NCBI RefSeq assembly: GCF_964204645.1
Contig: NC_134031.1
Location: 1 to 64,000, forward strand
Reading direction: 5' to 3'
Length of the DNA stretch: 64,000 nucleotides
Source: Tubulanus polymorphus
Taxonomy: Eukaryota; Nemertea; Palaeonemertea; Tubulaniformes; Tubulanidae
Part shown: positions 1-64,000 of the stretch, one piece after another
How the letters are laid out: the number at the start of each line of letters is the position of its first letter
Numbering within the stretch: position 1 is the first letter of the stretch
Notes under the pieces: model-generated
Databases searched by the model: none
Told to the model about the DNA's origin: nothing
The model's input: only the letters and a program-made list of their open reading frames with translations
Position numbers and translations under genes: made by a program

Positions 1-540
1 ACTATAAATCATCTTCTTTACATCGTAAACTCAATGCAGGTCACTATACGCTAATCATTAACAAATATCAATATCATCTCAAACTGGACCGTTTTAATAC
101 TGAATGTATCTGTGTATGATTTTGTGACAGGTTCCTGCGTGATGAACTAATGCAACACCGCTATCGTAGTTTTATTAGTTGAAAATCATTTAACTTGAAT
201 TTATTTCGAATGTCCCATTTAACCAATGTATAAACTTTAGATCAGTACATTAATATGTGCAACAAATTTGTCGATCATACAACTTTAAGCTAATCAAACC
301 CTGGAAAACATAACGCAGTCTACAAATTGTCTCATTTTGTCATAACTGATTCATACTGAAACGAGTGAAACTAGTTCTGCAGTCTGCTATCTACCCCTGA
401 TACCAGTACAAATCCCTACTGCCCTCGACTTTTCTTTATATCAAGAATCAAACTAATATAATGAGTTACTGTAAGAGCTGATCAGTGATTATCAGCAAAA
501 TGAGATGTAGTTGATAATAGAGCGCGACCTAAAACACAGC
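1..540. other. No gene seen
   Basis: AT-rich sequence with no long open frame, no convincing splice-site pair and no RNA gene. I see nothing in it beyond ordinary intergenic or intronic DNA. Confidence 0.6.
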
Positions 541-691
541 TTACCCCGCCCTGTGTCTATAATGCGGCACCGCTCTCTTACCCCGCGCTGTGTCTCTAAT
601 GCGGCACCGCTCTCTTACCCCGCCCTGTGTCTCTAATGCGGTACCGCTCTCTTACCCCGCCCTGTGTCTCTAATGCGGCACCGCTCTCTTA
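541..691. repeat. 37-bp minisatellite, 4 copies
   Basis: Four head-to-tail copies start at 541, 578, 615 and 652. Each begins TTACCCCGC and ends in CACCGCTCTC or a one-base variant. Copies differ by only one to three bases, so the expansion is recent. It is clearly more GC-rich than the flanks. Nothing suggests coding use. Confidence 0.93.
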
Positions 692-1077
692 CTGAGTCTC
701 TCTCAAAATATTCCTGAGTTTAATTCCTAATAATCTATTTATGTAAATTCAACTTGTATAAACTATCAAACCGACATAAAAACACAGTTCATCATCGTAA
801 CGCAGTTTGTTGTTTTACTGTTACGTAATTTGTATCAGTCAACTAGACACCCAGATTAATGAGGATGACTGAGGTTTTTTTAAAGAGAAATATCGCGCAG
901 AATCTATGCATAAAGCACTATATTGATTGTTGGGTCAAATTAGTCCAGTCGTTAGTAAATTTAAGTTGCATTTTGTAACGAGCAAATTTCAAACTTTACC
1001 TTACTTTCTAAATATTGTTCAAGAAAAACATATCCCTAAAGTATAAAATAATAAATCCATCGTTGATACAAAAAAAA
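692..1077. other. No gene seen
   Basis: AT-rich spacer between the 37-bp minisatellite and duplicated segment A. It has no supported ORF or repeat. Confidence 0.5.
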
Positions 1078-1906
1078 ACTTACTTACACAACTGCAACTT
1101 TTTCTCAGATTCCGACGTGGATCCAGTGATTATTTAAGTTCATCCAATCCCTAATTTTGAAGTAAATTTAATTCCGTGTCCAGGTTAAGAATTTTCATGA
1201 AATCCATTCGCAAAATAGCAATATTTTTATCACATTTCGATTGAAAATATTCCATATATTCACTAAAAAACCTCCTATAAAACATTTTCTCCGTATTGTA
1301 TTCCTTTGCGAGTGAAATCCAATGAGAATAGCGAAAGATGGCGCACGATTCGACTGATATTTCGATTTATTGCTGAAATCGAATTTCCCGGCGCCTGCGA
1401 CAAGCCCAGACACGCTTTAGTACGCGGCCGCTGATTGGCTAATCGATCTCAATTGGGGGATATCGTCTATTGCTAGTGCGCGGGATATTTCAATTGTGGC
1501 GTGTTCTATTGTGTTGCAACAATAGGGGGATGAGCTATTGCGACAGCGGGATGGGCTGGGCGTATTTGATACGTTTTCTCTTGAAATATCGAGTCGGGGA
1601 TAGTTTCAGCCTTGATACTTAACTGATTGAGGTTTAAGGGGTGTTTATACTGGTTAATGGTAGTTTTTTTAATGATATTCTGGAAGTCGGGACTTGAAGA
1701 CGCCGACTACCCTCTCACTTGGCGAGTCTATGTTTGTGATCTCATTATAGAGACGGCGTCGTACACGAGACGATGTGACATAAAAACTGACTGAAGAAAT
1801 CATATGGAGGGCATATAATTGTCTCGATAAACTATCGGGCGACGAACGTCCAGCGAACAGGTTCGTAGAGACTCCTTCGATACGATTAGGCGCTTAATAC
1901 TGGTCT
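1078..1906. repeat. Segment A, left copy
   Basis: About 830 bp with a second, diverged copy in the same orientation at 57718-58595. The match runs from the AACTGCAACTTTT block near the left end, through a CpG-rich core, to the GGGCGACGAACGTCCAGCG block at the right end. Substitutions and indels are spread along it, so it is much older than the 11,169-bp tandem copies between the two A segments. No convincing ORF is shared by the copies. Confidence 0.85.
1325..1545. promoter_or_regulatory. Promoter-like CpG-rich core of segment A
   Basis: This part is CpG-dense against an AT-rich background. It is the best conserved stretch between the two A copies (matching about 57975-58200). It holds AAGATGGCGC, which resembles a YY1-type initiator element, and CTGATTGGCT, an inverted CCAAT box, about 85 bp apart. 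That pair is typical of TATA-less animal promoters. Direction is undecided: CCAAT reads on the - strand. No downstream gene could be linked to it, so this is inference from motifs and conservation. Confidence 0.35.
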
Positions 1907-1924
1907 CATGAGATACTCTTTACA

Positions 1925-2110
1925 GATTTTACCCCGCGGTGGATACCTTGGATTTTAGAGTGCTTTCTCTGACAGACAGGTTTCTATGTTTATTTCAGGG
2001 TGATGCTCTACTAAATAACTGCAGTCATCAGGGAGTTCCAGCCGGAATAACTGTTTGGCAATGAGGTGAACAAGTGATCCCTCAATTCAGGTACGGGTAG
2101 ATATATTGTT
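1925..2110 (+). repeat. Inverted copy of a segment in B1/B2
   Basis: About 180 bp that is the reverse complement of 4490-4670 and of 8565-8745, with small indels. The shared block includes AACTGTTTGGC, TGATCCCTCAATTCAGGTA and the exon-like acceptor TTTATTTCAGGGTGATGCTC. Three copies in two orientations within 7 kb show repeated local rearrangement. No protein is recognised. Confidence 0.8.
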
Positions 2111-2210
2111 TGGTACTGTTTACTACGTCACTTTGATAGATCTGGATTTGGTGTGGGGCACAAAGTTACTGGTCAAATAACATGTAGTCAAAACACGTCA
2201 ACTTAAACCA

Positions 2211-2650
2211 GGTAGCAACACAGGGGTTTGGCGATGGGCTTGGATTTTATTTCCGGGTTGTTGATAATCTCGCGAGAATGGCGCTAAATATGAACTGCGA
2301 ATAAATTCAAAATATCATGGAAATACCTTGTGTTTATATTGTTTATTTATCCGCTATAAAGTTTCGATAAACAATTGGTCGTTAAGAATGACGTGACTGT
2401 CCCAACTTACTGGCCGAAAATTTAAGTACAGCGGAGGCCTGGCGTTTCATCCCTTGTTATTTTATATAGTAAAGCGTGACGACCAATTGTTTATCGAAAC
2501 TTTATAGCGGATAAATAAACAATATAAACACAAGGTATTTCCATGATATTTTGAATTTATTCGCAGTTCATATTTAGCGCCATTCTCGCGAGATTATCAA
2601 CAACCCGGAAATAAAATCCAAGCCCATCGCCAAACCCCTGTGGGTAGCAA
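2211..2650. mobile_element. hAT-like fold-back MITE, 424 bp, perfect 164-bp arms
   Basis: The element is 2219-2642. Its left arm (2219-2382) and right arm (2479-2642) are exact reverse complements over 164 bp, around a 96-bp spacer. The ends read CACAGGGGTTTGGCG and its complement. The 8-bp sequence GGTAGCAA lies directly outside each end (2211-2218 and 2643-2650). An 8-bp target duplication with CA(N)AGGG-type ends fits the hAT superfamily, although the first bases are not a textbook hAT match. There is no transposase, so it is non-autonomous. Identical arms imply recent insertion or arm conversion. Each arm carries TCTCGCGAGA (2268-2277, 2584-2593). Confidence 0.92.
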
Positions 2651-2859
2651 CTGTATTCTAGGAGGTTTTAGTAATATATATAGTAATATTTGAGATGTGG
2701 GACCATTCATTTATTATGAATCGGGTTTTCCGTCTCAAACCTCTCACCCTACCCCTCGGTGTGGCCTGATAATGACTCTTAAAATAAAAATACAGATATC
2801 TTTTCTTGATCTATTTATAGTCTGATTCTGAAGAAGAGGAGAACACAAATAACAGTTTT

Positions 2860-2881
2860 CATCATCATCATCATCATCATC
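2860..2881. repeat. (CAT)n microsatellite
   Basis: Seven CAT triplets. The equivalent positions in the other copies of block B (7087-7107 and 59300-59330) hold interrupted or longer tracts. Confidence 0.85.
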
Positions 2882-4652
2882 TGTGCGATCTGAAGTATCT
2901 AGAGGTCACCCAGACTCAACACCCTTTCATATCATTCGAGGTCAAGTTCTATATTTTTGTGACAGATTTCTATGAAATATTTTGCTCAAATAAATTCATT
3001 TTGTAATCATATCGATGAAAATAAGTGGTTATTCATTTCAGTATGAAATTTGGCTCTGTTTTGAGGAATTACTATTTTCCCCGAACTCAGATCCAGAATT
3101 TCACCTTGCCATCACCATGACAACGCATATAGATTCTCAAATTTGGTTTCAAGTTTCTTTATTTTGGTTGAGTAGATTCTGAATGATGCAAAGTTTACCA
3201 GAGACACTGATTTTATCTAAATCATCTCTGTACTCATAGGATAGTTAAGTGCCAATCCTGAAAGGGTTTTTGACAGTCACTCAGATATTGTGATCGACTA
3301 CATTCAGATCAAAACAAACAGTTCAGACTCAACTTGAGAATGATTTTAAGTGTTTATCTAAAATAAATTTTACGTTTATTTTGACACTCAAGACATAAAT
3401 TTCTAAATTTCCAATAGATGGCGTCTGTGATATACTGTTCAATCCAATAATTTGGTAGTTCAGCAAAATTCCAATAGGTGGCGATCATGTAACTATTCAT
3501 CAGTATATATCAGACACCCTGGTCCAAATCCTCTAATCAACATTAAACATCACAGTCATTTAGATTCAATAATTCATTCATTTGACTCGCACTCAATTTC
3601 AGGTGTAGACGTGTCGCAGGTTTCAGTTATTGAGATCCTCCGCCATGAGACTGAAAATAAATCAAACAACATTCATTATAACATCATTAGAGCAATTCAC
3701 AAAAATCATATGAATTATTCGATACAAATAAGAGTAACTAAACAAACCTGATCTAAACATCACCTTCTTTTGAGTAGAATAAACAAAACTCTAGCGTTAC
3801 GCCTACATCTGAAATAATACAAAACACTGAAAATCATTATTTCTTCATCAGATAGAAAATAAAAACAGATTCAAAATGCTTTTAGTGCCAAGAATTTTCA
3901 GTGTTACAATCTTTTTTTCATACAAGACTTAACGGTAAATTGGTTCAGACTTAGAGCAGGGAACACTATATGAATTTATTCCCACACCGTCTGAAATTAC
4001 AGATTTCACAATGAAATTTGCAGCGTGTTCGTTGCTCAGCAGCAGGTGAATCGCAACATTCAAACATGTTTGATATTTCCACAGTAAATTTCATCGCAGC
4101 GAAAAAAAGTCCCAAACACAGTAAATTGAGCCGCAATCTTTGACAAGGTTTCAAATCATGATGGCATCAATGATTTGAGAACTGCGCTGAAAACCTGCTT
4201 GGATTTTGGTTAACTCGGTTTTAAAACACCACTGAAACTGGTTTCTAGAGGTCTGTGACAAGGGCCTAAAGCTAGGGAAACACGAGCGTATTTTTTCGCC
4301 CGATCGCGACGATTAAATTCGCCGACGAAATTATACGCAAAATTCGGTCAGCGACTGGCACTAAGAAGGAGAGAGTTACGAATCACATGATATCAACAAT
4401 GCATCCTATTGGTTGATAAAAATGGATCGCTCGGCGAAATTCGCTGAGTGCGGGCAGACGAGCTTGTAATCGTGTGCCCCTACCTAAAGATATATCTACC
4501 TGAATTGAGGGATCACTTGTTCACTTCATCGCCAAACAGTTATTCCGGCTTGAACTTCCTGCATGACTGCAGTTAATTAGTTGAGCATCACCCTGAAATA
4601 AACATAGAAACCTGTCAGAGAAATCACTCTAAAATCCAGGGTATCCGCGGGG

Positions 4653-4814
4653 TCAAATGCTACATCTGTATTGATAGTAATCACAGGGACTTGACACAAA
4701 ACGATTTCAACCCCAGTATCCTAGGTACTATATATAAAAAGACTGAGGATACTGGGGTCAAAATCCTTTTGTGTCAAGTCCCTGCTCAAATGCTCCATCT
4801 GTATTGATAATAAT
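4653..4814. mobile_element. ~100-bp fold-back insertion flanked by a 29-bp duplication
   Basis: The fold-back at 4682-4784 begins CACAGGGACTTGACAC and ends in its complement. The arms contain CCCCAGTATCCT and its inverse around a short AT-rich loop. Flanking it are two near-identical 29-bp copies (4653-4681 and 4786-4814) starting TCAAATGCT and ending AAT. The paralogous site in B2 near 8730-8760 has a single flank and no insert, so the insert post-dates the B duplication. A 29-bp flank is too long for a usual transposon target duplication. Confidence 0.8.
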
Positions 4815-4938
4815 AGTTTATATTAGGCCTCGATCCACACTTGATATTATTCATACATTTTACTAATTGTATCTTGAATGTCGGCCGACAGTTTTACACG
4901 CATCAGCTCGACATGGCGGTTAAACCCGAGTGTTTTAT

Positions 4939-5067
4939 GTCCAACACACAGGAGCTTATCACAATTTGATAACACCAGTATCCTTACATAGATAGGGATA
5001 CTGGCAACTGGTGTCATCCAATCCATCCTCCCTCCGTCAAATTGTGACAAGCCCTTGTGGTCCGACA
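4939..5067. mobile_element. 113-bp hAT-like fold-back MITE
   Basis: The element is 4947-5059. Its ends are CACAGGAGCTTATCAC on the left and, on the opposite strand, CACAAGGGCTTGTCAC; both continue into AATTTG. Directly outside lie GTCCAACA (4939-4946) and GTCCGACA (5060-5067), an 8-bp target duplication with one mismatch. The matching place in B2 (near 8865-8880) has no insert. Inner arms also pair (ACACCAGTATCC with GGATACTGG). No coding capacity. The CACAGGG-type ends suggest kinship with the 2219 element. Confidence 0.8.
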
Positions 5068-5585
5068 CCTTTCCTTCTCGAATCACCTTCAACCGTACAA
5101 AAAAAGTATTCGATTCATAAGTAAATTTACTTACTGTATTTCAATGTTGAAATGGTTTGAAGACATTCTGTCGCTTCTGCGTTTGAAAGAGAAGCTTCTA
5201 AATATTTGAAGTGAAAATTGCAATTGATTCGTCCGCCATCATTCTTAAATGGGACATACTCCACTTGGGAGGGCTAGTTCTGCAGTCCGCGCAGATCGAG
5301 GTCGACTAGGACTCAGGGGTATTAGCGCTCCGCTCACCAACTAAAGAGTTCACGATAGTGCCCGCGGTAGATTTTACATGCCGCTCCGAATTGATAGTTG
5401 CGGGAAATAAAACCACGAAATTAGGAATTTGTTGCGATTTCCGTGCAATAGTTCACTGAAGAATTATGTGAAAAATATTCCCAATAAAATACCGGTATTT
5501 CAAACACGAAACTGAATAACTTAAATCGGTGACTCACAATAGGTATTTCACCTAGTTTATCAGCGGGGCGCGGCCGACAATATCG

Positions 5586-6150
5586 ACTTAAGAATGAGAT
5601 AAAATTTCGTTTCAAAAAAGACCAATAGAAAATTCCATCAACTACAGCAATAAAAAGCCAACACTGTTTTAAGTAATGCATTTATGGTCTAAAAAGCTAA
5701 ATGAATCAGTGATAATTTTATATGCGTTTGATACGTATTGGATAATCGGGTCAAATTTCATACTTAAATCGGTGCAACAAACTGGTATCAATCTGAACGG
5801 GATAAATACGTTCAGACACAAACACCGTCCGATTGACTGGGTGTAAAGCGGGACTCGACCCTTCCCGGTTGGAGTAAACATCTAACAGGTGGTGCTCCGG
5901 GAGATTTTGTGAAACAGCTGATGACATTTTCATGATCTTTAGACGAGTTTGATCGCCGTTTTACCGTCGCTGAATGGCACCTATTGTGAAAACTGATTAT
6001 GAGCGAAGACCAAGTGATGCAATGACATTCAGTTGAAGTCAAACGACGAGAAGGGCTCCGAGACTGATTTGGACTTTACGAGAGGAATAAACTATTTTTT
6101 AGAAGGTATCAAGATGGATCTGGCACAGAGCCATAGCCGGCAAACTGACT
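5586..6150. other. No gene seen
   Basis: Spacer between B1 and the fold-back at 6158. The short frames here have no motif, repeat structure or splice context that supports translation. Confidence 0.5.
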
Positions 6151-6157
6151 ACTGAAT

Positions 6158-6396
6158 TTTATTTCTGTGTTGTTGATAATCTCGCGAGACTAGCGCTAAT
6201 ATATGCTGTGTAAATCCAGGAAGAAAGACACTCTTAATATTTGGATGGATATATGAAAGCTGTGGGTACTGGAGTGTGTAATGGGTAGTGTAGTGTCATC
6301 TGTGTGCATTTGTGGCCAGCACACAGATCACATTGTTCAACGGGGTTTGGTCCAGGACTCGCGAGATTTTCAACAACACGGAAGTAACGTGTAATA
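6158..6396. mobile_element. Diverged fold-back related to the 2219 MITE
   Basis: Left arm (about 6158-6189) reads TTATTTCTGTGTTGTTGATA followed by ATCTCGCGAG. The right arm (about 6358-6392), on the opposite strand, reads TTACTTCCGTGTTGTTGAAA followed by ATCTCGCGAG. Both resemble the inner arm of the element at 2219-2642. The rest of the element is eroded and no target duplication remains, so it is an older member of the family. Confidence 0.65.
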
Positions 6397-6834
6397 AATG
6401 ATGACTTGAATTGCATGACTACCTACCACCCCTCATTGTTGTTTGAAAACTAAACGTTCGGCACTGACTAAAAATTAGTAATAACATTTTAGAAATGGCC
6501 AGAATTTTAACTTAGGTTCTATCTCATTTTTACTTTACAATTGCGATTGGTATAATTTTTTTTAAATGGCCGTTAAGGCTTCATGTTTCGTCTGCAATTC
6601 ACTGCAAATAGTTACGCAACTACGCACATTTCAGTGTTTTTGGCAGCTGTACATTCAATCGGCACCGTTCGTGACTAGCTTCACTGCGGAATTATCATTA
6701 ATTTACATCGCCATATCACATCATCAACTTATATTGTGCCTTAAAACCCTAACAGCCGAAATAATTGAAATGCACACACGATTTCTATCATTGAAAATGG
6801 AGAGAGTGGCCATGTTTGTGTTTGTTGCTTCGTG
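6397..6834. other. No gene seen
   Basis: AT-rich spacer. A 123-codon frame starting at 6566 runs through it on the + strand into the repeat fragment at 6860-6930. It has no recognisable domain and most likely stays open by chance. Confidence 0.45.
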
Positions 6835-6859
6835 TAAATCCCGCGCGGTGGCGCAACCA

Positions 6860-6930
6860 CGCGGAGTGGGGCCGATACGTCTAGTTTCGTTCTCGCGAGA
6901 TTACCAACAATCCGGAAATACCGGTAGTGC
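6860..6930. mobile_element. Single-arm fragment of the CGCG-motif MITE family
   Basis: TTCTCGCGAGATTACCAACA followed by ATCCGGAAATA (6890-6920) matches the right arm of the 2219 element with a few substitutions. No matching left arm is visible nearby, so this is a truncated copy. It retains a perfect TCTCGCGAGA at 6891-6900. Confidence 0.55.
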
Positions 6931-7007
6931 AACCTGATTTAGAAGGCCCGGCCCGGGGGCACAAGCTGTATTGATATTAATGAAAACAGGATACTTGACT
7001 GTTTTTA

Positions 7008-9362
7008 GAGTAAAAATACAGATATCTTTACTTAATCTATTCCTAGATTGATTCTGAAGAAGAGGAGAACACAAATAACAGTTTTCATCATCAACATCAT
7101 CATCATCTGTGCGGTCTGAAGTATCTAGAGGTCACCCAGACTCAACACCCTTTCATATCATTCGAGGTCAAGTTCTATATTTTTGTAAAAAATTTGTACG
7201 AAATATTTTGCTCAAATAAACTCATTTTGTAATCAAATCAACGAAAATAAGTGTAGTTATTCATATTTCAGTATGAAATTTGGCTCTGTTTTGAGGAATG
7301 ACTATTTTTCCAGATATCGGATCCAGAATTTCACTTTGCCATCACCATGACAACGCAGCAGTCAAAACAAACAACAATCATTCAGAAATGAAGCCCAGTA
7401 GATTCTAAAATTTGGTTTCAAGTTTCTTTATTTTGGTTGAGTAGATTCTGAATGATGCAAAGTTTACCAGAGACACTGATTTTATCAAAATCATCTCTGG
7501 GGGACTGTGCCAATCATGGAAGGGTTTTAACAGTCACTCAGATATCGTGTTCCACTGCATTCAGATCAAACCAACAGTTCACACTCAATTTGAGAACTAT
7601 TTTGTGTTTATCTAAAATAAATTCCACGTTTATTTTGACACTCAAGATATAAATTTCTAAATTTCCAATAGATGGCAGCTGTGATTCCAATAATTAGGTG
7701 GTTCAGCAGAAATCCAATAGGTGGCGTTCATGTAGTAACAATTCATCAGCATATATCAGACACCCTGGTTTATCATCTGATCAGAATCACTGGGATCGAA
7801 TTTTGGACATCCCTACAACTCCTCTAATAAGCATGAAACATCACAGTCATTTAGAATCAATAATTCATTCATTTGACGCGCAGTCAATTTTAGGTGTAGA
7901 CGTGTCGCAGGTTTCAGTTATTGAGATCCTCCTCCATTAGACTGAAAATAAATCAAACAACATTCATTATAACATCATTAGAGCAATTGACAAAAATCAT
8001 AGTAAATATTCGATATAAATAAGAGTAACTAAACGAACCTGATCTAAACATCATCTTCTTTTGAGTAGAATAAACAAAACTCTAGCGTTACGCCTACATC
8101 TGAAATAATACAAAACACTGAAAATCATTATTTCTTCATCAGATAGAAAATAAAGACAGATTCAACAAGATTCAAAATGCTTTTAGTGCCAAGAATTTTC
8201 AGTGTTACAATTGTTTTTTCATACAAGACTTAACGGTAAATTGGTTCAGACTTAGAGCAGGGAACACTATATGAATTTATTCCCACACCGTCTGAAATTA
8301 CAGATTTCACAATGAAATTTGCAGCGTGTTCGTTGCTCAGCAGCAGGTGAATCACAACATTCAAACATGTTTGATATTTCCACAGTAAATTTTTTCGCAG
8401 CAAATATTTTTGCAAAGTTCCAAACACGGTAAATTGAGCCGAAATCTTTGAAATATGTTGGCATCAATGATTTGAGAACGGCGCTGAAAACCTGCTTGGA
8501 TTTTGGTTAACTCGGTTTTAAAACACCACTGAAACTGGTTTCGAGAGTGTGATTAGGGCCTAAGATATATCTACCTGAATCGAGGGATCACTTGTTCACT
8601 TCATCGCCAAACAGTTATTCCTTGAACTTCCTGATGACTGCAGTTAATTAGTAGAGCATCACCCTGAAATAAACATAGAAACCTGTCTGTCAGAGAAAGC
8701 ACTCTAAAATCCAGGGTATCCACCGCAGGGTCAAATTCTTTATCTGTCTTGATAGTAATGGTTTATACTAGGCCTAGATCCACTCTTTATGTTATTGATA
8801 CTTTTTACTGAATGATGGTTTAACAGCACGCATCAGCGAATAGAGATTGCTGGAGTGTTTTATGTCGCTCTCCATCTCGAATCACCTTCATACATCACGA
8901 GTATTCGATTCATAAGTAAATTTACTTACTGTATTTCAATGTTGAAATGGTTTGAAGACATTCTGTCGCTTCTGCGTTGAAAGAGAAGCTTCTAAATATT
9001 TCAAGCGAGCATTGATTCGTCCGCCATCATTCTTAAATGGGACATACTCCACTTGGGAGGGCTAGCTCTGCAGTCCGCGCAGATCGAGGTCGACTAGGAC
9101 TTAGCGCTCCGGGCACCAACTAAAGAGCTCACGGTAGTGCCCGCGGTAGACTTTACATGCCGCTCCGAATTGATAGTTGCAGGAAATGATACCACGAAAT
9201 TAGGAATTTGTTGCAATTTCCGTGCAATAGTTCACAGAAAAATTATGTGAAAAATATTCCCAATAAAATACCGGTATTTCAAACAAAGAAACTTAAAAAC
9301 TTAAATCGGTGACTCACAATAGGTATTTCACCTAGTTTATCAGCGGGGCGCGGCCGACATCG
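7008..9362. repeat. Segment B2
   Basis: Second copy of the B block, in the same orientation as B1 and free of B1's two fold-back insertions, so it preserves the pre-insertion state. It lies 4.2 kb downstream of B1. The 1.4 kb between them is not duplicated. No gene is recognised. Confidence 0.88.
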
Positions 9363-9695
9363 ACAAGTTCTATATTTCTGTGATAAATTTCTATAACATA
9401 TTTTGCTCAAATAAACTCATTTCATTATCATATCGATGAAAATAAGTGTAGTTTTTCATTTCAGGATGAAATTTGGCTCTGTTTTGAGAAATTACTACTT
9501 TTTCTATACATCGGATCCAGAATATCACCTTGCCATCACCATGACAATGCACCAGTCAAAACAAACAACAATCATTCAGAAATGAAGCCGAGTAGATTCT
9601 AAAATTTGGTTTCAAGTTTATTTATTTTGGTTGAGTAGATTCATGAATGATGCAAAGTTTACTAGAGACATTGGTTTTATCAAAATCATCTCTGG
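9363..9695. repeat. Segment B3, partial
   Basis: About 330 bp matching 2943-3235 of B1, joined directly to the right end of B2. It shares the AAGTTCTATATTT block, the TTTGGCTCTGTTTTGAG block and the GAATGATGCAAAGTTTAC block. It is the last piece of block B before the tandem array begins. Confidence 0.8.
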
Positions 9696-9764
9696 AATAA
9701 ATATAGATAAATTTTGCTGTAAGTCGTGTGTGCGTTATTCAATCATTTTTCGAGAAACAACCTA

Positions 9765-10255
9765 GAATAGTGCTGGGTTCGAACTCGGGACACCCCTGTA
9801 CATCCTCTATTCAGCATCAGGACAACTTGGACCACCACTGTGTTCGAACCCGGGATTCCCCTGTACATCCTATATTCAGCATCAGGACCACTCTGAATCA
9901 GTTATCAGTAATTATTTTTAAGATATCAACATTTTACCGTACGGTGCTGCCTCTATGCTCATCGGTAGCGGGATATACTAACGTTAGTCAACTCTGGCAA
10001 GCAAGGGTTACGGAGTATAACTGGACAGCACGACGATTGCGGAGTTGACTTCAGTTAGTGTATGGAAATCCCGCTAACGATGAGCATAGCGGCAGCACTG
10101 TACGGTCGGGACATCCTCTATCCAGCATCAGGGCAACTTGGACCACTACTGGGTTCGAACCCGTGACACCCCTGTACATCCTCTATTCAGTATCAAGACC
10201 ACTCTGAACCAGTATCAGTAATTACTTGGTTCGAACGCGGGACACCCCGTACCCA
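9765..10255. repeat. B-box-like minisatellite, U1
   Basis: Imperfect ~60-bp repeats built from GGTTCGAACCCGGGACACCC, CTGTACATCCTC, ATTCAGCATCAGGAC and CAGTATCAGTAATTACT modules. The GGTTCGAACCC core matches the RNA polymerase III B box and is a palindrome, so it matches on both strands. Copies here are more diverged (for example GGTTCGAACTCGGG). Confidence 0.8.
9936..10106. mobile_element. 171-bp fold-back element with ACCGTACGGT ends, U1
   Basis: Long inverted arms begin and end with the palindrome ACCGTACGGT and include GATGAGCATAG and its inverse. A short loop carries GGTTACGGAGTATA. It sits inside the B-box minisatellite in every unit. The U1 copy lacks 7 bp in the left arm and has several unpaired changes. 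No target duplication is evident. Confidence 0.85.
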
Positions 10256-10257
10256 TT

Positions 10258-10641
10258 ATGACGCGATTAGACACGTGTTCGATGGTCGTCCTCATTCAGA
10301 AGATGAATTTAATTGTGAAACATGGTCATATCCAGGAATGTTTAAACCCGGCGATCAATGTCTCGACTAAAACCGTGTCTATATCGATATTTGTACTGTT
10401 AATCGTCGTATTAGGTGCCTACGGATTCATCTTCTTTACGATAACCTACAACGATACGATTTCAAACTGTGTTCTACCCGTACTCGAAGTAGGCCTAACT
10501 ACCAATTTCACGTTGTTTGGAGCCATTTTAGGACAGTGTAACTTCAACCTAGAGCGATTTCACCCACCCCGAGTGCTAATTGATAAAAGTTCCTGTGTAT
10601 CAAGTTTAATCGTAATCGGTCCATTGGGTCAAGAGATATAG
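10258..10641 (+). CDS. Hypothetical single-span membrane protein ORF, 127 codons (U1)
   Basis: Unrecognised. The frame starts at ATG 10258 and ends at TAG. Residues 1-40 are polar and basic with several Cys (DTCSM, HIQECL). Residues about 42-62 form one clear hydrophobic span (ISIFVLLIVVLGAYGFIFFT). A second, weaker hydrophobic stretch around 75-92 (VGLTTNFTLFGAILGQC) holds an N-glycosylation sequon. It has no splice signals and is followed by AATAAA at 10764 and 10797, so it could be a single-exon gene or a terminal exon. The copy in U5 is also intact; those in U2-U4 are frameshifted. U1 and U5 differ at four replacement sites and about one silent site, which argues against strong selection. 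Real expression is uncertain. Confidence 0.35.
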   Translation: MTRLDTCSMVVLIQKMNLIVKHGHIQECLNPAINVSTKTVSISIFVLLIVVLGAYGFIFFTITYNDTISNCVLPVLEVGLTTNFTLFGAILGQCNFNLERFHPPRVLIDKSSCVSSLIVIGPLGQEI

Positions 10642-10763
10642 ACATTTATCCAAAGCGACACCTATATGGAAAAGAGTGGAAATTGTTGCATACCAACCGT
10701 AAAGTAGATATTGTGGTTTTTATATATATTGAATAATGTCACCAACTCTTTTATTCATTTAGA

Positions 10764-10802
10764 AATAAACTACTGTATTGAGCGAAGTATCTTTTAAATA
10801 AA
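10764..10802 (+). terminator. Poly(A) signals after the 127-codon ORF
   Basis: Two AATAAA hexamers (10764-10769 and 10797-10802) lie 120-160 bp after the ORF stop. Both are conserved at the same place in every unit. They support, but do not prove, a + strand transcript end here. Confidence 0.45.
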
Positions 10803-10986
10803 GTGGCCTCCACTAGATAAAGCAAATATATGTGTTCAAAATATATAAGTTAGTATAGAATCTATTGACCAAAAAACAACCCGAGTCAAACAGATGATCA
10901 TCGTACTACAAATACCTCGCTGGGCCAAAAATTAGCCCCAACCTGAGGCACTAACCCTAACCCTAGATCGACCGTAACCCTAACCC

Positions 10987-11053
10987 TAGCAGGACTCGAA
11001 CCTGCGACCTCCAGCATGCCGGCCAAACACGCTAACCACTAGACCGCCGAGTT
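10987..11053 (-). mobile_element. tRNA-Glu-like SINE head or tRNA pseudogene, U1
   Basis: Read on the - strand it has an A-box region, GGTCTAGTGGTTAGCG, identical in style to tRNA-Glu D-arms, and a B box, GGTTCGAGTCC, 30-35 bases later. The acceptor stem halves do not pair, so it is not a functional tRNA. Its 3' side runs straight into two TAGGGTTAGGGTTA blocks. The layout fits a tRNA-derived SINE or retropseudogene. Confidence 0.7.
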
Positions 11054-11096
11054 CTGGTAATTGACCTGGTTTGTAAATATGTGTGGTCAGTGTGGT

Positions 11097-11280
11097 ACAA
11101 GGCCAACACTAGGGTTACTGCGTTTATTCACCAGGCCAACATTAGGGTTTCTGCGTTTATTCACCAGGCCTACGCTATGGTTTCTACGTTTATTAAACAG
11201 GCCAAAACTAGGGTTTCTGCGTTTATTAAACAGGCCAACACTAGGGTTTCTGCTTTTATTAAACAGGCCAACACTCGTCA
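11097..11280. repeat. 33-bp minisatellite, U1
   Basis: About 5.5 copies of a 33-bp unit containing GGCCAACACTAGGGTTTCTG and CGTTTATTAAACA or CGTTTATTCACCA. The period is a multiple of three, so several frames stay open and give 11-residue repeats; I do not take these as proteins. The same unit occurs in the opposite orientation at 59822-60275. Confidence 0.9.
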
Positions 11281-11538
11281 GTGTTTGTTTCTTGGTAATT
11301 TTTGTGCCCTGGGGCCAGTTCGATGGGCGAAGACTGATTCTATTGGCTAATACAGTCAAACTAAATCGTTTAATCCACATCGACCGAATTTTGGTCTAAT
11401 CCGGATAATACTTACAGTCAATTTAATCATTAATATACACGAAAATGACTTTTCATCCGGATTTGCCGTAAAACGGATGAATTTTGTTGGTCCCAATGAT
11501 CGGAATTAGGGAGATTCTATCATACCATTTACTCTCCT

Positions 11539-11547
11539 TATATAAAG
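11539..11547 (+). promoter_or_regulatory. TATA box, U1 copy a
   Basis: TATATAAAG within CTCCTTATATAAAGCTC is a consensus TATA element. It is kept in every copy (12695, 23945, 35114, 46283). The first clear ORF downstream starts about 300 bp later. Function is inferred. Confidence 0.35.
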
Positions 11548-11839
11548 CTCTAATGTTGGTACAGTTATTAATTTCTAACAAACTAGTGTTGAGTGATGAA
11601 TGAAATTTGACTTAAGAAAAATCTGTATTCCTCACATGCCACAGTAATATAGCAAGACTGCATCAAATTACAACCGTTCAGTGCTGCCCCAGTGAATAAC
11701 GATAGCGGAATTTCTGTGAACTAAAGTAGTAATTACGGAAACCTCGAAACGAATGATTAGATTGGTAAAGAGCGTGGTTTTCATTAGAATAAATTCTTTG
11801 AATATTGCGTAGAATATAAAACCTAATCTAATCGAAAAG

Positions 11840-11998
11840 ATGCCGAGACCTGCAATAGACTGGTTGCCATTTCTACCTGCGAATACAGGTGGCGGTGACC
11901 AGTCTAGCGGCGGGAATCCCAATCTGAGGTACACTATGACGCAATATCAAAATGGCGTGCTTTACCCTAACACGAAATTTAGCAAAAACCTCACCTAA
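11840..11998 (+). CDS. Conserved 52-codon ORF (U1 copy a)
   Basis: Unrecognised. ATG 11840 opens a frame reading MPRPAIDWLPFLPANTGGGD and continuing through QSSGGNPNLRYTMTQYQNGV to a stop at 11996. Composition looks protein-like: Gly/Asn/Gln-rich, no low-complexity tract. An acceptor-like TTGCGTAG lies 27 bp upstream, exactly at the in-frame stop. Four other copies keep the frame open with a few replacements (V/A, T/S, HT/PN). The opposite strand is also open for 88 codons, so chance cannot be excluded. Confidence 0.3.
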   Translation: MPRPAIDWLPFLPANTGGGDQSSGGNPNLRYTMTQYQNGVLYPNTKFSKNLT

Positions 11999-12694
11999 TA
12001 CAAACATTGCCACCCTCCTTCCCGACCCCTGAAATCAGTATTTCAATATTTGGTAAGTGTTTGTAACATTGGTTTAAATGGCGAAAAATATTCCATCTCA
12101 GATATTGTGGTAAATCATATTATTTCAGAGGTACATCCTACAAACGGTGCACTTGGACTGGTGGCGCTCAGTCGAGCATATCGACGTCATTCCATCCTGA
12201 TATATCTAGACCACGATGGGCTTCACCTTGCTGTTTTGTGATGAATTTGTTCTAAAATGATTCCATCGACTGATTTAATCAAACAGTGAAAACAGTGTAA
12301 GTTTATTTCATCTGTCGCTAAATCGATATCAATCACAGTCCGTCAGTGTTTGCTTCTTGGTAATTGCCTTTTTAGTGCCCTGGGGCCAGTTCCATGGGTG
12401 ATGGCTTAGGAGGTGAATCTAAGCTTTTCTCATATCGGTATTTGTACATAACTCAATCGTGAACGTCTTTCTGTATTCCAAGACTGATTCTATTGGCTGA
12501 TACAGTCAAACTAAATCGTTTAATCCGCATCGGCTTAATCCGAATTTTGGTCTAATCCGGATAATACTTACAGTCAATTTAATCATTAATATACACGAAA
12601 ATGACTTTTAATCCGGATTTGCCGTAAAACGGATGAATTTTGTTGGTCCCAATGATCGGAATTAGGGAGATTCTATCATACCATTTACTCTCCT

Positions 12695-12703
12695 TATATA
12701 AAG
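12695..12703 (+). promoter_or_regulatory. TATA box, U1 copy b
   Basis: Same TATATAAAG element as at 11539, in the duplicated copy, 1,156 bp downstream. Confidence 0.3.
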
Positions 12704-12979
12704 CTCTAATGTTGGTAGAGTTATTAATTTCTAATAAACTAGTGTTGAGTGATGAATGAAATTTGACTTAAGAAAATTTTGTATTCCTCACATGCCTCAG
12801 TAAAATAGCAAGACTGCATCAGATAACAACCCTTCAGTGCTGCCCCTATGAATAACGATAGCGGAATTTCTGTGAACTAAAGTAGTAATCCACGGGCCTT
12901 TGATCCAAGAGCGTGGTTTTCATTAGAATAAGTTCTTTGAATATTGCGTAGAATATAAAAATCCAATATAATCGAAAAG

Positions 12980-13138
12980 AAGCCGAGACCTGCAATCGAC
13001 TGGTTGCCATTTCTACTTGCGAATGCAGGTGGCGGTGACCAGTCTAGCGGCGGGAATCCCAATCTGAGGTACACTATGACGCAATATCAAAATGGCGTGC
13101 TTTACCATAACACGAAATTTAGCAAAATCCTCACCTAA
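12980..13138 (+). pseudogene. 52-codon ORF, U1 copy b, start lost
   Basis: The frame is open to the same stop, but the ATG is AAG and several residues differ (PANT to LANA, KNLT to KILT). It could still be read as a spliced exon from the upstream acceptor. As a stand-alone ORF it is dead. Confidence 0.35.
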
Positions 13139-13479
13139 ATATTGCCACCCTCCTTCCCGGCCCCTGAAATCAGTATTTCAATATTTGGTAAGTGTTTGTA
13201 ACATTGGTTTAAATGGCGAAAAATATTCCATCTCAGATATTGTGGTAAATCATATTATTTCAGAGGTACATCCTACAAACGGTGCACTTGGACTGGTGGC
13301 GCTCAGTCAAGCATGACGTCATTCCATCCTGATATATCTAGACCACGATGGGCTTCACCTCGCTGTGTTGTGATGAATTTGTTCTAAAATGATTCCATCG
13401 ACTAATTACATCAAACAGTGTAAGTTTATTTCATCTGTCGTTAAACCGATATTAATCACCACAGCAGTCCAAACGTGTC

Positions 13480-13850
13480 GGACACCAACATCCTCCCATG
13501 GGAGGGATTTGAACCTGATGACATCCCTCGCTACACTCAGCCACGGCACGAACCCCTGCCACACTAGACCGGGTGCGCAGGTACATGCGCAGCTTTACCG
13601 CGCGAAATCTTGCGGCACCAAACAGATTGCTCGTTAATCGCTGAGGTAAATTTCTCGGAAGAACTATAAATGGGAAAACCCGGGCTAAAATAAAACTGAA
13701 TTTCTGATTGGCTATTAATGACATCATCTAAGCTGCGCATGTAGCTGCTGCGCACTCGGTCTAGTGTGGCAGGGTTTCGTACCGTGGCAATCTGGATGCC
13801 ATCAGGTTTGAGTCCCTACCGCGGGAGGATTGATGCCTCTACTTGCCTCC
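13480..13850. mobile_element. Fold-back element with tRNA-like arms, U1
   Basis: Arms face each other around a ~150-bp centre. The innermost paired parts are CACACTAGACCGGGTGCGCA (near 13559) and its inverse ending TCTAGTGTGGCAGGG. They extend through CGTACCGTGG to a B-box-like GGTTCAAATCC on the - strand (left arm) and GGTTTGAGTCC on the + strand (right arm). Pairing fades near CCTCCCATGGGAG / CGCGGGAGG. The centre holds no ORF of note. This is a non-autonomous inverted element that has captured, or is built from, two opposed tRNA-like ends. Confidence 0.78.
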
Positions 13851-14834
13851 ATTCGACTGTGATATTGATGATGATGATCTTCATTGGTTTCAGAAACAGA
13901 TAATATTTAAACTGTTCGTTTTTTCATTACCTTTTTGTTTATATTTCATGTTCAACTCTAGATGCAAAACCTAAACTGTGGATAGAAAAACCCCGTGAAT
14001 AAATGAACTGCAGATTGGAGCGAACAATCTAATTTGTAAGTTTGAATTTTAGATTTGATATTTCTGCAGTTATTTCTAAGGAAAGAAAACAATCTTAGAT
14101 TTGTCTATTATAGGTATCACTTCAACATGTTCAACGGGAATTTTGATTCAGCACAGGAAAACAAGAATCACTCTTAGATTCAGCACAGGACAACAAGGAA
14201 TCAGTGTTTCACAATCACACTTTTTTGGTTTAGCGCCGGACATCGGGAATCATTCTTGGATTCAGCATGACATCAGGAATCACTATAGCCTATGTGGAAA
14301 TTCAAGATAAGTAACATTAATCTTTATTTATCGGTTGTTGAATTGATTTTAAGGGACCAATTTTATATTGTTTGTTATAAACCATGTTTTGAAATGAAAT
14401 CTCAGAAACCTGTTGCATTTATTCAATCATTTCAAATTTCTTTTGGAGAATATTTGGCTATAATCAGTTCATGGTTGGGATTGTTATTTCTGTAAGCAGG
14501 TTTACAGGTTTTCTAAATTGTGGTCAACTCAAATGTTATTTTTAATCAATATGAAACTGTTCCTGATGTCAATAATACAACTGTTATCAATCATGTTCCT
14601 TCGTAATAATCAGATCATGTGTATCTTGAGAGTTAGAATTTCTATAGATTAAACTGCTGTACTTATTTCATACTGATTGTACAGTTACAGATACATGTAA
14701 CATTGTGTACAGATACAGAGTACAGATCACTGCATTACTTCATCCTGTGATTGAACAGTGATTTAATGTTCTCTCATCTTCATTAGATTCCCATCCATCT
14801 AACTAAAACATCAGAACATTTCAACTCATCTAAC

Positions 14835-14972
14835 CACGGGGTTTGGGGAGGGATGGTAGGGTTGGGGGAGGTATGGGGTGAGGGAGGGCGGGAGGGAAGG
14901 GTTGAGGAGGGCGGGAGGGATGTAGGGGTGGTGGTAGGACTTTGGAGAGAGGGATATAGGGTGGGGTTTTAG
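14835..14972 (+). repeat. G-rich tract 1, U1
   Basis: GGGAGGG and GGGTTGGGGG-type runs on the + strand, adjoining the left inverted arm. Runs of three or more G at short spacing can form G-quadruplexes in principle. Confidence 0.75.
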
Positions 14973-15180
14973 GTACAGGTACAGGTGGTTTAGTCGTAGT
15001 TTAAGTTTCGAAATTCAGGATATTTCAGAAAATGTGTCCCATCTTTTTATTATTCTAAGAAATGATTAATCATTATGAAACACGTGACTGCAACATGTCA
15101 TGTTTCAGTTGTTATGCATGACAAGCTGTATAAGCATCGGCCAATTGGACTCGTTCTATTTTACTGGTTGTTATTTCTAT

Positions 15181-15215
15181 GAGACCCGGGTTTGATCCCC
15201 GGTGAGTGCGCACGT
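15181..15215 (+). other. tRNA T-arm-like hairpin
   Basis: CCCGGGTTTGATCCCCGG resembles a tRNA T-arm (stem, TTTGATC loop, stem). It is conserved in each unit (26657, 37826, 49006). No D-arm is visible upstream, so it is at most a relic of a tRNA-derived repeat. Confidence 0.3.
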
Positions 15216-15219
15216 AATT

Positions 15220-16170
15220 TCACCGTCACTTCTCTCAATCGTAATGAGATAATTGCCCCAGATTTTTGAATTTGGACGTTTCAATTTTGAGGGCCATTAT
15301 TTAATGTTGTCAGGAATGAGAGATATTTTTTGAATGATCACAAACTGCTCCTTGGCTCCGATCAAAACACGGTTTCATTAATAATTGAATGAAACAACAA
15401 TCATACGTAATAATTACTGTTGATATCTGGCGGTTTACTGATACATTTCCAGCTGAAAGATGTATTTTCTTCTGTGCTATTTTAGAAACGGCTGTAAATA
15501 CTTAGAACTGTATAGGACGACTTAGAAAATTATTGACGAGAGTCGAGATGCAGTTCACATTCATCGCTGCTTCCTCTTTTTTCTGCAGATTCTTAGACAG
15601 AGACCTACTCTTCATTTTTGGAAGAAGAGTATAGAACTCATTAGAATAAGTGATATGTTTTGTAATCACTTTTATTGACACACTTCTTCATTTGCCTTCA
15701 GGGCACAGTATATCACTATTCATAGATATCCTTAATACCCCGGTAATTAGTTATCCTTTTCAAAAAGATGGGGCACATTTTCTGAAATAAACTGTACAAT
15801 TTTTAGGTGGGACAAAGATTGACACGGAGAGACTATTGTTCTATTATTATATTCATTTTAGAATAGGATAATATTCTTTTCTACCCTGTGACTTATAATT
15901 GTATTCTAGACAGAATTTAAGGGGCTGCGAACTAATTATACTTATATCAGGAAATATTTTACTGAATTTAAAAGCTGTAAAAACAAATGATATTCATGTA
16001 GTTTTCACAGTTAGGCTACGACAATCTTCCTACTACAATGAGACTCGGGGGAGGGGTATCAAGTATATTTTGGCATTTTTCACGATCATATCAGTTTATG
16101 AAAGTTATTTCATCCTCCGCTGTTATTAAGAATTTTATCAGTGCTCGATCAATTTGTCAGTTTATAGCTT
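15220..16170. other. No gene seen inside the inverted-arm segment
   Basis: It contains an inverted pair around AAAATGTGTCCCATCTTTTT (near 15030) and its complement (near 15760-15785). Short frames here are not kept open between units. Confidence 0.45.
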
Positions 16171-16176
16171 TTAGAC

Positions 16177-16320
16177 TTGGTCACTAAACCTGAGCTATGA
16201 ACCAAACTTTGACTCTTTGGTCACTAAACCTGAGCCATGAACCAAACTTTGACTCTTTGGTCACCAAACCTGGGCTATGAACCAAACTTTGACGCTTAGG
16301 TCACTAAACAAAGACCATGA
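16177..16320. repeat. 40-bp minisatellite, U1
   Basis: Three and a half copies of a 40-bp unit start at TCACTAAACC 16181, 16221 and 16261, with a degraded copy at 16301. Each includes GAACCAAACTTTGAC. U2 and U3 have the same number; U4 has one fewer. Confidence 0.9.
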
Positions 16321-16424
16321 ATGAAAGATTTAACGTTTTTTAAAGTTATTTCTGTTGCCTTCATGACTCAATATTTGAGAATGGAACAAATGACGTAGTG
16401 AATGAAAGATTCATCTGTATCAGT

Positions 16425-16472
16425 GTTGCTGCTGGTGCTGCTGCAGCTGCTGCTGCTGCTGCTGCTGGTGCA
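16425..16472. repeat. (CTG)n microsatellite, U1
   Basis: Interrupted CTG/CAG triplets (TTGCTGCTGGTGCTGCTGCA then CTG repeats). Length differs between units (27916, 39085, 50220). Confidence 0.85.
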
Positions 16473-17579
16473 ACTAACACAACCTTTTGCTGTTTGTCTC
16501 TAAAAGATTAAACTTGATCCCAGTCGGAACTGATGAGAATTTTAGTGAGACGACAAATAAGGAAAAGCCATATGAAAAAATGTAAAGCGAATGCGTGAAT
16601 AAAATAAAACAGCATGAAATGCTGATATAAAGAGTGGGGTCCGAGAGCAATTCGAAGGTTTAGTGTCCTGCACGCTTAGCGAGCGGGCAGGGGTCTATTC
16701 CTACCTCGACTCAAGTGCTAAAAGTCAGAGAAAAGAGTAAAAACGAAAAATGGCAAATGAAGGAAAAATGGCTGGAGTTTGATTTGTTCCACTGGGTTTA
16801 AGTGTTAACTTGAAAAGACAATCAAACAGATTATTTATGACGTATATATTTTGCATCAGCAGTTTAAAAACATTGATTAATAACTTTTATGAATAGGATT
16901 CCATAAACTACTTGCTTATATAAAACCTCTAGTAGAGAGTATTGAAATAGTCCACAATGGTTTCATTTAGTGACGTCATGTTAAATTGGTGAAGCAACAT
17001 CAATAGCATTAATTGTTTTGATCTCAGCCATCATTCTTGTCCTTGGTTTGTGTTTGCCTTTCTCACAACATTTTGTGAGTGTGAAGGTTTGGTTCGGGCT
17101 TATTCTTTGGTCGGGTGAACCCTCCATATACCTCCCCCTCCCTTACAACATTAAGTTCATCAGGTTTGGTTTGATGTTTTGTAGATGAAACCTCTACAAC
17201 TCAAACTCGCATCATTTGATGAAATGAAATCTGTTTACAGACAACTGCTGCAACTTGTCGTGAAACTGAGATATATTGTGAATACTTATTAGAGGGAGTA
17301 AAAATAATAGGAATAATTTGATGAAATTGATAAAGAAATCATCTGTAAAAATGAAGCCATGTGATTTTCAAGACCAACCCAGGCATATGATCATTTGAGT
17401 TCATCTGAATGCCTCCAAAATGTGTAGAGACAGTATCTGTGAGTCCCATCAATGATGCAATTGATTAAGGATTTTGATTTATAAATGAAATTGATATGAT
17501 CGTGAAAAATGGCAAATCGTTTTGTAGTTATTGTACAGATGAGTGGTGTGTGAAGAGGAGACAAGAGAGTTAAGGAGGC

Positions 17580-17965
17580 ATGATGGGAGGGCATTGAGGG
17601 AGGGCTAGGTGGGAGGGCATTGAGGGAGGGCTAGGTGGGAGGGCATTGAGGGAGGGCATTGAGGGTGGGCCAGGTGGGAGGGCATTGAGGGAGGGCAGTG
17701 AGGGAGGGAGGGAGGGCGGGAGGGAAGGGGTATCGGACGGTGGGAGGGAAGGGCTCCGGGAGGGCGGGAGGGAAGGGCTCCGGGAGGGAAGGGGTGTGGG
17801 AGGGAAGGGGGAGGGGAGGGCGGGAGAGAAGGGGTTTGGAAGGGCGGAAGGGAAGGGGTCCGGGAGGGAAGGGGTATGGGAGGGAAGGGGTCGGGGAGGG
17901 CGGGAGGGAAGGGGTGTAGGAGAGTGGGAGGGATGGGGTCTGGGAGGGTCGGGTCGGGAGGTTAG
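17580..17965 (+). repeat. G-rich minisatellite 2, U1
   Basis: Two repeat families in sequence: GGGAGGGCATTGAGGGAGGG units, then GGGAGGGAAGGGGTCC-type units. It joins the right inverted arm. The long Gly/Arg/Glu frames through it are by-products of the repeat. Confidence 0.88.
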
Positions 17966-18401
17966 ATGAGTTAAAATGTTCTGATGTTTTAGTTAGACGG
18001 ATGGGAATCTAATGAAGATGAGAGAACATTAAATCACTGTTCAATCACAGGATGAAGTAATGCAGTGATCTGTACTCTGTATCTGTACACAATGTTACAT
18101 GTATCTCTAACTGTACAATCAGTATGAAATAAGTACAGCAGTTTAATCTACAGAAATCCTGTACTGTTTCTGTCTGATTGATTGATAATTTGAGATGTTA
18201 CATTCTGCTCTATTCCCACTGATTATTGCTTCTTTTTCTTTTCAGAATGAAATGAATGCAATATAATTTACTATTTAAACACGCTCATTTAAGGTAAGTA
18301 CAAAACTGGTAATGAATTTCTCCACAGAATTCTTAAACAGTCCCTGTTGATATTTTTAATTATTTTTGAACTAAAAATAACAGTTTTACCTTCAGTTACA
18401 G

Positions 18402-19020
18402 GATGAGATACACACCGCAGCAGCAGCAACAGCAGCACTGGCAGTACCCGCAGTACCAGCACCATGCAGCAACAGCGCCACCAGCAGCTGCAACAGCAGC
18501 ACTGGCAGTACCCGCAGTACCAGCACCATGCAGCAACAGCGCCACCAGCAGCTGCAACAGCAGCACTGGCAGTAACCGCAGTACCAGCACCATGCAGCAA
18601 CAGCGCCACCAGCAGCTGCAACAGCAGCACTGGCAGTACCTGCAGTACCAGCACCATGCAGCAACGGCGCCACCACCAGCTGCAACAGCAGCACTGGCAG
18701 TACCTGCAGTACCAGCACCATGCAGCAACAGTGCCACCACCAGCTGCAACAGCAGCACTGGCAGTACCCGCAGTACCAGCACTATGCAGCAACAGCGCCA
18801 CAAGCAGTTGCAACAGCAGCACTGGCAGTACCTGCAGTACCAGCACCATGCAGCAACAGCGCCACCAGCAGCTGCAACAGCAGCACTGGCAGTACCCGCA
18901 GTACCAGCACTATGCAGCAACAGCGCCACCAGCAGTTGCAACAGCAGCACTGGCAGTACCTGCAGTACCAGCACCATGCAGCAACAGCGCCACCAGCAGC
19001 AGCAGCAGCAGCAGTAGCAG
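18402..19020 (+). repeat. Exon-like 64-bp minisatellite, ~9 copies, U1
   Basis: The block is bounded by a good acceptor (CTTCAGTTACAG before 18402) and a donor-like CAGGTAAAAC after 19020. Inside, about nine 64-bp copies contain CAGTACCAGCACCATGCAGC and CAACAGCGCCACCAGCAGCT. Because 64 is not a multiple of three, a frame entering the array cycles through all three phases, yet no phase has a stop on either strand over most of the array. The + strand reads Gln/His, Ala/Pro and Ser/Thr/Asn stretches in turn. Copy number is ~5 in U2/U3 and ~1 in U4. The exit frame differs between units, which argues against a conserved protein. Confidence 0.88.
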
Positions 19021-19083
19021 GTAAAACCTGTTTGGAAATTCATTATTTTTAGAGAACTGTTCTATATAAATTATTCTATCTGT

Positions 19084-20080
19084 TTATGTTTCCAGCATTC
19101 AACCACTCAAAGATCACGGCTTAGTTTGATTTGGTGTGAAACTGCTCTTATTTCATAACAACTTAACTGACAATTTCTAGAATTTGTATTGAGGAGCTGA
19201 AATAACTGGAACCCTTGATAGAATCTGTGAACAGTAAACATTGGGAATTCACTTCACATTTGTTTAAGATGGACATCGCTTTAGATCCTCAAAACCAATA
19301 CGGTACCGGTAAATATCTCTACAGATTCTAGTCTCTGTTTGACTGTACATTTATAAACTCATTTCCTGATTAGAAGCTACATTAATCAGTGAAGGCGAAT
19401 TTTCAATCACTTCTATTCTGGTCAAAGTTCGAATCATCAAAATTATACAACTGTTGTATTCTAGGGTCTAAAATAATGCTGAACTTCCAGTTAACGTTGC
19501 GCTCTACAAATCAAACAAGTCAGAAGCGGTGAGTTTTATATCGATTTATTGCAGTAATTTGTGGTGATCTTCAAATCAAGTCCAGAAAATGATGTTTTGA
19601 TCGGTCAATGTTGGCAGGTATCAACGTTTTACTAGAGGACGCAGTCTAAAGCTACCATCAAACCTCTCAGAAATCTGCATATACTCGACACATTGTGATA
19701 AACTACTCATTAACCCGGTAGGTTTTCTGTCAATTGAACAGTTGCAGTTTCTATCTATTTCATTAACCATTTTCTGGCATAATTTTCTCTTTCCAGAATG
19801 CAATACGCCCAACACTTTTTGGAACTGGAGAAATTAAAAATATTCACCTTCAAAGAGTAAAGAAGCTCTAGTTGCTGAAGCTGCTGCTATCGTTTTAAGA
19901 ATTTATTTTCTCAGAAAATCATCAGTTCTCTTAACTTCATGACATTATTACTGTTGGAAGTGAAATCCTGCTAGATGGCACTGAACTAATCTGATATGAG
20001 TTTAGAAATGGTGAGTATTTCATCACTTTCATAATATTCATAATATTCATAATATTCTAACATTTAATTATTCTGTACAG
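19084..20080 (+). other. Exon-like segments, function unknown, U1
   Basis: Acceptor-like TTTCCAG occurs before CATTCAACCACTC (near 19096) and before AATGCAATACGCCC (near 19797). The latter opens a 20-codon frame, MQYAQHFLELEKLKIFTFKE, then a stop. The same sites recur in every unit. They look like exons of a spliced, probably non-coding or decayed transcript. Confidence 0.3.
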
Positions 20081-20142
20081 AATTTTTATGCGTGATTCTC
20101 CGGGAAGCAGTGCGGCTGATGCTGCTGCAGCTGCTGCTGCTT
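20081..20142 (+). CDS. Short poly-alanine ORF after an acceptor, U1
   Basis: After TTCTGTACAG a frame starting ATGCGTGATTCTCC encodes a short leader (MRDSPGSS) followed by an alanine run with one Asp, then TAA. Equivalent ORFs in the other units have different alanine counts. The frame has no open upstream exon that I could join to it, so it may not be translated. Confidence 0.2.
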
Positions 20143-20450
20143 AATTCTGCTCAACACAAGTTTGAAAATGATTGATTTTCTAATAGAATTTAGCCCCAAT
20201 TTCAGACTGCTATAAATACATTACTTAGTATTTTCATAGTATAATGATTTTTTGCAGCATGAAATTTGTCCAATAGAACAGTTTGAAAAGTGATCAAAGA
20301 TTGAATAATGGTGTTGAATTATCTAGTATTATAAGGTAATTATAGATTCTAGTTACCGAATTATGTCATGAAGACAATTCCCACTTGACTGTTAATTCAA
20401 TCGAACATTTTCTATGTAATATTTGCTGACGCAAGTTTTCTCTATTCTAG

Positions 20451-20633
20451 GACGAAGTGGGGATCGGGACTAATTTGCCATTTGACAGGGACAGCGACCA
20501 ACCATCTACCTGGAGCCAAATGAATATTGTTTATCTGTGCCGACCGGCACGGGCAGCCTACTGTTGTTCTGTTTATGATGGTTTGATAGACTGTGTATCA
20601 CATATCCATAAAAACAATAGAGTCATCCCCTGA
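20451..20633 (+). CDS. Putative 60-codon terminal exon, U1
   Basis: Unrecognised. It follows a strong acceptor (TTTTCTCTATTCTAG) and stays open in the phase starting at the first base: DEVGIGTNLPFDRDSDQPST, then WSQMNIVYLCRPARAAYCCS and VYDGLIDCVSHIHKNNRVIP, then TGA. It is Cys-containing with mixed composition and no low complexity, so it looks more like a real coding exon than other frames in the array. U4 keeps it intact (one silent and one H-to-P change). U2 and U3 are broken by a 29-bp deletion. No upstream coding exon in the right phase was identified. Confidence 0.4.
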   Translation, partial: DEVGIGTNLPFDRDSDQPSTWSQMNIVYLCRPARAAYCCSVYDGLIDCVSHIHKNNRVIP

Positions 20634-21188
20634 TTCGTCTCTCAAAGCTGTGGTGTCATTTTTGCTAATAGAATAATAGCCTGACTCGGGCATAGAATAT
20701 ATAATTTAAACCCTGCTATATGCAAATTTAAAAGGCAAAATTCATTTATCAAGAATCAGAATCAAAATAATAAAAGTATAATGAAGAAATAACTAGAACA
20801 ACCTATACGCACAAAATAACAAAACCTCTCAACCTTAAGACTGAACACTCGCTTTACTTTCCTAATTAACTTGTTTTTCCCTGTTTTAGTTATTCTTCAG
20901 ACTTGATGATGGTCTCTACAAAGACTCCAAAATGTTGTCTTTTACTTCTATTAAGTTTCTATATAGTGGGTTTTAAAGTTTTAGTGAAAATTGAAATTGA
21001 AGATTAAATGTAGCTGTAAAGCAGCGATAACTGGTTGCATTAGTTTGTAATTGTTTGTACCCCACGACCCAGTTTTATTGGTCTGGTAAGTCACTCAATC
21101 AAAGAAACCATTAAGTTGAAATATCGACAGGTTTTCTTTATTATGTGACTATAATATTTCGTGTGAACTGTTGTTCTGTTTTATTTGA

Positions 21189-21194
21189 AATAAA
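21189..21194 (+). terminator. Poly(A) signal, U1
   Basis: AATAAA within TTTGAAATAAAGATTAG. In U2-U4 the equivalent site is followed by a GU-rich stretch (TTTCTGTGTTGTTTTAG) typical of 3' ends. It lies 560 bp after the 60-codon ORF and may end the same transcript. Confidence 0.4.
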
Positions 21195-21199
21195 GATTA

Positions 21200-21730
21200 G
21201 ACTGTAGTTTCACACACTCAGTGCGTCACACGTAAATCCCACGGGTTCAGTTTCATAGAAATAATTTACTCAAAAAACTTCACTCAATTCGACTTAATAT
21301 TTTTGAAGAAACTGAGCCTAGGGTAGAGTTTCACAAACCAATTGCGTTCAAACATTTTATTTTGAAGAAAAAAGTAAATGCAAGTTAAAATTGATTGATA
21401 CTTTCTCTGTGAAACTGGACACTCGCTATTCAGTGTGCGAAACTGCAGCATCTAAATCTGATTGAAACCCTCGCATCATAAACCAAATCCTACCGAGTGT
21501 ACGGTTTCACATATACGGATTAATTATCAAAGATCAACAAAAAAGAGAAACTGAGTTCATCTGTTTTTGTGAGATTTGATCCAGATTAAATTTCTTCACA
21601 AATTCAGTTAAAAAATGCATCGTTTTTTGTGGAACTGCGACCCCTGGTGTCCACTCGAGGAATTCATTTTTTCTTTCTTACCCTGGTATGCGAGGGTTTC
21701 AATTCGATGGTCCAACTACTATTCTTAAAA
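21200..21730. other. Region rich in GTTTCACA-type repeat relics
   Basis: No ORF. It repeatedly contains GTTTCACA and its complement TGTGAAAC, and GAAACTGG, as in the nested fold-back just downstream. It reads as a nest of eroded copies of that element family. Confidence 0.45.
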
Positions 21731-21966
21731 GGGCAGGGTCCAGTTCCACAGTTGTTGAGTTAAGATTTAACTCTGGGCTCAGTTTCACAAAAAGGATTAA
21801 GGCCTAAATCGATTTAAGATAAACTGAATTAATGAAGAAATTAAATCGATTTAAGAGTTAAACCTTTTTGTGAAACTGGGCCCTGGGGTAACTCATTGAA
21901 AATGAATTAACTTTAACTTTAACGAGTTAACAACTGTGGAACACACAACTGTGGAACTGGGTCCTG
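21731..21966. mobile_element. Nested fold-back element, U1
   Basis: The outer arms are CAGGGTCCAGTTCCACAGTT and, inverted, CAGGACCCAGTTCCACAGTT. Inside lies a second inverted pair, CAGTTTCACAAAAAGG with CCTTTTTGTGAAACTG, around an AT-rich loop. U4 lacks the whole unit (junction near 55230), which shows its boundaries. Confidence 0.82.
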
Positions 21967-22044
21967 GTGTGTTACATGACAATGAGGAATAAATATAGAT
22001 AATTGTTGCTGTAAGTCGTGTGTGCGTTATTTAATCATTTTTCG

Positions 22045-22680
22045 TGGCGGGGTCGAACCCAGGACACCTGTACATCCTCTATTCAGTATCAAGACCACTC
22101 TGAACCAGTATCAGTAATTACTGGTTCGAACCCGGGATGCCCCTGTACATCCTCCATTCAACATCAGGACCAATCAGAATCAGTAATTACTTTTGTTAAG
22201 ATATCAACATTTCACCGTACGGTGCTGCCTCTATGCTCATCGGTAGCGGGATTTTCATACACTAACGTTAGTCAACTCTGGCAAGCAAGGGTTACGGAGT
22301 ATAGCTGGACAGCACGACGATTGCCAGAGTTGACTTCAGTTAGTGTATGGAAATCCCGCTAACGATGAGCATAGCGGCAGCACCGTACGGTCGGGACACC
22401 CCTGTACATCCTCCATTCAGCATCAGGACAACTTGGACCACTACTCAGTTCGAACCCGGGACACCCCTGTACATCATCTAATCAGCATCAGGACCACTCT
22501 GAATCAGTATCAGTAATTACTGGTTCTCGAACCCGGGACACAACCCTGTACATCCTCCATTCAGCATCAGGACAACTTGGACCACTACTCAGTTCGAACC
22601 CGGGACACCCCTGTACAAAGACCACTCTGAACCAGTATCAGTAATTACTTGGTTCGAACGCGGGACACCCCGTACCCATT
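22045..22680. repeat. B-box-like minisatellite, U2
   Basis: At least five GTTCGAACCCGGGA cores at ~60-bp spacing, split by the fold-back at 22214-22391. The last module, GGTTCGAACGCGGGACACCC, ends just before the broken 127-codon ORF. Confidence 0.82.
22214..22391. mobile_element. 178-bp ACCGTACGGT fold-back, U2
   Basis: Arms of about 71 bp pair with only a few mismatches (for example GATGAGCATAG with CTATGCTCATC). The ~36-bp loop contains GGTTACGGAGTATAGC. Confidence 0.88.
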
Positions 22681-23111
22681 ATGACGCGATTAGACACGTG
22701 TTCGATGGTCGTCCTCATTCAGAAGATGAATTTAATTGTGAAACATGGTCATATCCAGGAATAGTTAAACCCGGCCATCAATGTCTCGACTAAAACCGTG
22801 TCTATATCGATATTTGTACTCGATATATGTCGATATGTATACTCGATATATATACTATCGATATTTTTATAATCGTCGTATTAGGTGCCTACGGATTCAT
22901 CTTCTTTACGATAACCTACAACGATACGATTTCAAACTGTGTTCTACCCGTACTCGAAGTAGGCCTAACTACCAATTTCACGTTGTTTGGAGCCATTTTA
23001 GGACAGTGTAACTTCAACCTAGAGCGATTTCACCCACCCCGAGTGCTAATTGATAAAAGTTCCTGTGTATCAAGTTTAATCGTAATCGGTCCATTGGGTC
23101 AAGAGATATAG
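22681..23111 (+). pseudogene. Broken copy of the 127-codon membrane ORF, U2
   Basis: Two lesions: TGT to TAG (Cys to stop) at about 22764, and a net 47-bp insertion of CGATAT-type sequence (about 22819-22868) inside the hydrophobic span. The insertion shifts the frame. The downstream two thirds is otherwise intact and conserved. Confidence 0.6.
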
Positions 23112-23454
23112 ACATTTATCCAAAGCGACACCTATGGAAAAGAGTGGAAATTGTTGCATACCAACCTTAAAATAGATATTGTGGTTTTTATATATATTGA
23201 ATAATGTCACCAACTCTTTTATTCATTTAGAAATAAACTACTGTATTGAGCGAAGTATCTTTTAAATAAAGTGGCCTCCACTAGATAAAGCAAATATATG
23301 TGTTCAAAATATATAAGTTAGTATAGAATCTATTGACCAAAAAACAACCCGAGTCAAACAGATGATCATCGTACTACAAATACCTCGCTGGGCCAAAAAT
23401 TAGCCCCAACCTGAGGCACTAACCCTAACCCTAGATCGACCGTAACCCTAACCC

Positions 23455-23521
23455 TAGCAGGACTCGAACCTGCGACCTCCAGCATGCCGGCCGAACACGC
23501 TAACCACTAGACCGCCGAGTT
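23455..23521 (-). mobile_element. tRNA-Glu-like SINE head, U2
   Basis: Same element as at 10987, with GGCCGAACACG in place of GGCCAAACACG. TTAGGG motifs adjoin it at 23420-23456. Confidence 0.68.
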
Positions 23522-23566
23522 CTGGTAATTGAGCTGGTTTGTGAATATGTGTGGTCAGTGTGGTAC

Positions 23567-23683
23567 AAGGCCAACACTAGGGTTACTGCGTTTATTAAAC
23601 AGGCCAACACTAAGGTTTCTACGTTTATTAAACAGGCCAACACTAGGGTTTCTGCGTTTATTAAACAGGCCAACACTCGTCAG
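23567..23683. repeat. 33-bp minisatellite, U2
   Basis: About 3.5 copies, against 5.5 in U1. All use the TTTATTAAACAGG variant. Confidence 0.88.
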
Positions 23684-23944
23684 TGTTTGTTTCTTGGTAA
23701 TTTTTGTGCCCTGGGGCCAGTTCGATGGGCGAAGACTGATTCTATTGGCTAATACAGTCAAACTAAATCGTTTAATCCACATCGACCGAATTTTAGTCTA
23801 ATCCGGATAATACTTACAGTCAATTTAATCATTAATATACACGAAAATGACTTTTAATCCGGATTTGCCGTAAAACGGATGAATTTTGTTGGTCCCAATG
23901 ATCGGAATTAGGGAGATTCTATCATACCATTAATTTACTCTCCT

Positions 23945-23953
23945 TATATAAAG
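23945..23953 (+). promoter_or_regulatory. TATA box, U2
   Basis: TATATAAAG, in the context CTCTCCTTATATAAAGC. Confidence 0.33.
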
Positions 23954-24245
23954 CTCTAATGTTGGTACAGTTATTAATTTCTAACAAACTAGTGTTGAGT
24001 GATGAATGAAATTTGACTTAAGAAAAATCTGTATTCCTCACATGCCGCAGTAAAATAGCAAGACTGCATCAAATTACAACCGTTCAGTGCTGCCCCAGTG
24101 AATAACGATAGCGGAATTTCTGTGAACTAAAGTAGTAATTACGGAAACCTCGAAACGAATGATTAGATTGGTAAAGAGCGTGGTTTTCATTAGAATAAAT
24201 TCTTTGAATATTGCGTAGAATATAAAACCTAATCTAATCGAAAAG

Positions 24246-24404
24246 ATGCCGAGACCAGTAATAGACTGGTTGCCATTTCTACCTGCGAATACAGGTGGCG
24301 GTGACCAGTCTACCGGCGGGAATCCCAATCTGAGGTACACTATGACGCAATATCAAAATGGCGTGCTTTACCATACCACGAAATTAAGCAAAAACCTCAC
24401 CTAA
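24246..24404 (+). CDS. Conserved 52-codon ORF, U2
   Basis: Same frame as 11840-11998, beginning MPRPVIDWLPF and ending KLSKNLT. It differs from U1 by V for A, T for S and HTTKL for PNTKF. The 88-codon antisense frame 24074-24340 overlaps it and is judged a shadow. Confidence 0.3.
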   Translation: MPRPVIDWLPFLPANTGGGDQSTGGNPNLRYTMTQYQNGVLYHTTKLSKNLT

Positions 24405-24770
24405 TACAAACATTGCCACCCTCCTTCCCGACCCCTGAAATCAGTATTTCAATATTTGGTAAGTGTTTGTAACATTGGTTTAAATGGCGAAAAATATTCC
24501 ATCTCAGATATTGCGGGAAATCATATTATTTCAGTCACATCCTACAAACACAGTGCACATTGACATATGCCATGGTCATGGTGGCGCTCAGTCAAGCATA
24601 ACGTCATTCCATCCTGATATATCTAGACCACGATGGGCTTCACCTCGCTGTTTTGTGATGAATCTGTTCTAAAATGATTATATCGACTGATTTAATCAAA
24701 CAGTGAAAACAGTGTAAGTTTATTTCATATGTCGCTTAACCTATAGGCCTATTAATCGCAGTCAAACATG

Positions 24771-25140
24771 TGGGACACCAACATACTCCCATGGGAGGGA
24801 TTTGAACCTGATGACATCGCTTGCTACACTCAGCCACGGTACGAAACCCTGCCACACTAGACCGGGTGCGCAGGTACATGCGCAGCTTTACCGCGCGAAA
24901 TCTTGCGGCACCAAACAGATTGCTCGTTAATCGCTGAGGTAAATTTCACGGAAGAACTATAAATGGGAAAACCAGGGCTCAAATAAAACTGAATTTCTGA
25001 TTGGCTATTAATGACATCATCTAAGCTGCGCGTGTAGCTGGTGCGCACTCGGTCTAGTGTGGCAGGGTTTCGTACCGTGACAATCTGGATGCCATCAGGT
25101 TCGAGTCCCTGCCGCAGGAGGATTGATGCCTCTACTTGCC
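24771..25140. mobile_element. tRNA-armed fold-back, U2
   Basis: The left arm includes CCACGGTACGAAACCCTGCC; the right arm ends GCAGGGTTTCGTACCGTG. Outer B boxes are GGTTCAAATCC (- strand) and GGTTCGAGTCC (+ strand). The right-arm B box matches the consensus better than in U1. Confidence 0.8.
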
Positions 25141-26214
25141 TCCATTCGTCTGTGATATTGATGATGATGATCATCATAGGTTTCAGAAACAGATAATATT
25201 TAAACTGTTCGTTTTTTCATTACTTTCTTGTTTATATTTCATGTTGAACTCTGGATGCAAAACCTAAACTGTGGATAGAAAAACCCCGTGAATAAACGAA
25301 CTGCAGATTGGAGCGAACAATCTAATTTGTAAGTTTGAATTTTAGATTTGATATTTCTGCAGTTATTTCTAAGGAAAGAAAACAATCTTAGATTTGTCTA
25401 TTATAGGTATCACTTCAACATGTTCAACGGGAATTTTGATTCAGCACAGGAAAACAAGAATCACTCTTAGATTCAGCACAGGACAACAAGGAATCAGTGT
25501 TTCACAATCAGACTTTTTTGGTTTTGCGCCGGACATCGGGAATCATTCTTGGATTCAGCACAGGACAACAAGGAATCAGTGTTTTACTACCAGACTTTTT
25601 TTTGATTTAGCACAGAACATCGGGAATCACTCTTGGATTCAGCATGACATCAGGAATCACTATAGCCTATGTGGAAATTCAAGATAAGTAACATTAATCT
25701 TTATTTATCGGGTGTTGAATTGATTTTAAGGGACCAATTTTATATTGTTTGTTATAAACCATGTTTTGAAATGAAATCTCAGAAACCTGTTGCATTTATT
25801 CAATCATTTCAAATTTCTTTTGGTGAATATTTGGCTATAATCAGTTCATGGTTGGGATTGTTATTTCTGTAAGCGGGTTTACAGGTTTTCTAAATTGTGA
25901 TCAACTCAAATGTTATTTCTAATCAATATGAAACTGGTTCCTGATGTCAATAATACAACTGTTATCAATCATGTTCCTTCGTAATAATCAGATCATGTGT
26001 ATCTTGAGAGTTAGAATTTCTATAGATTAAACTGCTGTACTTATTTCATACTGATTGTACAGTTACAGATACATGTAACATTGTGTACAGATACAGAGTA
26101 CAGATCACTGCATTACTTCATCCTGTGATTGAACAGTGATTTAATGTTCTCTCATCTTCATTAGATTCCCATCCGTCTAACTAAAACATCAGAACATTTC
26201 AACTCATCTAACCA

Positions 26215-26445
26215 CGGGGTTTGGGGAGGGTGGGTAGGGTTGGGGGAGGGACGGTGGGAGGGAAGGGGTCTGGGAGGAAGGGTGGGAGGGATGGGGTGAG
26301 GGAGGGCGGGAGGGAAGGGGTCCGGGAGAGATGGGGTCCCGGAGGGTGGGAGGGATGTAGGGGTGGTGGTAGGACTTGGGAGGGTGGGAGGGATGTTGGG
26401 GTGGTGGTAGGACTTTGGAGGGAGGGATATAGGGTGGGGGTTTAG
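26215..26445 (+). repeat. G-rich tract 1, U2
   Basis: Longer than in U1, with GGGAGGGAAGGGGTCTGGGA and GGGATGTAGGGGTGGTGG units. Confidence 0.78.
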
Positions 26446-27659
26446 GTACAGGTACAGGTGGTTTAGTCGTAGTTTTAGTCTTGAAGTTCAGGATATTTCA
26501 GAAAATGTGTCCCATCTTTTTATTATTCTAAGAAATGATTAATCATTATGAAACACGTGACTGCAACATGTCATGTTACAGTTGTTATGCATGACAAGCT
26601 GTATAAGCATCGGCCAATTGGACTCGTTCTATTTTACTGGTTGTTATTTCTATGAGACCCGGGTTTGATCCCCGGTGAGTGCGCACGTTATTTCACCGTC
26701 ACTTCTCTCAATCGTTATGAGATAATTGCCCCAGATTTTTGAATTGGGACGTTTCAATTTTGAGGGCCATTATGTTGTCAGGAATGAGAGATATTTTTTG
26801 AATGATCACAAACTGCTCCTTGGCTCCGATCAAAACACGGTTTCATTAATAATTGAATGAAACAACAATCATACGTTAATAATTACTGTTGATATCTGGC
26901 GGTTTACTGATACATTTCCAGCTGAAAGATGTATTTTCTTCCTGTGCTATTTTTAAAAACGGCTGTAAATACTGAGAACTGTTATAGGACGACTTAGAAA
27001 ATTATTGACGAGAGTCGAGATGCAGTTCACATTCATCTGCTGCTTCCTCTTTTTTCTGCAGATTCTTAGACAGAGACCTACTCTTCATTTTTGGAAGAAG
27101 AGTATAGAACTCATTAGAATAAGTGATATGTTTTGTTATCACTTTTATGGACACACTTCTTCATTTGCCTTCATGGCACAGTATATCACTATTCATAGAT
27201 ATCCTTAATACCCCGGTAATTAGTTATCCTTTTCAAAAAGATGGGGCACATTTTCTGAAATAAACTGTACAATTTTTAGGTGGGACAAAGATTGACACGG
27301 AGAGACTATTGTTCTATTATTATATTCATTTTAGAATAGGATAATATTCTTTTCTACCCTGTGACTTATAATTCTATTCTAGACAGAATTTAAGGGGCTG
27401 CGAACTAATTATACTTCTATCAGGAAATATTTTACTGAATTTAAAAGCTGTAAAAACAAATGATATTCAACCAGATGTAGTTTTCACAGTTAGGCTACGG
27501 CAATCTTCCTACTACAATGAGACTCTGATAAAGCATGGGGGAGGGGTATGTAGTGTATTTTGCCATTTTTCACAATCATATCAGTTTATGAAAGTTATTT
27601 CATCCTCCGCTGTTATTTAGAATTTTATCAGTGCTCGATCAATTTGTCAGTTTATAGCT

Positions 27660-27810
27660 TTTAGACTTGGTCACTAAACCTGAGCTATGAACCAAACTTT
27701 GACTCTTTGGTCACTAAACCTGAGCTATGAACCAAACTTTGACTCTTTGGTCACCAAACCTGGGCTATGAACCAAACTTTGACGCTTAGGTCACTAAACA
27801 AAGACCATGA
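27660..27810. repeat. 40-bp minisatellite, U2
   Basis: Copies start at TCACTAAACC 27670 and 27710, and at TCACCAAACC 27750. Confidence 0.88.
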
Positions 27811-29049
27811 ATGAAAGATTTAACGTTTTTTAAAGTTATTTCTGTTGCCTTCATGACTCAATATTTGAGAATGGAACAAATGACGTAGTTAATGAAAGAT
27901 TCATCTGTATCAGTGTTGCTGCTGCTGCAGCTGCTGCTGCTGCTGGTGCAACTAACACAACCTTTTGCTGTTTGTCTCTAAAAGATTAAACTTGATCCCA
28001 GTCGGAACTGATGAGAATTTTAGTGAGACGACAAATAAGGAAAAGCCATATGAAAAAATGTAAAGCGAATGCATGAATAAAATAAAACAGCATGAAATGC
28101 TGATATAAAGAGTGGGGTCCGAGAGCAATTCGAAGGTTTAGTGTCCTGCACGCTTAGCGAGTGGGCAGGGGTCTATTCCTACCTCGACTCAAGTGCTAAA
28201 AGTCAGAGAAAAGAGTAAAAACGAAAAATGGCAAATGAAGGAAAAATGGCTGGAGTTTGATTTGTTCCACTGGGTTTAAGTGTTAACTTGAAAAGACAAT
28301 CAAACAGATTATTTATGACGTATATATTTTGCATCAGCAGTTTAAAAACATTGATTAATAACTTTTATGAATAGGATTCCATAAACTACTTGCTTATATG
28401 AAACCTCTAGTAGAGAGTATTGAAATAGTCCACAATGGTTTCATTTAGTGACGTCATGTTGAATTGGTGAAGCAACATAAATAGCATTAATTGTTTTGAT
28501 CTCAGCCATCATTCTTGTCCTTGGTTTGTGTTTGCCTTTCTCACAACATTTTGTGAGTGTGAAGGTTTGGTTCGGGCTTATTCTTTGGTCGGGTGAACCC
28601 TCCATATACCTCCCCCTCCCTTACAACATTAAGTTCCTCGGGTTTGGTTTGATGTTTTGTAGATGAAACCTCTACAACTCAAACTCGCATCATTTGATGA
28701 AATGAAATCTGTTTACAGACGACTGCTGCAACTTGTCGTGAAACTGAGATATATTGTGAATACTTATTAGAGGGAGTAGAAATAAAAGGAATAATTTGAT
28801 GAAATTGATAAAGAAATCATCTGTAAAAATGAAGCCATGTGATTTTCAAGACCAACCCAGGCATATGATCATTTGAGTTCATCTGAATGCCTCCAAAATG
28901 TGTAGAGACAGTATCTGTGAGTCCCATCAATGATGCAATTGATTAAGGATTTTGATTTATAAATGAAATTGATATGATCGTGAAAAATGGCAAATCGTTT
29001 TGTAGTTATTGTACAGATGAGTGGTGTGTGAAGAGGAGACAAGAGAGTT

Positions 29050-29375
29050 GAGGAGGCATGATGGGAGGGCATTGAGGGAGGGCTAGGTGGGAGGGCATTG
29101 AGGGAGGGCTAGGTGGGAGGGCATTGAGGGAGGGCATTGAGGGTGGGCTAGGTGGGAGGGCATTGAGGGAGGGCATTGAGGGAGGGCCAGGCGGGAGGGC
29201 ATTGAGGGAGGGAGGAAGGGAGGGAGGGAAGGGGTATCGGACGGTGGGAGGGAAGGGGTCCGGGAGGGTGGGAGGGAAGGGGTCGGGGAGGGAAGGGGTT
29301 TGGGAGGGAAGGGGTTTGGGAGGGCGGGAGGGAAGGGGTCTGGGAGGGTGGGAGGGTTGGGTCGGGAGGTTAGAT
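29050..29375 (+). repeat. G-rich minisatellite 2, U2
   Basis: GGGCATTGAGGGAGGG units followed by GGGAAGGGGT units, ending at the right inverted arm. Confidence 0.85.
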
Positions 29376-29778
29376 GAGTTAAAATGTTCTGATGTTTTAG
29401 TTAGACGGTTGAGAATCTAATGAAGATTAAAGAACATTAAATCACTGTTCAATCACAGGATGAAGTAATGCAGTGATCTGTACTCTGTATCTGTACACAA
29501 TGTTACATGTATCTGTAACTGTACAATCAGTATGAAATTGATTGATTGATCTGATTGATTGATAATTTGAGATGTTACATTCTGCTCTATTGTCACTGAT
29601 TATTGTTTCTTTTTCTTTTCAGAATGAAATGAATGCAATAGAATTTACTATTTAAACAGGCTCATTTAAAGGTAAGTACAAAACTGTTAATGAATTTCTC
29701 CACAGAATTCTTCACAGTCTCTGTTGATATTTTGAATTATTTTTGAACTAAAAATTACAGTTTTACTCTCAGTAACAG

Positions 29779-30135
29779 GATGAGATACACACCGCAGCAG
29801 CAGCAACAACAGCAGCACTGGCAGTACCTGCAGTACCAGCACTATGCAGCAACAGCAGCTGCAACAGCAGCACTGGCAGTACCCGCAGTACCAGCACCAT
29901 GCAGCAACAGCGCCACCAGCAGCTGCAACAGCAGCACTGGCAGTACCCGCAGTACCAGCACCATGCAGCAACAGCGCCACCAGTAGCTGCAACAGCAGCA
30001 CTGGCAGTACCCGCAGTACCAGCACCATGCAGCAACAGCGCCACCACCAGCTGCAACAGCAGCACTGGCAGTACCTGCAGTACCAGCACCATGCAGCAAC
30101 AGCGCCACCAGCAGCTGCAACAGCAGCAGTAGCAG
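29779..30135 (+). repeat. Exon-like 64-bp minisatellite, ~5 copies, U2
   Basis: Acceptor CTCAGTAACAG and donor CAGGTAAAAC bound it. One copy has GTAGCTGC (a TAG in one phase), so the frame entered from the acceptor is closed here, unlike in U1. Confidence 0.86.
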
Positions 30136-31207
30136 GTAAAACCTGTTTGGAAATTCATTATTTTTAGAGAACTGTTCTATATAAATTATTCTGTTATCTG
30201 TTTATGTTTCCAGCATTCAACCACTCAAAGATCACGGCTTTGTTTGATTTGGTGTGAAACTGCTCTTATTTCATAACAACTTAACTGACAATTTCTAAAA
30301 TTAGTATTTAGGAGCTGAAATAACTGGAACCCTTGACAGAATCTGTGAACAGTAAACATTGGGAATTCACCTCACATTTGTTAAAGATGGACATCGCTTT
30401 AGATCCTCAAAACCAATACAGTACCGGTAAATATCTCTACAGATTCTAGTCTCTGTTTGACTGTACATTTATAAACTCATTTCCTGATTAGAAGCTACAT
30501 TAATCAGTGAAGGCGAATTTTCAATCACTTCTATTCTGGTCAAAGTTCGAATCATCAAAATTATACAACTGTTGTATTCTAGGGTCTAAAATAAAGCTGA
30601 ACTTCCAGTTAACGTTGCGCTCTACAAATCAAACAAGTCAGAAGCGGTTAGTTTTATATCGATTTATTGCAGTAATTTGTGGTGATCTTCAAATCAAGTC
30701 CAGAAAATGATGTTTTGATCGGTCAATGTTGGCAGGTATCAACGTTTTACTAGAGGACGCAGTCTAAAGCTACCATCAAACCTCTCAGAAATCTGCATAT
30801 ACTCGACACATTGTGATAAACTACTCATTAACCCGGTAGGTTTTCTGTCAATTGAACACAAACAAGTTGCAGTTTCTATCTATTTCATTAACCATTTTCT
30901 GGCATAATTTTCTCTTTCCAGAATGCAATACGCCCAACACTTTTTGGAACTGGAGAAATTAAAAATATTCACCTTCAAAGAGTAAAGAAGCTCTAGTTGC
31001 TGAAGCTGCTGCTATCGTTTTAAGAATTTATTTTCTCAGAAAATCATCAGTTCTCTTAACTTCATGACATTATTACTGTTGGAAGTGAAATCCTGCTAGA
31101 TGGCACTGAACTAATCTGATATGAGTTTAGAAATGGTGAGTATTTCATCACTCCACTGTGCTCTAATTTCATAATATTCTAACATAATTATTCTGTACAG
31201 AATTTTT

Positions 31208-31261
31208 ATGTGTGATTCTCAGGAAAGCAGTGCGGCGGCTGCTACTGCTGCTGCTGCTTAA
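31208..31261 (+). CDS. Short poly-alanine ORF, U2
   Basis: Frame MCDSQESS followed by eight Ala and one Thr, then TAA. It differs from U1 in leader and tract. Confidence 0.18.
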   Translation: MCDSQESSAAAATAAAA

Positions 31262-31567
31262 TTCTGCTCAACACAAGTTTGAAAATGATTGATTTTCTAA
31301 TAGAATTTAGCCCCAATTTCAGACTGCTATAAATACATTACTTAGTATTTTCATAGTATAATGATTTTTTGCAGCATGGAATTTGTCCAATAGAACAGTT
31401 TGAAAAGTGATCAAAGATTGAATAATGGTGTTGAAGTATCTAGAATTATAAGGTAATTATAAATTCTAGTTACCGAAATATGTCATGAAAACAATTCCCA
31501 CTTGACTGTTAATTCTATCGAACATTTTCTATGTAATATTCTCTGACGCAGGTTTTCTCTATTCTAG

Positions 31568-31663
31568 GACGAAGTGGGGATCGGGACCAATTTGACATAT
31601 CTACCAAATGAATATTGTTTATCTGTGCCGACCGGCACGGGCAGCCTACTGTTGTTCTGTTAA
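31568..31663 (+). pseudogene. Truncated terminal exon, U2
   Basis: The first nine codons (DEVGIGTNL) match U1. A 29-bp deletion then shifts the frame, giving a 31-codon version that ends at TAA 31661. Confidence 0.45.
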
Positions 31664-32917
31664 TGCTGGTTTGATGGACTGTGTATCACATATCCATAAA
31701 AACAATAGAGTCATCCCCTGATTCGTCTCTCAAAGCTGTGGTGTCATTTTTGCTAATAGAATAATAGCCTGACTCGGGCATAGAATATATAATTTAAACC
31801 CTGCTATATGCAAATTTAAGGCAAAATTCATTTATCAAGAATCAGAATCAAAATAATAAAAGTATAATGAAGAAATAACTAGAACAACCTATACGCACAA
31901 AATAACAAAACCTCTCAACCTTAAGACTGAACACTCGCTTTACTTTCCTAATTAACTTGTTTTTCCCTGTTTTAGTTATTCTTCAGACTTGATGATGGTC
32001 TCTACAGAGACTCCAAAATGTTGTGTCTTTTACTTCTATTAAGTTTCTATATAGTGGGTTTTAAAGTTTTAGTGAAAATTGAAATTGAAGATTAAATGTA
32101 GCTGTAAAGCAGCGATAACTGGTTGCATTAGTTTGTAATTGTTTGTACCCCACGACCCAGTTTTATTGGTCTGGTTTTGTAAAAAAATTGTATGATACAC
32201 ATATTGTATAATGATGTAATATGGACATGTTTTGACAAGTCACTCAATCAATGAAACCATAAAGTTGAAATATCGACAGGTTTTCTTTATTATGTGACTA
32301 TAATATTTCGTGTGAACTGTTGTTCTGTTTTATTTGAAATAAAGATGAATTTTCTGTGTTGTTTTAGTTGTGATTACAGACGTCAGCAGTTTCACACACT
32401 CAGTGCGTCACACGTAAATCCCACGGGTTCAGTTTCATAGAAATAATTTACTCATAAAACTACTCAATTCGACTTTACCGCCTCAATGAATGAATATTTT
32501 TGAAGAAACTGAGCCTAGGGTATATATAGAGTTTCACAAACCAATTGCGTTCAAACGTTTTATTTTGAACGAAAAAGTAAATCCAAGTTGATATTGATTG
32601 ATACTTTCTCTGTGAAACTGGACACTCGCTATTCAGTGTGCGAAACTGCAGCATCTAAATCTGATTGAAACCCGCATCATAAACCAAATCCTACCGAGTG
32701 TACGGTTTCACATATACGGATTAATTATCAAAGATCAACAAAAAAGATCTTTTTGTGAGATTTGATCCAGATTAAGTTTCTTCACAAATTCAGTTAAAAA
32801 ATGCATCGTTTTTTGTGGAACTGCGACCCCTGGTGTCCACTCAAGGAATTCATTTTTTCTTTCTTACCCTGGTATTCGAGGGTTACAATTCGATGGTCCA
32901 ACTACTATTCTTAAAAG

Positions 32918-33135
32918 GGCAGGGTCCAGTTCCACAGTTGAGTTAAGATTTAACTCTGGGCCCAGTTTCACAAAAAGGATTAAGGCCTAAATCAATTTAA
33001 GATAAACTGAATTAATGAAGAAATTAAATCGATTTAAGAGTTAAACCTTTTTGTGAAACTGGGCCCTGGGGTAACTCATTGAAAATGAATTAACTTTAAC
33101 TCAGAGTTAACTCACAACTGTGGAACTGGGTCCTG
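32918..33135. mobile_element. Nested fold-back, U2
   Basis: Same element as at 21731, slightly shorter; the inner arms read GGGCCCAGTTTCACAAAAAG and its inverse. Confidence 0.8.
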
Positions 33136-33213
33136 GTGTGTCACATGACAATGAGGAATAAATATAGATAATTGTTGCTGTAAGTCGTGTGTGCGTTATT
33201 TAATCATTTTTCG

Positions 33214-33849
33214 TGGCGGGGTCGAACCCAGGACACCTGTACATCCTCTATTCAGTATCAAGACCACTCTGAACCAGTATCAGTAATTACTGGTTCGAAC
33301 CCGGGATGCCCCTGTACATCCTCCATTCAACATCAGGACCAATCAGAATCAGTAATTACTTTTGTTAAGATATCAACATTTCACCGTACGGTGCTGCCTC
33401 TATGCTCATCGGTAGCGGGATTTTCATACACTAACGTTAGTCAACTCTGGCAAGCAAGGGTTACGGAGTATAGCTGGACAGCACGACGATTGCCAGAGTT
33501 GACTTCGGTTAGTGTATGGAAATCCCGCTAACGATGAGCATAGCGGCAGCACCGTACGGTCGGGACACCCCTGTACATCCTCCATTCAGCATCAGGACAA
33601 CTTGGACCACTACTCAGTTCGAACCCGGGACACCCCTGTACATCATCTAATCAGCATCAGGACCACTCTGAATCAGTATCAGTAATTACTGGTTCTCGAA
33701 CCCGGGACACAACCCTGTACATCCTCCATTCAGCATCAGGACAACTTGGACCACTACTCAGTTCGAACCCGGGACACCCCTGTACAAAGACCACTCTGAA
33801 CCAGTATCAGTAATTACTTGGTTCGAACGCGGGACACCCCGTACCCATT
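33214..33849. repeat. B-box-like minisatellite, U3
   Basis: Equivalent to 22045-22680, with the same arrangement of modules. Confidence 0.82.
33383..33560. mobile_element. 178-bp ACCGTACGGT fold-back, U3
   Basis: Differs from U2 by GACTTCGG for GACTTCAG in the right arm. Confidence 0.88.
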
Positions 33850-34280
33850 ATGACGCGATTAGACACGTGTTCGATGGTCGTCCTCATTCAGAAGATGAAT
33901 TTAATTGTGAAACATGGTCATATCCAGGAATGTTTAAACCCGGCGATCAATGTCTCGACTAAAACCGTGTCTATATCGATATTTGTACTCGATATATGTC
34001 GATATGTATACTCGATATATATACTATCGATATTTTTATAATCGTCGTATTAGGTGCCTACGGATTCATCTTCTTTACGATAACCTACAACGATACGATT
34101 TCAAACTGTGTTCTACCCGTACTCGAAGTAGGCCTAACTACCAATTTCACGTTGTTTGGAGCCATTTTAGGACAGTGTAACTTCAACCTAGAGCGATTTC
34201 ACCCACCCCGAGTGCTAATTGATAAAAGTTCCTGTGTATCAAGTTTAATCGTAATCGGTCCATTGGGTCAAGAGATATAG
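33850..34280 (+). pseudogene. Broken 127-codon membrane ORF, U3
   Basis: Broken only by the CGATAT-type insertion in the hydrophobic span; the first 40 residues are as in U1. A 63-codon frame results from the shift. Confidence 0.6.
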
Positions 34281-34623
34281 ACATTTATCCAAAGCGACAC
34301 CTATGGAAAAGAGTGGAAATTGTTGCATACCAACCTTAAAATAGATATTGTGGTTTTTATATATATTGAATAATGTCACCAACTCTTTTATTCATTTAGA
34401 AATAAACTACTGTATTGAGCGAAGTATCTTTTAAATAAAGTGGCCTCCACTAGATAAAGCAAATATATGTGTTCAAAATATATAAGTTAGTATAGAATCT
34501 ATTGACCAAAAAACAACCCGAGTCAAACAGATGATCATCGTACTACAAATACCTCGCTGGGCCAAAAATTAGCCCCAACCTGAGGCACTAACCCTAACCC
34601 TAGATCGACCGTAACCCTAACCC

Positions 34624-34690
34624 TAGCAGGACTCGAACCTGCGACCTCCAGCATGCCGGCCGAACACGCTAACCACTAGACCGCCGAGTT
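34624..34690 (-). mobile_element. tRNA-Glu-like SINE head, U3
   Basis: Identical to the U2 copy; TTAGGG motifs adjoin. Confidence 0.68.
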
Positions 34691-34735
34691 CTGGTAATTG
34701 AGCTGGTTTGTGAATATGTGTGGTCAGTGTGGTAC

Positions 34736-34852
34736 AAGGCCAACACTAGGGTTACTGCGTTTATTAAACAGGCCAACACTAAGGTTTCTACGTTTATTAA
34801 ACAGGCCAACACTAGGGTTTCTGCGTTTATTAAACAGGCCAACACTCGTCAG
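34736..34852. repeat. 33-bp minisatellite, U3
   Basis: About 3.5 copies, as in U2. Confidence 0.88.
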
Positions 34853-35113
34853 TGTTTGTTTCTTGGTAATTTTTGTGCCCTGGGGCCAGTTCGATGGGCG
34901 AAGACTGATTCTATTGGCTAATACAGTCAAACTAAATCGTTTAATCCACATCGACCGAATTTTAGTCTAATCCGGATAATACTTACAGTCAATTTAATCA
35001 TTAATATACACGAAAATGACTTTTAATCCGGATTTGCCGTAAAACGGATGAATTTTGTTGGTCCCAATGATCGGAATTAGGGAGATTCTATCATACCATT
35101 AATTTACTCTCCT

Positions 35114-35122
35114 TATATAAAG
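35114..35122 (+). promoter_or_regulatory. TATA box, U3
   Basis: TATATAAAG, same context as U2. Confidence 0.33.
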
Positions 35123-35414
35123 CTCTAATGTTGGTACAGTTATTAATTTCTAACAAACTAGTGTTGAGTGATGAATGAAATTTGACTTAAGAAAAATCTG
35201 TATTCCTCACATGCCGCAGTAAAATAGCAAGACTGCATCAAATTACAACCGTTCAGTGCTGCCCCAGTGAATAACGATAGCGGAATTTCTGTGAACTAAA
35301 GTAGTAATTACGGAAACCTCGAAACGAATGATTAGATTGGTAAAGAGCGTGGTTTTCATTAGAATAAATTCTTTGAATATTGCGTAGAATATAAAACCTA
35401 ATCTAATCGAAAAG

Positions 35415-35573
35415 ATGCCGAGACCAGTAATAGACTGGTTGCCATTTCTACCTGCGAATACAGGTGGCGGTGACCAGTCTACCGGCGGGAATCCCAATCT
35501 GAGGTACACTATGACGCAATATCAAAATGGCGTGCTTTACCATACCACGAAATTAAGCAAAAACCTCACCTAA
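35415..35573 (+). CDS. Conserved 52-codon ORF, U3
   Basis: Identical to the U2 copy. Confidence 0.3.
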   Translation: MPRPVIDWLPFLPANTGGGDQSTGGNPNLRYTMTQYQNGVLYHTTKLSKNLT

Positions 35574-35939
35574 TACAAACATTGCCACCCTCCTTCCCGA
35601 CCCCTGAAATCAGTATTTCAATATTTGGTAAGTGTTTGTAACATTGGTTTAAATGGCGAAAAATATTCCATCTCAGATATTGCGGGAAATCATATTATTT
35701 CAGTCACATCCTACAAACACAGTGCACATTGACATATGCCATGGTCATGGTGGCGCTCAGTCAAGCATAACGTCATTCCATCCTGATATATCTAGACCAC
35801 GATGGGCTTCACCTCGCTGTTTTGTGATGAATCTGTTCTAAAATGATTATATCGACTGATTTAATCAAACAGTGAAAACAGTGTAAGTTTATTTCATATG
35901 TCGCTTAACCTATAGGCCTATTAATCGCAGTCAAACATG

Positions 35940-36309
35940 TGGGACACCAACATACTCCCATGGGAGGGATTTGAACCTGATGACATCGCTTGCTACACTC
36001 AGCCACGGTACGAAACCCTGCCACACTAGACCGGGTGCGCAGGTACATGCGCAGCTTTACCGCGCGAAATCTTGCGGCACCAAACAGATTGCTCGTTAAT
36101 CGCTGAGGTAAATTTCACGGAAGAACTATAAATGGGAAAACCAGGGCTCAAATAAAACTGAATTTCTGATTGGCTATTAATGACATCATCTAAGCTGCGC
36201 GTGTAGCTGGTGCGCACTCGGTCTAGTGTGGCAGGGTTTCGTACCGTGACAATCTGGATGCCATCAGGTTCGAGTCCCTGCCGCAGGAGGATTGATGCCT
36301 CTACTTGCC
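35940..36309. mobile_element. tRNA-armed fold-back, U3
   Basis: Identical in layout to 24771-25140. Confidence 0.8.
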
Positions 36310-37182
36310 TCCATTCGTCTGTGATATTGATGATGATGATCATCATAGGTTTCAGAAACAGATAATATTTAAACTGTTCGTTTTTTCATTACTTTCTTGT
36401 TTATATTTCATGTTGAACTCTGGATGCAAAACCTAAACTGTGGATAGAAAAACCCCGTGAATAAACGAACTGCAGATTGGAGCGAACAATCTAATTTGTA
36501 AGTTTGAATTTTAGATTTGATATTTCTGCAGTTATTTCTAAGGAAAGAAAACAATCTTAGATTTGTCTATTATAGGTATCACTTCAACATGTTCAACGGG
36601 AATTTTGATTCAGCACAGGAAAACAAGAATCACTCTTAGATTCAGCACAGGACAACAAGGAATCAGTGTTTCACAATCAGACTTTTTTGGTTTTGCGCCG
36701 GACATCGGGAATCATTCTTGGATTCAGCACAGGACAACAAGGAATCAGTGTTTTACTACCAGACTTTTTTTTGATTTAGCACAGAACATCGGGAATCACT
36801 CTTGGATTCAGCATGACATCAGGAATCACTATAGCCTATGTGGAAATTCAAGATAAGTAACATTAATCTTTATTTATCGGGTGTTGAATTGATTTTAAGG
36901 GACCAATTTTATATTGTTTGTTATAAACCATGTTTTGAAATGAAATCTCAGAAACCTGTTGCATTTATTCAATCATTTCAAATTTCTTTTGGTGAATATT
37001 TGGCTATAATCAGTTCATGGTTGGGATTGTTATTTCTGTAAGCGGGTTTACAGGTTTTCTAAATTGTGATCAACTCAAATGTTATTTCTAATCAATATGA
37101 AACTGGTTCCTGATGTCAATAATACAACTGTTATCAATCATGTTCCTTCGTAATAATCAGATCATGTGTATCTTGAGAGTTA

Positions 37183-40100
37183 GAATTTCTATAGATTAAA
37201 CTGCTGTACTTATTTCATACTGATTGTACAGTTACAGATACATGTAACATTGTGTACAGATACAGAGTACAGATCACTGCATTACTTCATCCTGTGATTG
37301 AACAGTGATTTAATGTTCTCTCATCTTCATTAGATTCCCATCCGTCTAACTAAAACATCAGAACATTTCAACTCATCTAACCACGGGGTTTGGGGAGGGT
37401 GGGTAGGGTTGGGGGAGGGACGGTGGGAGGGAAGGGGTCTGGGAGGAAGGGTGGGAGGGATGGGGTGAGGGAGGGCGGGAGGGAAGGGGTCCGGGAGAGA
37501 TGGGGTCCCGGAGGGTGGGAGGGATGTAGGGGTGGTGGTAGGACTTGGGAGGGTGGGAGGGATGTTGGGGTGGTGGTAGGACTTTGGAGGGAGGGATATA
37601 GGGTGGGGGTTTAGGTACAGGTACAGGTGGTTTAGTCGTAGTTTTAGTCTTGAAGTTCAGGATATTTCAGAAAATGTGTCCCATCTTTTTATTATTCTAA
37701 GAAATGATTAATCATTATGAAACACGTGACTGCAACATGTCATGTTACAGTTGTTATGCATGACAAGCTGTATAAGCATCGGCCAATTGGACTCGTTCTA
37801 TTTTACTGGTTGTTATTTCTATGAGACCCGGGTTTGATCCCCGGTGAGTGCGCACGTTATTTCACCGTCACTTCTCTCAATCGTTATGAGATAATTGCCC
37901 CAGATTTTTGAATTGGGACGTTTCAATTTTGAGGGCCATTATTTAATGTTGTCAGGAATGAGAGATATTTTTTGAATGATCACAAACTGCTCCTTGGCTC
38001 CGATCAAAACACGGTTTCATTAATAATTGAATGAAACAACAATCATACGTAATAATTACTGTTGATATCTGGCGGTTTACTGATACATTTCCAGCTGAAA
38101 GATGTATTTTCTTCTGTGCTATTTTAAAAACGGCTGTAAATACTGAGAACTGTATAGGACGACTTAGAAAATTATTGACGAGAGTCGAGATGCAGTTCAC
38201 ATTCATCGCTGCTTCCTCTTTTTTCTGCAGATTCTTAGACAGAGACCTACTCTTCATTTTTGGAAGAAGAGTATAGAACTCATTAGAATAAGTGATATGT
38301 TTTGTTATCACTTTTATGGACACACTTCTTCATTTGCCTTCATGGCACAGTATATCACTATTCATAGATATCCTTAATACCCCGGTAATTAGTTATCCTT
38401 TTCAAAAAGATGGGGCACATTTTCTGAAATAAACTGTACAATTTTTAGGTGGGACAAAGATTGACACGGAGAGACTATTGTTCTATTATTATATTCATTT
38501 TAGAATAGGATAATATTCTTTTCTACCCTGTGACTTATAATTCTATTCTAGACAGAATTTAAGGGGCTGCGAACTAATTATACTTCTATCAGGAAATATT
38601 TTACTGAATTTAAAAGCTGTAAAAACAAATGATATTCAACCAGATGTAGTTTTCACAGTTAGGCTACGGCAATCTTCCTACTACAATGAGACTCTGATAA
38701 AGCATGGGGGAGGGGTATGTAGTGTATTTTGCCATTTTTCACAATCATATCAGTTTATGAAAGTTATTTCATCCTCCGCTGTTATTTAGAATTTTATCAG
38801 TGCTCGATCAATTTGTCAGTTTATAGCTTTTAGACTTGGTCACTAAACCTGAGCTATGAACCAAACTTTGACTCTTTGGTCACTAAACCTGAGCTATGAA
38901 CCAAACTTTGACTCTTTGGTCACCAAACCTGGGCTATGAACCAAACTTTGACGCTTAGGTCACTAAACAAAGACCATGAATGAAAGATTTAACGTTTTTT
39001 AAAGTTATTTCTGTTGCCTTCATGACTCAATATTTGAGAATGGAACAAATGACGTAGTTAATGAAAGATTCATCTGTATCAGTGTTGCTGCTGCTGCAGC
39101 TGCTGCTGCTGCTGGTGCAACTAACACAACCTTTTGCTGTTTGTCTCTAAAAGATTAAACTTGATCCCAGTCGGAACTGATGAGAATTTTAGTGAGACGA
39201 CAAATAAGGAAAAGCCATATGAAAAAATGTAAAGCGAATGCATGAATAAAATAAAACAGCATGAAATGCTGATATAAAGAGTGGGGTCCGAGAGCAATTC
39301 GAAGGTTTAGTGTCCTGCACGCTTAGCGAGTGGGCAGGGGTCTATTCCTACCTCGACTCAAGTGCTAAAAGTCAGAGAAAAGAGTAAAAACGAAAAATGG
39401 CAAATGAAGGAAAAATGGCTGGAGTTTGATTTGTTCCACTGGGTTTAAGTGTTAACTTGAAAAGACAATCAAACAGATTATTTATGACGTATATATTTTG
39501 CATCAGCAGTTTAAAAACATTGATTAATAACTTTTATGAATAGGATTCCATAAACTACTTGCTTATATGAAACCTCTAGTAGAGAGTATTGAAATAGTCC
39601 ACAATGGTTTCATTTAGTGACGTCATGTTGAATTGGTGAAGCAACATAAATAGCATTAATTGTTTTGATCTCAGCCATCATTCTTGTCCTTGGTTTGTGT
39701 TTGCCTTTCTCACAACATTTTGTGAGTGTGAAGGTTTGGTTCGGGCTTATTCTTTGGTCGGGTGAACCCTCCATATACCTCCCCCTCCCTTACAACATTA
39801 AGTTCCTCGGGTTTGGTTTGATGTTTTGTAGATGAAACCTCTACAACTCAAACTCGCATCATTTGATGAAATGAAATCTGTTTACAGACGACTGCTGCAA
39901 CTTGTCGTGAAACTGAGATATATTGTGAATACTTATTAGAGGGAGTAGAAATAAAAGGAATAATTTGATGAAATTGATAAAGAAATCATCTGTAAAAATG
40001 AAGCCATGTGATTTTCAAGACCAACCCAGGCATATGATCATTTGAGTTCATCTGAATGCCTCCAAAATGTGTAGAGACAGTATCTGTGAGTCCCATCAAT

Positions 40101-40705
40101 GATGCAATTGATTAAGGATTTTGATTTATAAATGAAATTGATATGATCGTGAAAAATGGCAAATCGTTTTGTAGTTATTGTACAGATGAGTGGTGTGTGA
40201 AGAGGAGACAAGAGAGTTGAGGAGGCATGATGGGAGGGCATTGAGGGAGGGCTAGGTGGGAGGGCATTGAGGGAGGGCTAGGTGGGAGGGCATTGAGGGA
40301 GGGCATTGAGGGTGGGCTAGGTGGGAGGGCATTGAGGGAGGGCATTGAGGGAGGGCCAGGCGGGAGGGCATTGAGGGAGGGAGGAAGGGAGGGAGGGAAG
40401 GGGTATCGGACGGTGGGAGGGAAGGGGTCCGGGAGGGTGGGAGGGAAGGGGTCGGGGAGGGAAGGGGTTTGGGAGGGAAGGGGTTTGGGAGGGCGGGAGG
40501 GAAGGGGTCTGGGAGGGTGGGAGGGTTGGGTCGGGAGGTTAGATGAGTTAAAATGTTCTGATGTTTTAGTTAGACGGTTGAGAATCTAATGAAGATTAAA
40601 GAACATTAAATCACTGTTCAATCACAGGATGAAGTAATGCAGTGATCTGTACTCTGTATCTGTACACAATGTTACATGTATCTGTAACTGTACAATCAGT
40701 ATGAA
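37183..40705. repeat. Segment bounded by inverted arms, U3
   Basis: Left arm 37183-37382, right arm 40537-40705, with the same truncated outer right end as U2. It contains G-rich tracts at 37384-37614 and 40219-40545 and the 40-bp minisatellite near 38837-38980. Confidence 0.8.
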
Positions 40706-40947
40706 ATTGATTGATTGATCTGATTGATTGATAATTTGAGATGTTACATTCTGCTCTATTGTCACTGATTATTGTTTCTTTTTCTTTTCAGAATGAAATG
40801 AATGCAATAGAATTTACTATTTAAACAGGCTCATTTAAAGGTAAGTACAAAACTGTTAATGAATTTCTCCACAGAATTCTTCACAGTCTCTGTTGATATT
40901 TTGAATTATTTTTGAACTAAAAATTACAGTTTTACTCTCAGTTACAG

Positions 40948-41304
40948 GATGAGATACACACCGCAGCAGCAGCAACAACAGCAGCACTGGCAGTACCTGC
41001 AGTACCAGCACTATGCAGCAACAGCAGCTGCAACAGCAGCACTGGCAGTACCCGCAGTACCAGCACCATGCAGCAACAGCGCCACCAGCAGCTGCAACAG
41101 CAGCACTGGCAGTACCCGCAGTACCAGCACCATGCAGCAACAGCGCCACCAGTAGCTGCAACAGCAGCACTGGCAGTACCCGCAGTACCAGCACCATGCA
41201 GCAACAGCGCCACCACCAGCTGCAACAGCAGCACTGGCAGTACCTGCAGTACCAGCACCATGCAGCAACAGCGCCACCAGCAGCTGCAACAGCAGCAGTA
41301 GCAG
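40948..41304 (+). repeat. Exon-like 64-bp minisatellite, ~5 copies, U3
   Basis: Same copy number as U2; the acceptor is the consensus-like GTTACAG. Confidence 0.86.
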
Positions 41305-42736
41305 GTAAAACCTGTTTGGAAATTCATTATTTTTAGAGAACTGTTCTATATAAATTATTCTGTTATCTGTTTATGTTTCCAGCATTCAACCACTCAAAGA
41401 TCACGGCTTTGTTTGATTTGGTGTGAAACTGCTCTTATTTCATAACAACTTAACTGACAATTTCTAAAATTAGTATTTAGGAGCTGAAATAACTGGAACC
41501 CTTGACAGAATCTGTGAACAGTAAACATTGGGAATTCACCTCACATTTGTTAAAGATGGACATCGCTTTAGATCCTCAAAACCAATACAGTACCGGTAAA
41601 TATCTCTACAGATTCTAGTCTCTGTTTGACTGTACATTTATAAACTCATTTCCTGATTAGAAGCTACATTAATCAGTGAAGGCGAATTTTCAATCACTTC
41701 TATTCTGGTCAAAGTTCGAATCATCAAAATTATACAACTGTTGTATTCTAGGGTCTAAAATAAAGCTGAACTTCCAGTTAACGTTGCGCTCTACAAATCA
41801 AACAAGTCAGAAGCGGTTAGTTTTATATCGATTTATTGCAGTAATTTGTGGTGATCTTCAAATCAAGTCCAGAAAATGATGTTTTGATCGGTCAATGTTG
41901 GCAGGTATCAACGTTTTACTAGAGGACGCAGTCTAAAGCTACCATCAAACCTCTCAGAAATCTGCATATACTCGACACATTGTGATAAACTACTCATTAA
42001 CCCGGTAGGTTTTCTGTCAATTGAACACAAACAAGTTGCAGTTTCTATCTATTTCATTAACCATTTTCTGGCATAATTTTCTCTTTCCAGAATGCAATAC
42101 GCCCAACACTTTTTGGAACTGGAGAAATTAAAAATATTCACCTTCAAAGAGTAAAGAAGCTCTAGTTGCTGAAGCTGCTGCTATCGTTTTAAGAATTTAT
42201 TTTCTCAGAAAATCATCAGTTCTCTTAACTTCATGACATTATTACTGTTGGAAGTGAAATCCTGCTAGATGGCACTGAACTAATCTGATATGAGTTTAGA
42301 AATGGTGAGTATTTCATCACTCCACTGTGCTCTAATTTCATAATATTCTAACATAATTATTCTGTACAGAATTTTTATGTGTGATTCTCAGGAAAGCAGT
42401 GCGGCGGCTGCTACTGCTGCTGCTGCTTAATTCTGCTCAACACAAGTTTGAAAATGATTGATTTTCTAATAGAATTTAGCCCCAATTTCAGACTGCTATA
42501 AATACATTACTTAGTATTTTCATAGTATAATGATTTTTTGCAGCATGGAATTTGTCCAATAGAACAGTTTGAAAAGTGATCAAAGATTGAATAATGGTGT
42601 TGAAGTATCTAGAATTATAAGGTAATTATAAATTCTAGTTACCGAAATATGTCATGAAAACAATTCCCACTTGACTGTTAATTCTATCGAACATTTTCTA
42701 TGTAATATTCTCTGACGCAGGTTTTCTCTATTCTAG

Positions 42737-42832
42737 GACGAAGTGGGGATCGGGACCAATTTGACATATCTACCAAATGAATATTGTTTATCTGTGCCGA
42801 CCGGCACGGGCAGCCTACTGTTGTTCTGTTAA
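42737..42832 (+). pseudogene. Truncated terminal exon, U3
   Basis: Carries the same 29-bp deletion and premature TAA as U2, so the lesion predates the U2/U3 split. Confidence 0.45.
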
Positions 42833-44086
42833 TGCTGGTTTGATGGACTGTGTATCACATATCCATAAAAACAATAGAGTCATCCCCTGATTCGTCTCTC
42901 AAAGCTGTGGTGTCATTTTTGCTAATAGAATAATAGCCTGACTCGGGCATAGAATATATAATTTAAACCCTGCTATATGCAAATTTAAGGCAAAATTCAT
43001 TTATCAAGAATCAGAATCAAAATAATAAAAGTATAATGAAGAAATAACTAGAACAACCTATACGCACAAAATAACAAAACCTCTCAACCTTAAGACTGAA
43101 CACTCGCTTTACTTTCCTAATTAACTTGTTTTTCCCTGTTTTAGTTATTCTTCAGACTTGATGATGGTCTCTACAGAGACTCCAAAATGTTGTGTCTTTT
43201 ACTTCTATTAAGTTTCTATATAGTGGGTTTTAAAGTTTTAGTGAAAATTGAAATTGAAGATTAAATGTAGCTGTAAAGCAGCGATAACTGGTTGCATTAG
43301 TTTGTAATTGTTTGTACCCCACGACCCAGTTTTATTGGTCTGGTTTTGTAAAAAAATTGTATGATACACATATTGTATAATGATGTAATATGGACATGTT
43401 TTGACAAGTCACTCAATCAATGAAACCATAAAGTTGAAATATCGACAGGTTTTCTTTATTATGTGACTATAATATTTCGTGTGAACTGTTGTTCTGTTTT
43501 ATTTGAAATAAAGATGAATTTTCTGTGTTGTTTTAGTTGTGATTACAGACGTCAGCAGTTTCACACACTCAGTGCGTCACACGTAAATCCCACGGGTTCA
43601 GTTTCATAGAAATAATTTACTCATAAAACTACTCAATTCGACTTTACCGCCTCAATGAATGAATATTTTTGAAGAAACTGAGCCTAGGGTATATATAGAG
43701 TTTCACAAACCAATTGCGTTCAAACGTTTTATTTTGAACGAAAAAGTAAATCCAAGTTGATATTGATTGATACTTTCTCTGTGAAACTGGACACTCGCTA
43801 TTCAGTGTGCGAAACTGCAGCATCTAAATCTGATTGAAACCCGCATCATAAACCAAATCCTACCGAGTGTACGGTTTCACATATACGGATTAATTATCAA
43901 AGATCAACAAAAAAGATCTTTTTGTGAGATTTGATCCAGATTAAGTTTCTTCACAAATTCAGTTAAAAAATGCATCGTTTTTTGTGGAACTGCGACCCCT
44001 GGTGTCCACTCAAGGAATTCATTTTTTCTTTCTTACCCTGGTATTCGAGGGTTACAATTCGATGGTCCAACTACTATTCTTAAAAG

Positions 44087-44304
44087 GGCAGGGTCCAGTT
44101 CCACAGTTGAGTTAAGATTTAACTCTGGGCCCAGTTTCACAAAAAGGATTAAGGCCTAAATCAATTTAAGATAAACTGAATTAATGAAGAAATTAAATCG
44201 ATTTAAGAGTTAAACCTTTTTGTGAAACTGGGCCCTGGGGTAACTCATTGAAAATGAATTAACTTTAACTCAGAGTTAACTCACAACTGTGGAACTGGGT
44301 CCTG
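44087..44304. mobile_element. Nested fold-back, U3
   Basis: Identical to the U2 copy. Confidence 0.8.
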
Positions 44305-44382
44305 GTGTGTCACATGACAATGAGGAATAAATATAGATAATTGTTGCTGTAAGTCGTGTGTGCGTTATTTAATCATTTTTCG

Positions 44383-45018
44383 TGGCGGGGTCGAACCCAG
44401 GACACCTGTACATCCTCTATTCAGTATCAAGACCACTCTGAACCAGTATCAGTAATTACTGGTTCGAACCCGGGATGCCCCTGTACATCCTCCATTCAAC
44501 ATCAGGACCAATCAGAATCAGTAATTACTTTTGTTAAGATATCAACATTTCACCGTACGGTGCTGCCTCTATGCTCATCGGTAGCGGGATTTTCATACAC
44601 TAACGTTAGTCAACTCTGGCAAGCAAGGGTTACGGAGTATAGCTGGACAGCACGACGATTGCCAGAGTTGACTTCGGTTAGTGTATGGAAATCCCGCTAA
44701 CGATGAGCATAGCGGCAGCACCGTACGGTCGGGACACCCCTGTACATCCTCCATTCAGCATCAGGACAACTTGGACCACTACTCAGTTCGAACCCGGGAC
44801 ACCCCTGTACATCATCTAATCAGCATCAGGACCACTCTGAATCAGTATCAGTAATTACTGGTTCTCGAACCCGGGACACAACCCTGTACATCCTCCATTC
44901 AGCATCAGGACAACTTGGACCACTACTCAGTTCGAACCCGGGACACCCCTGTACAAAGACCACTCTGAACCAGTATCAGTAATTACTTGGTTCGAACGCG
45001 GGACACCCCGTACCCATT
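44383..45018. repeat. B-box-like minisatellite, U4
   Basis: Same modules and order as U3. Confidence 0.82.
44552..44729. mobile_element. 178-bp ACCGTACGGT fold-back, U4
   Basis: Same as the U3 copy. Confidence 0.88.
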
Positions 45019-45449
45019 ATGACGCGATTAGACACGTGTTCGATGGTCGTCCTCATTCAGAAGATGAATTTAATTGTGAAACATGGTCATATCCAGGAAT
45101 GTTTAAACCCGGCGATCAATGTCTCGACTAAAACCGTGTCTATATCGATATTTGTACTCGATATATGTCGATATGTATACTCGATATATATACTATCGAT
45201 ATTTTTATAATCGTCGTATTAGGTGCCTACGGATTCATCTTCTTTACGATAACCTACAACGATACGATTTCAAACTGTGTTCTACCCGTACTCGAAGTAG
45301 GCCTAACTACCAATTTCACGTTGTTTGGAGCCATTTTAGGACAGTGTAACTTCAACCTAGAGCGATTTCACCCACCCCGAGTGCTAATTGATAAAAGTTC
45401 CTGTGTATCAAGTTTAATCGTAATCGGTCCATTGGGTCAAGAGATATAG
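45019..45449 (+). pseudogene. Broken 127-codon membrane ORF, U4
   Basis: Carries the CGATAT-type insertion as in U2 and U3. Confidence 0.6.
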
Positions 45450-45792
45450 ACATTTATCCAAAGCGACACCTATGGAAAAGAGTGGAAATTGTTGCATACC
45501 AACCTTAAAATAGATATTGTGGTTTTTATATATATTGAATAATGTCACCAACTCTTTTATTCATTTAGAAATAAACTACTGTATTGAGCGAAGTATCTTT
45601 TAAATAAAGTGGCCTCCACTAGATAAAGCAAATATATGTGTTCAAAATATATAAGTTAGTATAGAATCTATTGACCAAAAAACAACCCGAGTCAAACAGA
45701 TGATCATCGTACTACAAATACCTCGCTGGGCCAAAAATTAGCCCCAACCTGAGGCACTAACCCTAACCCTAGATCGACCGTAACCCTAACCC

Positions 45793-45859
45793 TAGCAGGA
45801 CTCGAACCTGCGACCTCCAGCATGCCGGCCGAACACGCTAACCACTAGACCGCCGAGTT
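45793..45859 (-). mobile_element. tRNA-Glu-like SINE head, U4
   Basis: Same as U2 and U3; the 33-bp minisatellite follows at 45905-46021. Confidence 0.68.
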
Positions 45860-46282
45860 CTGGTAATTGAGCTGGTTTGTGAATATGTGTGGTCAGTGTG
45901 GTACAAGGCCAACACTAGGGTTACTGCGTTTATTAAACAGGCCAACACTAAGGTTTCTACGTTTATTAAACAGGCCAACACTAGGGTTTCTGCGTTTATT
46001 AAACAGGCCAACACTCGTCAGTGTTTGTTTCTTGGTAATTTTTGTGCCCTGGGGCCAGTTCGATGGGCGAAGACTGATTCTATTGGCTAATACAGTCAAA
46101 CTAAATCGTTTAATCCACATCGACCGAATTTTAGTCTAATCCGGATAATACTTACAGTCAATTTAATCATTAATATACACGAAAATGACTTTTAATCCGG
46201 ATTTGCCGTAAAACGGATGAATTTTGTTGGTCCCAATGATCGGAATTAGGGAGATTCTATCATACCATTAATTTACTCTCCT

Positions 46283-46291
46283 TATATAAAG
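46283..46291 (+). promoter_or_regulatory. TATA box, U4
   Basis: TATATAAAG, same context as U2 and U3. Confidence 0.33.
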
Positions 46292-46583
46292 CTCTAATGT
46301 TGGTACAGTTATTAATTTCTAACAAACTAGTGTTGAGTGATGAATGAAATTTGACTTAAGAAAAATCTGTATTCCTCACATGCCGCAGTAAAATAGCAAG
46401 ACTGCATCAAATTACAACCGTTCAGTGCTGCCCCAGTGAATAACGATAGCGGAATTTCTGTGAACTAAAGTAGTAATTACGGAAACCTCGAAACGAATGA
46501 TTAGATTGGTAAAGAGCGTGGTTTTCATTAGAATAAATTCTTTGAATATTGCGTAGAATATAAAACCTAATCTAATCGAAAAG

Positions 46584-46742
46584 ATGCCGAGACCAGTAAT
46601 AGACTGGTTGCCATTTCTACCTGCGAATACAGGTGGCGGTGACCAGTCTACCGGCGGGAATCCCAATCTGAGGTACACTATGACGCAATATCAAAATGGC
46701 GTGCTTTACCATACCACGAAATTAAGCAAAAACCTCACCTAA
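46584..46742 (+). CDS. Conserved 52-codon ORF, U4
   Basis: Identical to U2 and U3. Confidence 0.3.
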   Translation: MPRPVIDWLPFLPANTGGGDQSTGGNPNLRYTMTQYQNGVLYHTTKLSKNLT

Positions 46743-47108
46743 TACAAACATTGCCACCCTCCTTCCCGACCCCTGAAATCAGTATTTCAATATTTGGTAA
46801 GTGTTTGTAACATTGGTTTAAATGGCGAAAAATATTCCATCTCAGATATTGCGGGAAATCATATTATTTCAGTCACATCCTACAAACACAGTGCACATTG
46901 ACATATGCCATGGTCATGGTGGCGCTCAGTCAAGCATAACGTCATTCCATCCTGATATATCTAGACCACGATGGGCTTCACCTCGCTGTTTTGTGATGAA
47001 TTTGTTCTAAAATGATTATATCGACTGATTACATCAAACAGTGAAAACAGTGTAAGTTTATTTCATATGTCGCTTAACCTATAGGCCTATTAATCGCAGT
47101 CAAACATG

Positions 47109-47478
47109 TGGGACACCAACATACTCCCATGGGAGGGATTTGAACCTGATGACATCGCTTGCTACACTCAGCCACGGTACGAAACCCTGCCACACTAGAC
47201 CGGGTGCGCAGGTACATGCGCAGCTTTACCGCGCGAAATCTTGCGGCACCAAACAGATTGCTCGTTAATCGCTGAGGTAAATTTCACGGAAGAACTATAA
47301 ATGGGAAAACCAGGGCTCAAATAAAACTGAATTTCTGATTGGCTATTAATGACATCATCTAAGCTGCGCGTGTAGCTGGTGCGCACTCGGTCTAGTGTGG
47401 CAGGGTTTCGTACCGTGACAATCTGGATGCCATCAGGTTCGAGTCCCTGCCGCAGGAGGATTGATGCCTCTACTTGCC
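47109..47478. mobile_element. tRNA-armed fold-back, U4
   Basis: Same as U3. Just upstream, near 47000-47035, U4 has two U1-type variants (GATGAATTTG, GATTACATC) in an otherwise U3-type stretch. Confidence 0.8.
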
Positions 47479-48351
47479 TCCATTCGTCTGTGATATTGAT
47501 GATGATGATCATCATAGGTTTCAGAAACAGATAATATTTAAACTGTTCGTTTTTTCATTACTTTCTTGTTTATATTTCATGTTGAACTCTGGATGCAAAA
47601 CCTAAACTGTGGATAGAAAAACCCCGTGAATAAACGAACTGCAGATTGGAGCGAACAATCTAATTTGTAAGTTTGAATTTTAGATTTGATATTTCTGCAG
47701 TTATTTCTAAGGAAAGAAAACAATCTTAGATTTGTCTATTATAGGTATCACTTCAACATGTTCAACGGGAATTTTGATTCAGCACAGGAAAACAAGAATC
47801 ACTCTTAGATTCAGCACAGGACAACAAGGAATCAGTGTTTCACAATCAGACTTTTTTGGTTTTGCGCCGGACATCGGGAATCATTCTTGGATTCAGCACA
47901 GGACAACAAGGAATCAGTGTTTTACTACCAGACTTTTTTTTTATTTAGCACAGAACATCGGGAATCACTCTTGGATTCAGCATGACATCAGGAATCACTA
48001 TAGCCTATGTGGAAATTCAAGATAAGTAACATTAATCTTTATTTATCGGGTGTTGAATTGATTTTAAGGGACCAATTATATATTGTTTGTTATAAACCAT
48101 GTTTTGAAATGAAATCTCAGAAACCTGTTGCATTTATTCAATCATTTCAAATTTCTTTTGGTGAATATTTGGCTATAATCAGTTCATGGTTGGGATTGTT
48201 ATTTCTGTAAGCGGGTTTACAGGTTTTCTAAATTGTGATCAACTCAAATGTTATTTCTAATCAATATGAAACTGGTTCCTGATGTCAATAATACAACTGT
48301 TATCAATCATGTTCCTTCGTAATAATCAGATCATGTGTATCTTGAGAGTTA

Positions 48352-51300
48352 GAATTTCTATAGATTAAACTGCTGTACTTATTTCATACTGATTGTACAG
48401 TTACAGATACATGTAACATTGTGTACAGATACAGAGTACAGATCACTGCATTACTTCATCCTGTGATTGAACAGTGATTTAATGTTCTCTCATCTTCATA
48501 AGATTCCCATCCGTCTAACTAAAACATCAGAACATTTCAACTCATCTAACCACGGGGTTTGGGGAGGGTGGGTAGGGTTGGGGGAGGGACGGTGGGAGGG
48601 AAGGGGTCTGGGAGGAAGGGTGGGAGGGATGGGGTGAGGGAGGGCGGGAGGGAAGGGGTCCGGGAGAGATGGGGTCCCGGAGGGTGGGAGGGATGTAGGG
48701 GTGGTGGTAGGACTTGGGAGGGTGGGAGGGATGTTGGGGTGGTGGTAGGACTTTGGAGGGAGGGATATAGGGTGGGGGTTTAGGTACAGGTACAGGTGGT
48801 TTAGTCGTAGTTTTAGTCTTGAAGTTCAGGATATTTCAGAAAATGTGTCCCATCTTTTTATTATTCTAAGAAATGATTAATCATTATGAAACACGTGACT
48901 GCAACATGTCATGTTACAGTTGTTATGCATGACAAGCTGTATAAGCATCGGCCAATTGGACTCGTTCTATTTTACTGGTTGTTATTTCTATGAGACCCGG
49001 GTTTGATCCCCGGTGAGTGCGCACGTTATTTCACCGTCACTTCTCTCAATCGTTATGAGATAATTGCCCCAGATTTTTGAATTGGGACGTTTCAATTTTG
49101 AGGGCCATTATTTAATGTTGTCAGGAATGAGAGATATTTTTTGAATGATCACAAACTGCTCCTTGGCTCCAATCAAAACACGGTTTCATTAATAATTGAA
49201 TGAAACAACAATCATACGTAATAATTACTGTTGATATCTGGCGGTTTACTGATACATTTCCAGCTGAAAGATGTATTTTCTTCTGTGCTATTTTAGAAAC
49301 GGCTGTAAATACTTAGAACTGTATAGGACGACTTAGAAAATTGTTGACGAGAGTCGAGATGCAGTTCACATTCATCGCTGCTTCCTCTTTTTTCTGCAGA
49401 TTCTTAGACAGAGACCTACTCTTCATTTTTGGAAGAAGAGTATAGAACTCATTAGAATAAGTGATATGTTTTGTAATCACTTTTATTGACACACTTCTTC
49501 ATTTGCCTTCATGGCACAGTATATCACTATTCATAGATATCCTTAATACCCCGGTAATTAGTTATCCTTTTCAAAAAGATGGGACACATTTTCTGAAATA
49601 AACTGTACAATTTTTAGGTGGGACAAAGATTGACACGGAGAGACTATTGTTCTATTATTATATTCATTTTAGAATAGGATAATATTCTATTTCTACCCTG
49701 TGACTTATAATTCTATTCTAGACAGAATTTAAGGGGCTGCGAACTAATTATACTTATATCAGGAAATATTTTACTGAATTTAAAAGCTGTAAAAACAAAT
49801 GATATTCAACCAGATGTAGTTGTAGTTTTTACAGTTAGGCTACGACAATCTTCCTACTACAATGAGACTCTGATAAAGCGGGGGGGAGGGGTATGTAGTG
49901 TATTTTGCCATTTTTCACAATCATATCAGTTTATGAAAGTTATTTCATCCTCCGCTGTTATTTAGAATTTTATCAGTGCTCGATCAATTTGTCAGTTTAT
50001 AGCTTTTAGACTTGGTCACTAAACCTGAGCTATGAACCAAACTTTGACTCTTTGGTCACTAAACCTGAGCCATGAACCAAACTTTGACTCTTTGGTCACT
50101 AAACAAAGACCATGAATGAAAGATTTAACGTTTTTTAAAGTTATTTCTGTTGCCTTCATGACTCAATATTTGAGAATGGAACAAATGACGTAGTTAATGA
50201 AAGATTCATCTGTATCAGTGTTGCTGCTGGTGCTGCTGCAGCTGCTGCTGCTGCTGCTGGTGCAACTAACACAACCTTTTGCTGTTTGTCTCTAAAAGAT
50301 TAAACTTGATCCCAGTCGGAACGGATGAGAATTATAGTGAGACGACAAATAAGGAAAAGCCATATGAAAAAATGTAAAGCGAATGCGTGAATAAAATAAA
50401 ACAGCATGAAATGCTGATATAAAGAGTGGGGTCCGAGAGCAATTCGAAGGTTTAGTGTCCTGCACGCTTAGCGAGCGGGCAGGGGTCTATTCCTACCTCG
50501 ACTCAAGTGCTAAAAGTCAGAGAAAAGAGTAAAAACGAAAAATGGCAAATGAAGGAAAAATGGCTGGAGTTTGATTTGTTCCACTGGGTTTAAGTGTTAA
50601 CTTGAAAAGACAATCAAACAGATTATTTATGACGTATATATTTTGCATCAGCAGTTTAAAAACATTGATTAATAACTTTTATGAATAGGATTCCATAAAC
50701 TACTTGCTTATATGAAACCTCTAGTAGAGAGTATTGAAATAGTCCACAATGGTTTCATTTAGTGACGTCATGTTAAATTGGTGAAGCAACATCAATAGCA
50801 TTAATTGTTTTGATCTCAGCCATCATTCTTGTCCTTGGTTTGTGTTTGCCTTTCTCACAACATTTTGTGAGTGTGAAGGTTTGGTTCGGGCTTATTCTTT
50901 GGTCGGGTGAACCCTCCATATACCTCCCCCTCCCTTACAACATTAAGTTCCTCGGGTTTGGTTTGATGTTTTGTAGATGAAACCTCTACAACTCAAACTC
51001 GCATCATTTGATGAAATGAAATCTGTTTACAGACGACTGCTGCAACTTGTCGTGAAACTGAGATATATTGTGAATACTTATTAGAGGGAGTAGAAATAAA
51101 AGGAATAATTTGATGAAATTGATAAAGAAATCATCTGTAAAAATGAAGCCATGTGATTTTCAAGACCAACCCAGGCATATGATCATTTGAAGTTATCTGA
51201 ATGCCTGAAAAATGTGTAGAGACAGTATCTGTGAGTCCCATCAATGATGCAATTGATTAAGGATTTTGATTTATAAATGAAATTGATATGATCGTGAAAA

Positions 51301-51884
51301 ATGGCAAATCGTTTTGTAGTTATTGTACAGATGAGTGGTGTGTGAAGAGGAGACAAGAGAGTTGAGGAGGCATGATGGGAGGGCATTGAGGGAGGGCTAG
51401 GTGGGAGAGCATTGAGGGTGGGCCAGGTGGGAGGGCATTGAGGGTGGGCCAGGTGGGAGGGCATTAAGGGAGGGCATTGAGGGTGGGCCAGTGGGAGGGC
51501 ATTGAGGGAGGGCCAGGTGGGAGGGCATTGAGGGAGGGAGGGAGGGAAGGGGTCGGGGAGGGCGGGAGGGAAGGGGTTTGGGAGGGCGGGAGGGAAGGGG
51601 TCCGGGAGGGTGGGAGGGATGGGGTGGAGGAGGGAAGGGGTGTGGGAGAGTGGGAGGGATGGGGTCTGGGAGGGTCGGGTCGGGAGGTTAGATGAGTTAA
51701 AATGTTCTGATATTTTAGTTAGACGGATGGGAATCTAATGAAGATGAAAGAACATTAAATCACTGTTCAATCACAGGATGAAGTAATGCAGTGATCTGTA
51801 CTCTGTATCTGTACACAATGTTACATGTATCTGTAACTGTACAATCAGTATGAAATAAGTACAGCAGTTTAATCTACAGAAATC
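48352..51884. repeat. Segment bounded by inverted arms, U4
   Basis: Left arm 48352-48551 is U3-like. Right arm 51685-51884 is full length as in U1. G-rich tracts lie at 48553-48783 and 51372-51690. The 40-bp minisatellite (50013-50115) has one copy fewer than elsewhere. Confidence 0.8.
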
Positions 51885-52128
51885 CTGTACTGTTTCTGTC
51901 TGATTGATTGATAATTTGAGATGTTACATTCTGCTCTATTGTCACTGATTATTGCTTCTTTTTCTTTTCAGAATGAAATGAATGCAATAGAATTTACTAT
52001 TTAAACAGGCTCATTTAAAGGTAAGTACAAAACTGTTAATGAATTTCTCCACAGAATTCTTAAACAGTCTCTGTTGATATTTTGAATTATTTTTGAACTA
52101 AAAATTACAGTTTTACTCTCAGTTACAG

Positions 52129-52238
52129 GATGAGATACACACCGCAGCAGCAGCAACAACAGCAGCACTGGCAGTACCTGCAGTACCAGCACTATGCAGC
52201 GACAGCGCCACCACCAGCTGCAACAGCAGCAGTAGCAG
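52129..52238 (+). repeat. Exon-like 64-bp block, ~1 copy, U4
   Basis: Shortest allele of the array: same acceptor and donor, only 110 bp. It shows the block before expansion or after contraction. Confidence 0.82.
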
Positions 52239-52251
52239 GTAAAACCTGTTT

Positions 52252-52670
52252 GGAAATTCATTATTTTTAGAGAACTGTTCTATATAAATTATTCTATCTG
52301 TTTATGTTTCCAGCATTCAATCACTCAAAGATCACGGCTTAGTTTGATTTGGTGTGAAACTGCTCTTATTTCATAACAACTTAACAGACAATTTCTAAAA
52401 TTTATATTTAGGAGCTGAAATAACTGGAACCCTTGATAGAATCTGTGAACAGTAAACATTGGAAATTCATTATTTTTAGAGAACTGTTCTATATAAATTA
52501 TTCTATCTGTTTATGTTTCCAGCATTCAATCACTCAAAGATCACGGCTTAGTTTGATTTGGTGTGAAACTGCTCTTATTTCATAACAACTTAACAGACAA
52601 TTTCTAAAATTTATATTTAGGAGCTGAAATAACTGGAACCCTTGATAGAATCTGTGAACAGTAAACATTG
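52252..52670 (+). repeat. 209-bp tandem duplication in U4
   Basis: Two copies start at GGAAATTCATTATTTTTAG 52252 and 52461. Each contains the acceptor TTTCCAG before CATTCAATCACTC, so one exon-like start is doubled. Confidence 0.88.
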
Positions 52671-53520
52671 GGAATTCACTTCACATTTGTTTAAGATGGA
52701 CATCGCTTTAGATCCTCAAAACCAATAGAGTACCGGTAAATATCTCTACAGATTCTAGTCTCTGTTTGACTGTACATTTATAAACTCATTTCCTGATTAG
52801 AAGCTACATTAATCAGTGAAGGCGAATTTTCAATCACTTCTATTCTGGTCAAAGTTCGAATCATCAAAATTATACAACTGTTGTATTCTAGGGTCTAAAA
52901 TAAAGCTGAACTTGCAGTAAACATTGCGCTCCACAAATCAAACAAGTCAGAAGCGGTGAGTTTTATATCGATTTATTGCAGTAATTTGTGGTGATCTTCA
53001 AATCAAGTCCAGAAAATGATGTTTTGATCGGTCAATGTTGGCAGGTATCAACGTTTTACTAGAGGACGCAGTCTAAAGCTACCATCAAACCTCTCAGAAA
53101 TCTGCATATACTCGACACATTGTGATAAACTACTCATTAACCCGGTAGGTTTTCTGTCAATTGAACACAAACAAGTTGCAGTTTCTATCTATTTCATTAA
53201 CCATTTTCTGGCATAATTTTCTCTTTCCAGAATGCAATACGCCCAACACAAATTGGAACTGGAGAAAATAAAAATATTCACCTTCAAAGAGTAAAGAAGC
53301 TCTAGTTGCTGAAGCTGCTGCTATCGTTTTTTAAGAATTTATTTTCTCAGAAAATCATCAGTTCTCTTAACTTCATGACATTATTACTGTTGGAGGTGAA
53401 ATCCTGCTAGATGGCACTGAACTAATCTGATATGAGTTTAGAAATGGTGAGTCTTTCATCACTCCACTGTGCTCTAATTTCATTATATTCTAACATTTAA
53501 TTATTCTGTACAGAATTTTT

Positions 53521-53610
53521 ATGTGTGATTCTCAGGAAAGCAGTGCGGCTGCTGCTGCTGCCGCTGCCGCTGCCGCCGCCGCCGCCGCCGCCGCCGCTGC
53601 TGCTGCTTAA
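53521..53610 (+). CDS. Poly-alanine ORF with GCC expansion, U4
   Basis: MCDSQESS followed by 21 alanine codons, mixed GCT and GCC with a pure GCC core, then TAA. U1 and U2 have about nine. It follows the acceptor TTCTGTACAG. Translation is unproven, but the tract stays in frame and stop-bounded in U1, U2 and U4. Confidence 0.25.
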   Translation: MCDSQESSAAAAAAAAAAAAAAAAAAAAA

Positions 53611-53868
53611 TTCTGCTCAACACAAGTTTGAAAATACATTACTTAGTATTTTCATAGTATAATGATTTTTTGCAGCATGAAATTTGTCCAATAGAACAGT
53701 TTGAAAAGTGATCAAAGATTGAATAATGGTGTTGAATTATCTAGTATTAAAAGGTAATTATAGATTCTAGTTACCGAATTATGTCATGAAGACAATTCCC
53801 ACTTGACTGTTAATTCAATCGAACATTTTCTATGTAATATTTGCTGACGCAAGTTTTCTCTATTCTAG

Positions 53869-54051
53869 GACGAAGTGGGCATCGGGACTAATTTGCCATT
53901 TGACAGGGACAGCGACCAACCATCTACCTGGAGCCAAATGAATATTGTTTATCTGTGCCGACCGGCACGGGCAGCCTACTGTTGTTCTGTTTATGATGGT
54001 TTGATAGACTGTGTATCACATATCCCTAAAAACAATAGAGTCATCCCCTGA
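53869..54051 (+). CDS. Putative 60-codon terminal exon, U4
   Basis: Intact counterpart of 20451-20633 with the same acceptor and phase. It differs by GGG/GGC (silent) and CAT/CCT (His to Pro) only. Confidence 0.4.
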   Translation, partial: DEVGIGTNLPFDRDSDQPSTWSQMNIVYLCRPARAAYCCSVYDGLIDCVSHIPKNNRVIP

Positions 54052-55324
54052 CCCCCTGATCCCCTGATCTCTCAAAGCTGTGGTGTCATTTTTGCTAATA
54101 GAATAATAGCCTGACACGGGCATAGAATATATAATTTAAACTTTATCAAAAATCAGAATCAAAATAATAAAAGTATAATGAAGAAATAACTAGAACAACC
54201 TATACGCACAAAATAACAAAACCTCGACCTTAGCACTGAACACTCGCTTTACTTTCCTAATTAACTTGTTTTTCCCTGTTTTAGTTATTCTTCAGACTTG
54301 ATGATGGTCTCTACAAAGACTCCAAAATGTTGTGTCTTTTACTTCTATTAAGTTTCTATATAGTGGGTTTTAAAGTTTTAGTGAAAATTGAAATTGAAGA
54401 TTAAATGTAGCTGTAAAGCAGCGATAACTGGTTGCATTAGTTTGTAATTGTTTGTACCCCACGACCCAGTTTTATTGGTCTGGTTTTGTAAAAAAATTGT
54501 ATGATACACATATTGTATAATGATGTAATATGGACATGTTTTAAGTCACTCAATCAATGAAACCATAAAGTTGAAATATCGACAGGTTTTCTTTATTATG
54601 TGACTATAATATTTCGTGTGAACTGTTGTTCTGTTTTATTTGAAATAAAGATGAATTTTCTGTGTTGTTTTAGTAGTTGTGATTACAGACGCCAGCAGTT
54701 TCACACGCACTCAGTGCGTCACACGTAAATCCCACGGGTTCAGTTTCATAGAAATTATTTACTCAAAAAACTTCACTCAATTCGACTTAATATTTTTGAA
54801 GAAACTGAGCCTAGGGTACAGTTTCACAAACCAATTGCGTTCAAACATTTTATTTTGAAGAAAAAAGTAAATGCAAGTTAAAATTGATTGATACTTTCTC
54901 TGTGAAACTGGACACTCGCTATTCAGTGTGCGAAACTGCAGCATCTAAATCTGATTGAAACCCTCGCATCATAAACCAAATCCTACCGAGGGTACGGTTT
55001 CACATATACGGATTAATTATCAAAGATCAACAAAAAAGAGAAACTGAGTTCATCTGTTTTTGTGAGATTTGATCCAGATTAAATTTCTTCACAAATTCAG
55101 TTAAAAAATACATCGTTTTTTTGTGAAACTGCGACCCCTGCTGTCCACTCGAGGGATTCATTTATTCTTTCTTACCTAAGTATGCGAGGGTTTCAATTCG
55201 ATGGTCCAACTACTATTCTTAAAAGGGCAGGTGCGTTACATGACAATGAGTAAATAAATATAGATAAATGTTGCCATAAGTCGTGTGTGCGTTATTTAAT
55301 CATTTTTGAGAAACAACCTAGTAC

Positions 55325-56356
55325 TGTAATAGTGCTGGGTTCGAGCCCGGGACACCCCTGTACATCCTATATTCAGCATCAGTACCACTGAATCAGTATA
55401 AGTAATTACTGGGTTTGAACCCGAGATACCCCTGTACATCCTCTATTCACAATCAGGACAACTTGGACCACTACTGGTTTCGAACCCGGGACACCCCTGT
55501 ACATCATCTAATTAGCATCGGGACTGCTCAGAACCAGTATCAGTAATTACTGGTTTCGAACCCGGGACACCCCTGTACATCCTCCATTCAGCATCAGGAC
55601 CAATGAGAATCAGTTATCAGTAATTACTTTTGTTAAGATATCAACATTTTACCGTACGGTGCTGCCTCTATGCTCATCGGTAGCGGGATTATCATACACT
55701 AACGTTAGTCAACTCTGGCAATCAAGTGTAACGGAGTATAACTGGACACCACGAAGATTGCCAGAGTTGACTTCAGTTAGTGTATGGAAATCCCGCTAAC
55801 GATGAGCATAGCGGCAGCACCGTACGGTCGGGACTACCCCGTTCATCCTCCATTCAGCATCAGGACAACTTGGACCACTACTGAGTTCGAACCCGGGACA
55901 CCCCTGTACATCATCTAATCAGCATCAGAACCACTCTGAATCAGTATCAGTAATTACTGGTTCTCGACCCGGGACACACCCCTGTACATCCTCGATTCAG
56001 CATCAGGACCAATCAGAATCAGTACCAATAGACCGGATTTGAATCCGGGATACCCCTGTACATCCTCCATTCAGCATCAGGACAACTTGGACCACTACTG
56101 AGTTCGAACCCGGTACACCCCTGTACATCATCTAATCAGCATCAGGACCTCTGAATCAGTATCAGTAATTACTGGGTTCGAACCCGTGACACCCCTGTAC
56201 ATCCTCTATTCAGTATCAAGACCACTCTGAACCAGTATCAGTAATTACTGGGTTCGAACCCGTGACACCCCTGTTCATCCTCTATTCAGTATCAAGACCA
56301 CTCTGAAGCAGTATCAGTAATTACTTGGTTCGAACGCGGGACAACCCGTACCCATT
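55325..56356. repeat. B-box-like minisatellite, U5 (longest)
   Basis: The most extended version, with more than ten modules bearing TTCGAACCC cores at ~60-bp spacing. Several cores read GGGTTCGAACCC or TTTCGAACCC. Confidence 0.82.
55651..55828. mobile_element. 178-bp ACCGTACGGT fold-back, U5
   Basis: Full length but with private changes in the loop (AATCAAGTGTAACGG). Confidence 0.86.
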
Positions 56357-56740
56357 ATGACGCGATTAGACACGTGTTCGATTGTCGTCCTCATTCAGAA
56401 GATGAATTTAATTGTGAAACATGGTCATATCCAGGAATGTTTAAACCCGGCGATCAATGTCTCGACTAAAACCGTGTCTATATCGATATTTGTACTGTTA
56501 ATCGTCGTATTAGGTGCCTACGGATTCATCTTCTTTACGATAACCTACAACGATACGATTTCAAACTGTGTTCTACCCGTACTCGTAGTAGGCCTAACTA
56601 CCAATTTCACGTTGTTTGGAGCCATTTTAGGACAGTGTAACTTCAACCTAGAGCGATTTCACCCACCCCGAGTGCTACTTGATAAAAGTTCCTGTGGATC
56701 AAGTTTAATCGTAATCGGTCCATTGGGCCAAGAGATATAG
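56357..56740 (+). CDS. Hypothetical single-span membrane ORF, 127 codons (U5)
   Basis: Intact like the U1 copy, without the CGATAT insertion. Differences from U1: M9I, and later E to V, I to L and V to G, with one clear silent change. It has the same hydrophobic span at residues 42-62. No family recognised. Confidence 0.35.
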   Translation: MTRLDTCSIVVLIQKMNLIVKHGHIQECLNPAINVSTKTVSISIFVLLIVVLGAYGFIFFTITYNDTISNCVLPVLVVGLTTNFTLFGAILGQCNFNLERFHPPRVLLDKSSCGSSLIVIGPLGQEI

Positions 56741-57060
56741 ACATTTATCCAAAGCGACACCTATGGAAAAGAGTGGAAATGGTTGCATACCAACCTTAAA
56801 GTAGATATTGTGGTTTTTATATATGTTGAATAATGTCACCAACTCTTTCATTCATTCAGAAATAAACTACTGTATTGAGCGAAGTATCTTTTAAATAAAG
56901 TGGCCTCCACTAGATAAAGCAAATATATGTGTTCAAAATATATAAGTTAGTATAGAATCTATTGACCAAAAAATAACCCGAGTCAAACAGATGATCATCG
57001 TACTACAAATACCTCGCTGGGCCAAAAATTAGCCCCAACCTGAGGCACTAACCCTAACCC

Positions 57061-57126
57061 TAGCAGGACTCGAACCTGCGACCTCCAGCATGCCGGCCGA
57101 GCACGTTAACCACTAGACCGCCGAGT
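57061..57126 (-). mobile_element. tRNA-Glu-like SINE head, U5
   Basis: As in other units but with GAGCACGTTAACC. Only one TTAGGG-type block adjoins; the second is missing. Confidence 0.66.
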
Positions 57127-57240
57127 TCTGGTGACTGACCTGGTTTGTGAATATGTGTGGTCAGTGTGGTACAAGGCCAACACTAGGGTTATGAGTTTAT
57201 TAAACAGGCCAACACTAGGCCAACACAGCATCAGGACCAC

Positions 57241-57717
57241 TCTGAATCAGTATCAGTAATTACTTTGGTAACTCATTTGACCCGAGGAATTTCATAGATC
57301 ACAGCCTTCTTACTATCATTGATATGAGACGAGATATTTCATAGCCGTCGCAGGATTCTTACTAGTCGGATGCGACGGCGACATAGCCGCCGACGACGAC
57401 TTATTCTGAAAGCTCTGCTTAACATATCATCACGTTCAAATGACTTTAAAAAATAAATTTCATGCAAAAGTCACGCATAAAAACACTATATTATATCTAG
57501 CCCATTTAAGGAGGGGTATTTAGGATCGGTAAAAAAAATAAACGGCTGAAAGTTTTGATAACGTATTAATGAACTGTATATACCGGGTACTAGATAACGT
57601 ATACAATTCGGGTATAGAAACTGTTTCTATCCTAAGTTCTGAGTTCAAGATATTTGTAAACTTCCTTTAATGATACTGAAAAATAACATAATTACAGTCG
57701 TTAATATAAAGAAATGT
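57241..57717. other. No gene seen
   Basis: Unique sequence between the array end and segment A'. It holds a small CpG-rich patch (GCGACGGCGACATAGCCGCC near 57370) and AT-rich DNA. Confidence 0.5.
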
Positions 57718-58595
57718 TCCTACCTACAAAACTGCAACTTTTCACCAGTTTCCGACCTGATCCAGTTATTTCATAAGTTAATCCCATCCTGAGTCAATTT
57801 AATTCCGTGTCCAAGTCTTTAAACGTTCACAAAATCCAGTTTTCAGGCGAAATTTTCTATCGAAGTTCGGTTGAAAATCGTTCCAATTTTTTTAGTTCAT
57901 ACAATCTTAAAACTTTCCAAAACAATTTCTCCGTAATGATCATACGATTCCCGATTGAATTAATTCCTTTCCGAGTGAAATCCAGTCAGAATAACGAAAG
58001 ATGGCGCACGATTCGACTGATATTACGATTTTTTGATGAAATCGAATTTCCCGGCGCCTGCGACAAGCCCAGACACGCTTCAGTACGCGGCCGCTGATTG
58101 GCTAATCGATCTCAATTGGGGGATATCGTCTATTGCTAGTGCGCGGGATATTTCAATTGTAGCGTGTTCTATTGTGTTGTTACAATAGGGGGATGAGCTA
58201 TTGCGACAGCGGGATGCGGGATGGGTCCATTTGTTACATATCTCTTGAAATATCGAGCCGGGGATAGTTCCATCCTCGATACTTTACTGATTGAGGTTTT
58301 AGAGGTGTTTATAAAGGTTTATCGCCGTTTTTTAATGATATTCTGTAAAAAGGAACTTGAAGATACCGATTACCCTCTCACTGGACGGGTTTATGTGTGC
58401 AGCTGATATAGCGATCTCATTAGATGGCGCCTATGACACAAAGTCGTGACCTGGTGACCACATACATGTATCATTATGTAGAAATCATGGAGGGCATATA
58501 ATTCTCTTGATAAACTATCGGGCGACGAACGTCCAGCGAACAGGTTCGTAGATGAGACTCATTTGATATACGATTAGGCGCCATGTACTGGTCGG
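57718..58595. repeat. Segment A', right copy
   Basis: Diverged direct repeat of 1078-1906. The promoter-like core (57975-58200) keeps AAGATGGCGC and CTGATTGGCT. A 96-codon + frame (57807-58097) is not kept in the left copy and is judged spurious. Confidence 0.85.
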
Positions 58596-59229
58596 GGATG
58601 GGGGCGAGAGAAGCGAAATAAAGGCTCAAAATTACTGATCAAATAAAGAGTCTGACCTCGATCAAACACGTCAACTTGAACCCACCCAGGTAGTGATTGC
58701 AGTTCGAGGTTTTAGTTAACCACATGCGGACGCGTCTGGGGGCAGGGGTGGAGTGTGTTTGGGGTGTGACAAATGATTATTCCAGTTTTCCTGCTGCATG
58801 TCCGTTATCCTAAACCAGGGAAAAGAATTGGACCGGGAGAGACCATTACTATCAGACCATGATATAAAGAAATAATTGTCTATTCATTAATATACTTCTA
58901 TTTATTTCCATTAACACTATATACTATATAAGATTGATTCAGTAAAATGAGTTAATTTTGTAAGGAAAAAAAATTCGTGAAATTTGGTGTCAAATATGCA
59001 GATGACTCGCAACACTTGAACCTGGGACACATCCTCTATTCAACATCCAGTGGCAAGTTTGAAAACCAGTGGCAGGGTTCGAATCAGGGACACCCAGTTT
59101 AATTTGTTGGTTCCCATAGATGATGCATATAAAATAAGGTGCATTGAAACTCCATTCATTATCAATTCATAAAATAGATAAGATTCCTAGGGGCACACGT
59201 ATAGATAAGATTCCTAGGGGCACACGTAT
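58596..59229. other. No gene; one 28-bp tandem duplication
   Basis: AT-rich spacer. The only clear structure is two adjoining copies of ATAGATAAGATTCCTAGGGG plus CACACGT (59173-59228). Confidence 0.55.
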
Positions 59230-59795
59230 AATGACACGGAGTAAATAATGTAAATATCTTTTCTTAATTTATAGAGTGAAGAGGAGAATAATGACAGTTT
59301 TCATCATCATCATCATCATCATCATCATCGTCTGTGCACCTGTCTGAAGGGGTCACCCAGACTCTGCAACATTACGGCCTCAGTATGATATCATTCGAGG
59401 TCAAGTTCTATATTTCTGTAACAAATTTCTATGAAATATTTTGCTCAAATAAATTATTTGTTATCATGGAAATAAGTGTAGGTATTCAATTTTGGCTCCG
59501 TTCTGAGGAATTACTATTTTTCAATACCTCACTAAGTCAAGAATTTCGGCCTTGCCATCACCATGACAACGCACCAGTCAATACAAACAACAATCATTCA
59601 GAAATGAAGCCCTGTAGATTCTCGAATTTGGTTTAAAGTTTATTTTGGTTGAGTATATACTCTGAATGATGCAAAGTTTTAGAGACACTGGTTTTATCAA
59701 AACCATCTCAGTACTGATGGTTAACTTTACTGCCAGTCCCTGGGGGCTTTTAGTCACTCAGATATTGTGATACAATGTCTTCAGATCAGCAAAAA
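59230..59795. repeat. Segment B', partial copy of block B
   Basis: Matches about 2805-3335 of B1, including the ATC microsatellite (59300-59330), CATTCGAGGTCAAGTTCTAT and GCCATCACCATGACAACGCA. Confidence 0.82.
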
Positions 59796-59821
59796 ATCCA
59801 CAACTCAACCCTGGCCTATTT

Positions 59822-60275
59822 AATAAACGTAGTTACTCTGTGTTGGCCTGGTGAATAAACGTAATAACCCTCGTGTTGGCCTGGTGAATAAACGTAATAA
59901 CCCTCGTGTTGGCCTGGTGAATAAACGTAATAACCCTCGTGTTGGCCTGGTGAATAAACGTAATAACCCTCGTGTTGGCCTGGTGAATAAACGTAATAAC
60001 CCTCGTGTTGGCCTGGTGAATAAACGTAATAACCCTCGTGTTGGCCTGGTGAATAAACGTAATAACCCTCGTGTTGGCCTGGTGAATAAACGCAGTAACC
60101 CTAGTGTTGGCCTAGTGAATAAACGCAGTAACCCTAGTGTTGGCCTGGTGAATAAACGCAGTAACCCTAGTGTTGGCCTGTGAATAAACGCACAAACCCT
60201 AGTGTTGGCCTGTGAATAAACGCACAAAAACCCTAGTGTTGGCCTGTGAATAAACGTAGTTACCCTAATGTAGTG
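59822..60275. repeat. 33-bp minisatellite, 14 copies, opposite orientation
   Basis: Copies start at AATAAACG 59822, 59854, then every 33 bp to 60151, then 60183, 60215 and 60249. The unit is GTGTTGGCCTGGTGAATAAA plus CGTAATAACCCTC, the reverse complement of the array minisatellite. The first variant (TCGTG) changes to CTAGTG from about 60090. Open frames of 110-135 codons on both strands come from the 3n period. Confidence 0.93.
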
Positions 60276-60463
60276 CAGGCAAGGTTTTTATTTTTATTTT
60301 TGGAAAAATGAAACGAAACATTAACAAATGACATTATTCAGATTTTTATTAAATTGAATTGTTCACCCTCGGCGACTTCAAGGTCGAAGAGCCGTCAATT
60401 AATTTTATTTATTTATTTATTATCGTCCTTCTATCGTTCTATTAACACGGCAGCGGCAGCGGC

Positions 60464-60465
<2 letters not shown>

Positions 60466-60497
<32 letters not shown>
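60466..60497 (+). repeat. (CAG)n in the transporter 5' leader
   Basis: About 11 CAG units, preceded by CGG/CAG mixtures, ending 14 bp before the start ATG. An in-frame TAA at 60443 lies upstream, so the tract is in the leader, not the protein, unless translation begins at a non-AUG codon. Confidence 0.88.
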
Positions 60498-60511
60498 CGG
60501 GTCGGTGCAGG

Positions 60512-62678
60512 ATGATCTGTAGCAAAGATGAGGAAGAAATGAATGAATCTGAAACCCTACGATTAAACTGCAATGAAGAAGAGCCTGATGATGAGAAAAC
60601 TGGTGCAGCAGGTTAGTCAACTCGAAGGAGAGTGAGGAGAGACTCAGAGAGGGATTCCATGTTTACTAATTCAGTTAGGATACTCAACAATCCAATGACT
60701 AAACTCATACAGTTATTTTGTCTGTTTTATCATTGCAGTAAATAAGACAGCAGCAGCAGCAGCCCCGGACGGAGGTTGGGGCTGGTTCTGTGTTTTAGGC
60801 TGCGCGTTCATGCATGCGTTTGTAGTTGGTAATGATCGATGTTTTGGTCTGATTTATTTAAAACTGGAGGAAAGATTTGGACAGAGTTCAGCGATGACGG
60901 CTTGGGTGGGAGGAGTAGCTATATCACTGAGAATGGGTCTAGGTTAGTATCGATTTCAACTTGAGCTTGAGAGGACTGTGTCTGGTTCAGTCAGCTGTGG
61001 TCTCGAGTCAAGTTTACTTCCCCCTCCCCTCACACACAGCCCGTTTTAATTAATCCTGGATTTATTATTATTATTGCAGGTCCTGTAACGAGTATTCTAT
61101 CGAACAGGTTTAACTATAGATTAGTGGTGATGTTTGGAAGTTGTTTACTGTTTTTAGGAGTTACTCTCAGTTCTCTCGTTCCGAGTCTATCCTATCTATA
61201 TTTAACCTGGGGAGTTATTTTAGGTAAAGTATGAGGTTTGTGATTAAGTTAATTTTATCAGGTGCTGGTGTTGCTATGGTTTATACTCCTAGTTTAATGT
61301 TGTTATTGTTGTATATTTCAGGTACTGGTGTTGCTATGGTTTATACTCCTAGTTTAATGTTGTTATTGTTGTATATTTCAGGTGCTGGTGTTGCTATGGT
61401 TTATACTCCTAGTTTAATGTTGTTATTGTTGTATATTTCAGGTACTGGTGGGGCTATGGTTTATACTCATAGTTTAATGTTGTTATTGTTGTATATTTCA
61501 GGTGCTGGTGTTGCTATGGTTTATACTCCTAGTTTAATGTTGTTATTGTTGTATATTTCAGGTACTGGTGTTGCTATGGTTTATACTCCTAGTTTAATGT
61601 TGTTATTGTTGTATATTTCAGGTGCTGGTGTTGCTATGGTTTATACTCCTAGTTTAATGTTGTTATTGTTGTATATTTCAGGTACTGGTGTTGCTATGGT
61701 TTATACTCCTAGTTTAATGTTGTTATTGTTGTATATTTCAGGTACTGGTGGTGCTATGGTTTATACTCCTAGTTTTATAGTATTAGGAGATTATTTTAAC
61801 GATCGTCGAGCCGTCGCTAATGGATTATCCTCGGCCGGTTCGGGACTCGGTTCATTCGTTTTACCTCAAATATGTCGTCTATTGTTAGAATATTATAATT
61901 ACCGCGGTACTTTGTTAATAATGGGAGCCGTTATTTTTAACGTGATAAATTGCGGTGCTTTGTATCGACCTTTAAAACGATCGAAGGTGAAGGTTGTATG
62001 TATTGATTACGGGTTATTAAGGAATATAGAGTTTGTTCTATATGCTGTGTTTATAGGTATATGTACGATGTCGTATATGTCGATTCCTACATTTATTCCT
62101 GCTTTAGCCGTTCAGAAATCAATTGATTGGACACAAACCGCGTATTTCCTGTCCGCTTACGGAGTTACTAATATGATCGGTCGTTTGGTATCCGGATTTA
62201 TTTTTGATTGTAGTAAAATTCGTCCGATTCGTCGGTATATTTATAATATTACTCCGTTTTTATTATTTATAACAATGATAATGTTTCCGTTAGCGACCGG
62301 GTTTACCGGGTTTATCTTATGCTCGTTGTGTTACGGTTTAAGTAATGGTTTATTTGTTTCTCAGATCGCTAGTATTCTTGCGGATATCGTCGGGGCCGAC
62401 CGGTTCTCCGGTTCTATCGGTATCGTAACGTTCTTCCGAGGGTTCGGAGTCATGGTCGCTCCAGTTGTCGGAGGTAAGTTATTCAAATTGCTCCGACGAC
62501 GAATTTGTGCGAAATACTGGTTTTAATTGTTGTGTATTCTATATTTTCAGGACATATAAAAGATGTAACCGGTAGTTACGATTATCTGTTTTATATGAAC
62601 GGAGGTTTAGCCGTTTTATCCGGGATTATATTCGTAATCGCGAATATCTATCATTATCGCCATCAATCATCGTCCTAA
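60512..62678 (+). CDS. Monocarboxylate transporter-like protein (SLC16/MCT family), 5 exons
   Basis: A 12-span major facilitator predicted to carry monocarboxylates or similar small acids across the plasma membrane. My splice model is 60512-60611, 60739-60942, 61080-61223, 61742-62473 and 62551-62678. All introns are phase 1 and GT-AG, giving 435 aa. The acidic cytosolic N-terminus (1-37) and an Ala run precede PDGGWGWF (43-50), the MCT signature of the first span. GTGGAMVYTPSFIVLGDYFN (150-169) followed by DRR and ANGLSSAGSGLG is the classic span 4-5 block. The central loop is short (RPLKRSKVKV). MIGRLVSGFIFD matches span 8. The start is the first ATG after an in-frame TAA at 60443. The substrate and exact SLC16 member cannot be assigned. 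Oddity: the 3' end of intron 3 and the start of exon 4 are repeated eight extra times (61262-61741). Confidence 0.9.
61262..61741 (+). repeat. 60-bp intron/exon-boundary repeat (8 copies + genuine exon start)
   Basis: Each copy joins ~34 bp resembling the start of exon 4 (GTACTGGTGTTGCTATGGTT plus TATACTCCTAGTTT) to ~26 bp of intron tail ending TATTTCAG. Acceptors therefore recur before 61262, 61322, 61382, 61442, 61502, 61562, 61622, 61682 and 61742. There are no stops, and 60 is a multiple of three, so any acceptor joins exon 3 in frame. Each extra copy would add 20 residues, GTGVAMVYTPSLMLLLLYIS. Copies alternate GTGCTGG and GTACTGG, suggesting growth by 120-bp dimers. The first acceptor would leave an intron of only 38 bp and is unlikely to be used. 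Confidence 0.95.
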
Positions 62679-62965
62679 CTCCGCCCCCATTCTTCGAGGT
62701 GACTCCGCCCCCATTCCTCGCGATAACTCCGCCCACTACCGACAAAAGAAGTATATTATACCATATTTTCCTAAAAATATATTTGACGAATATATTTTAT
62801 ATTATTAATATACGATAAATTTATTATAAATTAATCCGAAAAATTGACATCGAATAAAATCTAAAATTTTATCAAGTTATGTATAAATTTCATACGAATA
62901 TAAATAAATATATTTATAATAAATTATGAATGCGTTATTTTCGTAATTTTTTAAAGAGGAATTGA
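62679..62965. terminator. Shared 3' intergenic region with poly(A) signals on both strands
   Basis: 287 bp between the two stop codons. For the + gene there is AATAAA at 62853-62858 and 62903-62908. For the - gene, TTTATT at 62820-62825 reads AATAAA on that strand. The 3' ends therefore probably overlap. Three CTCCGCCC-type repeats lie at 62680-62735. Confidence 0.6.
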
Positions 62966-64000
62966 TTAAAATAAATGACTTAAATAGAAAGTAGTTTCCT
63001 GAATGATTGCATATGTATAAACACGTAATATATAGAACAATGTTAATACATCATGAGTACTGAATATTGTATCGGCTAAACCAAACGTTAGAGTGGAAGG
63101 GATGAATCCACGTCCGTATTCCAGCATCCACGTTCCACCGTGGAATGTAACCGATGTAGCATCTCCCCAAACATGTTTCACCGTATCACCTAGAAATATC
63201 AGACAAACAGCGCATCGATGGCATTACTTCGCAATTATTCCCACAAGGTGGCGCCTCAGAGGCGAGACAATTCTTACCAGCAACAAACGTGTGATTGGTC
63301 AACGTTCCTTCCTTCCATTGAGTCATAGCACCTGAGAGTAAAGTGTCCGATACATTCACCAGATATCTACCTGAAATCATCGAATCGATACTCATTGAGT
63401 AAAAGTAGAGTACTGGAGGGGTATAACTTACAACAGGAGGAGGGAGTTTACTAACCGGAATGTCCTGTAGTATATACAGCAGATCCAAAGAACAGTATAT
63501 ATTCAGTAAGAGATGCGTGTATTACATTAATACTTCCCATCCATCCACCACAGTTTATAAAAACCCACTGTAAATATTCATCTGATAAAATGTGTCCATC
63601 ATATCTTTCTCTCAAATCATTCAGTATTAATTTCATAGAGGTTTCAGCGTCCAGATGTTTATCTGTAAAATACAAGTTACATTAGTATCCTCCAGGACAG
63701 GAATAACGGAGGGTTCTTCTAGCAGAAAGTTGTAACTTGACGCGAGACTCAGAGGAAAGATCTTGACAATGATATCATCGTGGTTGGTGTTGTGAGGATG
63801 GTAAGTAGAAAGGGTTAGGGGAGTACGGTGCTCTACTTGGTTGGGGAACAAGGCCGGCTTATTTTAGACTATGTCACTAGGGATTGTGGATACTAACCAG
63901 TGATGATATGTCTCCTGGCAAGTGAATGTAACTCATCTTCATCTATTAAATACTGTTTGTTTTTAATCCACGAGTGAATGAGAAATATAGAAACGGCAAC
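62966..64000 (-). CDS. Sigma-1 receptor (SIGMAR1/ERG2 family), N-terminus off window
   Basis: ER membrane protein of the ERG2/sigma-1 fold. In animals it is a ligand-binding chaperone rather than a sterol isomerase. Exons, in transcript order on the - strand: 64000-63898 (partial), 63662-63456, 63370-63278 and 63189-62966; all junctions phase 1. About 208 residues are visible of a family length near 223, so only some 15-20 are missing. The hydrophobic N-terminal span ([12 protein letters not shown]) is partly visible. The cupin-like core shows [38 protein letters not shown] and [17 protein letters not shown]. The Asp of SDT and Glu of LEYGRG match the paired acidic ligand-pocket residues of the family. 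The C-terminus ([15 protein letters not shown]) matches the membrane-apposed helices. It converges on the transporter gene. Confidence 0.93.

Follow-up and report, generated by a model that had tools for sequence, protein, structure and literature searches.

The transporter gene and its repeated intron 3 end

The window, a stretch of 64,000 nucleotides, occurs in single copy, at the beginning of contig 7. On its forward strand we modelled a gene with five exons and GT-AG introns, coding for a protein of 435 residues with zero internal stops. Exon 1, from the ATG, lies at 60512..60611, exon 2 at 60739..60942, exon 3 at 61080..61223 (sequence and gene model; ending ...TTTTAG in phase 1), exon 4 proper at 61742..62473 and exon 5, including the stop codon, at 62551..62678. 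Exon 4 starts GTGGAMVYTPSFIVLGDYF... and codes for transporter span 4 onwards, as placed by the paralogue acceptors and the MCT2 alignment. The predicted protein matched MCT2 (E 2.2e-49) over the stretches 42-229 and 236-430, which correspond to both MFS halves in the MCT structure comparison, and it also matched PF07690. Judged by this similarity, the host gene is an SLC16 or monocarboxylate transporter-like gene.

The genome contains about 40 or more related exons. Of 28 family loci that were compared, counting the window gene, 24 carry an AG acceptor at the same codon and in the same phase at the start of exon 4. Since the paralogues have an intron at the same position, intron 3 is old and the AG at 61741 is the ancestral acceptor. 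This authentic boundary is retained in the window gene: exon 3 reads on into exon 4 at 61742 in phase 1, the position of the acceptor is conserved, and the MCT2 alignment continues across the exon 4 start.

Intron 3 contains a tandem array. An unrepeated start of 38 bp (61224..61261), with the donor GT at 61224 (GTAAAG), reaches a first, weaker AG (TTATCAG) and is followed by eight complete 60-bp units (61262..61741), each consisting of 34 bp of the exon 4 start, ending ..CCTAGTTT, and 26 bp of intron end, AATGTTGTTATTGTTGTATATTTCAG. The AGs thus end at 61261 + 60n, the last at 61741. TRF reported the array at 61258-61775 with a period of 60, 8.6 copies, 96% matches and a score of 980. These values bear out the location and period claimed in an earlier note on this DNA, and the unit table likewise bears out its description of eight extra copies of the intron 3 end plus the exon 4 start. 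Chance cannot account for an array this regular.

Only four positions vary among the eight complete units, and every difference between units is an amino-acid change. Unit position 3 alternates strictly along the array (G, A, G, A), in line with the earlier proposal of growth by 120-bp dimers, but unit 4, which alone carries the changes GTT to GGG and CCT to CAT, copies no other unit, so that dimers can describe part of the history only. The near identity of the units suggests recent turnover, as seen in one assembled haplotype.

Near-identical tandem units that are known here from the assembly alone might also represent an assembly artefact or a collapsed copy number. We consider this very improbable: contigs of 20-30 Mb suggest long reads, which are able to span 0.5 kb, the variants among the units are ordered, and similar arrays with different units were found in six genes (see below).

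Other repeats were observed in the window. A segment of about 11,169 bp is present in some three to four tandem copies between 11000 and 55000, as indicated by repeat features at 25434/36603/47772 and at 16177/27667/38836/50012. A 33-bp minisatellite of 13.5 copies lies at 59822-60266, just upstream of the SLC16-like gene, and its unit also occurs reversed at 11100, 23568, 34737 and 45906.

Nine acceptors in one reading frame

All nine AGs give open phase-1 joins of exon 3 into exon 4, as the earlier note had stated when it claimed that no copy contains a stop and that phase is kept throughout. Its claim that all copies end alike holds for the eight repeated acceptors, in which the 26-bp upstream sequence is identical. 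It fails for the first acceptor at 61261 (TTATCAG), which is not a copy of TATATTTCAG, scores 8.5 compared with 10.6 for the copies in a small local acceptor matrix, and would on use leave a 38-bp intron. Because the upstream sequence of the eight is identical, nothing in the local signals by itself singles out the last acceptor.

One reading of this arrangement is an isoform ladder, in which splicing deliberately draws on the upstream acceptors and adds between one and eight hydrophobic modules of 20 residues each close to span 4. The open, in-phase joins and the near-equal local scores agree with it, as does the finding that boundary repeats sometimes alter splicing in human genes (PMC2812944). 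On the other hand, such inserts would fall inside a conserved transporter span, the frame is lost in half of the sister arrays described below, and the units are otherwise identical, with differences that all change amino acids and give no sign of selection on a protein. We regard the ladder as improbable. A slim chance is likewise all that we give to a substantial and variable use of upstream acceptors, through which copy-number polymorphism of the array would determine a series of transporter isoforms that carry 20-residue insertions close to span 4.

The hydrophobic, stop-free and in-frame character of the units carries little weight, since intron tails of paralogues are similar and one third of unit lengths are in frame by chance. 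Since a T in the middle of a codon specifies a hydrophobic residue, the T-rich end of an intron will read as hydrophobic, and the core of the module is no signal. Of 23 paralogous intron tails read in this same frame, 17 stay open across nine codons, and they finish in residues such as FYIS, YIYFS and LLYFL; their hydropathy has a mean of 0.99 and a maximum of 2.52, the value for the window gene being 2.59. The core is also equalled by MIVFVLYFS, read from a 48-bp array in another gene. With differences between units that are few and all amino-acid changing, nothing suggests selection on the inserted peptide.

The units might alternatively be new introns, each excised singly or recursively. 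Every unit boundary reads AG|GT (unit starts GTACTGG or GTGCTGG), and tandem duplication of AGGT is reportedly a documented route of intron gain. The donor at the unit start fits the consensus only at GT and +3, however, and five sister arrays have no GT at the start of their units, which indicates that GT is simply how exon 4 begins. Intron 3 itself is old, its position being common to the paralogues, in contrast to an intron gained by AGGT duplication. This explanation has a very small probability in our judgement.

Boundary arrays in other genes

At least five unrelated genes elsewhere in the genome share this boundary anatomy, with the last copy running into a coding exon. The largest array, in an axonemal dynein heavy chain gene (C6:22656512-22658544; L002 1319-3351), has a 58-bp unit and 35 near-identical acceptors. 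The others are 36 bp x18 in CWC27 (identified by a PDB match), 47 bp x13 in NALCN (L068 710-1322, reverse strand), 52 bp x5 in a gene that we take to be FRY (weak PF14228 match, just below the curated cut-off) and 48 bp x7 in a gene for a short membrane protein with no family assignment. Six boundary arrays in all is a lower bound, as 17 candidate arrays, part of the list, were read; 13 of these were not boundary arrays of an intron 3' end and four were further clear ones. The function of the five sister genes is assumed from their open, conserved exons.

In three of these genes every upstream acceptor leads to a stop (dynein 34/34, NALCN 12/12, FRY 4/4), and splicing must therefore mostly take the last acceptor. 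The unit lengths are 36, 47, 48, 52, 58 and 60 bp; three of the six are divisible by three, which is not far from the chance value of 1/3, and unit length is indifferent to frame. The five sister units start with TGG, GCT, TAA, TAG and TAA.

Several of these genes showed further features. Another intron of apparently the same dynein gene, 3 kb upstream, holds a second array of 63 bp x6 (L075). Each NALCN unit has only 11 nt of intron ahead of its AG, and the branch point of downstream copies would therefore have to fall within exon-derived sequence. Use of the first FRY acceptor (L069 511-552) would make a 42-nt intron, a case suggesting that this genome has very short introns.

In a genome search the only other DNA similar to the window array was the dynein array of 58 bp x35. 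This 65% match on C6 was rejected as a relative: the dynein array is independent and has only the acceptor consensus in common with that of the window. A dispersed introner was also ruled out, as the 16-mer TTGTTGTATATTTCAG, present in both arrays, was otherwise matched at only six single sites and not at many genomic places.

Triples of TATTTCAG at array spacing were found 130/181 times compared with 6/5 for the reversed control, and triples of AGGTAAGT 14/9 times compared with 50/64, a test of little power because AGGTAAGT is uncommon as a donor form in this genome (8,000 sites versus 15,297 for its control; TATTTCAG has 35,737 versus 10,471). Tandem arrays bearing TATTTCAG thus lie far above the reversed control and those bearing AGGTAAGT do not; a 3' bias is possible, and owing to the low power of the donor test no 3'-over-5' bias is claimed. 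In 111 kb of gene loci not picked for repeats, 11 minisatellite arrays made up 3.9% of the sequence. At such a coverage, overlap with some of the many acceptors of the genome is to be expected.

Origin, splicing and known counterparts

With a probability of about 0.87, we interpret the array as a minisatellite that by coincidence lies across the intron 3/exon 4 boundary, an arrangement termed a mirage. Of the two options offered in the earlier note, the neutral minisatellite is favoured by the five other genes, the frame-blind units and the stops, and the isoform ladder lacks support, which falls short of disproof. The first tandem duplication would have joined exon position 34 (..CCTAGTTT) to the intron site AATGTTG.. 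at a short T-rich homology, the intron 3 start reading ..AAGTTAATTTTATCAG. A short homology at this place is what would be expected for slippage or end-joining. Later enlargement may have proceeded by unequal exchange or slippage, partly in 120-bp steps, and what is now the first segment may descend, in shortened form, from the original intron end.

We infer that the last acceptor, the sole one with the whole of exon 4 behind it, makes nearly all of the mRNA and that the upstream copies are removed as intron. The intron parts being identical, this preference would have to come from the full downstream exon or from distance, a reasoning that builds on work with duplicated splice sites. Should a minor share of transcripts use an upstream copy, the products would be aberrant proteins carrying 20 extra residues per unit within span 4, rather than members of a designed system of isoforms. 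As all nine joins are open, stops cannot purge such products in the SLC16-like gene.

The kind is already known from lancelets, and recurrence in a protostome genome is what the present case adds. In lancelets, mirages repeat intron-exon boundaries in tandem; they occur in the Adh3, globin, troponin C and PGBD5 genes, with units of 10-72 bp in Adh3 and of 150-160 bp in globins, the latter with 6 and 3 units in two haplotypes; by RT-PCR, splicing and mRNA were reported to be undisturbed (PMC3087553, PMC3902484). As in those genes, the unit here combines an intron end with an exon start; AG splice signals recur in many copies, and the genuine boundary is kept at the end of the array. Units measure 36-60 bp here versus 10-160 bp in lancelets, the host is a protostome, only 3' boundaries have been seen so far, and splicing, shown there by RT-PCR, is predicted here from genome sequence. 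In human genes of segmental duplications, internal tandem repeats at exon-intron boundaries can change splicing. There too minisatellite units cover the splice boundary, whereas the 27 intron modifications described, mostly intron gain, were checked for transcript support (PMC2812944).

The assignment to protostomes follows from clustered miR-2 genes, miR-2 being a protostome family. Seven such genes exceeded the Rfam cut-off, with mature sequences TATCACAGCCAGCTTTGATGAG and similar; the hairpins form clusters on C3 (L084) and at C2:21716367-21717689, with one further hairpin on C4. A search of the same assembly for COX1 gave no match. No earlier report of boundary mirages in a protostome was found in the literature searched, the coverage of which was incomplete.

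Boundary-spanning minisatellites, so far a lancelet curiosity, thus recur in conserved genes of a protostome, with up to 35 identical acceptors. Since the acceptor copies differ only in their distance from the donor and in the sequence downstream, these arrays offer a natural test of the way in which the spliceosome chooses among acceptors with the same local sequence.
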